In this document: piece after piece, positions 1 to 64,000 of the stretch
Layout: the number at the start of each line of letters is the position of its first letter
How positions within the stretch are numbered: the first letter of the stretch is position 1
Assembly: GCA_014871385.1 (NCBI GenBank)
Contig: CM026423.1
Coordinates: forward strand, 3,848,408 to 3,912,407
Length of the DNA: 64,000 bases
DNA from: Ceratodon purpureus
Lineage: Eukaryota; Streptophyta; Bryopsida; Pseudoditrichales; Ditrichaceae
Direction: 5' to 3'
Notes under the pieces: generated by a model
Seen by the model: the letters and a program-made list of their open reading frames with translations, nothing else
The model's database searches: none
Told to the model about the DNA's origin: nothing
Position numbers and translations under genes: made by a program

Positions 1-702
1 TTGTATTAATACCAAGGTGATATCATGATGATACCAGGATTTTGACTAAAATGGTGCAAAGAGAACACTCCTTCCATTCTAAAAATTTCCAAATTGGCAA
101 CATAGAGCACAGCAAAAATTTCACCAGAGCTTATGCATATGAGCAGTGAATCAAGCAAGGCTCAAGCCATTTATCAGCAAGCAGGCTGTGTGGAGCAGAC
201 AGTGGAAATGTTTTACATAAATTTAAGACTTTCACGTATATTTAACATATTTTAATATTTAATGATGTACATGCGCATGACTTGACTAGCCTGCTGCCAG
301 ATGTACTGTTGAGTTTTAAAGTGGTAGAGTGTCGGGGTGGCAAGCATGCATTGGCTTGGAAGGATCGAGTGTCCTTTGTGCGTGTGTACAACTCCGACAT
401 ACCTAGCCTAATAACTACAAGACGTGTTGGGAACTTGAGCATCTCAAGAACACGCATAAGTTGTATGTGAGGTGATCATAGTGAAGTGCAAGAAGAAGTT
501 AGAAATTGGGTCAGACAATAAGAAAGCAACATGAAAACTGCATATCATAATTGATGGTGTAGTTCGTTTCAAAATTATCCTTTTGAAACGCCCATGAACA
601 GGCTGGATTAGATGTGCCATTGAAATGGGAACACAAGGCTGAAGTCTGGACACAGGAGAAGTAAAACAAGCCACAGTCTCTACTGCAATACCATAACACC
701 AC
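1..702. other. Intergenic, no gene seen
   Basis: AT-rich sequence with only short, unconvincing reading frames on both strands. I see no splice-supported exons, RNA gene or repeat here apart from the hairpin that begins at its right edge. Confidence 0.5.
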
Positions 703-822
703 CAGTAGTGGAAAAATGGTTTGGGGCGACCAACGAGTATACCATGAGCTTGGTGGACTGGCGTATTATACCAGCTCATTGGTATACTCGCTGGTTGCCC
801 CAAACCATTTTTCCACTAGTGC
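703..822. repeat. Long inverted-repeat hairpin
   Basis: Two arms of about 48 bp (703-750 and 773-822) are near-perfect reverse complements around a loop of about 22 bp (751-772). Shared arm words include GGAAAAATGGTTTGGGGC and CGAGTATACCA; only a handful of positions differ between the arms. A transcript of either strand would fold into a long stem. It could be a tiny foldback transposon (MITE) or a young small-RNA precursor. No target-site duplication is obvious and no known plant microRNA is recognised by eye. Confidence 0.8.
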
Positions 823-3479
823 ACAACAGGTTGGTTCTTAAATAATTCTAAATATTAAAAATAAATAAATTTGAAAAATATTAAGAGAAAAAAACAAAAA
901 TAAATTAACTTTTGCAATATTTTGTTATTTCTAAGCCATTTATGTCATTTTTATTGATTTTTTTGCTAAAAACAAAAATTGAAGATTTAGTTTTTGATGG
1001 ACGGACTTTAATTTTTCAAATAAAATAAATATTCGTTTCTTGAGGACCAAGCCTGCTATGGTGTTTCGGTGTGGCAAAGGAACGGCATGAGGGGTCCTTG
1101 TAGAGGGGTCCCATTATTCTCCTCCAACGAGCATGGCTTGGTTTAATACAGTTTTTTGGCCCGGCTCATTTTGTAATCCTAGAATTTTTTCGGATCTTTT
1201 TTTAAGCAAAAGTTTAGCTCTATAGCCCCATATTATATACTGAAGCCTCTTAGAGATCAAGGAGGACCTCATTCAAATATAATAATAGGGTCAAGAATTT
1301 CCTACGACTTTTCAAGCTTAAGCTCTAAGCTACGTTTAAAGGTGGTTGTTAGACAAATTTCCTATAGAGTAAACTAACTATGTAATCTAGTTTAAACCTC
1401 TTTTAGTGTAGAAATACCATAAAGTATGAAGGTCCAAAAGTTGTGTAGTAAATTGATATTAAAATAATTAAGAGACTTGTGCTGATTAATCAACTTTGCT
1501 ATTTTCATTATTTTAGATAGGATGGTAAGCCAGCCCATGTATTGACTTTGAATTGGTCCTAGTATCGGTTTAAAATGAGCCTAGGTAACCACAAAAAAGT
1601 TTGAAATACTCTTTATTTTGAAAAATTGTAGAAAAATATCCATGTGAGATAAAAATACGAAATCACATTGCCTCCTTATATTTTCTTCTCTTCCATGTAA
1701 ATAAATAAGTTCTATGATAAAATTTTATTTCAGAAATCCAAATCTCCTTATTTTTCACCGTTTCTGGTATTTTAATGCCATATGTAAATTCAAGTTGGGT
1801 TAATTTTTGTCAACCCCATATCTGAAATCCAAGTTTCACCCCTGAATCTCCAATGGATGTAATTTTCAGAACTGTGAATTTTGCATTGGGTACCAAGCAA
1901 AATATTTAAATCAAAGATGCAATAACTCAATAGATCCAACTTCATTTTTTTATCTCAATTCATTTAACTGTGTGAATTTATCCAAGACTATTTCTAGTGA
2001 TTTCATTTGGAAAAACTAAAATTAAAAAATTGAAATTTTGGAAGACGAACTTTATTTATAAAAAAATTGATAAATGTTTATTCAAGAGTAACAAACCTGC
2101 TATAGAAGTGCTTTAGTCCATATCCCACCCTTGGCTTAGTGTTCACAAATTTTTGCATTTGTCCCATATTCCCCCTGTAATTGCTAGAATAGTAAATGGT
2201 GTTTTTACAAGGCATAATTTACGATGGGACATGCATTAGCATGTACTATACGATCTAGCTTCATGCCACCTCCGGGACGAGAACACTGCCCCAGCCCCAA
2301 GTAACGTACATACAGATCATGTCAGACTTTGCTTTACAAAGTGTAGTTCACCCTACTGATGACTCCAACGTATCAATGCTCTCATTGTAAGCATGTTCCT
2401 TTCAAACAACTTCACCATGCAGCTCGTCATGACTCACTCTCTCCTACAGTCCTCTGGGATGCAATTCATTTGTCATGCGGATACCCTACTTTTTACTACC
2501 ATCCAATTTTTTATCATATGCTCGGGATCCATGAACATGGACTCCTTTTAAAATACATGATCCAAATTATATTCTGTTTTATAAATGAAGTTTTAATAGC
2601 TGTTTGAGTAAGAAACCAAAAAATTAAGTAAGAAATTAAAAAAATTAAAAATTGAGCCTCACCAATTACATTTTTCACATAATTTATTCTTAGTAATGGT
2701 ATTTTTGTCCAACTAATTCGTACAAATTTATGGTCTCTATTGCTCCTTCAATCCTACAAGAGAGGATGAATTTGAAAGAAAATCTCATCTTATTTCACAT
2801 GTCTAAAATCCCTTCAATTCTAATTATGGTTTGTTAATTTTAATAAATTAGAACTGAATCGTAGTTGTTCAAGGTGAGTCTTGTTTCCTCAAGGTAATTC
2901 TTCCACATGCAAACTTGAAGAACACAATTAATAAAAAAAAAATTAACAGACTGAAGAGAACTTAGAGTGTAATCCATGTTGATAGAATTGCAAGAACCAA
3001 ACTCATACGAAGCTCCGAGCTAGGGATTCTATTATAGATATGTTTGTTATCAATAACTAGTATGTAGGACCGGTGTCCCGGGGAAAAAACACCTCTGTTG
3101 CTGACAAGCCAATGAGCTGCAAAAGAATTAGGGTTTCTCCAAGGCGCAAGGTCCGAGAACATCCAAACCGAAACTTCCCGGCTTGGTTAGGATTTGAAGC
3201 TCCGGGGAGGGGTCAAGGAGAGCAGCCGCATAGACGTTTGAGGGCAACACAGAGGAGCAAGGCTAGAGCTCGGCCCGTTAGTTTTTTTGCAACCTTTTAA
3301 AAAATATTCAAAATATTTCGGCTTTTTGGCTCTCAAGCACGAAGCTCTTATTGACCCCATCAAGAATGGAAATTCACCCAAATGGATTCTATTATAGATA
3401 TGGATGTGACTTGAGACTCTTGACACAAAATTTGTGAAAGCAATCTTCCGTAACTATTAAACCGATAGTCCCCCATTCA
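823..3479. other. AT-rich intergenic DNA with an old internal duplication
   Basis: No gene is supported. About 970-1190 and 2030-2190 share the same run of words in the same order (for example GACGGACTTTA/GACGAACTTTA, AGCCTGCTATGG/AACCTGCTATAG, GTAATCCTAGAAT/GTAATTGCTAGAAT), so they are diverged direct copies about 1.05 kb apart. The rest is low-complexity A/T sequence. From about 3060 the base composition becomes more GC-rich without gaining a convincing coding frame. Confidence 0.45.
3024..3402. repeat. 19-bp exact direct repeats about 360 bp apart
   Basis: GGATTCTATTATAGATATG occurs at 3024-3042 and again at 3384-3402. The 341 bp between the copies is richer in GC than its surroundings. 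The pair could be a duplication left by an insertion or a recombination scar; 19 bp is long for a transposon target-site duplication. Confidence 0.6.
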
Positions 3480-3625
3480 CTCCCGAGGTTACCTCCCTGT
3501 TTCTAACTTCGGAGTCAAAAGATCTTATACTACTACTCTGAGAGAAGTGGAGAGACCTCACAGGAATAGGGTTCCAAATGGTGCAGAGTCTGTCCCCGCC
3601 TTCTATACCTCAACACCCTGTTTAA
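3480..3625 (+). repeat. Fossil repeat, LTR-like, related to 51950-52125
   Basis: This stretch and 51950-52125 share an ordered series of words: CGAGGT, TCGGAG(G)TCAAAAGA, a purine-rich block before CCTCACA, TAGGGTT, and a closing TATACCT-rich segment. The order and spacing suggest diverged copies of one dispersed repeat. The TATA-like end would suit an old LTR remnant, but no coding part or clear LTR boundary is visible, so the class is a guess. Confidence 0.35.
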
Positions 3626-4653
3626 CTGGACCATTGTTAATTCTGCTACCATTCTGTTGATACATAGAATTTTGAAACACCCCCTTTACTAGAATTATCA
3701 GTTGGCAATCTTCGTGTATGCAATCGATCAACCAAGTCCAACAAAATTCTCTAGAGTAGGTAGATTGAGGTTTACAGCAAATCGATCTGCAAATAATGGT
3801 TCGAAATTGCTTGAAGCAGATTCTTGGTGTAACATCAAGTTGGTGACAATGCAGAGAAAAGTTCATATAAGTAATGGCAAATTTGATTATGCTGAGTGAC
3901 TACTGAACCTAAACTTGCAGCACAAACCACCTCTCAAAATGCTGCGTGGTACGTCGATTGGGCACATAAAGTTCAACCTGCTCAAACTACAACTTCAGAT
4001 AACCTCTGAAGCTTTCTCAAACAGCAAGGGGACAAAATGTCTACATACCTCGCATGTCAGTGCTTTCAGGAATTGAAATTGCCAGCGATAATTTTGATGT
4101 AGATGTAGAATCCAATGTCCACCAACACAAGTTTCCTCGTCAAGAAGCAAAAACAAGCTCGCAAGGAGGATTGACAATGAGATCACTTAGCTCATGAAAG
4201 GCGAGTTCAAGATTACAATGACTTAGTAAGAGCCCACTTCTAGTAACATGAACTACAAAGATCATGTACGACAGAAGGGCTTGCTAGACTATGAGGAAGC
4301 AATATGCTGACTATTGTGTACATTAGCACCTGAAGCACAAGCGAAGTTTAGTCGATGACTAGTATTAGTGTCGACAATCAAGTTTGTCCAGTCCAGCTGT
4401 TAGCACTTCAGCATCCTAGACCTAGCTTTCAGGAACGCTATTGATCCTTGCTATGGAAGTAACCTGCTCCAGGCACTCGTAATTGGTGCCTAGATACATG
4501 GAGTACGTAAACCTTCTGAAATGGGAAGGCAATTTGAGAAATGTGACCTAAGCTGTACAAGTTTAAAACGGTGGATCCGAACAGAAGCAGGAGCTTCTCC
4601 GAGACCTCCAGGTTTTAGTTTACACATACTTTGATGTCAGTAACATATTGTGC
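3626..4653. other. Intergenic, downstream of HOP2
   Basis: This holds the likely 3' untranslated region of HOP2 (minus strand) and about 0.9 kb of unassigned DNA. Short frames exist on both strands but none has domain-like sequence or matching splice sites. Confidence 0.45.
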
Positions 4654-7093
4654 TCAGAATCCATTTTTCTGCTTCTTCACTCCCAGGTTGCTAAAATCCG
4701 TGATGTTGCAGCGAACATCTTCGTCGGTCTCAATGCCAATCTCCTCCTGCAGACAACTGCTGAGATCAGTTCCTGGGCCTTGGCAAAAAAGTAACCTGAA
4801 AAAGAGCCATCGTCCCATAACAAACGTGTGCAACGCAGGCCAATGGATGATTTCCAGATATCCGCCAATATGTGCATTTGAGGAGTCATCGGTTTGTTTT
4901 AACTCTGGGAATTCTCAACGATTTTAGGACGCTGAATCTATCCACGACAACAGCTTAAGATCCTTTGTAGGGGAACAAAGCTCTATGGACAGTTTCAAGA
5001 ATGAAACATTGCACTTATAACATTATAGTATAACAGTATAAACCGAACCGCTCCCCCAGATCCTAGTAGACTAGTACACTCCATTACCAGACATACTTCA
5101 ATGATTTTGAAACAGAGAACTTGACAAACCAAATAGACGCCCCTCTCAAAACTGCTTGATGATTAAAAGTTGAATGAAATCTGCGTGTTATGGTCAATTC
5201 AATCAGCTCTCTTGGTTTGCTTGCAAGAATTAATACTCAGAAAATCAGCTGAAGCGGTTTGATGTTGAATGTGCAAAAGTGATCAGAAAGTTCGACAGCA
5301 AAAACATAGGAGCTCCGGAACCGATGCAACAGTCCAATGCGAGTTTGTGGATTTGGAGTTGATTACCTTGAGGTCTTTCAAGTTTTCAGTCATTGATTCC
5401 GTAATCATGCCCCACAATTCATGATATATTTTCTTCCTCTTCCTCCATACCCCTAATTTGAGATCATAAGCTGCCTGCACTTCTAAGCGCTCTTCAGGTG
5501 TGACTAAGACACTCCCTTCTCGCAATGCCTGTACCTTTGTTTCCATGGTTTCGACCTGCAATACAAAATTCACTTAAATAATAAATACACGACGAATATA
5601 ACATCTTCAAGAAGGACGCTGCTGTAAACATGCCGCTGTTAGCTTTCAAAATACAACCGCAGTAAAGAATATGAGTGCTGCCAGTAAACTCCTCAGTTTC
5701 AGTTCCTGGACAACATGATAATGCACAGCCACAGGGAACATCGCAAACACATGAGCGTACCTCCGAGCCTAGCTCCTTCGTTTTCTTCACAACCGCATCA
5801 AGAGTAAGATTGGTTTCCGCAGACTTCAGCCCTGCACGACCAAACCAAGGTCACAGAGAATGCAGGTTGAGCCCTAATATTATGTCAAGATAGACTGAAT
5901 TGGAAATACTCAATGGCGCCGACGTAAAACCCGACATGTAATACTATTGGATGGATCAAATTACAACATGGACATTCGTTTTACAAGTGTCAGCAGTGAG
6001 AGCATTGCCCCTCTATGCTGTGAATGTTCGACAGAATCGTACCAAATGCAAAATCGGTTCAGGTTGGCAATCTCAATACTAATATGAATGCCGAGAGAAG
6101 CGAACGGTGACTAACACTAACTCGAATCATGTAATGTTCCAAGAAATTTATTCAAACTTCCTAAACATTACTTTGAACGTGATCAGAATCATTCGAGAAT
6201 CACAAATCAAAACAAGTCTTTCTAAGAGAGTGAGAATACCTGATTCGAGCTCGGATACACGAGAGCGTACAGCTGCAACATCTGCCAGCAATTGGTCGTT
6301 CTGCTTCTTCATTGCATCGAGTTCATCAATATCAGGAATCTCGAATTGGGTCTGGTCAGCCATACAGACCCGCTGTTTCCCATAATCTTTAAACGAGATC
6401 TTCCCGTTCGCTGCCAACGTATCCATCACCTTCTGCACCGCCGTTTTCTTGATACCATTCTTTTGCAATGCATCGGCCACCATTTGAACATTGAGTGGCC
6501 TGTTTTGCTGTCCCATCCCAATCATCAAACCTTCAAAACTAGTACACCATCACGTTTGGGTGTAAATTCCATTACATCTTCTATCATCTGAAAAAGTCTA
6601 TCCCAAACAATTCCACCCACAAGGCAATTGTCATCCAACAAAACTCCCCCATACGAAACTCACCAACATCACCTCGACATAAACCAAAACATGAGGCGCT
6701 GGCAACCCAGCATTCCAACATGCTGCCAAATCAGGCACGACGAACAAAAAATTCTACTAAAAACACAAACTCCTAAACATCAAGAATCTACTGGCACAAC
6801 CAACATCGCACCGACATTTTCAATCACCAAACAGCAGACTCCAATCAGCCAACCAACAATGAAACAAACAAAATTCACAAAGGATTCAAGCTCATGACAT
6901 CACTGCAAATCCTTACCTCATTGATGTAACCCAGAATGGTACCTGCACATAAAAATGAAAAAAACAGATAAGCACACATCAAAAACAGTCCCACATGAAC
7001 AAACGATCTCATGAATGAGAGTACTAATCAACGAGCTGCCAGAACTGCATGACAAGAACGCTCACCTTCAACGCTATCAGCCTTGGGCGCCAT
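4654..7093 (-). CDS. HOP2: HOP2 homologous-pairing protein, six exons
   Basis: HOP2 partners MND1 and stimulates DMC1/RAD51 strand invasion in meiosis (family knowledge). Exons on the minus strand: 7093-7066, 6942-6917, 6507-6240, 5831-5761, 5555-5367, 4746-4654. All five introns are GT-AG and all phases agree, giving 224 residues, close to the usual 215-225. The start MAPKADSVEGTILGYINE resembles Arabidopsis AHP2, which supports the tiny first two exons. Residues about 15-85 form the winged-helix DNA-binding domain (PLNVQMVADALQKNGIKKTA), followed by a leucine-rich coiled coil and a C-terminal part with WRKRKK and EEIGIETDEDV, both family hallmarks. Nothing appears broken. The assignment rests on remembered family sequence. 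Confidence 0.93.
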
Positions 7094-7985
7094 CGGGCCG
7101 TCGTCGACGTACCCACAGAACGTGATGACAAGTCAGGCGCAATCACGCACCCACCAGCTGCATGGAGCGATCTTCACCAACCTAGCAGCTGAACAACGCT
7201 CATGAAGAAGAGGTGAAACGGCGCTGAAAGCAACAACAGCGGCAGGGGCTGTGTCATCACCTACCTTGCGCATCCCAGCGCCATGTCGAGCTCGCAATCC
7301 TCGTACATGCGCAGCGGATGCGTGCTGCCCGCGCCATCATCATGCCTCTAGCTCTCTCGCTCGCGCACTGCCGCTCTCGCAGGGGTCGCGCCCATCTGCG
7401 TCACTGAGCTTTAACCCGGCATCCTCTACGAGGTCTACATTTTGGTTTGTAAATCTAGGTTTGGCGCTGATTATGCCGCATATTGGTTTTTTGTCGGTTT
7501 TATGTGTATTAGCTTCACTTCGAAGCCGCGCCGCGGGAGAGTGAGGTGGTGTACCCAGATGCGTTATAGTAGCGGTTGGATCCTGGGAATCTACAATATA
7601 GGTAGATGGTGGTGATTTTCAGTGTTGCATGCAGTGTCGCTTTTGCGTACAGCTCGCAAGGGGGAAAAGTGGCATGCAAAGGCGTCAGTGGACCTAAATT
7701 TGATGGTGTATGGTAAGTTCTGGAAGAGTGAAGTTGGACTCTGTGATAGTGGCGGTTTTGGGTGAAGTGTGGCGTTTGTGTACTGCCTTCTCTTTGAAGT
7801 ATCATGGAATGTCCACTTCATCGCACACTCGGTTCTGAGAAAACGAACATTCTGCCTTTCATGGAATACCAGCATGTAATAGGGCCACCATTCGAAGGAA
7901 ATTCATCACTCTCCAAAAAATAGGTCGTATTAATTCTTGATTATGGATCCTAGATGGCATGCGAGTGTATATATGGACTTTGATG
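7094..7985. other. HOP2 upstream region, GC-richer to about 7550
   Basis: Sequence upstream of the HOP2 start is noticeably richer in GC than the flanking intergenic DNA until about 7550, as expected for a promoter and 5' untranslated region. I cannot point to a defined TATA box or operator. Minus-strand frames between 7515 and 7875 have no recognisable protein character. Confidence 0.4.
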
Positions 7986-8434
7986 AGGGGCGGTTTACAC
8001 TATGGACCACGGAGATTGACTACAGCCCTTTAAAATTTGTGAGAGTCTCGTCTGAATTTGCTTTACAAAAAAAATATCGATTGCAAAGTTTGAAGTTATC
8101 TAAATTTACTATTTTTTGTCAAGTGGACAATGTTTCATAATTCAATGGGTTTTTTGTCGTGTAGAGGCAAAAAGGTCAAGTCGACAGAAATCAAGGGGAC
8201 CGTTGGACAAAAAATCAGAGATTATTAAAAATTTAAAATTTTTATTGATTTTTATAAGAAATTTAGCTCAAAGTCATTTTGGTCCAAATCCACTTTACAC
8301 TATGAATAATGACTAAGACATTTAAAAATGGTTTTTGTTTTTTCATGGTCACGGCATTAGACGAAAAGCTGCGACCATGAAATGATTTTGATTCCATCGG
8401 TCAATCTTCATGGTCCGTAGTGTAAAGTGCCCTT
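7986..8434. mobile_element. MITE-like element with 35-bp terminal inverted repeats
   Basis: The left end (7986-8020) and the reverse complement of the right end (8400-8434) match at about 29 of 35 positions; shared words are TTTACACTA, GGACCA and AGATTGAC. A possible 3-bp target duplication TGA flanks the ends. A third copy of the terminal word (CACTTTACACTATGAAT) lies inside at about 8289-8305, and CATGGTC...GACCATG near 8345-8382 makes an internal hairpin. The length is about 450 bp and there is no transposase. It is probably a non-autonomous DNA transposon, superfamily not determined. Confidence 0.75.
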
Positions 8435-8580
8435 GAGTATCAACAAATAATTATTTAGAGAAAATAAATCATCAAGTTCCATCAGGTCTTAAAATGTGTT
8501 GATAAATTTTTATTTTAAAATAATAATTTATTTACTGTATATGTAATCAAATTTGATTGAATTGGAATGAGAAAAAGATC

Positions 8581-8581
8581 A

Positions 8582-8618
<37 letters not shown>

Positions 8619-8620
8619 TA
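8581..8620. repeat. AT dinucleotide microsatellite
   Basis: About 40 bp of nearly uninterrupted AT repeats, broken once by a G. Confidence 0.9.
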
Positions 8621-8723
8621 ATGCCTTTATTTCTTTCTCAAATATATTTTGATAAAAGAGATAGTATTCGTATTCAATAGATAGTATGGTGTTCAATCTA
8701 ATACAACCACTTCAATTTAACAT

Positions 8724-8975
8724 GATAGTAGCGGTGTTTCATATAGTGGTGGTATTTACTAAATAATAGTAGTGTTTAATAAATAGTGGTTGTATTGACC
8801 AGGTAGTAGTGGTGTTTATAAGATAGAAGTGATGTTGAATTGAAGTAGTGGTGTTGAATTTAACACCACTACTTCAATTTAATAGGAAAATAGTGGGGTT
8901 TAATAGATAGTGATGGTGTTTATTGGAGAGTAGTGGAATTTAATAGATAGTAGTGGTGTTAAATTGAAGTAGTAT
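8724..8975. repeat. Degenerate TAGTAGTGGTGTTTA minisatellite with palindrome
   Basis: About fifteen imperfect copies of a unit close to TAGTAGTGGTGTTTAATAGA run through this stretch. At 8838-8879 one unit is followed at once by its own reverse complement (TTGAAGTAGTGGTGTT against AACACCACTACTTCAA), which creates a near-perfect 42-bp palindrome. There is no sign of coding use. Confidence 0.8.
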
Positions 8976-9766
8976 GTTAATTATATATTTGGGTTTAATT
9001 TCTCAATGAAACTGACATTAGTCAAATTGTTATATAAAAATGAACTTTTATAAGACGGTGTTTTTTGACATTTTTTCAAAAATCTCAATCTATGTATAAT
9101 ATTAGGAAACTGATCAAAATGAATACTAACTTATACCTTCAATGATGTTTTACAAAGAGTTATTAAAACCAAATTATATTGTACAAACTATAAAATGAGA
9201 ACATATTATATTTAAAAGTGTTAATACAGATAAACTTCATGTTAAGATGAACATATTATATTTAAAAGTGTTAAGACAGATAAACTTCATGAATTATATT
9301 GATTACATAAGATTTTGTATGAAATATGTTACACATACATTCTATGATGAAAACACGACAATATCAATAATCTAAAATCTTATGAATGACAACAAATGAA
9401 TACAATAATTTAATATATTTAGATAAAGTTATAATACAATCTGAATAATCAATTTTAAATATTGGTATTAAAACAACTTTGGCACTTGTTACAATAGAAA
9501 TCAAAATAACTTCATTTATTTTGAAATATTAAAAGTTTGTTTGCTATCATAATAAAAACAAAACCTCTATAATAATGATTTTATGACCTACTATGCTCTA
9601 GTAACTTAACCAATTATGGTAAAGAAACCAAATTATATTGGCATATTATATTGACAAATTTAAGACGAATCTATTCACTACACAATGGGTTAAAAGATCC
9701 ATGCACTAACATAATGGGTTACAAAATATAAATTTCATTGATGTAGCTAGGGCATACCAATTGAAA
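8976..9766. other. Very AT-rich intergenic DNA
   Basis: No gene, RNA or transposon is recognised. It contains the 50-bp tandem duplication listed separately and several short repeated words such as CCAAATTATATTG. Confidence 0.5.
9197..9291. repeat. 50-bp tandem duplication
   Basis: The words GAACATATTATATTTAAAAG and ACAGATAAACTTCATG occur twice with a period of exactly 50 bp and one internal substitution, which indicates a recent local duplication. Confidence 0.85.
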
Positions 9767-11008
9767 TCAACTTCGCAGTAGACTGACCCAGATCACATGA
9801 CTGGACTTGAATGCACCACTTGAACAGGCCACCATGAAGAGGGCACCTAACAAGACCCAACCCCACCAAGACACGCTATATCGCCCCCCAACGCCAACGC
9901 CAACGCCAACGCCGCAGCAGAAGGCATCATCGCATCCATGGACTGTTCTGGACCCTGGTCCATCGACAACACTAACTTCAAAGTAGGGCGATTCACGTGA
10001 ATGGAACAAGTTGGATCCCCGTACAAAGAGACTAGTCACGGCGATGAACCCAAGCACCCACCCTAGCACCCACGACCGCACCCACAAAAACCCCCCATGA
10101 CCGTCACCAACTACACCCCGGTCCCTCCCATCGGGGACGGAGCCCCCCCTCGCCTTTAATGCACGTAGTCGAGGCGCCCCCCCAAAGCGCAGACTCTGCC
10201 AGCGACTGACAGAGCTTGGCCCCGTCCGCGGGTCGGTGGCTCCGCCCGGGGGTCCAATTGGGGGAAGTGAGAAGGCGGGAATGGGAATGGGAATGGGAAC
10301 AGAGGCGAGGGAAGCAAATCCACTTTCCACGACTCCGACACACAGAAGCTGCTGTAATTATTCGCAAGAGCAGGCGGGCGGGAGAATACACCCTCCCTCC
10401 TTCGTCATCGCCCAAGGATCTGGACTCATAACTTAGCCCAACTCCATCGCCAACCTCGCCCCACCCCAAACCATCACCAAAACTTCGCCCAAGGAAGACC
10501 ACGCCAGGGCAGGCCAGGCCAGGGCAGGGCAGGGCAGTGTGTGTGCAGTGCAGTGGAGTGGAGTGGAGTGGGCACACACAGAGCACATGAGTAGAGAGTG
10601 CTGCTGCGACTGCTGCTGCGACTGCTGCTACTGTTGCAGTCTCGGAGGGAAGGGCGTCCTACTCCTGCATTTTAAACCATAGCTGCATCCTCGCATTCCT
10701 TCTTCTCTGTCTCTCTGTCTCTCTCTGTGTCGCTCTGTGTGTCTGATTTTTCTCTGGGTCCACGCCACCACGCTTTCTCTTTAGCGTCTAGTATTTTTGC
10801 GTTGCTTTTGGGGCAATTTTCTGGAAAGGAAAAAAGGGACGCTAGGGGGTGTTGTTGCGGGATTGTGGTGTTGGGGTGGAGGGGGAGTGGGTGGCGGAAT
10901 AAGGGATCCTGGGGAATAGTTTATGAGGGGGAGGGTTTTTGGGGTTTCGGAAACAGTGGGGTATTTTGGGGGATTTTTATTTTACAAAAGGTAGGGGAGG
11001 GGAGCAAG
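9767..11008 (+). promoter_or_regulatory. GC-rich upstream region and 5' leader of FPG1
   Basis: An abrupt rise in GC content begins near 9770 and runs to the FPG1 start. It is packed with short repeats: a CCAACG hexamer array (9888-9917), a GGGAAT run (10279-10300), GGCAG and GGAGT runs (10508-10570), a CTGCTGCGA run (10598-10635), and a CT/GT-rich tract (10700-10742) typical of plant 5' untranslated regions. A TTTTAAA word at 10669-10675 could be a weak TATA element. Long minus-strand frames here (9767-10586) are probably by-products of the GC-rich repeats rather than a divergent gene. Confidence 0.4.
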
Positions 11009-14000
11009 ATGCCGGAGCTACCCGAGGTGGAGGCAGCCAAGAGGCTGGTCAGTAGCCACTGCCTGGGCGGGACCATAGTGAAGGCCATTGTGGATAACGA
11101 CGTCAAGGTTATCGATGGCCTGACGCCGGCACAGCTTCAGGAGGCGCTGGAGGGCAAAAAGATTCTCACTGCGCATCGCCGGGGCAAGCATATGTGGCTG
11201 CAGCTCAATTGCCCCCGCTGGCCCACCTTCCAGTTTGGTGCGTTGCTTCTAAACCTCTCTGGCTGTTCTCCGCGATCCCTTTTTTTTTCTCTCGTTTGGT
11301 TTGTTTATGCTCTGCCATCCTGCTGCGAGCGCTCTTGATGGTTATTTTTTTGGGTCTTCTGCATGGCTTTTTGGCAGAGCTTCAGGTTTCGGTACAGCTT
11401 GTAAGGAGTTTTTCTAGTGTCATTTCTTCATACTCTGTGTAGAATTTTGTGTTTTAAAATGGCGCTTGCAGCATGTTTGTCGTTGGAGTAATTTGTGGTT
11501 TACTGGTAAATGAGATGCTCTCGCTTAAAAGTGGCCCAAGTGCAATGCGTGTTTATAATATGAGGTGCTTGGCTTCGTATTTCTCTTGAAGACCTTCGAG
11601 TACTGTATTCTTTGTTTTCTTATTTTCTGGGGGTCTGTTTCTAACTTTGTGGTGGGCTTGGCTGTGCAGGCATGAGCGGTGCGATCATTGTGAAAGGCGT
11701 CAAGGGTCCTACATATAAGAGGTGGGTCTTCCTTTGCGCCGTGAATGATGTCTGAGAAACGTTGTTTGTCAGACATGAGTTAGAACCGTGTTGAGTTTTG
11801 ACGCCACAGCGTTGCGTCTGTGTCTTCGAGTCTGTATAAAAGTGAATGTAAGGGCTGCTCAGGAAAGCTAGCAAGAAGGACAGGAGTTTCAGGCTTTGAC
11901 TGGGTGTCTTGATGCCCTGATGTGTTCGTCGTCGTCTTTAAGTCATTTGGGCCGTCTTTAGATATGGAGCTTCAGCTATCTGGTCCGCAGAGATAGAGGA
12001 ACTATGGGTTCCAAGAAATTTTAAGGAGCTTCGCTCTTGCTTGTTTCTTGCAGCTCCAAGGTGAACGAGGACGAAGAGTTTCCAACACAATACTCGAAAG
12101 TTCACTTGAAGGTGTGGTTCATGTCCTGGATATTGTGTTTTTAAGAGCCGTACGACTAAGATTATTCTCCGTGGACTTTTTTCCTTTTCTATTCCGAAAT
12201 CAGTGCTTGGATCCTTTCGTGGTGGTATTTTTTTCTGACACCGTCAGAATGGGATGATTTAATGCAGCTCGACACCGGGGTGGAGTTGGCATTTACTGAT
12301 AAACGTCGCTTTGCCCGTGTGCGCCTCCTTGAAGATGTACGTATTTCCTTACCTTATTGACAAGTGTACAGAACTGTCGTGCAATCGATTATCTTCGTCT
12401 TCAAGTATCATAAAATTTGTAGGAGAATGTATGTGGTATATTTTTTCAAATAATTAGTATAGTTTATTACCTTCATACCCATGATCTGCGTGCTATATGA
12501 GAATAAGATCTTTTGATTTCTCTATTACACATCTTGCTTTGCATTCAGTACTGAGTGGAGTCATCGTGATTATTTGTTGATGTATTTTGCAGCCTGAAAA
12601 AGTGGCTCCTATTTCTGAGCTAGGACCTGATGCGTACCTGGAGCTTCCAAGTCCGGAAGATTTAATTACATCAGTCAAATCCAAAAAAGGAGCCATCAAA
12701 GCCCTTCTCCTTGATCAGGTACTGCAGAGCATCGGCAACATTTCGTGAGTAGCGTTTAGCCTTTCAAGGCCTGGGAGTTTTTTATGCCTATTTTTTGCGT
12801 CGTACAAGTGAATTCTCTCCTTGTAATACTTAGTTTCTATGTTCGCGTATCCCTGTGGAGTCTAACGTCGGCGTGATTTTGGAATGTTCATTATAGCTTT
12901 TCTGTGATTTTTTGAGGTGCTGAAAGAAGTGTTACTAGTTCACATTCTGTGGTATGCTAAATATTTACGCAAGGTCGTGTATGCTCGTGATTGCAGAGTT
13001 TTCTTGCAGGCATAGGAAATTGGGTGGGAGACGAAGTGCTTTATCAGGTATCTTTTGAGCTCCGCTGACGAATAATAGTCGATTGTGGGACGTGCTCTAC
13101 TTAGTAACAGTTATTTGGCTATTTGTTTTTTGCACTTCTGAGACATTTCAGCACTGGCTGGCTCCTATTGCCGTGAATAGTTTTAATCATGAATACATGC
13201 TAGTTGTTGATGTGATGTTATATTTCCTTTCTGATAGACTTCCGACATGTTATTACGTAGGAAGTTCTCTTCACGGATTGCTTCAACCTCATGTGAAAAC
13301 GTAGTTTCATGATGTTCATGCATGGAGGACTGTGACATGAGGTTTGCACCATCCTGACTTTTAAAGTTTATTTGGCAGGCGAAAATTCACCCCGAGCAGC
13401 CAGCAAATTCATTGAAGGAAGAGGAAATCACCAAATTACATACTTCTATTAAGGAGGTATGAGCCGGGTCTTGGAGGGCAATATGTACTTTACAACTTGA
13501 TATCCAGGTTTTCTTGTATACATTGCTATCAGAGACAAACGATTGGCATGGTCAGCAGTTTTGTTTCTTCAAGTGCGGTGCTGTTACATTCCTCCTGGTT
13601 AATGCAGCAACTCACACTTGAGGGTAACTTGTTGGTGTTTGTGTAGCGCGTAGTTGCTAACAAAGGGAAATATTAGTCTGGTCCGGTGCCTTCTGGCCAA
13701 TCGTTTGAGGTTAACTGATTGGATTGTTCTGGTTCTGCGATGGGTTTTGGGTAGGTTTTGGATAAAGCAGTTTCTGTCGATGCAGACAGCGAGCAATTTC
13801 CTCAGACTTGGCTCTTTCATCATCGTTGGGACAGGAAGCCTGGAATGATTGAGGGTAAGGGCCGTGAGCAGTTTGCCTTCCATGGTGGTCTTCTATTTTT
13901 AAGATAATTGTCGACATGTCCTTGAATGCTGCCAGTCCTCTATAGGTTGACTCAAGAGGTTGACTCAAGTACACTTGTGTTTTTCTTCTCTTTGCAGGAA

Positions 14001-14965
14001 ACCAGATCGAAACGATAACTATTAGCGGAAGGGTGAGCTTTTCTTCACTTGACCTGACTTGTGCTTGTCAATATCGTTGAGTTTTGTAGGTGGGTGTTAA
14101 CGACACGTGAGTTTTGTAGGTGGGTGTTATCCGATTTTATCTTTAAATAACCGGGTTTATTGGTGCATTGGTGCAGACATCGGCGTTTGTCCCCAACATT
14201 CAGAAATACAGTGGACCTGAGCTGAAAGGAGCCAAGACCAAATCAATCGCCGAAGGCGAATTACCACATGAAGGTGAAGAAATGGGAGAACCCGACTCTG
14301 ATGAGATTGTAGCAGCCGGGGAGATGGTTGTCGAGAAAGCTGGCACTAGCGAGACTCCTAAGCGTGGCAGGGGACGACCTCCAAAGGCAAAAGGAGACAG
14401 TGCAGTGAAGTCTTCGCCAGCTGCACCTTCACCAGCTGCAGCCACCGACAATGCGAGTCCTGCTGGAGCAAAGAAGCGGGGTAGACCTCCAAAGCTCAAA
14501 ACCGCCCCTGCTTCTGCTGAAGATAAGACAGATGTGGAGGAGACTCAAAAGGATAGTCCCAGTGAACCCAAACGAAGAGGCCGCCCTCCTAAGGCAAAAG
14601 CTGATGCTTCCAAGGAAGCAGTCAGTAAGGCCTTGGAAGATGATGAAGACGATGACGCCGCTGAAGTGGAAGACATAGCTGATGTTGACACAGCGCTTGC
14701 CAGTCCTGTAACGCCCAAACGCAGGGGCAGACCCCCAAAGGCCAAACCCGAAGCCACAGAAGAGTTAGAGATTACGAAAAAGGCCAAAGTAGGGAAAGAC
14801 GAGGAAGGGACAGCTAGTCCAGCTGGTTCCGCAGAACCAAAGCGTAGAGGTCGCCCTCCAAAAGCAAAACCCGAGACAGACGAAGGAGAAGTTGCGGAAG
14901 CTGCTGCGGCTACACCAACCCCAAAGAAAAGAGGTCGCCCTCCGAAGGCAAAATCTGCCAGCTGA
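11009..14965 (+). CDS. FPG1: FPG/MutM DNA glycosylase with six AT-hooks
   Basis: A bifunctional glycosylase/AP lyase that removes oxidised purines in base-excision repair (family knowledge). Exons: 11009-11237, 11670-11721, 12054-12111, 12268-12336, 12593-12718, 12997-13047, 13379-13456, 13755-13854, 13998-14032, 14177-14965; all phases agree and give 528 residues. Visible hallmarks are MPELPEVE with catalytic Pro2 and Glu3, beta-clamp Lys60 in RRGKHM, FGMSGAI, and the helix-two-turn-helix GIGNWVGDEVLYQ. There is no Cys4 zinc finger, as in other plant FPGs, and GNQIETITISGR takes the zincless-finger position. The tail (about residues 330-525) holds six RGRPPK AT-hooks separated by acidic Ala/Ser/Glu-rich linkers. 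Arabidopsis FPG1 is about 390 residues, so this tail is unusually long and regular. Confidence 0.93.
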
Positions 14966-15932
14966 CAAGCTTGTGATCTTTTAAACTTAGCTGATCCGAC
15001 TTATGGCAGCTAGATTGTCATTGGAAATGGCACTTAGCTGGTGAAGTGTACATGTTTATTTGCCGGTGCATTGACTCATTCCAGCTCAATTTTGCTGTAT
15101 TTGGTGTTTCTCACAAGACGTTCCACATTGTAATGAATGACAGCTGAAAGTTTTTCTTAATTTTTCTACTTCGTTTTTGTTCTTTCCTCCCACTCAACTT
15201 CTCAAAATATATTTGGCTTTACTGAAGATCTAGACATTTCAGGTTTTTGTCATTCTAATGTCCATGCTTAATGCCTGCTCAGGTACTATCCTGTTTACCA
15301 GTCCTTCAATGCATGTCCCTGTTTTGCAATTGGTGAAATATTCCAATACGTGGGTGTTGTCTCGTGGAGATGTGCGATGGAATGAAAAGATTTGTAGTTT
15401 TACTTCTGTAACTTTAACTGAAAATCGAGTTGGTGGGTTTAGGAGGCAGAAGACTGGCTCCCATGAACGTTTGTCGGAGAGTAGAAAAGAAGTAACCCTT
15501 TGGTATCTAAAACAACTAACTCAACTGCCATCTTCTCGAACGGCTGCCCCTTGATGATGAACATGCCACTATTTTCGTCTCTTCTTGTCGAAGCGTCCTT
15601 GGCTCTCCAGTTTCTTCGTTCTAGCTTTGGTCTAGTCTTTGATCTAGCCCGCCTCTGCCCGGGGCAATACCTTCGGGATTCTTAAAACATGTGAGGCACT
15701 CTAAAGACTTCCACCTGAGCTGGGGTGTTTGAGCTATCCTGTTTCTGGTTGGTGATAAGCGATTATCTCGACCCAATTTGAGAGTGCTGGCGGGCATTTG
15801 CTTGAATAGCAGCTCATTGGGGGAGTATTGGAAGGAAGATTTGTGGTTGATGCTATTTTTTTCGTAACGAGGAACTGATCAAGACCGACAATCACATATT
15901 CACCGCACTTCCTTCGAATCAAATCAGGAAAG
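14966..15932. other. Intergenic, FPG1 3' end and DRC10-like 5' region
   Basis: Contains the FPG1 3' untranslated region and the upstream region of the next plus-strand gene. No further gene is supported. Confidence 0.45.
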
Positions 15933-18900
15933 ATGACGCAATTCGAGGAGAATGAAGAATACGGAGATGAGCACCCCGACGACATCGTGATGTGCGTGTG
16001 CGTGGACTACGACGAGAACGGTGACGTTGTAAACTCAGGAGGATATGGCACTAACGTGCCAACCATGCCCATCGGTGACCCTCCTGTGACTTCGTGCTAT
16101 CTCCTGATCAAGTTTCTCGATGACGCCCTCAACATGATGAGGTGAAATCCGTAACATTCCTGGATAGTAGACTCTATTTCAGATGGTTGGCACCATGACC
16201 AGCTTGCTAACTGTTACAAAGGCACACATTGGATCTCGTTCAAATTTGGTGCATAGCTAGATCTATGATGCCCTCTGCCTGCTTGAAAGATGAACATCTT
16301 TCCATCTGAAAGAGTTCTCATTCTCAATCAAATTCTGGCTTTCAGGTCACTTCAGTATGTCACAGTTGGACTTATGAGCAAGCTGGACGACATGCAGGAG
16401 GATTTTCTATATGAGGTACGTACTCCCTAAAGTAATTACACAACATGCTCTGGGCGGACATTATAATAATTGGTCTGCATGTTTGAAGTCCAATTCAGGT
16501 CTACTTCCACTCTTGAGCCCAGTTGTTCAGCCTGCCATACTTTCAGTTCATCTCAAATATTTTCAATCCGTCTTAGTTGCATGGAAGAGCTGATTTCTTG
16601 AGGAATTCTCTGACTGCAGGATTTGTTTGAGAAACTCCGATGGCACGCCAATTGCTACCATGAGTGGCAGGAGGCAGATACGTCCAAGTTTCTGGAGTCC
16701 CAGCAAGCAGTGATCGAATCCGCCAGGACCCTCTGCATCTTCTTCATGGATGTAAAGAGTAAATCTTTGCCACTTTAATTGTATCACCTATACTGCTACC
16801 CACACTCGATCAGATCATACTTCCCACCTTCGCAGATTACTCGCTACTGTTAGCCAGCAATCCATATATACCTTAACCTCAGTTGCAACATCACAGAATA
16901 TGCAACATCACAAATTCTTGACCCGTATCCACAACTGAGCCCCACAGAATGAACCTTTAAACATATTTGCATACTTGCAGAATGTGTTGGATCAGAATAC
17001 TTCAACTAAGGACATGTTGCTGGATTTGTAGTTCTCGAGGATGCACACAATTGGATCCCGGATCTTCCCCGTGTATGTCCCTCCGACGGGGAGGAAATTC
17101 TTCCTGGGCGGCAACTGGAAGTGCAACGGATCCAAGGACTCCATTAAGAAGCTCGTGGACGAGCTCAATGCAGCAGACTTCGACGACGACGTCGACATTG
17201 TGGTGTGCCCGTCGTATGTGTACCTGACGCAAGTGGTGGGCTCGCTCACGAAGCGCATCGATGTGGCCGCGCAGAACTGCTGGCGGGGCGAGGGCGGGGC
17301 GTTCACGGGGGAGATCAGCGCGGACCAGCTGGTCGACGTGGGCGTGAAGTGGGTGGTGGCGGGTCACGCCGAGCGCCGCCACATCCTGGGCGAGACGAAC
17401 ACAGTGGTGGCGCTCAAGTGCGCGTACGCGATCTCCTTGGGCTTGAACGTCATCATCGCCGTGGGCGAGACGCTGTTTGAGCGTGAACAGAATCTCACGA
17501 ACGACGTCATCTTCGAGCAGCTGCAATCACTGACGAGCAAGATCGCGGACTGGACGAAAGTGGTGCTGGCGTATGAGCCCGTGTGGGCAATCGGGACCGG
17601 CAAGGCGTGCAGTCCCGAGGAAGCGCAGGAGGTGCATCTCGCGATCCGGGAGTGGATGAAGAAGAATACTTCGGAGGAGGTGTCGTCCTCCTTGAGAATC
17701 ATTTATGGTGCGTCGGTGTCGTCGTCGACTTGCAACGACCTTGCCAAGCAGCATGACATCGATGGGTTCTTCGTTGGCGGCGCTGCGTGGGATGGGAAGG
17801 AGTTCGCTGCCATCGCCAATTCGGTCAAAGTGAAGAAGGTTAACTCCCTCAGCTTAACTCCCGCTAGCTGCAGCATTGATTACATGTCCTCGTCTGCCTT
17901 GCTCTACGCACATGCCTTGGACATGGGCTATCTCGAAAATGGATCGTTAATGAATTTGCGTGTTCCCTTTCAATCGCTTGCTATGTGGACGTTTGCAAGC
18001 ATGGTGATGTTTCATTGGGTTGCGGGTGTGAGCCAGAATATAGATTTCGCAGTGGAGCAGATGATGAGCTTGGGGGAAGAGCCGGAGCCGTCATGGCCTG
18101 AGTTTCTGGAATCACTCCTCAAGGTAAGATAGTTTGGATGGAGAGTACAAATATGGAGTCTCGAATGCACCAGGAAGTGCAACTTAGGAGAGAATTAATT
18201 GCTGGATGTGAATTTTTACTTCCGGTTTGTTAGCAGAAACTTGCGGGTTATTCCAGATGGATAATTTGTATCTGCGTTGAGCATGAACTGGAAATGTTTG
18301 TGCATTTTGGAAGGGTGGCAGCTGCGAGCGCTAGCAATGAAGCGATTCTCGACATCGTTGTTCGAGGAAGAATGCCTCGAGGCTTACCGTGCGAACTTAG
18401 AGGGTAAATATGACAATGTACGCATTCGAAAATGCACTAGAAATGAAATTTATGCAATAAATGTGTGGTTATCTGAATGGACTTCGCATACACTGTTTTT
18501 TCACGTTTCACCCGTTTACTTCAGGAGGCTTATTTCATTTGAAGGGTACGAAAGTCTTTGGAAATAATGGCTAAAGTGAGGCTTCACATAATCGCAGGCA
18601 AAGGCTATAAACGTAGAAACAACAGCACAACTCGAGGCAGCGAGGGCTCAACGCGAAGCGGAGTACAATGCGTACTTAGACGATGAGCTCCAAATCGTTC
18701 GTAAGAGCTTCTAGCTACACATAATCCATAGTTTACCACTACCACAATTCGCATGATTTCAATGAGAGACCTAATGTATGGTTAATACTGTTAACTGTTA
18801 ACGAGGGTATGTTCAACTTTTAACCATATGACATACCATATGGTTGATGCTGTTGAGGGTAATGGTGTCGGTCGTTGTATTTTATGAACACACCATGTGG

Positions 18901-20982
18901 TCAATACAGTTGACAGAAGAATTGATGTATTTCGTGTAATGAAGTAAAGAAACCTATTATACCAAATATATGAACCGAAGGCATGATGAGATAGGGGGCA
19001 TGATATGTGTGAAGGGGACGGTGAACAGTCCACTTTGCAAGCAGAGCTTGCGGAAAAGCAAATGCTGCAGAACTTCAAAGCTCACGAGGACCAAGAATTT
19101 GACATCTTTAATGCTGAAGTAAGACTGTGTAAACTTCTCAATGAAACTGCTGATGAATCATCTATTGTAGTATTAAACACTGGCTATCATAAATTTCGTG
19201 CTGTAGAGGAACCTGAACCTACGTTTTCTGTCAGGGCTCAAACAATTCATGTTTTGCCCCACGTGGTTTGCTTGGTAACGTTGTATTTCTCTGTGAATAT
19301 CGTGACAAGGAAGGGTCTGTCAGCAAACCTGGACAGTTATCTCTACGGGCTAAACAATGTGAAGATGATGTTAACGCTGTTGCTGTTGTGACTGGCAGTA
19401 TTCAGTACTTGAAGAGGAGAATGTACAAATGGGAGAGAAGCTCTTAGATATGCAAGTAATGTTTTCATCCGAGATAAGAACTGAACTACAGTCACATCTT
19501 TGCGTACGCATTTGTCACTTTGCATTGCTTCGATGCCTGCCCACTGCTCGAGCTTGGCATTGTTGTGCAAATTATATAAACTTGGAATTATCGCCTCAGA
19601 TTTCTCTGCTATTAGTTGTCATGTCATAATCCAAATACTAATCCTGCGGCTAACGGATCTGCCTCCAAGAATTCTGTGGTACTATGAACAATTCATTACC
19701 TTTCCTCACGATTCTCATATATCAAATGTAGAGACTGTTTTCATGCTCTGGTTTCTGTGGGTTATCGGATGGAAATAGAACCTCGACCGCACTTGGGAGC
19801 TCCAACAAAGGGGTAAGAATGGGCAGAGCGCAGAAGAAGTGAGTGACCTAATGTGGGTGTTCGAACACGACACCAAGGAAAAAACTACAGATCTCGCAGA
19901 AAAAAGGGTATGCCACAACGACTGCCCCAAGTACCAATATTCTGTTCAAATTGCTCCACCTTTTTGAAGTGAACTTGGAGAATGCACTAAACACTGCAGC
20001 AAGACAGATGAGCATGCTAAATTATTAACTCGCTGTCTCATTTGAACAGGAAGAAAATGATAAACTCGGAGCACACCTGAACAAGATGATCATGTACTTT
20101 GTCCAAAAAGATAGAGAGGTGTGTTTCTACCATCAATCTTGCTCAACCATATCACTAAATACCACCTTTCCAACTAACGGACCTTTCACTCAACATATAA
20201 ATCTACCACCGCTTTGGTAATATATAGTTACAAGATCTAGACCAATTTTTCCAACACAACGCACTTTGAATTTTACCAACTCGAGTGGAAATATCAGGTC
20301 TCTAATCTTTGTTGTCTGACTAGGCTCGAGAAGGATACTAATCAGTACTGTTCACATGGCAAATTGGTGTGTAGGCAGCACGCGTAGCAGAAGAGAAACT
20401 TCGAGCGGCATATGCGATCTGTGTATGACTGCCCACCCACTAAAATACATAGCTATAGTAGCAAGCAATGAGTTACATACGAGCACCGCTCTATTTCAGA
20501 TCATATCTGCTTGCAATAAACGTACAGATGGAACTCTATCTAAGCTCTGGTACAGTATTCGACGTAACGTTGAATTTTCGGTTGACATCCAAAAGATCAA
20601 GGTATCTTCTAAAGGAAACTATAAACTGCTTGCTTTCAGGACAAGAAGCGGAAAAAATGGCTGCCCTATTACGCAGCATGTCGCATTCAACGGTACTGGA
20701 AACGATATCTCTGGAGGAAAAGTGGAGGAGTTGGAGAACCGACGCCAGTACGAAAATAATCTGAACCTGTAACTTTGCGTGTGATTATTCTACATTTGCA
20801 TTTCACGTTTGCCGGTTGAAAGGGTACAAGTTTAATTGGGTACGATTAAGCCCCAAACCAAAGTAAAGAAGATTGAGTGCACAAATTGTGTAAGAAAGAA
20901 TTGACGATGAGTTGTTTGGTTACAGGCTAAAAAGGGCAAAGGAGGTAAAGGAGGCAAAAAAGGCAAAAAGGGGAAAAAATAG
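15933..20982 (+). CDS. DRC10: DRC10/IQCD-like axonemal protein, interrupted by TPI
   Basis: A likely subunit of the nexin-dynein regulatory complex that coordinates dynein arms in motile cilia, here sperm flagella. Readable exons: 15933-16141, 16346-16415, 16620-16751, 16981 to about 17027, about 18037-18123, 18322-18417, 18598-18700, 19045-19118, 19399-19455, 19779-19907, 20050-20118, 20375-20422, 20640-20747, 20926-20982; phases agree outside the 17.0-18.0 kb gap. Without the TPI segment the product is about 430 residues, near human IQCD (449). FLESLLKLRALAMKRF parallels FIDSLIELRGFLFEKL of IQCD (from memory). The rest is coiled coil, an IQ motif (RIQRYWKRYLWRK), and a Lys/Gly tail in a separate last exon (AKKGKGGKGGKKGKKGKK), as IQCD also has. 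DRC9/IQCG is the alternative. Exon 16981 runs into TAG at 17029 if not spliced at GT 17028. Confidence 0.72.
17041..18132 (+). CDS. TPI: Intronless triosephosphate isomerase frame inside DRC10-like gene
   Basis: The first 266 codons (17041-17838) encode a complete TPI, the glycolytic enzyme interconverting DHAP and glyceraldehyde-3-phosphate. Catalytic residues are present: Lys27 in GGNWKCN, His109 in GHAERR (usually GHSERR) and Glu179 in AYEPVWAIGTGK; phosphate-binding IIYGAS (usually GGS) and FFVGGA follow. It looks like the plant cytosolic form, ending VKVKK, but is strongly diverged and GC-rich. Plant TPI genes normally have many introns; this has none, so it is probably a retrocopy. It has no stop of its own: the frame continues through 17839-18036 into DRC10-like coding sequence and ends at 18132 inside the next intron. 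A GT at 17839 and an AG at 18036 could join TPI in frame to the DRC10-like exon. It starts 9 bp after the TAG of exon 16981. Confidence 0.8.
   Translation: MHTIGSRIFPVYVPPTGRKFFLGGNWKCNGSKDSIKKLVDELNAADFDDDVDIVVCPSYVYLTQVVGSLTKRIDVAAQNCWRGEGGAFTGEISADQLVDVGVKWVVAGHAERRHILGETNTVVALKCAYAISLGLNVIIAVGETLFEREQNLTNDVIFEQLQSLTSKIADWTKVVLAYEPVWAIGTGKACSPEEAQEVHLAIREWMKKNTSEEVSSSLRIIYGASVSSSTCNDLAKQHDIDGFFVGGAAWDGKEFAAIANSVKVKKVNSLSLTPASCSIDYMSSSALLYAHALDMGYLENGSLMNLRVPFQSLAMWTFASMVMFHWVAGVSQNIDFAVEQMMSLGEEPEPSWPEFLESLLKVR
18776..18925. repeat. Intronic short repeats and palindrome
   Basis: Three related words, near TATGGTTAATACTGTTAA, lie about 60 bp apart at 18777, 18838 and 18896 in a DRC10-like intron. 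An ACCATATG...CATATGGT palindrome overlaps the second. It may be a small transposon remnant. Confidence 0.45.
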
Positions 20983-21174
20983 AAAGCACCTCAGGGAGCC
21001 TAGATATACAGGTAACACAATGCAATCCAAATCTAGAGCAACTAATACTCAACAAAGTCAACACATTCAGGGAATCAAATGGGTTTGATGTAAATTATCG
21101 TGCAGGTGGAAAGTTAAATCGAAATAGCTACCTATTCTGTCGACGCCATTTCTGGGAAGTCAAGAAGGGCGTTT

Positions 21175-24100
21175 TCATGCTTCATACTGCAATAATTGCT
21201 GAACGGCGAGTGCGATGGATCGTGCTGCGCCTGCTTTGCAATTAGACTGAACCATTTGTAGGTCAAGAAGGCGATTGTGCATGATTTGGAGCAGGTCAGG
21301 TGATTGAAGGTATTCCGCAGCTAAAGTTGCCACCTCCATGGGATCTATCTCACCTACAAGCTCTGGGACAATCTTCTCTCCTGCCCACCTGTAATTAGCC
21401 CGCCATATTCCAGGTGATTCACAATAGTGATTTGCTCTAACGAATGACACAGGTAATGAGACCATATAGCAATGAGAACTATGCTTCAAAAATTTCTTCT
21501 ACTGAAACAATTTAATATGGGAACCGAATTGGTTACCTGTTGGGCCACGAGATAAAGCCTGCTGTGTTGAGAATGAAAAGGTTAACGAAGTGTGCCATTG
21601 CTGCACCAGCCTGCCCGGGAACTGCTGACAGCAAGCCCAATATTCCTCCTGTTGCACCTCTAAAAGTCTGCACAAGTATCCAAATGTAAACATCAGCACA
21701 ACAAAGATTTTAGTGGGGTCTCTACATGAAATTTTCCCTACATAAAAAGTGACCATACTGTAAATAGTTTCATGCTTCAGAGCTGATATTTTTGTTTCTA
21801 CTGTACATGTTCGAAACTTGAAAATTGTAAATATCACGAAAGCTGTGGGATAATGAAGGTTAAAAAATACCTCCAGAAAATACGTCGGAAGGACCACAAG
21901 CATAGGAACACCTAACGTCCCAAGCTCCGCTGTGTTTGTACCCACCTGCACGATAAGATATTGTAAGACAGCACTGTAGCTTTCAATTTTCTCACAAGAT
22001 GTCATCTAAAAATAACTTAGTGACAATACTGGTGAAAGAACCCTCGCCTTTACCAGTCATCAACATCTTCACGAAATCATCAGAAAATCTAGAAACATTA
22101 CATTCAACATTGGTAAGAAACTCTAGGACTACAACTGGCACTTCAGTTCTTGTTTAGACTCCTTTCCCCTACCTGTTCGTTCGCAAGGACGGCCAAGGAC
22201 TACTAATGTCAAAGCATGGTGGTGCTTGTGACCAACCATGATTAAGCTTAATGATTACATATGGGTTAGAAGCTTGGAATATCAATGAAGAGAATAGAAT
22301 AGTACGGTTGTAAGACAGATGGTGCAGCCTTGGTATAATGAATATGGCGGAAACTGCTGTCGAATCTCTATAGACACCCCTCTCTCGGTTACTAGCTGCC
22401 CCAGTTCCTCTACCCTGGGTTGCTCCGACAGACTCCTGGTCAATCCTTCCTCAGAGATCTCTCTCTGCAATTTCGAGATTGTTTCTGCTTTCACAGATTG
22501 ATTCTCGACGAAGTGCCCAGAAGCCCAGTGAAAACGTGATATGAGAGGGTTGTGAGCGGCGTTGGCATAGCGTTCAAGCTCAGTCACGGTAACAGTGGGA
22601 GCCAAAGGTAACATAAATCGCACCTGGGCCCCCAACCTATCCTGCCACCCCACCCACCCTACATCAGTACAATTTTCCACACTTGTTGTCCTACAAAACG
22701 TTGCTTGCACTGTACATGAATGTAAGTGAGGATAAAAGGGCTTCTGTTTAAGAGAGGACCCTACAGCTGATGTAGATGGTCTGCAACCGCCATGAAATAG
22801 GGCACGCCGATGGCCAATTTTGCATCCTGCACAGAGACCAAATATTTGAATGAATATAGATTTCTGGTATCACTTATCACTTATGCGTGACCAACTTTGG
22901 GGATCCACTGAAAAAAGGTGTTCAAGCTTACTCGGAAAAGTATTGGATTGAAAAAATTTGCAGGGTTTTAAAAGTATATGATAAATTTTGTTGAAGGTCT
23001 ACAAATAACTAAACCTAAATTGTTTTGGTACCAAAACTTGTCAGAGTGCAAGAAACTACCTTGGAACCAGGTAGAAGACCAACAATTGGAACACCATATC
23101 TATCTTGGCCTTGAGACTGCAGTTTATCAGGTAAAGCCCAGGAGACAGATGAGGGTGAACTTCCCACTGCATCCGTGAATAAATCTCCAACAATCTGACA
23201 GCGACTCCGGGCCCATTGCGGCACTCCTAACATAATCTCTTGTGAGCGTAGCATATATTTATCCACGAATCTGCTCCCACGATCACACCATGTTACGGTT
23301 AGAAACGAGATGCAATCGCACTATAAAGATAGAACAAACTCAGCTGAACCTCGTTACGAACTGCACTGAAATATCAAAATTACAGTTTTGTTAGGTGCAT
23401 GACTCGGCTTCTTGACCATACTGAACGAACAGTAGCAACAGCGCATAAGAGATACTGTGGATATGCAAATATAAGAACCGGATTTGGATATAGAAAGGAC
23501 TTAGCAACTCAAAGGATACTTCCTCCTGCTCGCCTTGCTACATTCATAATAATAGGGGAAAAAGAAGAAGCAGGTAAGAAGGTGTCGAACAAACCAGCAC
23601 ATACCCAGGCCATCGTGCTGCATCTTCTGCATATATCAATGTCTTGTAACCTAACCTCCATCCCAGGACAAGCTGTTTCAGAAGTCACATACCAAAAACT
23701 TAGTGCAATTCAGATAGTCTTATAAAAACCTTGGCAGTAAATATCAAAGCCAATACACCACAAACCGCCGTTCGATGCAGAACGAGACAGACATGATTAA
23801 GAACAGAACCACATCAAAAATCCAAATTTGTGTCCCAAACTTTTATTGGCTATTTTTACAAGCTCACATAAATTATACGTTAGTTCGTAAATAGGAGTCA
23901 CCTTCGAGTCTCTTAACATGTTGTCCCTTCCAAAGATATTTGAAGAAGGGACGCAATTAAAAGACATGTGAAGAATTCATCACTTACTGTATTGAATTGG
24001 TCGCCACCTAGAAATATACACACTCCCCGCTTGCGCCAATCCCAACCATCTTGTGTTCGACCCAGAAGTAGGAGTGAGAAAAATCCATCTGGTCCCTAGA

Positions 24101-25525
24101 GTTTCACCATATTCAGGACGACAGGATCAGAGGACTGAAAAAAGCACTATCCCAGTCATACGTAGTCAAACAATCAAAGTAACCCGGAACACCCTAATTT
24201 ATTTTCAATATAATGCGTACTACCTGGCACCGATCAATATCATCAAATGATTGGAGGAGTTGGAGCTCTCCACCAGAGGCATGTGGGCACGGTGCTAAGA
24301 CGACCTGCACACCCATCACCCATGGTCAATTACTAAGAACTGAGCTCGTACGCTTCCCACACATATTAGAACAAATGCCCAACTATGAAGCCCCACATGC
24401 ATATTTCCACTGCTTGAGTGCCGTTAGCAGTATTACAAGACGGTAACAAAGAAGAGCTGCTATGTGTCAATAAACCTCCAGCACAAGAAGCCATCAACAG
24501 ATGACGTCCTCAATCTGTCAATAAACAAGACTCAAATGAAGACATAGAATCGACTTCAGCAAGAGCTAGTCTGTAGAACTAATCTAGCAACAGATTCAAT
24601 TGCATTGAATGATCATACCGAGATGCGCATATCAATAGCACCACCTTCTGCTGTCCGCCGTAGCTGTGCAACCACTGGTTTCACCCAGGTGGCCACCTCA
24701 CCAGGCCCATTCGTAAGGATCACTACGTCCACTGGCTCACTCTTCAATTCAGCTCGCGTATGAACCAATTGCCCTCCCACTCTGCAAATTGTGCTTCCAC
24801 CTGCAAACACATAAACCACAACCTCAACATATGGATAAATGAAACATAATCCCCAACCGCATACCAGCATAATGCTCATGTCTCTGGCAGCCAACAATGC
24901 TGGCTAATCCTCAGAGAATTAGCGTCTTAAATTCAAAAATCAACATATTCATCAGATCCACAAATCCAAGGTCGTCACCACAATCACCAAAGCATAACCT
25001 CCACTGCACAGTCACAACTGGTATGAAATACAGCATTCACAGTGCGTAAACGAAAAATTCTCAAGTGAGGGTTACAATTACGGCCAAAAACCAAAACCAA
25101 AAGAATCCCAAACCCATAAACCCTCCAAAAACAATTTTCAAACAGACTCAACTGAGTACAACACATAATTGTAAGTTTTTTTTGATAAGCTTTCAAAGAG
25201 CATTAGAAAAATATGAAATAAACAAATGCACTAGAACCTTCTCATAACAAAATTATCCAGAAGGCTTAATCCTTGACCAAAAATGGTGACAGAAGAATAC
25301 AAACTTGCCTCGAATCCGCGGAGCCCGCGACGCTGTACGAGAAGTGGGTACAGTGAGTTTGGCGAAAGGAAGAGGAGGATATGCATGAGTGTAGAGGGGG
25401 ACGGTGAGGGATGATGCGAGAGCGAGGCGGACGCAGGGTGGTGCGCTCAGTGCCTGATGCAGCAACGGTGGCGCCATTGCAGCAGCGGTGACGGCTTCCC
25501 TGGCATGGCATGGCATGGCATTCAT
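21175..25525 (-). CDS. Plastid-targeted LpxB-like (lipid-A-disaccharide synthase-related) protein
   Basis: It resembles the cyanobacterial lipid-A-disaccharide synthase-related family; true LpxB joins two acyl-glucosamines, but the substrate of this branch is not known to me. Minus-strand exons: 25525-25309, 24909-24865, 24800-24619, 24304-24224, 24095-23988, 23672-23605, 23270-23060, 22826-22765, 22636-22306, 21945-21871, 21667-21537, 21388-21175. All phases agree, giving 574 residues. The first 70 or so are Ser/Ala/Pro/Arg-rich with almost no acids, typical of a chloroplast transit peptide. Core words are VVILTNGPGEVATWVKP, APCPHASGGE, FLGGDQF, LGYKTLIYAED, VGDLFTDA, LLPGSK, VGTNTAELGTLGVPML and PNRWAGEKIVPELVG. 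Intron 1 begins GC (AG|GCAAGT) rather than GT. The start lies in a TGGCA repeat; a downstream in-frame Met (about residue 17) is an alternative. It is convergent with the DRC10-like gene, 192 bp between stops. Confidence 0.88.
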
Positions 25526-25696
25526 TCCATGGCTTGAATTCCTAGAGCTCCTGCACACACAGCTCCAGCACCAGCAGCGTCGTCATGGGCGCCCTTCCTT
25601 CCATGGCCTCCGTTTGCTCTGGTTTTTGCAAACTCCGACTTGCATCTCTCTCTCTCGCTCACACACAGCCTTTCACATACCCGCATGAGTATCACC

Positions 25697-25812
25697 TGGT
25701 TATTACAGTGGTACCAGAGGAGTATTTGGTATCCGCTCCCCTACTTACAGTCGTCTATATAAGCTCCTGCGTATCATGTGGTTATTGCAGTGGTATCAGA
25801 GGAGTATTTGGT
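25697..25812 (+). repeat. Tandem PBS-like motif, LTR-retroelement fossil
   Basis: A 34-bp word containing TGGTATCAGAGG (first copy TGGTACCAGAGG) occurs at 25697-25730 and 25779-25812, 82 bp apart. It resembles the initiator-tRNA primer-binding site that follows the 5' LTR in many plant Ty1/Copia elements. No capsid or polymerase sequence is visible beside it, so at most this is an old, heavily decayed fragment. Confidence 0.35.
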
Positions 25813-26699
25813 GGACGGTCGAGATGGACCAAGGGAGATCGACGGCCCCGATCTTCCTAGCTAGTCCTTGATTTTGAGGCTGGCTAGTGACAAGGGGTTT
25901 GAAGTCCTCATATCCAAGTCCTAAACTCTTAAGGAACAAATCTATATTAGTATTTTTTTGGTATTGACGTCTGAATATGGGAGTATTTACATTCTAAATG
26001 TACGGAGTGATCTTTTCTTTCTTAATTTTCCAATTTTGAATGGAGCTTCGCAAAGGTGATTTCTAAAGTTACTTGCATATTATTATAATATAATAATATA
26101 TAAATATAATGTCCATGTTATTGGGATTCTAAGATACAATAATACAATTCATTAGGCTTGGTTTAATGATTGATCATTAAAGGCTAAAATGAACATCTTT
26201 GTCTATTTGAATCTTCTTATAAATCAGACTTTTGAGAATGATATAATGTTTAGAGATAGTTCGTAAAATTAGTATAATATTCAACAAATAGGTTCCAACA
26301 CACCACAACCAAGGCATAATTCTAAAATAATAGGAATAAATCAATGATGTATAAGCAATTACAAACGCATCAAAAAAACTAATAGTTGAATGACATTGGC
26401 AACCGCTTTGAGTGGTTGGGCCACTACCTTATACAATGAATCCTATAATCCTTCAATGGTTCAATGCATGGAGGGAACTTTTCACTAGCTTCGTTTCCAG
26501 TACTTACATAATTATTAGGTGGTGTGAAAATATTCACTAAATCGTACATGCATCCAATGACTACATAGTGGTTGGAGGTTTAGAAGGTGGTAGAAGTAGA
26601 GGTTAGTTCTACTCAAACGATATTTGTCAACCTCATCAAGTCATGTATTATCATACATCAACCTTTGATTTTCACATTATCCATTGATCTTTCATCAAG
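25813..26699. other. AT-rich intergenic DNA
   Basis: No gene seen. Low-complexity AT-rich sequence with no strong repeat boundaries until the dispersed repeat beginning near 26.7 kb. Confidence 0.5.
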
Positions 26700-28010
26700 T
26701 CTAGAAAATATTCAACTTCTAGGTTGCCATTACTTCAAAGTGGCTAGGCCAAACAAGATTCCATGAATTACATCACATAAAATAAGTTACCAAGGTGCAA
26801 GTGTTGTAATCTATTGCATGTCACTGAACAAGAAGTCTGAATTCTTCTTTACCCAACATCAATTCATAAAGCTACATGTTTGTGCCACTACTTCATACAA
26901 AGCCACAAGAAATCATTGAAGCCTTCCAGCTACTAACAACAATAGCCCATCTATCTCCTTGGAATTTTGGAAGTTATATGAATTGACAAAAGTGGCTGCA
27001 GTAGCTAGGAAGTAGGAGTAGCATAGAAATTCACCTAACATTGTTAAATTATTCTTTCCATGGTCTACATGGCCGATATATCATTGAGATGTATAACGTG
27101 GAGCCTAGAAGGTAGGAATAGCGTTGCATTGAGCTAGTCTTGCTAACTTCGATGATTCTATTCGGCTGGCTAGTCTATGCAGCCTCAACAACATTGTCTT
27201 GCCTCAAAAAAAATTACCAGGCTATTGTGTTTGTTGTACTCTACAGCATGTTCATTTGGAATGACAAAAGAAGTCTTCTCCATCGCACATGAGTTTATTA
27301 ACCTATCCGTTTGTGTGGACCACTACCTCTTTATCTGCCACAATGTGTACCTCTACTGTCATGTTCAGTCCATGCATAAATGTTCATATGTGGTGATTAA
27401 AAAGGTTGTCTGGTCTCACATTAATTCTCAACAAGTTCCGACTACTAGTGTACTCCAGGCTATTAGTGTACTCCAGGCTATCAGTGTACTCTATTGCATG
27501 TCAGTCAGTTTGCCAGGTTGTAAGAATTTATTTCCATCACGCATCAATTCATCAACTTACCCCTTTGGGTAGGTGAGTACATCTATGTACCATAATAACC
27601 ACACTGTATACATAAATGTTAATTTGCAAGGATAGAAATTGTTGCCTGATTAGTCTTCTCTAAAGTAAATTCACAATAAGTTACTATAAACCAGACTAGT
27701 GTACTTTGGTGTTGCCACTTACGGCTATCAATTACTCAACTACTACAATAGAAAAAACCTCTTCATTTGGCATCACTTCACTAACTTACCATTGGGGCCT
27801 TTTGGGGGCTGCTATTGTTATTTTTAATCTATACACATATTTCGACGGGTGACAAAAGTAAAGGTTCTTCTTTATGTCATAGATTCATTAAGCCACCTCT
27901 AAACAACACCAACGTCATTTTCAACCATTGTAATTCTATGATGATTATGTGAAGATGCAAAAAGGTTTTTTTTAATTCATCAAGCTATCATTGATGTCGG
28001 TTCTCACTAA
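26700..28010. repeat. Diverged dispersed repeat, copy A
   Basis: Long stretches match 48.92-50.45 kb in the same order: TTGCCATTACTTCAAA, TGGCTAGG..AAACAAGATTC, CACATCAATTCATAAAGCTA, TGTGTACCTCTA.TGTCATGTT, AGTCCATGCATAAA, ATAGAAATTGTTG, and a closing block with AAGCCAC.TCTA. The copies also share an internal three-fold short tandem repeat (here TATTAGTGTACTCCAGGC at about 27440-27490). There is no coding capacity. The parent element is unknown. Confidence 0.6.
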
Positions 28011-29479
28011 TGTAATAATTCTCTTGTAAAATGACAAGTGTGGTCCAACAGGAATAGTGGGACATTGAATACGAAGTTAGTAATCAAGAAAACATTAGGA
28101 AAGGGTGTCAATCCATTCTAACTTGAGTTTATAGTTTCTTGACTCTCCACTCGGACACTCTACCTTTTCTTCTTAGCCTTATTCAATTTTATGTAGAGAG
28201 TATCAATCACATAATGTATTTGAAGATTCTTGTCAAAGTGGAGACATGAGGCATATCTTAGCATATGATATCCAATGATCTTAACAAAGATAGTTTGGCT
28301 CTTAGAAGATAACAAAGATCATCTTAAGATGAACACTCGAAGGATAAATCATAGAAGTCAATGAGTTGTTTGATGTCTACAATAGCCTTAACTTCTTATG
28401 ATAAAAAAAATATTCTCTGAAGTACCCTTTTTCTTACTTTGAACATACAATAGTTGAAGTTCAACCAAATTCCAAGATCCTTTGATTAGTATATTTCAGG
28501 TGGAAAACATTCTAAAAGTGTTATTGCTAATGCAACACTGTCATCCTTAATTCCTAAATCAAGCATTCTCAAAAACACTTTGAGGTCAAACACACTGGTA
28601 GTAGCAAGTATAGAAAGAGAAGCACTCTACCTTTAGACTGAAAAGATAAGAAACTCCTCCGTAAGGTTAAATGTCCCATATGAAAGCCAAGTAAAATAGA
28701 ACCATGATGGTCAAAACGATGGAGTTACATCAACTTGAAAACAACGCGTAAATTATTGGCTTGGAAATCGGCCCCATTTGCCAGCTAACATGAGTCCCTC
28801 TCAAAATCATTATTCACCTTTGGAGATGGCAGTCATCACTGAGGCGCCAAGATTGACAAAACACACAGATCATCATCACTTTAGGGTCAGTAGTCCAATT
28901 CAATACGGATCCGCTTACAGTTCTAAATGATACGTGGCAAAATGTTTTGGACCACAGACTAGGTCAAATGTGCAAAGATTGGTCAAATGTGCAAAGATCC
29001 TATATGCTTCGTATAGAAAATATCTCTCTTCTAAATTTGTGGATAAATTTTATCTAAAATCTGAAACATTTGGCCTCGTTCAATACTTTGCCAAAAAAAG
29101 AAGTCATTATGCAAGAAGAAATTGGTGGATTTTGATATTTTACAGCCGTATCAGTTTCAATTGGTGCAATTTAGCACCAGAAAGCCACTGGCAGTGACAA
29201 CAACCACAAGAAATGCATATAGTTCAAAATTACAGTACAAGAAAGATTTACATTGCAAATGTCTTTGGCTGACTCGTTGAATACATTCTCTAAGAACAAG
29301 TTCATTTGGATTCTAAACGTTGTAAAATTGGAGCTTTTGGTTAATCTTCAAGTTGTACTTTATGATTATGTACAGGTTTGTAGATGAATTTAGAATGCGT
29401 CCTGATCATCAAAGTTCACTCATTCTGGCTTTGTTTTGAAAGAAAAAGAAAATACTCATCACCATGAAAATAACCAGAC
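28011..29479. other. AT-rich intergenic DNA
   Basis: No gene supported. One frame of 87 codons (28934-29197) lacks composition or context expected of an exon. Confidence 0.45.
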
Positions 29480-30299
29480 TACCAGCCTTCACAAAATTCC
29501 ACCACCATTCTAAGGAGCATTCATGATCGACTTAAGGAGCTTAAACCACAAACCGATTACGCTGCGGACCATCTGCAGGGATTGGAAGTTCATTTCAAGG
29601 CCACGCTGGTAAACAGCGTGAAGAAGGCTCTTCTCATGAGGTCGCCTGCACAGGCGACCCCTGGGATCGATGGCGATGGCGGGCCTGCCAGTGGGAGCTT
29701 CAAGTTGAATTGTACCGTTTTTCGACGCTGGGAGTGGAGAAAGCTAGACTAGTTTGACGTGATGATGAGAAGTGTTCTGACGGTACTGTGACATGTAATG
29801 GCTCATCAGCGCAATTCTTGTGACACCGTAACTTGCAGCTCTGGAGCTGCTTCGAGTTCGCATTTAGACGACGTAGAGGATCATGAATCAAGTAATTCAT
29901 CACTAAATTGTTACGGCGTCTCCACTGGGCATATCCATAAATGAGAACTAATGTTCGGTGTACTCCACTGAGGCCGAGTCTCCGATGGGGACGTTGGCGC
30001 GGGACCCAGAGTAAGGGAAGATGCAAAGAGGATGCTGTGTACACTGCTGCAGCTAAGTTTGTAGTGGGGAGGCTGATGCGGGACCCCGAGTTCCAGAGAA
30101 CGGGTTGTGGTTCGTTGTCAATGACACAGAGGGGACGCAGCCCGTACTCACTCTCTGTCGGGCCAGCACCCAGGGGTGCGAAGTTCTGAAGCGTTCAGAA
30201 CGCTCCTCTTGCACAGACGGGAGGCTCTTGGAGAAAACAATCATAAAGGTGGTGTACCAGAGCACAGGAGCCATACTTTACAGGTTGATCTTCGTGTAG
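29480..30299 (+). pseudogene. Coding-like patch of unknown family
   Basis: GC content rises and three plus-strand frames read like protein. Frame one is open to a stop at 29750 and includes LKELKPQTDYAADHLQGLEV and FKATLVNSVKKALLMRS. A second (about 30005-30110) reads VYTAAAKFVVGRLMRDPEFQ. A third (30105-30299) reads WFVVNDTEGTQPV and LLEKTIIKVVYQSTGAILYR. The second and third meet near 30105 with a change of frame. They could be exons of one unrecognised gene or pieces of a decayed one just upstream of the HLH gene. I do not recognise the family. Confidence 0.3.
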
Positions 30300-30380
30300 T
30301 TTCTTGTGTGCGCTCGACCCTCCTTGCGGCTTGAACTAGCTCAGTCCTTCTCCCTCTTGTTAGACTTGGCGCTCTTGAAT

Positions 30381-32040
30381 ATGGCAGGTCCCTCCCGCCA
30401 TGGTGGCCATGAGGGCGTTCGGCCCGGAGATGCAGATGCTCAGATGCAGCACTCTGCTTCGCAGGATTCCGTGACGAACAATCAGGTGTCGTTGCCGTTT
30501 CTGAGGCGCGACCTCCGGTTGGAGTTGGTGGATCCGGATGTGTTGCCACTGCGGCCCCGCGACCCCGTTTTGGCTCGTCCTTTAGACGGAACAACCGGTT
30601 TCACGGCGTCAGTTGGTGACCAGCCCCCGACGCCGCTGTTAAATAGACTTCCACAGCTCTTTCCTGTATCGCAGCAACCGGGTAATCTGCCAAGTAACGG
30701 CGGGCACATCAACAGTAATCCTACCCGCAGCACGCGCAACCCTCTAAGGGCCCGCCTTGCTGCACTTGGCCGCACGGCTTACGCACGAGGTCAAGGTGGT
30801 GGACGTGAGCGAAGAAATGATCGTGGTAAGATTTCATTCTCTCAATGTGACGTTTTATTCACTTAGCTTGCCGCGGAAGTTGCGAGTGTCTCAAACTTAG
30901 CCGATGGGCAGAGTCATGTTTATGAACCACGTTTGGTGGAAGTTTTGCTACCGAGATATCACCAGCGTTTGCCGAGTGTAAATATTCTATGAACACTTGC
31001 TGGATATTATACATACCATGGTGCTGCTGCCACTTCTTGGAGTACAACTCTCAGCTGTAAACCTTGAGTGGACTTTCCACCCTATCTTGTGAGGGCCGTT
31101 TCGAGTATCTGATAGGAGTAAGTCTGGAAATGGTGATTGTGTGTGCAGCGGACTATGATCGGCAGCTTCGCAGCGCGACAGATAAGCTTAGACGCCTACG
31201 TGAGAATGCACTGTTCGATGAGTTGGAGAGTATACTAGCGACACCGTCAAGGGTAAGTGGCTCTGTAGCACGTGAGGATCATCGCAGTATTGCTTTGGAT
31301 TGCCGCAGATTTTAAACAAGCAGCAAACACAACATGGAGTGAACTAGTGGGCAAACCTGGTGTTCTGAATTTATTTGGTTTAATGTTCTGATTGCAGATC
31401 GACTCGAAGGCATCCACGCTGAAGGGTGCCATCGATTACATTAAAATATTGAAATCAGCGGTACAAAGCAATGGACGGAGAGTTCGGCTGCCCGCCGCCA
31501 ACACGGGCCTGGTGTGTTTTGATAACACAGGTGACCCCAATGCAGTGACTGCCGTGGCCACCCAACCGGCGCCCGGAAGCGCTCCATCCACAATGGCATC
31601 ATACCTTGGTCCACACGTCGCAATGCATGTTTGCGGACGAGGCTGTTTTATTACTATCACGTTACCTTATCGGGATCCATCCCATGACGTCTTGATTTTT
31701 TGTATTAGTCATGTCCTCTACAGGCGTGGTTTGGTCGTCATGGGTGCGAACTTCATTTCTACTTGCGACGGCGCGTCAAAGGTCTACAGCATACAATGCC
31801 AGCAGGTATATTCATCAAAGCAACTTTGCCTCGGAAAACCTTCAGAGGAGGTTTCAGTAGTGAAAACATTGACCACATGTCGAATTGATTTCAGCACATC
31901 AAGTCCAATCGGATGGTGCAAAAATAGAACTGATTATGTTGTTTGAAATGCTTCAGGCCAGTGCGGACGCCCCTGAGATGAGCTACAAGCTGCATCAGGA
32001 TTTGCAGGACTTCGTCACCGAGTACAATCGCCAAAACTAG
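30381..32040 (+). CDS. Atypical HLH regulator with ACT-like C-terminus
   Basis: Four exons (30381-30825, 31149-31252, 31398-31805, 31957-32040) with agreeing phases encode 346 residues. The first 148 are low-complexity and end with an Arg/Gly-rich stretch. Residues about 150-200 form a helix-loop-helix: LRRLRENALFDELESIL, then SKASTLKGAIDYIKILK, which closely fits plant bHLH helix 2. The basic region lacks the usual His-Glu-Arg DNA-contact pattern, so DNA binding may be weak or absent. About residues 235-320 (CGRGCFITITLPYRD to VYSIQCQQ) resemble the ACT-like dimerisation domain found at the end of many plant bHLH proteins. Expected role: nuclear transcriptional regulator or dimerisation partner. 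The start is the first ATG after an in-frame stop at 30297. Confidence 0.72.
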
Positions 32041-33459
32041 GCTTGATCTGTAGTTGTTGGCTTGTTGGCTTCGCTAGATCAGTATTGGTTAAGTTTATAT
32101 ATATACCATACTACCCTGGTTTGCCTCGTTGCAAGCAGCTAAGTTCCTGAGTGAGTCAGAAGGGTTGGAGTTTCAGGTCGATAATGTAAAGTCTAGTGCC
32201 CGCTCTTTCGTTAGGCTAGTTTGAGGCTATTACAGGGCTGGGCTTTGGTGCGATTGCAATCTAATTTATACATGTGATGGAGTAATTAAGAGATTTTGGA
32301 ATGGTTAGCAGAAGGCGTTTCTGGCAGAGAGTGTTTGATTTAGAATGGCATGAAGATTGTATGATCTGGCCAAGTCCAAAGCCAAAGTGTCAACACATGC
32401 AATGCTTGTAATGCCATGAAGAAGATTATCATTTTGCTTCATCCTTGTAATTCATGTTTATGAACTGGATTGAAAGTCTTGTTGGAGAAAGCCTTGCAAA
32501 TAGCAACAACATCTAAATGACCTTTCATTGGCCCATTGGCCCTATAGTCATGGAAAGGAGTTTTTGGAGATTTTGGGGTAATTTTTACAAATATATGTCA
32601 ATTTTAAATGTAATTTTTTGAAATATCTTGCTAACATAGGGAATTCCAAGAGCTTTGGATAGGTATATGGAAAGAGATATAGCTTGGAGCAATTTTCCAA
32701 GTTCTTAGGTTGTTCTAAATATTTGCTATTACTTTGATAGTGGAAATATTTCATTGCATGAAGAGTCAAAGTTTTCTTTCTCTTCTTTGTCAAGATGTTC
32801 AAAAATTATCATTTATCTTATGGAAAATAGAGATTTTGTTCCTTCTTCAAATTTTAGAATAGACAAAAACTCTTCTTTTAACCACATGGTTTCATATTCT
32901 AAAACAAAGTGGGTTATCAAAAAATTAGAATGAGCATTAGGAAATATATAAACCTATATTCATAATTCCTTTTTGTGAATACTTTACAATGTTCCACCTT
33001 TTTGCTGTACCACTAAATTTTGGTATACAAGAAATTAATGTCCATTTTAACAAACCGGTGTAAAACCTCCAATTTATATAGTGCAAGCATTTGATACAAA
33101 GAGGAGTCAAAGTCTGATGATCTTATTTTTAAGAAATGATAAAAAGAAAATGTTTCTCAATTCAAAGAACATAACCTTCTAAATAGTGCATTCAAATTTA
33201 TTGCAATTGTTTATTCATCATCTTCTAGAAGCCTTATGTGAGATCCTACGGTTGAAAATGCAATAAAAGCCCTATTTTTGGTTCTTTCACTATCACTTCA
33301 AAAATGATAAGTTTTTGGAGGGTTTTTGGTGAGAAACGATCAAGCCCAATTATGAGTTGACCGTGATAAAGTCAAGTGTTTCCATTAGTACTACCATAAT
33401 ATATTTCCATTAAATGGAGCAATGGTATTGAAAATGATGAGAATTCACGCGAAAAAATG
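32041..33459. other. Intergenic, HLH 3' region and AT-rich DNA
   Basis: Holds the 3' untranslated region of the HLH gene and then AT-rich sequence without a supported gene, up to the left flank of the LINE. Confidence 0.5.
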
Positions 33460-33470
33460 AGTAGCTAGAG
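33460..33470. repeat. Left target-site duplication of the LINE (candidate)
   Basis: AGTAGCTAGAG here is repeated exactly at 47463-47473, directly after the A-rich 3' tail of the LINE. It was found by looking for matches to that tail's flank, so some chance of coincidence remains. Confidence 0.5.
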
Positions 33471-33861
33471 AGCTCCACGTTTTCCGATGAAGAGGGTCTC
33501 TGGGAGTTAGCCTTAGGAGATGTGTGTATTGGCAGCAAAGGGGCTGGATTTGCTGTGGAGTCCTATGTATACACTAGCATTCTGAGGATTTTGTGTGAGG
33601 GTTGAGGATATGTGTTAGAAAGGACTCAGGAGCAATAGAAACCAGATCTGTAACATTGTTTGTGTTTGGAGGCAATATGTTGATGCATAGTAAGTGCTGG
33701 GACTAGTGTTGGTACTATGATCTCATAGAAGCTACCCACAAACTTTACTCAAACCTCAGATCTGAGCTTCTAAGCACTCTAGGGAGGCAAGGAGATCCTA
33801 GGAAACCCTCACACAGCAACTCACAGAGACAACTCCAAGATCCGGAATCTTAGCGATTCAA

Positions 33862-34386
33862 ATGGTCAAGCATCTGTGCACACAAGGGCAGTCCCTCCAA
33901 CTTCTCACTGTTATTTCATTTATCTTTACTGCATTTATCTTTATTGCATTCCACAGCTCTTACACATGTACTGCTAGTATAGTCCCAAACTCAACGACGC
34001 ATCTGCAAGTATACACTAGTCAACAGCAACAAGATGAGTTAGATCAAATAGGAAGGAGCAGTGGACAGCAAGACAAATTCAGTTTTATGGTCAACATGCG
34101 GCCTAGTCGCAACCCTGCAACCCGCTTTCAAGTTAGCAACAAGAAGCCCCTCAACTTACATCATTCAAAGTCGAAGGCAATACAGAAGGTGCAGCTACAA
34201 CAAATTCAGCCCCAAGCAACAAGAACAAGATGGATCAGCGTCAAGCGATTCAGCCTGAGCCAAGCAAACCAGAAAGTCAAACGATCCAACCTGCACACTC
34301 GGAACAAGATGGATCAGCGTGAAGACACAGTTGGATCAGCGTTAAGTGAAGTAGCCAGAGCCAAGAGATCCAGGCCCAGAGAGTGA
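33862..34386 (+). CDS. Hypothetical 174-codon frame in LINE leader
   Basis: An ATG frame with a hydrophobic N-terminal segment (LLTVISFIFTAFIFIAF) followed by Gln/Lys/Arg-rich low-complexity sequence. It sits in the presumed 5' leader of the LINE and ends 40 bp before the 955-codon frame. I recognise no domain, and it may not be translated. Confidence 0.2.
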   Translation: MVKHLCTQGQSLQLLTVISFIFTAFIFIAFHSSYTCTASIVPNSTTHLQVYTSQQQQDELDQIGRSSGQQDKFSFMVNMRPSRNPATRFQVSNKKPLNLHHSKSKAIQKVQLQQIQPQATRTRWISVKRFSLSQANQKVKRSNLHTRNKMDQREDTVGSALSEVARAKRSRPRE

Positions 34387-34426
34387 GGCGAGCTAGCCTA
34401 TACAACCAGCAACAAGCCGTCACCAG

Positions 34427-37294
34427 ATGCAAACACTCAGAACCAATGCACCAAGCCAAATAAACTCAGCAGCCAGCCTGTACAGGTCTGAGGTAAGCAG
34501 ATGCAACCAAGCTTCTATCTTCTCTGCAGAGCAAACTACCAACAATGTAGACATCGGGAAGCATGCAGCATCTGCAGCAAGCAATAGGACAACAAGATCT
34601 GTAGGCACGGAGTTAACTAAGCGCACCTGTAGTCAAAGTCGGAGGCCATCTCAGACACGGCTAAGGAGCACCAACATACAACACCTCAGAGACAGCAAGT
34701 GTTGTATAGAGAAGATGCACACAAGCAAAATCGACCCACACTTCACAAGCCTGGACAGCCCCAGCTTGAAGCAACTCAGGATAGTTATAAGCTTTACAGA
34801 AAAGAAGAACTCGAGGGAAGACATGCTCCTGCAACATCCTTCCAAGAGCTGCCCAAACCACACACAGATTTGCAGCAACGGTGGCTCAGATACGGCAAAC
34901 TACAGAGCGCTGAAGAGAAGGGATAGACCTGCGAAGATCATCAGAACAAACTCGCTTAGGAAGGCAGGAAATCAACACCAGCACACCTTGAAGATAACAA
35001 GACAACACACCAATCCCCAACAAACAACCATTCACTCCACCAAAACCTCAGGTAAATCACTTACTCTTCCTTGCAAAATTCTTGCAGAAGATGTGCACCC
35101 CTCAACTGAGCAATCTGCTTATCAAAACCAGCACCAGGGGATGAGCATACTCTACACTCCATCAACACAATGTGTCAACATGAACAAATGTGTTATCATA
35201 CACAAACTCAACAAACGTGTGAAGAAACCAGGTGAAACGGAACCTCCTGCGCAGAGCCGTTGGAACAACAAAGCTCAGCGCTCAACACCAGCCACCCACC
35301 TGCCAGCCACGTCAAAACAGACAAGTAAACTTAATCTCTCTCTTTCACCACACGCAGTAAAAGGGGTGAAGACAGCTCAATTATTGATGTGCATAGATTG
35401 GAATAAACCACAACAACCGCATGATGGCAACAGGAAAGAATCCAATGGTTGTAGAAAAGTAAACCCTAAATTTTGTTACCACAGAACTAAGCAGCCTCCT
35501 CATAACCCTAGAAACCTTACCGTTCAAGTAGAAACACATATAAACCTCTCAATCAAAGATATTGATCTCTCAGTCCATCACAACCATCTTTGCCTCTGGC
35601 ATCTGCACTATGTTTCGACAGTCTCTCATCAGAAGATAGACAATTTAATCTCTTGTGTAGTGTTTAAGGATGGAGTGAAGGTCTTGAGAGGTAGAACATA
35701 TTTGCAAGTAGAAGAAACAAGAACAGCAGTATCAATTAGGAAGAGAGGGTTTAAATCACCGCAGGAGGCGTTTGCTGCTGAAGGAGAGATAGCCGCTCCA
35801 GATATCCAAGACTTTGCAGTCGTAGATAAGGTGAGATCATCGACAGTGGAGGCACCTGGTGTGAGCAAGGAGGAAGCATTCGAAGCTGCGAGTCAGGTGG
35901 CTGAGAAGAGCAGGGGGCAACTGAAGATCAGGTCGAAGCACCAAGTCGAAGTTTGGAGTGACCGTGGCGGGAAGCACCGAGTTGAGATAGTAGGGGGTGG
36001 AAATTTGAAGAATCTGACGGAGAGGCTGCTGGTTTGTTGCACGGAGCCAAAGGTGTTTTTAGCTGCATCGAAATCTGCGGCAATTGCGAAAGTGGGGTTC
36101 AATCTGCTAACAGCTGTGACAGCTCCAACAGCGGCTAAGGCAACCCCGTCAAAGTCGAAGCGAGCTTCGGTGGAGGTGGAAAGAACCACGGTAGAGGCAG
36201 CAACGAACTCGGAGGAGGCAAAGGAAACCCCGTTAGAGTCGAAGCGAACTTCGGCGGAGGAAGAAGGAACCTCGGTAGAGGCAGCAACGAACTCGGAGGA
36301 GGCAGCCGCGACCTCGGCGAAGGCAACAGCGAACTCGGTGGAAACAACGGCGACCTCGACAGATGCAGCAGCGACCTCGGCGGTGGCAGCAGCGACCTTG
36401 GCGGAATCAGTAGCGACCTCGGTGGAAGCGACCTTGGTGAAAGCGACCTTGAAGGTAACAGCGGCGACCTCGACAGATGCAGCAGCGACCTCGGCGGTGG
36501 CAGTAGCGACCTTGGCAGAATCAGCAGCGACCTCGGTGGAAGCGACCTTGGTGAAGCAAGCGGCGACGACAAAGGAGGCAGCAGGGACCTCGGTGGTAAT
36601 AGCGGAAGCTCCCTCGGAGGCAGAAGAGAGCAGATCGGTTTCGGAGACGGCAGGAGTAAAGCAAACCTCGGTCGCAACGACCCCACCTGCAGCAAAGGAA
36701 GTAACCTGTGGAGTAGAGGCAAAGACCAAGGCGAACAAGAAAGCGGCGAATTTGATAGCAGAACCCTGGAACGACGAAGATCGGCAAGACTACTCAGGTT
36801 CTTTTTACTTTGTGTTTTTCTCCATGTATTGGAAGCAAACTCCAGCGAGGGATTGCTCTTGTATATGCAACCGCACACTTAATGACAAACATTATTTCCT
36901 TCCTGCCCCCAGTAGTGAGCTGGGGCGGGACCGTGTGGTCTCAGTAGTTAGAATTTCTTGCCCTAGGAAATTAGAGAAATGTATGCATATGTTTGGTACA
37001 CACACTACGAGACTTAGGGCTCACAGCAAGTCTGTGATTCACCTAAGTCTGCAGCAAAGGAAACTCTCCAGCTTCCGAATAGTTGGAAGTCTGGTAGGGC
37101 TTCAAAAATTCTCACCCAATTTCATTTTGCTTCCCATTCTGTTAGATTGCTATGGTAACTCTTGTTTGGATGTTTTTAAAATGTGCAATCATCACAACCA
37201 GTTTGTGATGTATTGTGCATCATATTGTGTGAGAAATCATATTAGATTAAAAAACATGAATTCATTATGGAATGTTGGCAGTATTAGAATTTAG
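34427..37294 (+). CDS. 955-codon Ala/Thr/Ser/Glu-rich frame of unknown role
   Basis: An unbroken ATG frame of 955 codons that I do not recognise. Residues 1-400 are polar low-complexity sequence rich in Ser, Thr, Gln, Asn and Lys. Residues about 410-560 are more balanced (VFKDGVKVLRGRTYLQVEET, KHRVEIVGGGNLKNLTERLL). Residues about 560-770 are a run of alternating Ala, Thr, Ser, Val and Glu containing a 38-residue tandem repeat (DNA period 114 bp, 36351-36556). The last 150 residues look like translated AT-rich spacer. It lies upstream of LINE ORF1 and inside the proposed element. It may be an extra LINE ORF, a captured gene piece, or a chance frame kept open by the repeat, which is also open on the minus strand. 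Confidence 0.35.
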   Translation: MQTLRTNAPSQINSAASLYRSEVSRCNQASIFSAEQTTNNVDIGKHAASAASNRTTRSVGTELTKRTCSQSRRPSQTRLRSTNIQHLRDSKCCIEKMHTSKIDPHFTSLDSPSLKQLRIVISFTEKKNSREDMLLQHPSKSCPNHTQICSNGGSDTANYRALKRRDRPAKIIRTNSLRKAGNQHQHTLKITRQHTNPQQTTIHSTKTSGKSLTLPCKILAEDVHPSTEQSAYQNQHQGMSILYTPSTQCVNMNKCVIIHKLNKRVKKPGETEPPAQSRWNNKAQRSTPATHLPATSKQTSKLNLSLSPHAVKGVKTAQLLMCIDWNKPQQPHDGNRKESNGCRKVNPKFCYHRTKQPPHNPRNLTVQVETHINLSIKDIDLSVHHNHLCLWHLHYVSTVSHQKIDNLISCVVFKDGVKVLRGRTYLQVEETRTAVSIRKRGFKSPQEAFAAEGEIAAPDIQDFAVVDKVRSSTVEAPGVSKEEAFEAASQVAEKSRGQLKIRSKHQVEVWSDRGGKHRVEIVGGGNLKNLTERLLVCCTEPKVFLAASKSAAIAKVGFNLLTAVTAPTAAKATPSKSKRASVEVERTTVEAATNSEEAKETPLESKRTSAEEEGTSVEAATNSEEAAATSAKATANSVETTATSTDAAATSAVAAATLAESVATSVEATLVKATLKVTAATSTDAAATSAVAVATLAESAATSVEATLVKQAATTKEAAGTSVVIAEAPSEAEESRSVSETAGVKQTSVATTPPAAKEVTCGVEAKTKANKKAANLIAEPWNDEDRQDYSGSFYFVFFSMYWKQTPARDCSCICNRTLNDKHYFLPAPSSELGRDRVVSVVRISCPRKLEKCMHMFGTHTTRLRAHSKSVIHLSLQQRKLSSFRIVGSLVGLQKFSPNFILLPILLDCYGNSCLDVFKMCNHHNQFVMYCASYCVRNHIRLKNMNSLWNVGSIRI
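36351..36556 (+). repeat. 114-bp tandem repeat
   Basis: Two copies begin at 36351 and 36465 (each starting CGACCTCGACAGATGCAGCA). They sit inside a broader field of GCGACCTCGGNGGNGGC-type short repeats from about 36170 to 36580. Because 114 is a multiple of three, frames on both strands stay open. Confidence 0.8.
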
Positions 37295-37568
37295 TTAGCA
37301 CATTTTGTTCAAATTACAAGTTAGCAACTACAACTAGTTTGTAGTTCTTAATAAGCAAAATTATGTGTATGGTAAAAAATCATTGTATGAATGCTGTACT
37401 CCTAGTATGTTAGAATTTGTTTTATACTCAAATAACTTCTTCTTTCCCTCTTATTTCCTGGTAGGCCCAGAACTTACTTTCTGGAATGGAATTAGAGGAA
37501 AGATGATAAGAAATACATCTCATTCAAAACTAAAGTACAAAACGCTTGTTTGCTTTGATTGTTTCAGA

Positions 37569-39188
37569 ATGGCATCCAGCACTCCCACCTCCTCCTCTAG
37601 AAAGTTGTTTGAAAATGAAAAAGTTGATTCTGTCAATGGTAAACGTCTAGTCAATGCTATGGTAGTGTCAAGCCAAAAGAAGGTTAAGGGGACCGTATCT
37701 AGTGAGATACAACGCCCTCCCTATTGGCTTGGCTTCCAAGCTTTGAATTCAATTGCAAAGTTTGAGAACATGCCCTTTATCCAAACTCCCTCTTTCTCAA
37801 AATTGATTGAAAAAGGTATAAGAGAGTCTGAAGCACATGAAATGGTGGAGTCTTTCCCATCTTTCCCCTATGTTGTTCAAGAAGAATGGCCTTCACAACG
37901 GATGGATGGAAAAATGGGGATGCATTTCAACCTCACCCAAATTCCCTTAGATGTGGAAGTGGATGACCATGGATTTGCTCTAGACTATCAGGTATCTATT
38001 CATTTCGAACTTGAAGGGAAAGATGTGGATAGGAATGAAGTTTATGAGTTAACTAAGGCAAGGTTAATGACAATGGGGATAAAGGTCGGTGACATTCTTG
38101 GGGAGCCTATAGCAATCCTTTGCTTTCATGGGACCAAAAGATGGAGTGGGGTTATCAAACTCCATCTTAAGAACCCTGAAACGGATGGTAAAGGCCTTCT
38201 CCAAGGATTGAGACCTTTCATCCTCAAAATTGGACGAACTACACCTATGTGGGGAAAAGTGTGTAAGTCGTTCGACACTATTGCAATTGCTTCAATGTTA
38301 TCCGTCAAAATCACAACTGCAACAATCAAAGGAAAAGAATGGTATGTTTTGTTTCAAGAAATAGTAGAAGATGGATTTCGTCGTAAGCATGAGTTTGAGA
38401 TAACGAATGTGCAAAAATCAGTGGATGCGGAGTATGCTTGGATTAAAGCACCCTCCCCAGAGGAAGCCAAAAGATTTAAGGAGCACAAACTTTCGTTCTT
38501 CAATGAAATTGTGGATGTGAATTTTGCAAGAAACAACAAAATGTCGGAGGATGACAAGGCTAGAAAAAATGCAGTCATCCTCATTGCTCGTAACCTCAAC
38601 AAAGTAAAAACAACCATGCAAATTGAAGAGGGCATCCGTAAATGCATGGGGAATGATAATGTCCTTGGTTTTTACTTTAGGCTTGAGAATGGGAAACATA
38701 CGGGATCTTGCAATGTCCAATGTCTCAACTCATTTGTTTACAAAAAATTTGTGAAGAAAAATGAAAAAATATTAGGGAAATATGTAGAATTCACCCCCCA
38801 TCCAAAAAGTCTTAATGGAGTCAATGCACCTAGTAAAGATGAATTCGTGAGGTTGGGATTTACGGATGTCACCACCGCTATTGCCAACACTATTACAGCC
38901 TTGGAGAATGGACCACATCAAACTACCTCCAACAAAGATTTGAACAAGATGGTTGAAGAGGCGGTCAAAAAGGGGACGGATGAGATTCGCAAGGAAATGG
39001 TAAGTATGAAGAGTGAGATCGTACAAGAGGCAAAAGTGTATGCCGACCATGTGCAAATGGAAGCAAACAAGAACTCCAAGCTTCAAATGAAACTTCTTCA
39101 AAATCAAATGAAGAAAACTTTAGATGCAATTGAAGCGGCAAATCCGGAGATTTCCGAGATCGATGGAAATATGGACATGACAAACTAG
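37569..39188 (+). CDS. LINE ORF1, RRM-like domain and coiled coil
   Basis: 539 residues from ATG 37569 (MASSTPTSSSRK); the frame is open further upstream, but 37569 is the best-placed Met. ORF1 proteins of LINEs bind the element RNA and form the ribonucleoprotein used in retrotransposition (family knowledge). About residues 340-430 look RRM-like (NAVILIARNLNKV, VLGFYFRLENG, YVEFTPHP). The last 90 residues are a Lys/Glu/Gln-rich heptad-like helix suited to multimerisation. No CCHC knuckle is evident. The frame is intact. Its base composition is balanced, unlike the G-poor ORF2 downstream. The stretch TTTGATTGTTTCAG just before the ATG resembles a splice acceptor. Confidence 0.7.
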   Translation: MASSTPTSSSRKLFENEKVDSVNGKRLVNAMVVSSQKKVKGTVSSEIQRPPYWLGFQALNSIAKFENMPFIQTPSFSKLIEKGIRESEAHEMVESFPSFPYVVQEEWPSQRMDGKMGMHFNLTQIPLDVEVDDHGFALDYQVSIHFELEGKDVDRNEVYELTKARLMTMGIKVGDILGEPIAILCFHGTKRWSGVIKLHLKNPETDGKGLLQGLRPFILKIGRTTPMWGKVCKSFDTIAIASMLSVKITTATIKGKEWYVLFQEIVEDGFRRKHEFEITNVQKSVDAEYAWIKAPSPEEAKRFKEHKLSFFNEIVDVNFARNNKMSEDDKARKNAVILIARNLNKVKTTMQIEEGIRKCMGNDNVLGFYFRLENGKHTGSCNVQCLNSFVYKKFVKKNEKILGKYVEFTPHPKSLNGVNAPSKDEFVRLGFTDVTTAIANTITALENGPHQTTSNKDLNKMVEEAVKKGTDEIRKEMVSMKSEIVQEAKVYADHVQMEANKNSKLQMKLLQNQMKKTLDAIEAANPEISEIDGNMDMTN

Positions 39189-39214
39189 TTTCGACAAACA
39201 TCCCCCCGGTTTAT

Positions 39215-39560
39215 AATACTAAGCTATTAATAGTATACTTTTATACTAAATATAACAAAAAACTATTTATAATATTAATCAATACTAAAAATAAAAACCT
39301 ATTTATAGTATTAATAAATACTAAAAATAAAAACCTATTTATAATACTAATATTAACTAAAAATAAAAAACTATTTATAGTATTAATAAATACTATAAAC
39401 AACAACCTTTTATAGTATGAATAAATACTAAAAATAAACTTCTATTTATAGTACCAATAACTTTTAAAAGAACATCTAAAAATCTATCTATAATATTAAT
39501 AAATACTATAAATAAACATCCAAAAATAGGTTCAACAGAATCTAAAAATAGATATCTTTA
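39215..39560. repeat. AT-rich tandem repeats between LINE ORFs
   Basis: About seven imperfect copies of a 40-50 bp unit built on TATTTATAGTATTAATAAAT and ACTAAAAATAAAAAC, directly after ORF1. This inter-ORF array is non-coding. Confidence 0.75.
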
Positions 39561-39782
39561 TACAGATTTGATTAAAACAGTAAACAAAAAACTATGTTTA
39601 GTAATTACTATTCTCAAAGTCAAAAATCAAAACTCACAACATACTTATCCAATTCTTCTAAAATACAGTATAACCCTGATTCAAAAATACTCTAACAACC
39701 ATATAAAACATTTTCAAACTATTTTAGTCAATCATAAAGACAAAATCCACTCTTTTCTTCCAATCCAAACATATCATATAAT

Positions 39783-40137
39783 AAAACAAACTACAAAAAC
39801 AAACAAAATGGCCTCGGCCTACCAGCCTCGCCACAAAACAAAACAAAACAAAAACCAAAATAAACACAAAACGCTATTGCTAATAAAAAACACTAAACTC
39901 AAAAGTCAAAAATATCTATAGAAACTCTAAAATCATATAGAACACTAACAAACATTAAACACATCACCTTAACAAATTCAAAAATCACGAAACAATCATC
40001 ATCACTTATTTATCTAAAAAACCTACAAAACAATGTGAATAATATAAAAAATCAAATAAAGAAACTAATAAAACAAACCATAGAAACCAACAAATCGGCC
40101 TCGGCCTACCGGCCTCGCCACAAAACAAAAAACAAAA
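39783..40137 (+). repeat. Duplicated segment at the ORF2 N-terminal border
   Basis: The GC-rich word GGCCTCGGCCTACC(A/G)GCC, flanked on both sides by the same A-rich words, occurs at about 39809-39830 and again at 40095-40116, 286 bp apart. Translated, both give TNK-ASAY-PRHKTK. The second copy is in the ORF2 frame and the first lies in a separate short frame, so part of the ORF2 start region was duplicated. Confidence 0.75.
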
Positions 40138-43100
40138 ATCAACACATATACAACTGGTACACCTCTACAACCACTAGCCATATACCAAAACACACCGAAC
40201 CATCACACTTTCTACCAGAACAAACAATAAAAATAATACCCGCTTTACCCAATCTGTTTACTACAATTAAATTTACAACTATAAAATACTACAAAACAAA
40301 TAAGAAAAAACCCAAATTACTTTACCACTCTGGTTACTACTTTATCAACAAACTAACATTACTTCAATGTGGAGATATAGAAACCAATCCTGGACCAATG
40401 CCCAACATACTACGTACACACCCCACAGATCATAAAAAACGTGCTAGAAAATACTTTATCTCCAGTACAATAAAACTCCAACCAGATTATCAACACATAG
40501 CAATAACATTTGCTCCTATCCTACATACAGACCATCCACTACACCACCAAGCAACTATCTCATTTCCATCCCTTCACCAATACATACAAAAACAAAATCA
40601 CTCACCACCCCCCCATATACTATACGCCTTAATCGTTACCATAAACCCATCAATAGATAAATGTAATAATATCTTATCAAACCCCCGAGTATACCACTTC
40701 AACGATATATGGACAAATACAATACTCATCCGACTCTCCAATCTCAACAACCCTCCAGAACGACACATCGCTACAGACCATCCGTATACCAAACTCATCA
40801 AAAATATCCAAGAATTAATACTTCCTAAAAAATCAATACACAAAGAATTATACAAATTCATCCATAGTCAAGAAACTCCTCCCACACATGACACACTTCA
40901 AAGAAAATTCCCATTTCTCCCAAACAAACTAATAACAGAATCACTCCGATGTCTTGAAAACATAAATGAATACTCACATCCACCTCCACTCCCAAACATC
41001 CCCACCCCAGTACCAAGAATAAATCCTACTACAAACCTTGAAACTAACATAATCACTTGGAATGCATCATCACTTAATACAGCCTTACCAAACCTACAAA
41101 GTCTCATAAACAACTCCATCGGAAATACAGCAATTATAAATATTCAAGAAACAAAACTCACAGCGACAAAATCTACAAAATACATACAAAATTTATTTCC
41201 TGAATACAAACTCATCTTCAACAACACTCATGCCCTAACTAGATGCATACAACAAAGAATGCCCTACACACCCGGAAGAGGAGGATTACTCACACTCATT
41301 CACAACAAATATGCATTCCCCGGTAACATTAATAAAATTCCCACACCAGCAAATATATCCCCATATCTAGAAATAATAAAAATAAACAATCATCCACTTA
41401 TACCTTGGCTAATTATTCACATGTATATGTGCACACATCTAGAAGATATACGACTCATTCCCCACCTCCAAACTACAATCACTAACCAAATTGTTGCACA
41501 TCCAAACCACACATACATCTTATGTGGCGACTTTAACCGTGACATTGCATTCATTGGAAGACAAAATCACAACAATAACACACCACCACAAGATGAAGAC
41601 ATCCAATGGAAAAACTTCACCACATCTCTTAACTTCGAATACATTCCAACAAACATTAACTTCTCCAGACAAGGCGGCTATAACTACACATCAACCAGCC
41701 TTATAGATGGCTTCTACATAAACTCAACAAATAACAACAGATTTACTTCCACCACAAATATAAATATGAATTTAAACTCAGACCACTACCCAGTTACCTT
41801 ACATATCCCACAAAACACATTACTAGCTAGGCCCCCACCGCCAGAAACGACCACTGAAATTAGAATACTTAATCCAATCCCAGAAGAAAACTTAGAAAAA
41901 TTTAACATAGAATTCTTTGAAAGAAACTCTATAAAAATAAATGAATTAACTTTATTATTAGAAAACCGCGACCACCTCACACAAGACCAATGGGAAACAG
42001 CCTGTGCATCCCTAGATGAAATTATAAACAAAATTTCAGAAATTATTGAAAACACCTGTAAAGCACCACCACTACCAAATCTCACTAATAGAACCGCACA
42101 ACAAGGTGGTTTTTTACCCCGAAAACTTGCCAAAGAATGGAAAAAATACCTTGCTACATACCATCTCATCAGAAAAACTATATACATCGCAAAACACAAC
42201 CCACAATGGCAAACACACCCTATCATGAATGACATACGTAATCACCAAAATGTACAAATTCCCCATCCTCCAACAATAGATACCATACCAAACGAATGGA
42301 TTGACGTCATAGCTGCTATCGCAAAAACTGCCAACAAAGATGCTAGAAAAATTACAACAAAATATACTAAAGATTGTATTCACAAAGCAGTCTCAAAATA
42401 CCGCCAAATGTATGAAAAAAGCCCCAAGAAAATAAATAGAAAAGTCTTCAAAAACTCTGAAACTTCACCCCTAGACTCCATCATAGACAGACAAAACAAC
42501 ATTCTAACCAGCCCAGAAGATATTGCACAAGAAATACACATTCAACAATCTATTAGTAACCGTCCAACAGTTCCCACATGCCACTATCAAAATATTCATC
42601 AACCACATTGCACATGCAGTGTCAGACAATACCCTTGGCACGACCTAGAAGGATTCATAATTGACCAACGCGGTGAACCGGAAATTCCTCTACACACATA
42701 CTTCGACCAAGAAACCTACGATTTTTGCCTTAAAAACCTAGGAAATAACAAAGCCCCAGGCCCTGACAAAATCCCTAACTCAATCTTGAAAAACATGCTT
42801 CCACGATTCCACAAATTACTCTTCTTATTCTTCAAACACTGTTACAAACAAAAACAAATCTCAGCGTCATGGAAAACTAGCCTAACAGTTTTATTATATA
42901 AAAAAGGTGACCCATTTCAATTAACCAACCATAGACCTATTGCATTAGCAAACACAATCTATAAACTTTTTACAAGTACATTAACTTCTATCCTCTCCGC
43001 CTATGGTGAAAAACACCAAATTTTACACGACAGCCAAGAAGGATTTAGAGCAGAACGAGGAACTTCTAAACAACTTCAAATCCTCATTGCAACACTAGAA

Positions 43101-46100
43101 GATGCGAGATTCACAAACCAAGACATATACATCCTATATATAGACTTCAAAAATGTCTTCGGCTCTATCGATCATGCAAGACTTCTAGCCATAATGAAAG
43201 ACCTTGGATACCCTTCTGATGCCATAAATCTAGTTGGAAACATCTACTCACAATCCTCCACCATATACTCTGGAGAACACTTTGGCAAAACTCTACCGAT
43301 TCCCATTCAAAGAGGAACAATACAAGGAGATACACTCAGCCCCTATTTATTTATAATATTTTTAGAACCTCTTCTGAGATGGCTACAACAAGGAGACAAT
43401 GGTTACACATTTGGCACCTCCAAAGTTACAATCTCCTCCGCAGCATACGCTGATGATCTTGCAGCAATTGCCAACAAACTAAAATCTCTACAAACTCAAC
43501 TAAATAAATTAGATAAATTTTGTGAATGGGCAGGAATGGACCTCGGAATCCCTAAATGTGCAGTGACAGGATGCCCCAACAAATCCAAAATGAACCCAAT
43601 TGCATTCAAAGCCCAAATACAAGCCACGAACATAAACTTTAGAAACTAACCGTTACCAGTCCTAGACCAACACGAACCATACACATATCTTGGCATAAAC
43701 TTGGCCCCATCTCTAAAATGGGGAACACAAATAAATACCACCACCGCTAAAGTCGTCAAACAATGTCAAGCCCTGGTATCTTGCCCAGCCACTATGAAAC
43801 AAAAAATCAGTATGGCGGATACAGTGATACGCGCCGGAATAGCATACAGCTTTTACGTAGTACCGTATTCCATACCAGCCATTAAAAAACTAGACAAAAA
43901 GATCATAGCGCTCCACAAAACAATATGTGGATTACCAAAATGCACCTCTAATGTCGCCACACAACTCCCACACAACCTATTTGGTATAGAAGCATTCTCA
44001 CTAAAAAATGCATACTTAAGATGCATTGGAGAACAACTACAAAATGCCCTAAACGATAAATGTAGACTTGGTAAAATATATTATGGATTGATACAATTTA
44101 TACTTGCAAGATTTGGAGGCTCCGAAGAAATAGACCGCATTAAATACCAACACTGCGTGAGATCACCCATCACTAGGACATTATTTCTACTCAAACATGA
44201 GGCCGGTGTCCACCTTAAAAGTACAATAAATTGCTTTCTATTAAATCCATCTCAACTAGAAACGACATGGATGAGAAAAGCACAAAACCTACATGGCCTT
44301 AATCCCAACACATCTTTCAAATTACTACAAAAACTACTATCACATAATATAATAAAACTAGAACAAATAACCATGCCTAATGGCACCACCCTAATGAACC
44401 CAGATGACTTTAAAATGTACCACTGCAATCCCACTAAACTCATCAAAAGTGCTCTAAACCTTGCAAACCAACTATTTTGCTACCCCTCTTGCCACCAAGG
44501 ATGCCACCCCCCATGCCGGTTTCATCACCTCCCAAGAACTCTAAAAAATGACTACATTATATTAAACCACAATATCATCCCCCTACAATTCACCCCCCCC
44601 TATAAATCCACCTAACCCTCCTATCCCCGAACTCCCCCTTCCTCCCAAAAACATCCTTAAAAACCCCCGACAATTCCCCATTCACGAAATACTAGATCAC
44701 GAACATCGTAAAATCAAGGATAAATATTGGATTATCAAAAAAGACACCATATACTTATGCCAATGGAACACGCCAAACAACAATTCATACCACAAATGGC
44801 AAACTCAAAGAGAATTATTCCCCTGGAACGACCCCCATACATGTCATCACAACACTGAAATACTTACCCAATACTATACAAAACAACAACATAAGCACTG
44901 TTCAAACACCATCAAAAAATACTTCTCTATCACACAAGCAAAAGATACAAGGTATGTTATTCCAGCCACAACCATTCCATTAGCTCACATCTCTATTAAT
45001 GAATGTAACCCAGAAAGCGACATTCAAACAAATACAAACACAATACAAACTAACTTAAACATAGCACATATATATGAAGAAAATGGCCGACACCTCATTA
45101 CCATTCCAAAAACAAGATTAATATGGCTATGGAAACAATATCAAAATGCGAAACATACCCCACATGACCTAGAATCCCCAACCCAATCTTTTGAAACTGA
45201 AATTGCATGGCTATACCAAAGATAAATACCGCATCCCAAAAAATGACCCACTAAAATGTGCCCAATACACCATACCAACTCAAATACTAGACTTTCTCAT
45301 TGAAACATTCAAAATTCAAACATCATACTTCTCATCCCCAGTTACATGCCCCACACAATTTAGCCAATTCTACTCACCATTTTCCCGAGATATTATTTTT
45401 GGTTCCCTAGGGAAAGCATTTGACCATAAATGGAAAGGTTTTGGCTACGCCCATCCCCATAATGAAACAGACTTACAACAAGCCATCCATTGGGCCCGTC
45501 TTGCAGCTAAAAACGATCCAAACACAATGACTATAATCATATCCCTAGACACTAACTGGTATCAAAATTTCAATCCATACATTGGCCCCTTTCCAGATAC
45601 ACACATCATTGCTCACTTTGCTGCAGATACCATCACATATATAGAACCCACAATACCTCCCAAAGTCAACACTGAAAGAAAAGAAGTGTCCACCCTACAA
45701 ATACTTTGCATTCATCACCAAAACAACAATATCGGTAACCTAGAACAAATGAATCAACTCAACCCCATCATAAATAATCTAAAAATACCACAGATTTACA
45801 CACAAATTGCTCCTCCTACCCCCTTAAATACCCCGGTTAAACCGAGTAAGAAATGGTCCAAATTAGACTACCCTAATACACTAAACAATAGCCCCACACA
45901 TATCCCCCCAATCCCAAACTACCATACAAACCTGCCACTAAAATTCGAAGCCCAACTCAGTTATTACACCGATGGCTCCTTCATACCTCCAAAAGAAATT
46001 GGCCATAATAATGAATGGATGAGGGAAAAAGCTGGATATGGCATCTACAGCCCTAAAGGAATTAACATCCCCAAAAGATTCCATGGACACCAAAACATTC

Positions 46101-47425
46101 TACGAGCCGAAATGATGGCTATACACGAAACACTAAAAATCATTAACACACAATTTCCTAATGAACCCGCATATATATTTACTGACTGCCTAAACGTACT
46201 ATATTTACTAAACACGCAAATTAAACACCCCACACTACACAACAGTCACCCCGACCAAATCACACTTGCCTCTATGGTAGAACTACTCCAATAAAGAATA
46301 CAACCCATTTCTTTACACAAAGTCAAAGCACACATCAACATTGATGGTAACGAAAAAGCAGACAAACTTGCAAAAATCGGAGTCGATCTAGAATATATAA
46401 TTGCTGAACACCCATACGAATACGCACATGCTACCCGATACTACTACCAGAAAGATGTATGGCCATCTATGATAGATATGCCAGACAAAGGTCTAGTTAG
46501 AAACCTAGAAAAACAAATCCAGAAATACGACAGAGAAAAAAACCTAGAAATTATGGCCGTACAAACCCCCAATATTTACAAATGGACAGCAAATGAAGAT
46601 ATAGACAATGAACTCTCTAATGAATTCTGGAAAAATCCAATCATTACAGACAAACAAAAAACATGCCTTATTAAATTCCGTATTGGAACGTACATAGGCC
46701 ACGCTAGAAAACAAATGTTCTTTGGAAGAGAAAGATTTCCATCCATCACATGTCCCATTTCTAGATCACATGAACCGGACACATGGTTACATGTGTTACT
46801 CACATGCCAACAACAACACATACATTCACTCCGCGTCAAAAGACACAACAAAGCAGTTTGGGAAATCCGTAAACTACTAATCTCATCAGAAAAATCCCGT
46901 TGCTTTATTCTCATGAATGCTGGAACCTTCAATGATAAGCCCCCAGAAAATACTGTACCAAATTGGTTACTCCCTTGCACGTGTGGCACACAAAGATGCC
47001 ACTGTAACTCGAGATTTAGACGAGACATCTTATGTGTGAAAGGCCTATCCTACCAAAGTGAACCCCCTTTTGAAATTAACCCCAACCTTACAATACAATT
47101 TATTGAATTTACATATTGCAATGACAGATTCTCCCCAGAAACACTCCAAGCCAAAACCAACAAATACAACCCACTAATCGCTAATATCATTGCTCTAGGA
47201 TGGAAAGTTGACCCTCTTATCGTCATTACAGCCGGCGCTAGAGCAACTACACACATTCCATCAATGAAATCACTTGAAGAAAAATTCCAAATACCGATGC
47301 CCACCATCAAAAACACCTTCAAAAACATAAACACTATCGCCATACAATACGCCATGTCCATTCTACTCCACAAAAGAAGAATAGAAAACCACCAGCCGAT
47401 TCCTCAAACATTAGATCCCCATTAG
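40035..47425 (+). pseudogene. LINE ORF2: 2A, APE endonuclease, RT, RNase H, zinc-knuckle-like
   Basis: The main polyprotein frame, about 2,460 codons. In order: a 2A motif (40353-40397); APE-type endonuclease about 41035-41815 with IITWNASS, IQETKL, CGDFNRD, LIDGFY and SDHYPV; reverse transcriptase about 42700-43600 with NNKAPGPDKIPNS, YIDFKNVF, IQGDTLSP and AYADD (43443-43457); RNase H about 45960-46380 with YYTDGS, RAEMMAIHE, IFTDCLN and DGNEKAD; and a Cys/His motif CP-(X)n-H-(X)4-C near 46760-46850. Breaks: TAA at 43647, a frameshift probably at the C-run 44593-44600, another near 45190-45225, and TAA at 46292. No in-frame ATG precedes the 2A; the first is at 40398, right after it. The sense strand is rich in A and C and poor in G. 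Confidence 0.9.
40353..40397 (+). other. 2A-like ribosome-skipping motif
   Basis: The translation reads LTLLQCGDIETNPGP. The 2A consensus is D-(V/I)-E-X-N-P-G-P after a hydrophobic helix, and every core position matches. In known 2As the ribosome fails to join the last Gly and Pro and continues, yielding two proteins. Here the break would fall between 40394 and 40395, releasing the endonuclease/RT polyprotein starting with Pro-Met. Similar motifs are known at the N-termini of trypanosome and sea-urchin LINE proteins. Confidence 0.88.
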
Positions 47426-47462
47426 TAAAAACTTTAAAATAAAATAAAAATAAAATTTTGGT

Positions 47463-47473
47463 AGTAGCTAGAG
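47463..47473. repeat. Right target-site duplication of the LINE (candidate)
   Basis: AGTAGCTAGAG, identical to 33460-33470, begins a few bases after the A-rich 3' tail of the LINE. Confidence 0.5.
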
Positions 47474-48176
47474 CTACTTTATTTAATTGTTAGCATACAT
47501 GTGTCAAGTCTCTTTTTGTCACTTCTCGCAAAGGGGGCTGTTGGTTGGCACTACTTATTTCCTGCTCATGATCGCTCACTCAGCAGTATCAAGACACTCC
47601 ATCCCTCACATCCACTCAAACGAGTCCATCAGGGTTCGAACCTGGACCAGATTAATGAGACAAACGCTCACATCCAACCAACAATGAGCTCGCGGCTTGA
47701 TGTCCGTAACATCACCACAAACTATTCTATACGCCTCTTTTCACTGGTTTCTTGTTACTGGTTACTTGTGACTAAAGTGTCTACTCTCGAAAGGGGGGAG
47801 TAGATCTTTACTTCCATACCTTTGTCCTGTGGGCTTTGGATTGGGGGTAGGTCGAACAGACACTTAATTCACGTCGGTCTCCTCCGGAGACCGAAGTTTC
47901 TCTCTCTCTCCATTAAATGTAGTAGAAACCACATTTCAATCCATGGTTGCCTCTTGCTTTGAATTAGACTCAATAGTTGCTTTTCTATGGTTATTAATGC
48001 CTCTACCTTAGCTCTTGTATAGTTACTAATGCCTCAAGCTTAGTAATATTCCACAACCCTCAAGAAAATTATAGATGGTTAATGGTCTGAGATGGCGATG
48101 AATCAAATCATACTTCTCCACTTCTTGCTAGTAACTTCAAGAGATTAACTATTGAAGGTAATTATTACTAGTAAAT
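47474..48176. other. Unassigned spacer between LINE and MITE
   Basis: No gene seen. It includes GGTTCGAACCT at about 47634, which looks like a pol III B box, but I find no matching A box or tRNA fold. A CTCCGGAG palindrome followed by a CT run lies near 47880-47910. Confidence 0.4.
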
Positions 48177-48916
48177 GGGGGAGAGCACAATAAAGTGGAC
48201 CACAAAGTGCAACATGTGATCACTAGGAAGTAAATATGAAGTGTGCTGTTTTTCAAAGCTCAAAGCTGATTTTGAGCATTTTGGTGTAGTTTTTGAGCAT
48301 TTTAGTCACTTTCCAGGGTGTCATACGATATCTTCCACACATCTTTATAAAAAGAACATCCTCAATTGAAACTAAATTTGACCACTAGTTCTAAATCATG
48401 AAAATGAACTTTTCCAAAGTTTTAATTTCTTCATTTGGTGCCCTCTATTGTCTTTAGAGGATGTTTATTTCAATTTTAAAAACAATGTTCGGTGAAAAAA
48501 AAATGCACAAAAAGTACCGCGGAAGTGATCCTTCTAAAAAACATCCTTGCGGTACTTTCAGAATCCTAAACCAATTAATGAGTGTATGAATTGACTATTT
48601 TAGAATACCTCTTCAACATATAGAGGGCACCACTTCATCAAAAGTGATTTTTTGATAGTTTTTGATTCTTTTATAGTCACTTTTTCAAATGACTACATTC
48701 ACTTTGTTTGGATTTGTAGCCTTCATACAATAACTTTAAAGTGTCTACTTTGCACAAAACTTTTCCAAGTTGTAGAAAAACAAGTTTAGAATCCATATTA
48801 GCCAAAAAATTGACTTCAATTACATCTTTCCATCACTTTTGTGCAATTTTTGCAAAAGGACTGAAACTGGCAAATAGCTAAGTACTTTTTTGGTCCACTT
48901 TATTGTGCTTCTCCCC
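48177..48916. mobile_element. Foldback MITE with about 24-bp inverted ends
   Basis: The left end (48177-48202, GCACAATAAAGTGGACCA core) and the reverse complement of the right end (48890-48916) agree over about 24 bp with one indel. The 4-bp word AAAT borders both sides and may be the target duplication. Further inverted pairs lie inside (GTGCCCTCTAT at 48450 against ATAGAGGGCAC at 48621; AAAGTACCGC at 48510 against GCGGTACTTT at 48551), so much of the 740-bp element can fold on itself. It has no transposase frame. It sits at the left edge of dispersed repeat copy B. Confidence 0.82.
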
Positions 48917-48920
48917 AAAT

Positions 48921-50450
48921 GTTCAACTTATATGTTGCCATTACTTCAAAATGGCTAGGTTAAACAAGATTCTATGAATTACATCATTTGACAATAAATT
49001 ATCAAACTACTAGTGTTGTAATCTTTTCCAAGTTAGTTTGCCAAGAGAAAAGAAATTCTTCTTGAATTCACATCAATTCATAAAGCTACGTATTAGGGCC
49101 ACTACTTAATGACAATGCCACTTTGAACTATTCTTGCCTTGAGACCACCAACAATATTAATTTTTTTAAGTTTTAAGAGGTAATATGAGTTGTTTGGAGT
49201 GGCTACAGAGGCTTGAGGGAGCATAGCATCCAATTAAACTAAATAACCATGAAGTAAACTCAACTAGGCTCGATGGTCCAAGTGGTCTTTATATCATTGT
49301 CTTCTCTAGAGACTCACAATAACATAATATATAGCTAATATGGCTAATGCAACTGAGTAAAAAAGAATGGAAAGTCTATATAGCCTTGATATCATTGTCT
49401 TGTTTAGATTAGATATAAGGAAAAAATAGTTTTGCATCCAGTCAATCCAAGTGACTTCTCTAACTTAACTAGGATGACAGATTTATGTACCTTTTATAAT
49501 ATTGTCTTGTCCCATGATAGTTTATAATAACTTACTAAGCTACCATTTATATTAGATTTCAACAAGAAAATAGTTCTTTGTCATCTCACATTAAATACTA
49601 AATTAACTTTGTGTAGGCCACTACTTTTCTTTGTCAATCTACATATTATGAGTGTCAATTTTAAACCATGCATATATGTTAGTTTGAGGCAATAGTAAGT
49701 TAGTAACGGTTATTTAGTTTCATATTAATTCACAACAACTTATCGGGCTATTAGTGTAATGTATTACATGTCATTTTGCCACGCCACTACTTCTCACTGC
49801 TACTATGTGTACCTCTAATGTCATGTTTAGTCCATGCATAAACATTCAACTAGAGTTATAGAAAAGGTTGTCCAATCATACATGGAAGTTGCCAAACTAT
49901 TGATATATTATTTTGTACTATTGATATACTATTTTGTACTATTCGTATACTATTTTGTATGTCAGTTAGTTTGTCAAGTGGTTGAATTTTTTTTTCATGG
50001 CACTTCAATTCATTAACCTACTCCAATAAATGGGCCATTGCTTCTTTTTGCTACATTGTGTACTTCTAAAGTTATTTTCAATCCATGCAAAAATTTTAAT
50101 TTGTAGCCATAGAAATTGTTGTCTGTTTTTTTTGGTAAAGTCAATTTAAAATAAGTTACCTTTAACCATTGTGCGTTAGCTTTATCACTTAAAATTACTA
50201 GGTATTAATTTATAGGGTTGGAAAAAAAAATTCCATGTGACATCACTTTAATAATCCATCCAATTATCATTTTTAGTCTCTTCACATAATTAAGTGCGTA
50301 AAAATAGATTTTTTAATTTATAAACCATCAATTCTTTAAGCCACATCTATATACTACAAATGTCATCTTCACCATTGTAAATTGCCAAGGAGTTTGTGAA
50401 GATAAAAAAGGTCATTAAAAGTTGTCATGTAAAAGTTTGAAATTTTTTGA
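48921..50450. repeat. Diverged dispersed repeat, copy B
   Basis: The counterpart of 26.70-28.01 kb: the same ordered words occur with many substitutions and indels. At 49897-49960 it carries its own three-fold tandem repeat (about 20 bp, TATTGATATA-TATTTTGTAC), at the place where copy A has a different triple repeat. There are no coding frames. Confidence 0.6.
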
Positions 50451-51949
50451 CACTTTTTCATAATACGACAATGAATTTCTTTGTACCTAACACTTGAAGA
50501 TAAAAGGAATTATTCATTTGAAATTGTAAATAGAAACTTGGATTAAAACATTAAACAAAATATACACCTTCTCCTCTTCTAGCGACTACAGCCCTAGGGT
50601 TCTTACTTGTGTACATCCAAACAAAGCTATGCTTGGCGTTCAGAATGGAGACCTTGAAGTACCAACCCTAAAAAGAAGCGACGGCTTGTGCCATCAAAGT
50701 GGTAACTACGTGAGGTCATTGAAAAAAGTTTAGAGACAAATCCACAAATAACAAATAATGAATTTGTACAAAAGGGCTCTAATATGTGGAAGAAACCAAA
50801 GCTTCAGCTCACTCACATCCGCTGTGGTTGCTCAATATCACCAACGGCCGTAACGAACCATATCCCAAAGTAGATAACAATGATTTCTGATTAACAAATT
50901 GACAAATGAGTTCAACGGAGTATAAACAAGTGAGAACCATTGGTTTGTAGTCTCTGCTTTTGGTCTGCGTCTCTGCTTTGGCAACGGCTCCAGAGCTTCC
51001 AATTAGTACCTTGAGTTTCTTCCCTGCGTCTCTATGCATGACATCAATTTCTGGTTCTCTGATGTCGGTTTGAGTTGGGTTTCTCTAGTTTTGAGGTTGG
51101 ATTCTTGTTAATCGGTGTATGAGTTGCTGTGTGTGGGTTGGTGTTGAAGATGATTGTTTGTTGCTTGTAAGTAATTATTTGGTTTTAGGCAATTGTGTAT
51201 AAGTTTGGTTATGAGTGTTACCTCTCTTGCAAATTCAGAAATTCTCCAGAGTTCAGAAATAAGAGATAAAGAGAAATGAAGCTCAAGAGGAAAGAGGGGG
51301 AGAGAGGATGCAAGAGATGAAGGAAGAAGGAATCTCTTGGAGGTGGATTTACAATTCATTAATGGACGGTAGAGATACAAAGAATTCAACAAAAAAGTAC
51401 AATCGAGCCCAAGTTTCAACTTCCGGGGCTAAGGGAAACCTTGTCCCGATTGCATCACATGGGCCGAAAGATTTGGCGCCAAATTATTGCCACATAAGCT
51501 ACCATGTAAGATATGTTGATGCTTGGGACCGGCCCTAATATAAAATCCTTGGGCCCGATTTGAAAGTATTGAGCAATCCTCTTGGTTGACATTTGAAGAG
51601 TTTGGGCCGGCCCTTAATTGGGCCCCAAATACAAACTGGGCCTTGAAAGATATAGACAACATACTTCCCACCTTGGAAAATTGAGAGCTAGTAATGAAAT
51701 CATCTTATTTTTATATATACCGCACACATTCATTAGCTTTCCACATCTTAAGCCAAGTTAAAATGATGGCAATGGAAAGTACAGTGCATGACATGGTTAC
51801 ACACCCGACTAGATTGACGGATTAGAGGGCTCGAATGTGCATTGTCAGTAGTTACCTTGCCGGTTATTTACAATGAAAGCATAGGAGTATTTAATATTTA
51901 TTCCTTTACACTCATAGCCTTAAACCGGAAGTTCGAAGCCCAAGACCAT
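50451..51949. other. Intergenic, no gene supported
   Basis: Mixed AT-rich and moderately GC-rich sequence. Short frames at 50809-51671 lack recognisable protein character. The composition near 51.1-51.7 kb differs from its flanks and may mark an unrecognised repeat. Confidence 0.4.
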
Positions 51950-52125
51950 ATACAGCCGAGGTAACATGGGTGTTACTAGATTCGGAGGTCAAAAGAAGCT
52001 TGACTAGTCCTGTGATTGGAAAAGAGCTTCAAGAAAGAGGTGAAGAGTCCTCACACAATTAGGGTTATAAATGAGTACAGACCCATTCTTGCTTTATATA
52101 CCTATACCCCGCTTTAAGTTCTAAA
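51950..52125 (+). repeat. Fossil repeat, LTR-like, related to 3480-3625
   Basis: The second copy of the repeat described at 3480-3625, ending in CTTTATATACCTATACCCC. It is old and fragmentary; class uncertain. Confidence 0.35.
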
Positions 52126-52590
52126 CAACCTCCTAAGTATCACATAGTTATTGCTCATTTCACAATCTCTTTCCAAATTGAAGGTGAGAGGCCATTGACA
52201 ATATTTTAGAGTGAAACTTCTGTGCTACAAAGGGAGGTCTTTTTTGAATCTTGAAGGTAGTTATATTTATTACTTTTGTAAAATAATCTTCGAGGTAGGA
52301 GACGAGTGTAGGAAAGTTTTTGAAGTTGCTACTTATTTAGTGGAAAATGACTTAAACAAGCATGACTTTTTATCTAGAGGTTTTTCTAAGAAAAAGATTG
52401 TATTTAGTCAAAAATCTTGTGATATCCTATGTCTACCAAAAATTTCAAAAAATTATAGGTTTTAGAAAAAGTACTTTTAATTTGAATTTTGGATTGAATG
52501 ATGATATGGACTACAAATTCATGAAGCAAAATATACATGTTTAACTGATGGTACACGGACTATTTATACTTCATACAACAAGTACAATTT
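52126..52590. other. AT-rich spacer
   Basis: No gene supported. Two short overlapping frames (52211-52544) are AT-rich and unconvincing. Confidence 0.4.
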
Positions 52591-53285
52591 GCAATGTTGA
52601 CATGGGCTATAAATTCATCATGCAAAATGTACTTATATGCAAAATTTATATAGGCTATTTAAACTTGACACAAATGATATACCGTTTACAATGCTGACAT
52701 GTTGGGCTACAAATTCATGATGCTTAATATGTACATATTTACAATTTGATATTGGCCATTTAAACTTGATACAACATATACTGCTTGCATTGCTGACAGG
52801 GCTACACATTCATGATGCCAAATGTACCTATTTGCAGTGCTTGCATTGCTGACAGTGCTACAGATTTATGATGTCAAATGTACATATTTGCAGTGCAGGT
52901 ATGGGCTATTTAAACTTGACACAACATGTACTGCTTGCATTGCTGACAGTGCTACAGATTCATGATGCCAAATGTACCTATTTGCAGTGCTGGATTGGCT
53001 ATTCAAATTTGACACAACATGTACTGCTTGCATTGGTGCCAGGGCTACAGATTCATGATGTAAAATGTACCTGTTTGCATGCAATGTTGACAGGCTCAAA
53101 TTTGACACAACATGTACTGCTTGCATTGGTGCCAGGGCTACAGATTCATGATGTAAAATGTACCTGTTTGCATGCAATGTTGACAGGCTCAGCGATTCAT
53201 GATGCAAAATGTACCTGTTTGCATGCAATGTTGACAGGCTCAGCTACATATTCATAATGCAAAATGTACTTGTTTGCATGTTGGT
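52591..53285. repeat. Satellite-like tandem array, about 90-130 bp units
   Basis: About seven units are built on TTCATGATG-AAAATGTACC-TGTTTGCATG and ACACAACATGTACTGCTTGC. Units at 53004-53096 and 53097-53189 are almost identical with a 93-bp period, while outer units are more diverged and some are truncated. This pattern suits unequal crossing-over, with the youngest copies near 53.0-53.2 kb. Repetitive frames are open on both strands as a by-product. Confidence 0.85.
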
Positions 53286-54130
53286 ATGAGCTGTAGAAAA
53301 ATATCAGAAGACTACTTTTTGGTCACTCAAGCCATTTGAAGTTGAGCCAAAGAGATACAAAATATATCTTCTATAGTAATTTAATAAAGAATTAATAAAA
53401 TGTCATGTGTAATGGTTATTCATTAAAAGAAAAATTGATATGGTAATCAAATTTTAGCAATATGCACTTGAAGAAGATTAGATGTCCATGTATTTGTAGC
53501 TCATCTATCTTCAGTGATTGATCAAATGAGACACCAAGAAGGCTATAGCCAATATATACTCTAAAGTTAATCCCATATATCATATATCTAACTCCAGTCT
53601 AGACTCCCACTATCTAGTATGTGAATGGATGCATACAAGCAATATGCAAACAATGGTCTGTTTCTCTGAATCTGATGTCAAAACACTGCAATAATAATAT
53701 ATCTTGTAAATATCTTTTCATATTGAAAAATTTAGAGACATAACAAGGTGAAGTCTGCCTTCTGTATCAAAGTAAAACTAAGAAATTTGTATCAGAAAAT
53801 AAAATTTCTTTTTCTTCCTGTCTCATGACATCATATAACCATCTATCATAGAGAACTGATAGTGGCAATTGATATGTTCATCACCTCTCTTGTAATTGAC
53901 CTATATGACCTATGTGACAGAGTGGCCAATACTACATTATTAGCAACCCTATTGTCCATCACTTACTATTTTAGTTGGGTGCATCATTTAGGTGCTTGAT
54001 TGAAGGGCAACACTTTTTGAGGGAGGAATGCCAGGTTACTAATCTCCAAACTTAGGGGCAAAAAATTTAGACTTGTAAACAATGCAAGGAGGGCTTAGCA
54101 ACAAGGTTAATGGATTGAAGGAAAGGCCGG
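53286..54130. other. AT-rich intergenic DNA
   Basis: No gene seen; the right part is probably the 3' untranslated region of the minus-strand F-box gene. Confidence 0.45.
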
Positions 54131-55369
54131 TCACAGCCTTTCGATGGGTGCCTCTCCATAGCTCCCCACCCAATGCCTCACCCAGCTCTTGGTCACCAGA
54201 TTAAACAGCACAAAATGTCTGCCTATTCCAGTTCTGCTGGCCATCTTATCCAGCAGTGTGTGGAGAAGCACATGCTCATCACAGAAGCGGGCATACACTC
54301 TTCTGTCGTATAAATGCACATGCTCATAGTCGTGTAAACTCGGCATCAGGCATGCCTGCAACTTAGATGGAATGCAAGCAAACTTCCTCCAGGTTTGCTC
54401 CGAGCGGCTCACCAACTCCCACAGCGCAAGGGAGGAGTCCTCATCTGCCATCACGAGGAACACCCTCCCATCCCAGTACCCCAAAGCACCCTCCACTCTA
54501 TCAACCTCTGATGGCTGGCGAGGAGGTTCCAGCGTGCTCCAGATATCCTCTGTCATCGAATACACCAAGATCTTGTTCATCTGTGACCACATGTACACCT
54601 CATTCTCGCTGTTGATGCATGACTTCACGTTCCATCTCTTCGAAGTAGGGGTCAGCATAAGAGACGATTTAGTCGTCCACGGATGTCTGTAACTAGATCG
54701 GAGTATTCTAGAGTTGGTGAAAACAGTCCTTGTAGAATGATCGTAAATGAGAGTTCTGGTTTTGGGACCACCAAGGATGAGCTTGAAGGTGTAAGGCACA
54801 GTAGAGGTATCTACTGCCATAGCTAGTGCACGAAATTGTTCCATCTCAATTTGGCGAGTATTGTCGTCTGTTGGTAAATGTATGTAACCGGTCGGGCAAC
54901 TTTCTCTATGAACATCACATATTTTGAAGCAGTCGGTACGACAGCCCAAGAGTACACCTTTAACAGAGAAGGGCTGGTATAGACGGTTCATCTGGTTGGA
55001 CTCGAAAGGCAGCTGGCTCCACTTCCACTGGCCTGATGCAACGCTCAATGTCAAGACTCCGGCATGGTATGGAACGAAAGGGGTGGATGCCCGGTGAGTA
55101 ATCACGAAGTAGGGCTTGTGAAGGCGCTCAGTGGGGCACCGCCGAGGAACTGCCAAGCGGTTCCACTCCTTGCACACGCCACGCAGCTGGAAAAACTCCG
55201 TCAATGGCAGCTTCATGTACACATTTTCAGTTAAGTTCAGATGGTGCTGCAGAGTGCCCCACAGCTCTGGATCCATGACGTTGTTACTGCTTGAGGAAGT
55301 CAGGTTCTCCTGCGCAGGCTTCTTGAGGGACGTACCCTCCGCAGGCCGCTTCTTTTCGGAGTCGTCCAT
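54131..55369 (-). CDS. F-box protein, intronless
   Basis: 412 residues from ATG at 55369; the reading frame extends upstream without another ATG. After a Lys/Ser-rich N-terminus, residues about 40-90 form an F-box: DPELWGTLQHHLNL, then LPLTEFFQLRGVCKEWNRLA, matching the WxxLP...VCKxWN pattern of plant and moss F-box proteins, although the first half is less canonical. The rest (VLTLSVASGQWKWSQLPF, LILGGPKTRTLIYDHSTR, VEGALGYWDGRVFLVMADED) looks like degenerate kelch-type beta-propeller blades. F-box proteins are the substrate adaptors of SCF ubiquitin ligases; the target is not predictable. Intronless F-box/kelch genes are common in mosses. Confidence 0.85.
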   Translation of the reverse strand: MDDSEKKRPAEGTSLKKPAQENLTSSSSNNVMDPELWGTLQHHLNLTENVYMKLPLTEFFQLRGVCKEWNRLAVPRRCPTERLHKPYFVITHRASTPFVPYHAGVLTLSVASGQWKWSQLPFESNQMNRLYQPFSVKGVLLGCRTDCFKICDVHRESCPTGYIHLPTDDNTRQIEMEQFRALAMAVDTSTVPYTFKLILGGPKTRTLIYDHSTRTVFTNSRILRSSYRHPWTTKSSLMLTPTSKRWNVKSCINSENEVYMWSQMNKILVYSMTEDIWSTLEPPRQPSEVDRVEGALGYWDGRVFLVMADEDSSLALWELVSRSEQTWRKFACIPSKLQACLMPSLHDYEHVHLYDRRVYARFCDEHVLLHTLLDKMASRTGIGRHFVLFNLVTKSWVRHWVGSYGEAPIERL

Positions 55370-56988
55370 TTCTGTAGCTCTACAAGACCTGAATGAGTGC
55401 AACTTCACTAGAGCACCTGTTCAGGTACTCTTCACAAGTATCAAAAGAAGTGCCAATATAAGCAAAAGTGCAGACTCGGAGCTAACTGATGTGTTTAGAA
55501 AGGTATTGTGATAGTTATTTACGATGCACATGCTGCAATTTATATTCTAGCTAACTTCATGCAGGGGTTCTGAGACTCCGTAGTAAACACCACGGCAGGT
55601 AATGATACTAGAAATAGAGATATTCTCTCCACAAACTTGACTCATGCAAATGTTTTCATCTGCTGTACACATGTCGCTGAAGATTATAGAACTAGGCAAA
55701 AGCTTCAAGCACGACCAAATGAACAAAACAACAATGAAAGTGAGTACGTCCAAGCGATGAATTTAAGAATGGAAAAATTCCAAAAGCAAGCCTCCTCCTT
55801 CCCCCCGCTTGAAGCTAGAAACCCTGGCTACATACCTTGCTTGAAACAGCACACTCGATGAAGCTGAGCGTCCACAACAGAAATCACAAAAATCACGTCT
55901 CCACTACAACCTTCGCTGGTCTCGCAGCTGGACTCCCCAGCTCTTGGGTCCTCGATCGACTCTCTCAAACAGCCATAGCGTCAAAGCTCACAGACTCAAA
56001 GCTGAGCACCGTGCACACTGCACAGGACTCTATATAGTACGTAAAGATGGAACTTTAATGAGGACATTTTGTAAGGACAAGGTCAGCATCAGGCCCATAG
56101 AACGGCTCAAAGTTGGAGAGAGATACAGAATTCCGACCAGAGCCAGCTGGACGACGGCCTTCGTGATCATCGCTCTAGATTCATGGATATGCCAGGATGT
56201 TTGATTCATTTCAATCTTATCGTAATGGGCAGTGAAAGGGACATTCTGCACAAGGCACTCAACGAGAGTAAAACCTTAGAAGAGTATCATTGCAGTTTAG
56301 ATTTGTTACCAACGACTTGCTTCGATACCAACGATTTGATTCAGAATGGTAGTGCAATGGAGTTCGTAAATTTATTCGTCGTTTTTGACGTCCCTAGAAA
56401 TGTTTTCAGGATCACACGAATATTGGAATGCTCTCACATCGAGGTTCAGAGGAAACGTATAATCAAGAGTTTGAATAGATGACATTCCGATCATGAAATA
56501 CAGCAAACCCACGGCCAGAATCCAAAACGTAATTGTTATTTCAAAAAGAGCATTAGAAAGAGAAGCAAGTTAGCCATAACTAACCAGCTGGTCCTGGTTG
56601 AAGGAGTAGATATCACTTGCTCCATGTCTCACCATTTAACTAGTGGCACTACCACCTCCTCACCAGTAAATATTTAGGATTCTCGTCTCCGTTTGTGCGA
56701 TCTCATAACAACTCCTTCAATCACCTTAAACCCAGACTGGCAATGTTCACATATATCCATCGTACCTCACTGCAGTCAAATGTTGTTCCTCACTGTATCA
56801 TGGGATTCGAAATGCAAGAGGCACCAACTTTTATCTGCAGTTGTAGGGTTGCATTGCTACTGAAAACCATCTTGCATGATGAAATGCAAGTTATGATTAA
56901 AAACTCGTCTATAATCCCCGTTCAGCCGCTTCTTCCGGTCATGCAGTGCTTCTCCTGAAGATTCAGTCAATTGCTAAGAAAAATTCGC
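55370..56988. other. Intergenic, no gene supported
   Basis: Contains the F-box promoter side and the 3' side of the next minus-strand gene. An ATG frame of 99 codons at 56183-56482 has no recognisable domain and could be chance. Confidence 0.4.
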
Positions 56989-59900
56989 TCAGAACCACGG
57001 ATTCTCTGTTGAAATCCGCAGTTTACGTTGGTTCTTCAACGGACTGTTCCATACCATGTCCTTTTCAATGCGCCAGATCCCTTCGAGTCCATCTGGTGGT
57101 TTTGGTGGCATCTGCAAGAATGAAAGATGGTTAAAAAAAAGAAAAGTAGATCAAGTACTGCCTCTATCTGTATGTGCTTGACACATATGAGCTTGAGGAC
57201 TGGATGCCTTTCAAATGTTCTGAATTTCAGAGGCTGTTATTAGCTATTTTAGACTGTTTCATGGACTGTTTCAAGTTGTCTTTTGTAAGGGGTTGAGACT
57301 CACGAGCTAGCAAGCTTTGACGATACTGAGGAACATTCGAAAACACAAGTTTTCTAGGTAGTGAATGTCAACATATAACCTGAATCAACTGAAATGATTC
57401 ACAAACATATCGGGACACAATAGAAACAACAATGCTGATAGTGGGGGTCAGAGCGAGGATGCTTACTCCTTTTCCTCCTAGCGGGAATGCTTCATTCCAG
57501 TATTCTCTCAGCCATCTCCATTCCCCGTTCCAGAACACAGGGCGCGAATACCACTTTCTGCACAGTGTTTGAACGAACAAAACGTCAGTTGCTTCAGAAT
57601 CCGAGAACTTCAGTCCACAAGTACGGTTTGCAAGTGCTTTCTAGTATATCCCCTCTGCCAACGAGATCTAGCGGAATCGTCCCCCAGTGCATATTCATGG
57701 TCAATTGTAAGAAAGTTCTCAATCATGACCGGAGCACAAAAACTTACTCAGGAATCATCTCTCTCGGTTTATAGGTTGCATCTTCGTCATCACAATTGAT
57801 ATGGCCGTGCATCGTGGTCCTGAATTGGTCATAAGTCCAGTAAAATGAGTCGAGAGTCTCCTTGGAGTGCACCTTGTGGAACACAGGCTCGCCCATGAAA
57901 ACTCTCTCCCTCTTATCCTGCATGGCCATAAAAGGAATATGTTTCAGTTCTTGATCACAATATATACTGTCAATGCACCATATCTCTGAGAGTGCAACTA
58001 TCAAGTCCTAAATCTGGAACCAGCATAAGGAAGAAGCAGAACGCAAAAAGAGGAGGTTTCAAGTACCTTTTCAAGATCATGCTTGATGGGGTCTATCATG
58101 TCCTTGGTGCTGTAGTGTACAGTATGCTCTTTAGACTTCGACAATTCGAAGGGATCGTAAGCCGTATTGATTATGTCTCGGAAAATCCTCCTTTCACCAA
58201 CGGCCTTCGCATACCGATCTTGCTCATACCCTGCCTCGCATTTTCGTTAGTTTCTTTGTTCCAAGTGCAATTTAGAAACCCTATTCGACATGTTTTACTT
58301 CATAACAGGATGGTCAGACTGATTGCAGAACAAGAAATATAAAATTCAGCGGACCATTACTCTAGAAGCCTAGAAACTGTGTGCGGGCAGTTCCTTAACG
58401 TTCACCAATGGGATGGAGGGATCACTACACTTAAAGTCTTGCCTTGCGTAACTTTCAATATGCCTCAGCATTAGTGAAGGTGGAATACCGCTTCAAATCA
58501 AACAACAAAAGAAAGACTGGTACTCACGTAGTTTATTCGAGATGTGTCTCGGTGAGATTTTCTTCAGGTTGTCACTGATCTGGTCCTGAATGTTGTGGTA
58601 GACCTGCCTCTCCCATGATTTATACATGGCCGCTTGTTTGTCAGTATGACAGTTCTTCTCCCGCGTTAGCATTTCATGTGTGTCTTTCATCACACCATCC
58701 TCGTTTGCCATTCCACCAAAAACCTCTTTCATCAGCTTCTGGAACTCTGCCTCCTCCCGGGCGTCCCTAATAGCTTGCGCTTTGAGAAGAGCCTGTCCAT
58801 CAACCCGAGGACTTGCCTTCTAAAAATGCCGTGACGAGTTTATTGCATCGCTGCATTGGCTTCACATACCGCAATCTCTGCTGCGAACTAGGACAGAATT
58901 GACGAGACACAAGCTAGGGTTTCGAAGACAATGACTGAAAATCAGCTACTTGCAAAATATTGGGACTCGACTGAAGCATTCCTAGATTGGTGGCTTACAA
59001 TTCCTCGAGTCGGCTCAACATAGCTCAAGGTAGCCGCTCTTCAATCAAGTGCGACGTTGTCCAGGTGACCTACTACTTGATCCCTGGGTTCCACACTGAG
59101 CTGAGGTTATAAATTCTTTGACAATTTTGCAGACGCACTCATGACACCTAATTGTTGAACTAAAGAAGAGATCAAATCAAACAATGCCAAGACCATAAGG
59201 TTACTTAGTGGAGCCAAAACCTCATACTCCTTCTCGCTATGATTGACAAGGTCGCGGGGCATTGGTCGTTCAGTCCATTTTCGACACATCCAGCCTCCTC
59301 CTTTCGTACGGTGGAGACGCCCCTCTGGATCGACAATCCTGCAAATGTGCTGCGCAAATTCTAGTAGTCAAGGCGTACATGCTTCCCAGAACCTCCCTAA
59401 AACCCAGCGTGCTCGTTAGGAGCTCCCACTGGTAAGATGCTACTGACTAACCATAATTCTGGATTGTTAGTTTTTTCGTTAGGATAGCTAGAGAGTCAAA
59501 GCAGAGTTAGTCACAGATCTGCACTCTTCGAATCTGCATTTGCTTCATTTCTAACGGTTGAGCTCCGAAAAGGCAGAGGGTGCGGATGGGTACGCAAGAC
59601 TCTTACACTCTTCAGAGCATGTGTGTCTTTCCCATTGAAGTGAGCCAGCGAGAGCAGTGATGCGGACCAGGAGAAGCAAATGTTTACTATGTTATGGATT
59701 CTGAGGCGTGAATCCTGTGGATGTCAGATCACACAGATCTGTGTTAAGGAAAGTGGTGTGGATACTTTTTTGTCTCCCGAGGCCACAGCTTTGTGCAGCC
59801 GATTGTGAGTCCGAGGCCCGGGTTTCCAATCTGGGCATTTCTGCGGGACGACTGTGTACTGTGGAGCCCGTTGCGTGTAAGTGCGAGCATCGGGAGGCTG

Positions 59901-60260
59901 AGGAACAGTCGGGTCGATGTACTTGTCCTGAATAGGTCCAGTCTCTTCGGGAGGGAGAGGCTTCAGGTGCATAGACCGATAGAAAGGTTTCTTAAACTCC
60001 CCAAACTTCACTGTCGTCCCCTCGGATCCAATTCCAATCTCCGGCCTCACTGAAAACCGCACTATTTTCTTCTTGCCATACACGTCGGGAGGTCTCCATA
60101 TCCCATCCGGCTGCTTGATTGATATGGGGCCATCCGGAGACCACTGTCTTGGCACTGTCGGATCGGGGTCGAAGGGGCCTGGATCCTCAGGCGGCACGTA
60201 GTTGGGATCCCACGACCCCCTCTTGTCCAATTTCTCCTCCTCATACCCTGGTTTCGGCAT
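56989..60260 (-). CDS. Putative ciliary/axonemal protein, seven exons
   Basis: I do not recognise the exact family. Minus-strand exons: 60260 to about 59766, 59338-59221, 58819-58528, 58230-58067, 57917-57748, 57557-57467, 57111-56989. Phases agree from exon 2 to the stop; the exon 1 donor is unresolved because the clearest GT (after SGDKK) is out of phase, while GT sites at DK|Y or PQ|Y fit. The length is about 450-490 residues. Exon 1 is Pro-rich (WDPNYVPPEDPGPFDPDPT, WRPPDVYGKKK). Exon 2 has KGGGWMCRKW. Exon 3 is acidic/basic helical (ISDNLKKISPRHISNKL). Exon 4 has IFRDIINTAYDPFE, a phrase typical of cilium-associated proteins. Exon 5 has FMGEPVFHKVHSKETLDSFY; exon 7 has DGLEGIWRIEKDMVWN. 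The ciliary role is inferred from style and from the DRC10-like gene nearby. Confidence 0.6.
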
Positions 60261-62572
60261 CTTGCCTTGCCCAAAAGCAAACTCCTCGAAATCCTGGACT
60301 CGCGGACGTCCGAGCTGGGATCAAAAAGTCGTCCGGGGAAGCCAGAAGCCCTGATTCATTGCAGGCTGTGTCTCCAATCGAGCCGCTGCATTTCAAGGTC
60401 TGGGAGCACTGATTCAGGATGACAAGGTGATTATTGCAGACTCTGCAAGTCGCATATATACCTCAAATGTTTATTACAACTCTGAGAATCATCGGGTACA
60501 CGTTTCCTCTCCGTTGAATATTTAGGCTGAAGTTTGTTGTCATCTTGAGGTCATCACATTCAGGCGTTGAAGAATTTGCGAACATGGTTTGTTGACATGT
60601 TCTAGTTTGACGGGGGAGCCTGAGTCCTAGTCAAATTGCACTAAGCATATGACTCAAATCGTACTAAGCAGAGGTACTTGTTTCAGACAACAATCTCGTC
60701 CTGATGTGCTCCGCTTGCTTGTGTAGCTCTCAAGTGTGGGCGTGGTATCCTTCTGCGGAAATCCATTAGAAGCCCAGATGCTGTGCCTTGGGGAATCCAA
60801 TCTGCTTCATGTCGGCCTCTCTCATGGAATAGCAAATATCATGGATTGCTGTCAGAACTTAGATGGCAAGTTCTTTCTCCCTCCCGATCATCTCAATAAT
60901 CCTGTTTGACACGAATTCTGACGATGTGTCTGGCCCAGTCTGCCTGAGCTTAGCTTCAAGTCTCTGCGTTCTCCCTTGCAAGGGCCCGAAATAGTTTGAT
61001 GCGTATCCTTAAACACTGAGTCTCTTCTCAAGACATGCTGTCCTTGTGCTCCATTTCAGATGTTCACCTTCTGTGTAGAGCCATCCTTGAGATAGAATTC
61101 TGCCCCATTACTCGCTTCATGTACTCTTTTTCCCTTCAGCCCTCTCTTCAGCTCTTTGCCTCTGAACCACTTTGTGGAAACCATTGCTACGTCTAACACA
61201 CACAAATTCACAAGATAACATCCACCTTGTAAGTGTCATTGGTTCCATTCGCAAATGCAGGTCCAGAAAGCCTAGGCATATCGCCCGTGTCTAATGTTGC
61301 ACATGAACGTTAAACTCGTCTTTCTTGCAAAAAACCATGTTCGAATTTCCCCGTTCTTGTGCACACATTATAGTTTACACTACTGGTCTCCTTCCAATGG
61401 CTGAATCATAAAGAACTCCTCCTGCAATGCTAAAATCCTTTACCTCAGCTTCCGTGAAAAAGAATGTCCAATGCTGAGCCCCCAAACATTCACAAGGTAC
61501 ATAACAACTCAGCGATCTGTGTATCAAGACCTCCCATGGAATAGAATCACATATGCTTCTCTCATACACTGATCTGTTCAAGATAAACTAGAGAACAATC
61601 CACTTGATACTCACTCAAACAATCTTCCAACGAAGTAAAGCACTCCGTAACCAAACCAGAAACAAAAAAAGGAAGAAAAAAAAACCTGCTCAGCTAGTTC
61701 ATGCAAACTCAGAAGCATCTGCAATCCAGAAACCACAAACAAAGAGAAGAGAAATTGACCATGGTAGCGAACATCCACTCACATAACCTGCAGTTACAAT
61801 GCGATGCCACCCACTTGGGGCAGGCGACGAGCCGTCAATAGTAAAACGGCCGGCATGATGTAGTAAGCCATGGCGTTCACGTGAACTGCCGGCTGTAACC
61901 GTCTGCGCAACATCCGAGCTGCGAGGCGAAGCGATGACGATCGCTTCCACGGCCCCTCCACACGCACCTCACTCCGCTCACGCGCCCAGACGTGAAGCTC
62001 ACGCCCCCCCAGCGCCCAAGTGGCGCCATCCTCAGCAGTTGGGTCGCCTCGCCGCCCAACAACTCCGCAACTTCTCCACGCAACGGATGATTAAAGTAAC
62101 GGAAAAGGCTTGCTAGACTCGCCCGGATGCAAACCTGGGCACCGGCGAATGCAACACAACATGACATACATGTGCCAGTGCCAGAATCATGCTTCGTGTG
62201 AGCTCGTGTGGGGTTTAGCAGAACTTGGTTAGGGTTCAGATTCATAGCCCAGAATTCGGGGAATTCGTGTTCGTGTTCATGTCCAAGTGTCTGAGCTTGT
62301 GAGTTAGGACATGGTGTTGGAGATTGTTGCAAGGTTTGGTGGATTGGTGTGAGGGATAGGCGTTGAGTTATGGGATTGGCGATTGTTTGAGGGTTTGCTT
62401 CGGATCGTGATGGTTTTTTCTTTTGCAGTGGTTTGATTTCGGGTGAAGGGAGCTTTGTGGTGTTGAAGGGTTTAACTTGGGTGTTGATTCGTGTCTAGGG
62501 TTTTAGGTTTGTGTTGTTTTGGTTGGGTTTGTCGGGGTGGTGGAGTGGTGGAGTGGGTGTGAGGATTTGGAG
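60261..62572. other. Intergenic, weak candidates only
   Basis: 60261-61800 shows no convincing gene. GC content rises from about 61.8 kb towards the DUF1279 gene. A plus frame at 61934-62116 reads like an organelle-targeting peptide (Arg/Ala-rich, ending LAAQQLRNFSTQ) but stops without a partner exon, and an overlapping minus frame (61877-62332) is equally long. I treat both as unproven. Confidence 0.4.
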
Positions 62573-62992
62573 ATGGCAGGAGCGCTGTCTTTGGGGCGTT
62601 TTAAGGAGCTGGTGGCGAAGTATGGGAAGGTAGCGCTGGGGGTGCACTTGTCAGTGTCCGCGGTGTCCGTGACGTGCTGCTACGCAGCGATCAAGAACAA
62701 CGTGGACGTGGGGGCGGTGTTGCAGAGCGTGGGGTTGTACAGCTCCAGCATGGAGAAAGAGGAAGCTGAAGATATTCAGAAGTATGAAGCTGTGGCGTTG
62801 GAGGGCGCACAGATTCCGAAAGAGGAGGATCGGAAATCCGCTGTACATGCTGCCGTTTCGGGTGGAGGAGCTCTCGCCCTGGCGTTCCTGTGCAATAAAG
62901 CTCTGATGCCTATCCGCGTCCCCATTACAGTGGCCCTCACTCCTCCCGTTGCCAGGATGCTGGCCAGAAGAAATTTGTACAAAAGCCCGTGA
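62573..62992 (+). CDS. DUF1279 (FAM210-like) membrane protein
   Basis: A single exon of 139 residues, beginning at the first ATG (MAGALSLGRFKELVAKYGKV). DUF1279 proteins are small membrane proteins of mitochondria or plastids; animal FAM210A/B act in mitochondria, and plant members are little studied (family knowledge). Residues about 8-40 carry the family core KYGKVALGVHLSVSAVSVTC with a first membrane segment. NNVDVGAVLQSVGL follows, then a Glu/Lys-rich linker (residues 60-90). A second hydrophobic segment, SGGGALALAFLCNKALMPIR, leads into ITVALTPPVARMLARR. The order and length match short plant homologues. No clear targeting peptide is present. Confidence 0.85.
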   Translation: MAGALSLGRFKELVAKYGKVALGVHLSVSAVSVTCCYAAIKNNVDVGAVLQSVGLYSSSMEKEEAEDIQKYEAVALEGAQIPKEEDRKSAVHAAVSGGGALALAFLCNKALMPIRVPITVALTPPVARMLARRNLYKSP

Positions 62993-64000
62993 GACTACTT
63001 TCGTCCGCTTCATGGATGCTCTGTTTCGCTGATCTCGAGTTCCCAGATTGTAGACTACGGCAATTCCTTCATGGCGCCACATCTGAGCGGGAGGCTTTCA
63101 AGAATTGTGGATGAATTGGCATAGCACAAGGACGCACAAAGATTCGAAGCTCAGACTCTCAGCCACCTTACAACGGGTAATCAATCAAATTTTCTCTTGC
63201 ATTTTTACTAGTTTGTAAGCGTTCACGGAGCTGGTGATTCCATGGTACACGATTTCGGTCGGGCTCTATTTATCAGCCGCCAGCTTCTTCCGCTTGTCTG
63301 GATTTTCCAGAGCGACATCTGTGTAATCTTGAAGTAGTGCATGTTGTATCAGCTCACTTAGTGTTTCAAGCCATATTGTGGTGAATTAGTTTAGGTGTAG
63401 TTTTGGAAGATGAGCACTGAAGATGTACTTGAATGGTATGACTGAGATTATGCTATCTCCAGCACGAATACAGAATGATGGTTTGTCATTACCATTTTGA
63501 AACTGTTCAGGTGTGTTTACAGTAATTATAGAACAAGAATTGCATAGGCCTCTAAAAATTCTGCTTGAGGTGCTTGTTATATTTAAAGACTGCAGATTTC
63601 GTTTTCATGGTCCAGAAGAGGTCACTTCCCTGAAAGTGTCATGCTAGTGCAGGACCTTTTGCAATCAGCGTTCAAAATATTTCTTAGTCGTCCAAAAATT
63701 TAGCATCAATGAAAAACATAAATATGACGATGCAAATGATAGCTGCCGTATATCTTCTGTGAGGGTTACTTGATATATCATACGCCTCAAAAAAGCAACT
63801 ACAGAACTGTGTACAAATCAGATGCTATTCGGCATTTTATCTCGCAATTAGTCGTCATTGCCGTTGTCATTGAAAGCCACAGCCATGGTAGACTATTTTA
63901 CATATGTTTCATGAGTTTCCAAGTGAACCAGCATGAACTGGCACTTGGAAGTGCTTACATACCGCAGTTTTCAGTTCTTGAACAGACAACGTCGAATGCA
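62993..64000. other. DUF1279 3' region and intergenic DNA
   Basis: The 3' untranslated region of the DUF1279 gene followed by sequence with no supported gene to the window edge. Confidence 0.45.

Follow-up and report, generated by a model that had tools for sequence, protein, structure and literature searches.

An intronic triosephosphate isomerase frame in a DRC10-like gene of Ceratodon purpureus and its possible use as a symmetric cassette exon

Glycolytic enzymes are already known at flagellar structures (PMC3916887, PMC8175508). In mouse, sperm-specific forms of the triosephosphate isomerase (TPI) TPI1 are fixed to a structure of the flagellum, the fibrous sheath, in an altered protein form; they are reported to arise from alternative start codons of a single TPI gene, without being fused to any axonemal protein (PMC3916887). 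Likewise, enolase and further enzymes of glycolysis are tied to an axonemal complex, C1b/CPC1 of the central apparatus; in Tetrahymena they are attached only loosely or transiently, and they are reported as associated, unfused subunits, both the complex and the enzymes being other than in TPI-DRC10 (PMC8175508). TPI as a domain of a larger eukaryotic protein occurs in the TPI-GAPDH fusions of stramenopiles, cercozoans and an apusozoan, which are reported to join it to a glycolytic partner and to bear mitochondrial targeting signals (PMC3527533), whereas the partner of TPI at the present locus would be a structural protein of the axoneme.

In Tetrahymena, the N-DRC linker contains a coiled-coil dimer of DRC9 and DRC10, which interact with DRC3 and adjoin CCDC96/113; the pair has been proposed to act as a hub in the regulation of dyneins g and e, and both proteins are predicted to bind calmodulin (PMC10504270). 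The solved DRC10 chains 8j07_10 and 9fqr_Oj comprise 444 and 449 residues, which we take to leave no space for a TPI domain. In the open-licence literature we found no report of a TPI-DRC10 fusion, nothing on DRC10 in bryophytes or on TPI in Physcomitrium antheridia, and only unrelated work on Ceratodon together with TPI.

The DRC10-like host gene and the TPI frame in its intron

The window, i.e. the whole stretch of 64,000 nucleotides analysed here (C3:3848408-3912407), belongs to a genome of 362.5 Mb in 151 contigs. Its host gene extends from 15933 to 20982 on the + strand and comprises 13 exons, which together encode 412 residues, with an IQ-like motif and a Lys/Gly tail at the C-terminal end. 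E1 (15933-16141) starts with the ATG at 15933, ends in phase 2 and aligns with the first exon of a paralogue on C1; E2 (16346-16415) and E3 (16620-16751) both end in phase 0, and most of E3 is present in a decayed duplicate, too. E5 (18037-18123, phase 0-0) shares its length and its first residue, Asn, with the paralogue. It is followed by E6 (18322-18417, donor AAT/GTACGC), E7 (18598-18700), E8 (19045-19118), the 5' limit of which is less certain, E9 (19399-19455), E10 (19779-19907), a stretch matched on C1 by DNA search, E11 (20050-20118), E12 (20375-20422), E13 (20640-20747), which carries the IQ-like motif, and E14 (20926-20982) with the Lys/Gly-rich tail and the stop. For both DRC10 genes the exons were delimited by eye, partly from splice consensus.

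The paralogue lies on the minus strand of C1 and its exon plan matches that of the window gene from E3 onward, with identical lengths for E5 (87 nt), E6 (96 nt), E7 (103 nt), E9 (57 nt), E10 (129 nt), E11 (69 nt) and E12 (48 nt) and differing lengths for E3, E8, E13 and E14. The two proteins are 41% identical if most of the acidic insertion of the paralogue is left out. This insertion, long and Glu/Lys-rich, follows the start of the second exon and is absent from the window gene. The identification as DRC10 rests on the pair, since a search of the PDB with the window protein alone gave no match at E<=1, whereas a two-sequence profile made from the window protein and the paralogue matched 8j07_10 (E=0.00053) and 9fqr_Oj (E=0.0012), the only DRC10 chains among the matches listed, over the coiled-coil part, the C-terminal IQ region and the Lys/Gly tail. 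The Pfam IQ scores near the C-terminus, 14.3 bits for the window protein and 17.6 for the paralogue, are both below the cut-off of 20.3. By the profile match the exons on both sides of the TPI belong to a DRC10-like gene, in agreement with the original prediction, which had placed a TPI on the same strand between coding exons of such a gene.

Elsewhere in the window, Rfam and tRNA scans listed nothing. A 272-codon open frame on the + strand (14147-14965) contains many Arg-Gly-Arg-Pro-Pro-Lys repeats and thereby resembles an AT-hook protein; the two strands differ markedly in composition over 40001-46000, where the GC skew per 2-kb step is -0.32 to -0.55 and the AT skew 0.26 to 0.31, and 52497-53280 is taken up by tandem arrays that have words in common and periods of 96, 93 or 51 bases.

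The intron between E3 and E5 (16752-18036, + strand, 1285 nt) holds the TPI. The phase-0 end of E3 and the phase-0 start of E5 with Asn are common to the window gene and the paralogue, the corresponding phase-0 intron of which contains no TPI, the sole TPI found on C1 being 24 Mb away. Because these boundaries are identical in the paralogue, the TPI sits inside what is there a plain intron; with two copies to compare, either gain by the window gene or loss by the paralogue may account for the difference. The ORF listing gives an open frame on the + strand from 17032 to a TAG at 18130-18132, so the TPI frame does read into the next DRC10-like exon, as had been predicted. Within this frame the 269-residue part encoded by 17032-17838 matches the TIM family (Pfam PF00121, E=1.8e-81) with its residues 24-264, the alignment spanning profile positions 2-244 of 245 and thus the full-length domain. 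Among solved proteins its best relatives by sequence were 7skj and 4ohq, named in the structure search as chloroplast TPIs from Cuscuta and Arabidopsis, respectively, and Foldseek matched the window TPI to 4ohq_A (1.6e-35, 59% identity). By homology the frame is that of a complete, chloroplast-type triosephosphate isomerase.

The original prediction had also credited it with all catalytic residues. Asn11, Lys13, His95 and Glu165, numbered by the usual TPI scheme, are kept in four of four cases, but their neighbours Ser96, Cys126 and loop-7 Gly210, which do not vary among the 10 other sequences of the comparison, have all been replaced by Ala. We take these three to be part of the conserved second shell of TPI, not strict requirements for membership. 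Altogether the window TPI is altered at 14 of 89 columns that are otherwise invariant, compared to 0-4 in each of the ten other sequences, and it retains the loop-3 motif Ala-Phe-Thr-Gly-Glu. AlphaFold2, run with five sequences, predicted a TPI barrel with 10-residue pLDDT means of 54-93 over residues 21-270, at least 63 of the 96 final residues lying in stretches with pLDDT <50.

Origin and constraint of the TPI

Four further intact TPIs without introns are present in the genome, on C1, C5, C8 and C10. They are homologous single-exon frames, 51-61% identical to the window TPI and, unlike it, have stops of their own, and none of them is known to lie within another gene; the TPIs on C9 and C12 contain introns. 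The earlier proposal of a retrocopy is not borne out, and we do not accept it as proven because the four others are intronless, too: the absence of introns may have been inherited, and copying at the DNA level is as possible as retrocopying. DNA homology to the C5 TPI extends over 17087-17840 and ends in the Lys-Lys-Val codons that form the putative donor; the C5 TPI continues for three more codons after Lys-Lys and then stops, the C10 TPI for four, and in the window this stop is gone. In a tree the branch of the window TPI has a length of 0.57 vs 0.10 for C5 and C10, the support for its grouping with these two being 51 only.

Two of the other TPIs have peculiarities of their own. The C8 TPI (C8:6998312-6999124, minus strand) is extended at the N-terminus, contains an insertion of 19 residues and ends in an acidic tail, and its DNA is 87% identical to the window TPI over the first 82 matching bases and 66% over the remainder. 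The C12 TPI (C12:8392900-8393400) gave no clean fit around the fifth to seventh fitted exons, which may reflect an altered gene or a limit of the fit.

Some 136 kb away from the window TPI, at C3:4002442-4002970 and on the minus strand, there is a decayed duplicate of part of the locus. We traced it from a weak protein match at C3:4002822; it was absent from the listings of a DNA search with the 5120-bp gene and of a TPI protein search at E<=10, and a search with its own DNA returned only itself. One BLAST block covers most of E3 together with 21 nt of the preceding intron, three further blocks cover TPI, and a loose alignment suggests additional intron similarity to the window locus. The copy is damaged by stops, a net 5-nt insertion and deletions of ~280 and ~26 nt, and global alignment broke down beyond the first deletion, so that the BLAST blocks were used. 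Within the surrounding 9.9 kb (C3:3998000-4007900) no other DRC10 exons were found, save one match with E=0.29. The derived states Gly-His-Ala-Glu, in which Ala follows His, Gly-Ala-Ser and Ala-Ala-Trp are common to the duplicate and the window TPI, and a DNA-level copy of the window locus, made once the TPI was present, is therefore the most likely origin of the duplicate. Five codons past a matched Ser-Val-Lys the duplicate carries a stop, which may be secondary in a broken copy or the trace of a TPI that once ended by itself.

The duplicate was taken as neutral control for the rate of the window TPI. With changes polarised by sites at which C5 and C10 agree, the window TPI accounted for 4 and the duplicate for 26 (189 sites, p=6e-5), a difference since duplication that indicates purifying selection on the window copy. 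The counts were 4 and 17 if C1 agreed as well (143 sites, p=0.007), 2 and 16 with C8 added (119 sites, p=0.001), and 10 and 35 if C5 alone was used (230 sites, p=0.0002). Restricting the comparison to two ungapped blocks gave 4 and 13 for C5 and C10 (104 sites, p=0.049), 4 and 10 with C1 added (79 sites, p=0.18), 2 and 9 with C8 added (66 sites, p=0.065), and 10 and 18 for C5 alone (133 sites, p=0.18). The window TPI is slower in eight of eight counts, the strength of the effect hinging on the gapped block; the data point to purifying selection, less firmly from the ungapped blocks alone.

Codon positions give a related picture. Where C5 and C10 agree, the window TPI differs at 59 of 227 first, 33 of 235 second and 61 of 146 third positions (0.26, 0.14 and 0.42). 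If C1 must agree, too, the numbers are 38/176, 22/196 and 16/66, and with both C1 and C8 they are 29/157, 15/175 and 6/45, so that the excess at third positions vanishes with stricter outgroups while second positions stay lowest. The C5 counterpart, counted at sites where C10 equals the window, has 6/174, 7/209 and 32/117 and is under much stronger constraint. In a simulation of drift the C5 TPI, changed at 30% of its sites, acquired 7.4 stops on average, and 1 of 2000 runs was stop-free. The codon-position rates, the 14 altered invariant columns and these simulations together indicate that the constraint on the window TPI is real, but relaxed or redirected.

These results bear on the reading that the TPI is a relic, always spliced out, that lost its function only recently. 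The fast branch, the altered columns and the missing stop would suit such a copy; the frame, however, is intact in spite of the number of stops expected from drift, the duplicate has changed far more, and the rates differ between codon positions, so that we regard a relic as very improbable.

Splice sites and possible products

We propose that 17032-17838 (+ strand, 807 nt, 269 codons, phase 0-0) is a cassette exon with TTTGTAG as acceptor and AAG/GTTAAC as donor. Splice sites were scored against 35 reference introns (7 from C12, 8 from C9, 11 from the window gene and 9 from the paralogue). Two doubtful C12 introns were left out (7 of 9 used), all eight C9 introns were kept, the window gene contributed 11 of 12 with the tested intron excluded, and of the paralogue the E6-E7 intron and the unresolved ones before E3 were omitted; the scores lean towards both DRC10 genes, because the exon limits were partly chosen by splice consensus. 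Both sites of the proposed exon are weak: the acceptor at 17032 scored 2.8 bits, above 8 of the 35 reference acceptors, and the donor after 17838 scored 3.7 bits, above 5 of 35 and equal to the E3 donor of the gene (3.7 bits, 5/35). The E5 acceptor (18037) reached 3.6 bits, above 9 of 35. The GT at 17839-17840 and the AG at 18035-18036, which had been predicted to permit joining of TPI to E5 in frame, are present and agree in frame, and the frame is open over 17032-18123 whether or not 17839-18036 is spliced. That this segment of 198 nt, readable as an intron or as a 66-residue linker, is open is by itself weak evidence, because 422 of 5000 dinucleotide shuffles were open as well. With the cassette included the protein has 681 residues, or 747 if the segment is retained, and with the TPI skipped it has 412; each form has a terminal stop only.

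Upstream of the TPI, the original prediction had described an exon that stops 9 bp ahead of it. A TAG at 17029-17031 and an ATG at 17041 are indeed nine bases apart, but the TAG may instead be the splice acceptor of the TPI exon, which would permit a full DRC10-TPI-DRC10 fusion, a reading absent from that prediction. No counterpart of the putative exon that ends at this TAG (16981-17031) was seen when the paralogue was read by eye. The acceptor of this exon at 16981 is the best of the intron (9.4 bits, above 34 of 35), and since it leads to a stop, after residue 153, the splice scores count against a simple cassette model. Use of this acceptor might make the region a poison exon or part of a bicistronic message, the E3 frame ending at 17029-17031 with subsequent decay or a restart at ATG 17041; it would leave introns of 229 and 198 nt, both inside the reference range of 100-344 nt. 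Such a function, however, needs no intact TPI, in conflict with the slower change relative to the duplicate, and given also that the paralogue seems to lack the exon we consider it improbable. Tandem acceptors at 16981 and 17032, used in different cells, would fit both uses. Two mini-introns that would restore the frame, of 12 and 66 nt with a donor after 17027 and acceptors before 17040 and 17094, were rejected: the donor scored -2.1 bits, below 35 of 35, the acceptors scored 0.1 and -1.1, and the shortest reference intron has 100 nt.

Translation might also begin at ATG 17041, which has an A at -3. An internal promoter in 16752-17040 could then yield a TPI-DRC10C fusion in which TPI is joined to E5 and the following exons and thereby to the coiled coil and IQ region of DRC10, the protein being 541 residues long or 607 with the linker. 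The product is in frame with one terminal stop, and both the TAG and the weak acceptor at 17032 would be irrelevant to it; the residues ahead of the barrel core, on the other hand, are unlike those of the C1, C5 and C10 TPIs, and AlphaFold2 gave residues 1-19 pLDDT <50. We regard this route as unlikely. A separate TPI gene nested in the intron would start at the same ATG and run unspliced to the TAG at 18130-18132, adding a 97-residue tail, with DRC10 being made by skipping the entire 1285-nt intron. The frame is open throughout, the G+C content of 17839-18036 (0.49) is higher than in the gene's 11 other introns (0.37-0.42), and the stop near the TPI end of the duplicate may mark where a separate TPI formerly ended. 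E5, however, would have to serve both as coding tail and as DRC10 exon, the C1, C5 and C10 TPIs end soon past the barrel with only C8 being tailed, and the strong donor after E5 (18123; 10.2 bits, above 34 of 35) would go unused, so that a nested gene appears unlikely as well.

The layout of TPI within DRC10 is real and more than chance, and the TPI is old. The fusion or nested gene that had been suggested originally is a sensible reading, the latter without its old stop, as the TPI is intronic, is in frame with E5 and bears marks of selection. Taking both fusion models jointly, we judge a translated link between TPI and DRC10 to be probable, at somewhat better than even chance. Our preferred single explanation, that a symmetric cassette exon gives rise, when included, to a DRC10-TPI-DRC10 protein of the sperm axoneme, is put forward tentatively, with a likelihood not far short of even.

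A possible TPI domain in the sperm axoneme

The cassette model would have begun with the entry, long ago, of a plastid-type intronless TPI copy into the phase-0 E3-E5 intron. The inserted TPI would then have been exonised into the symmetric exon 17032-17838, the TAG ahead of it serving as acceptor and its C-terminal Lys-Lys-Val codons as AAG/GT donor. Skipping of the cassette would leave ordinary DRC10, and its inclusion would place the TPI domain after DRC10 residue 137, ahead of the coiled coil, at a point where the DRC10 alignment passes through a Ser-Asn-Pro stretch. The N- and C-termini of TIM barrels neighbour each other, and insertion of TPI as a domain is possible for this reason. TPI is active as a dimer; as loop 3 is kept, we propose that a DRC10-borne TPI might recruit soluble TPI as its second subunit.

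The DRC9/DRC10 arm would bring TPI into the nexin-dynein regulatory complex of sperm, and we propose that the domain would lie near dynein regulation. Interconversion of triose phosphates would then occur at the linker that regulates dynein. Given the altered second-shell residues, catalysis may have changed, or the domain may double as sensor or spacer. That inclusion and skipping of the TPI exon yield two forms of DRC10, one of which supplies an axonemal glycolytic step or a triose-phosphate sensor acting on dynein regulation, is possible though rather unlikely. If true, a protein in which enzyme and axoneme are linked by a switchable exon would provide local energy supply or metabolic control of beating by a direct route, and the gene would be an example of an entire enzyme frame exonised into a structural gene.
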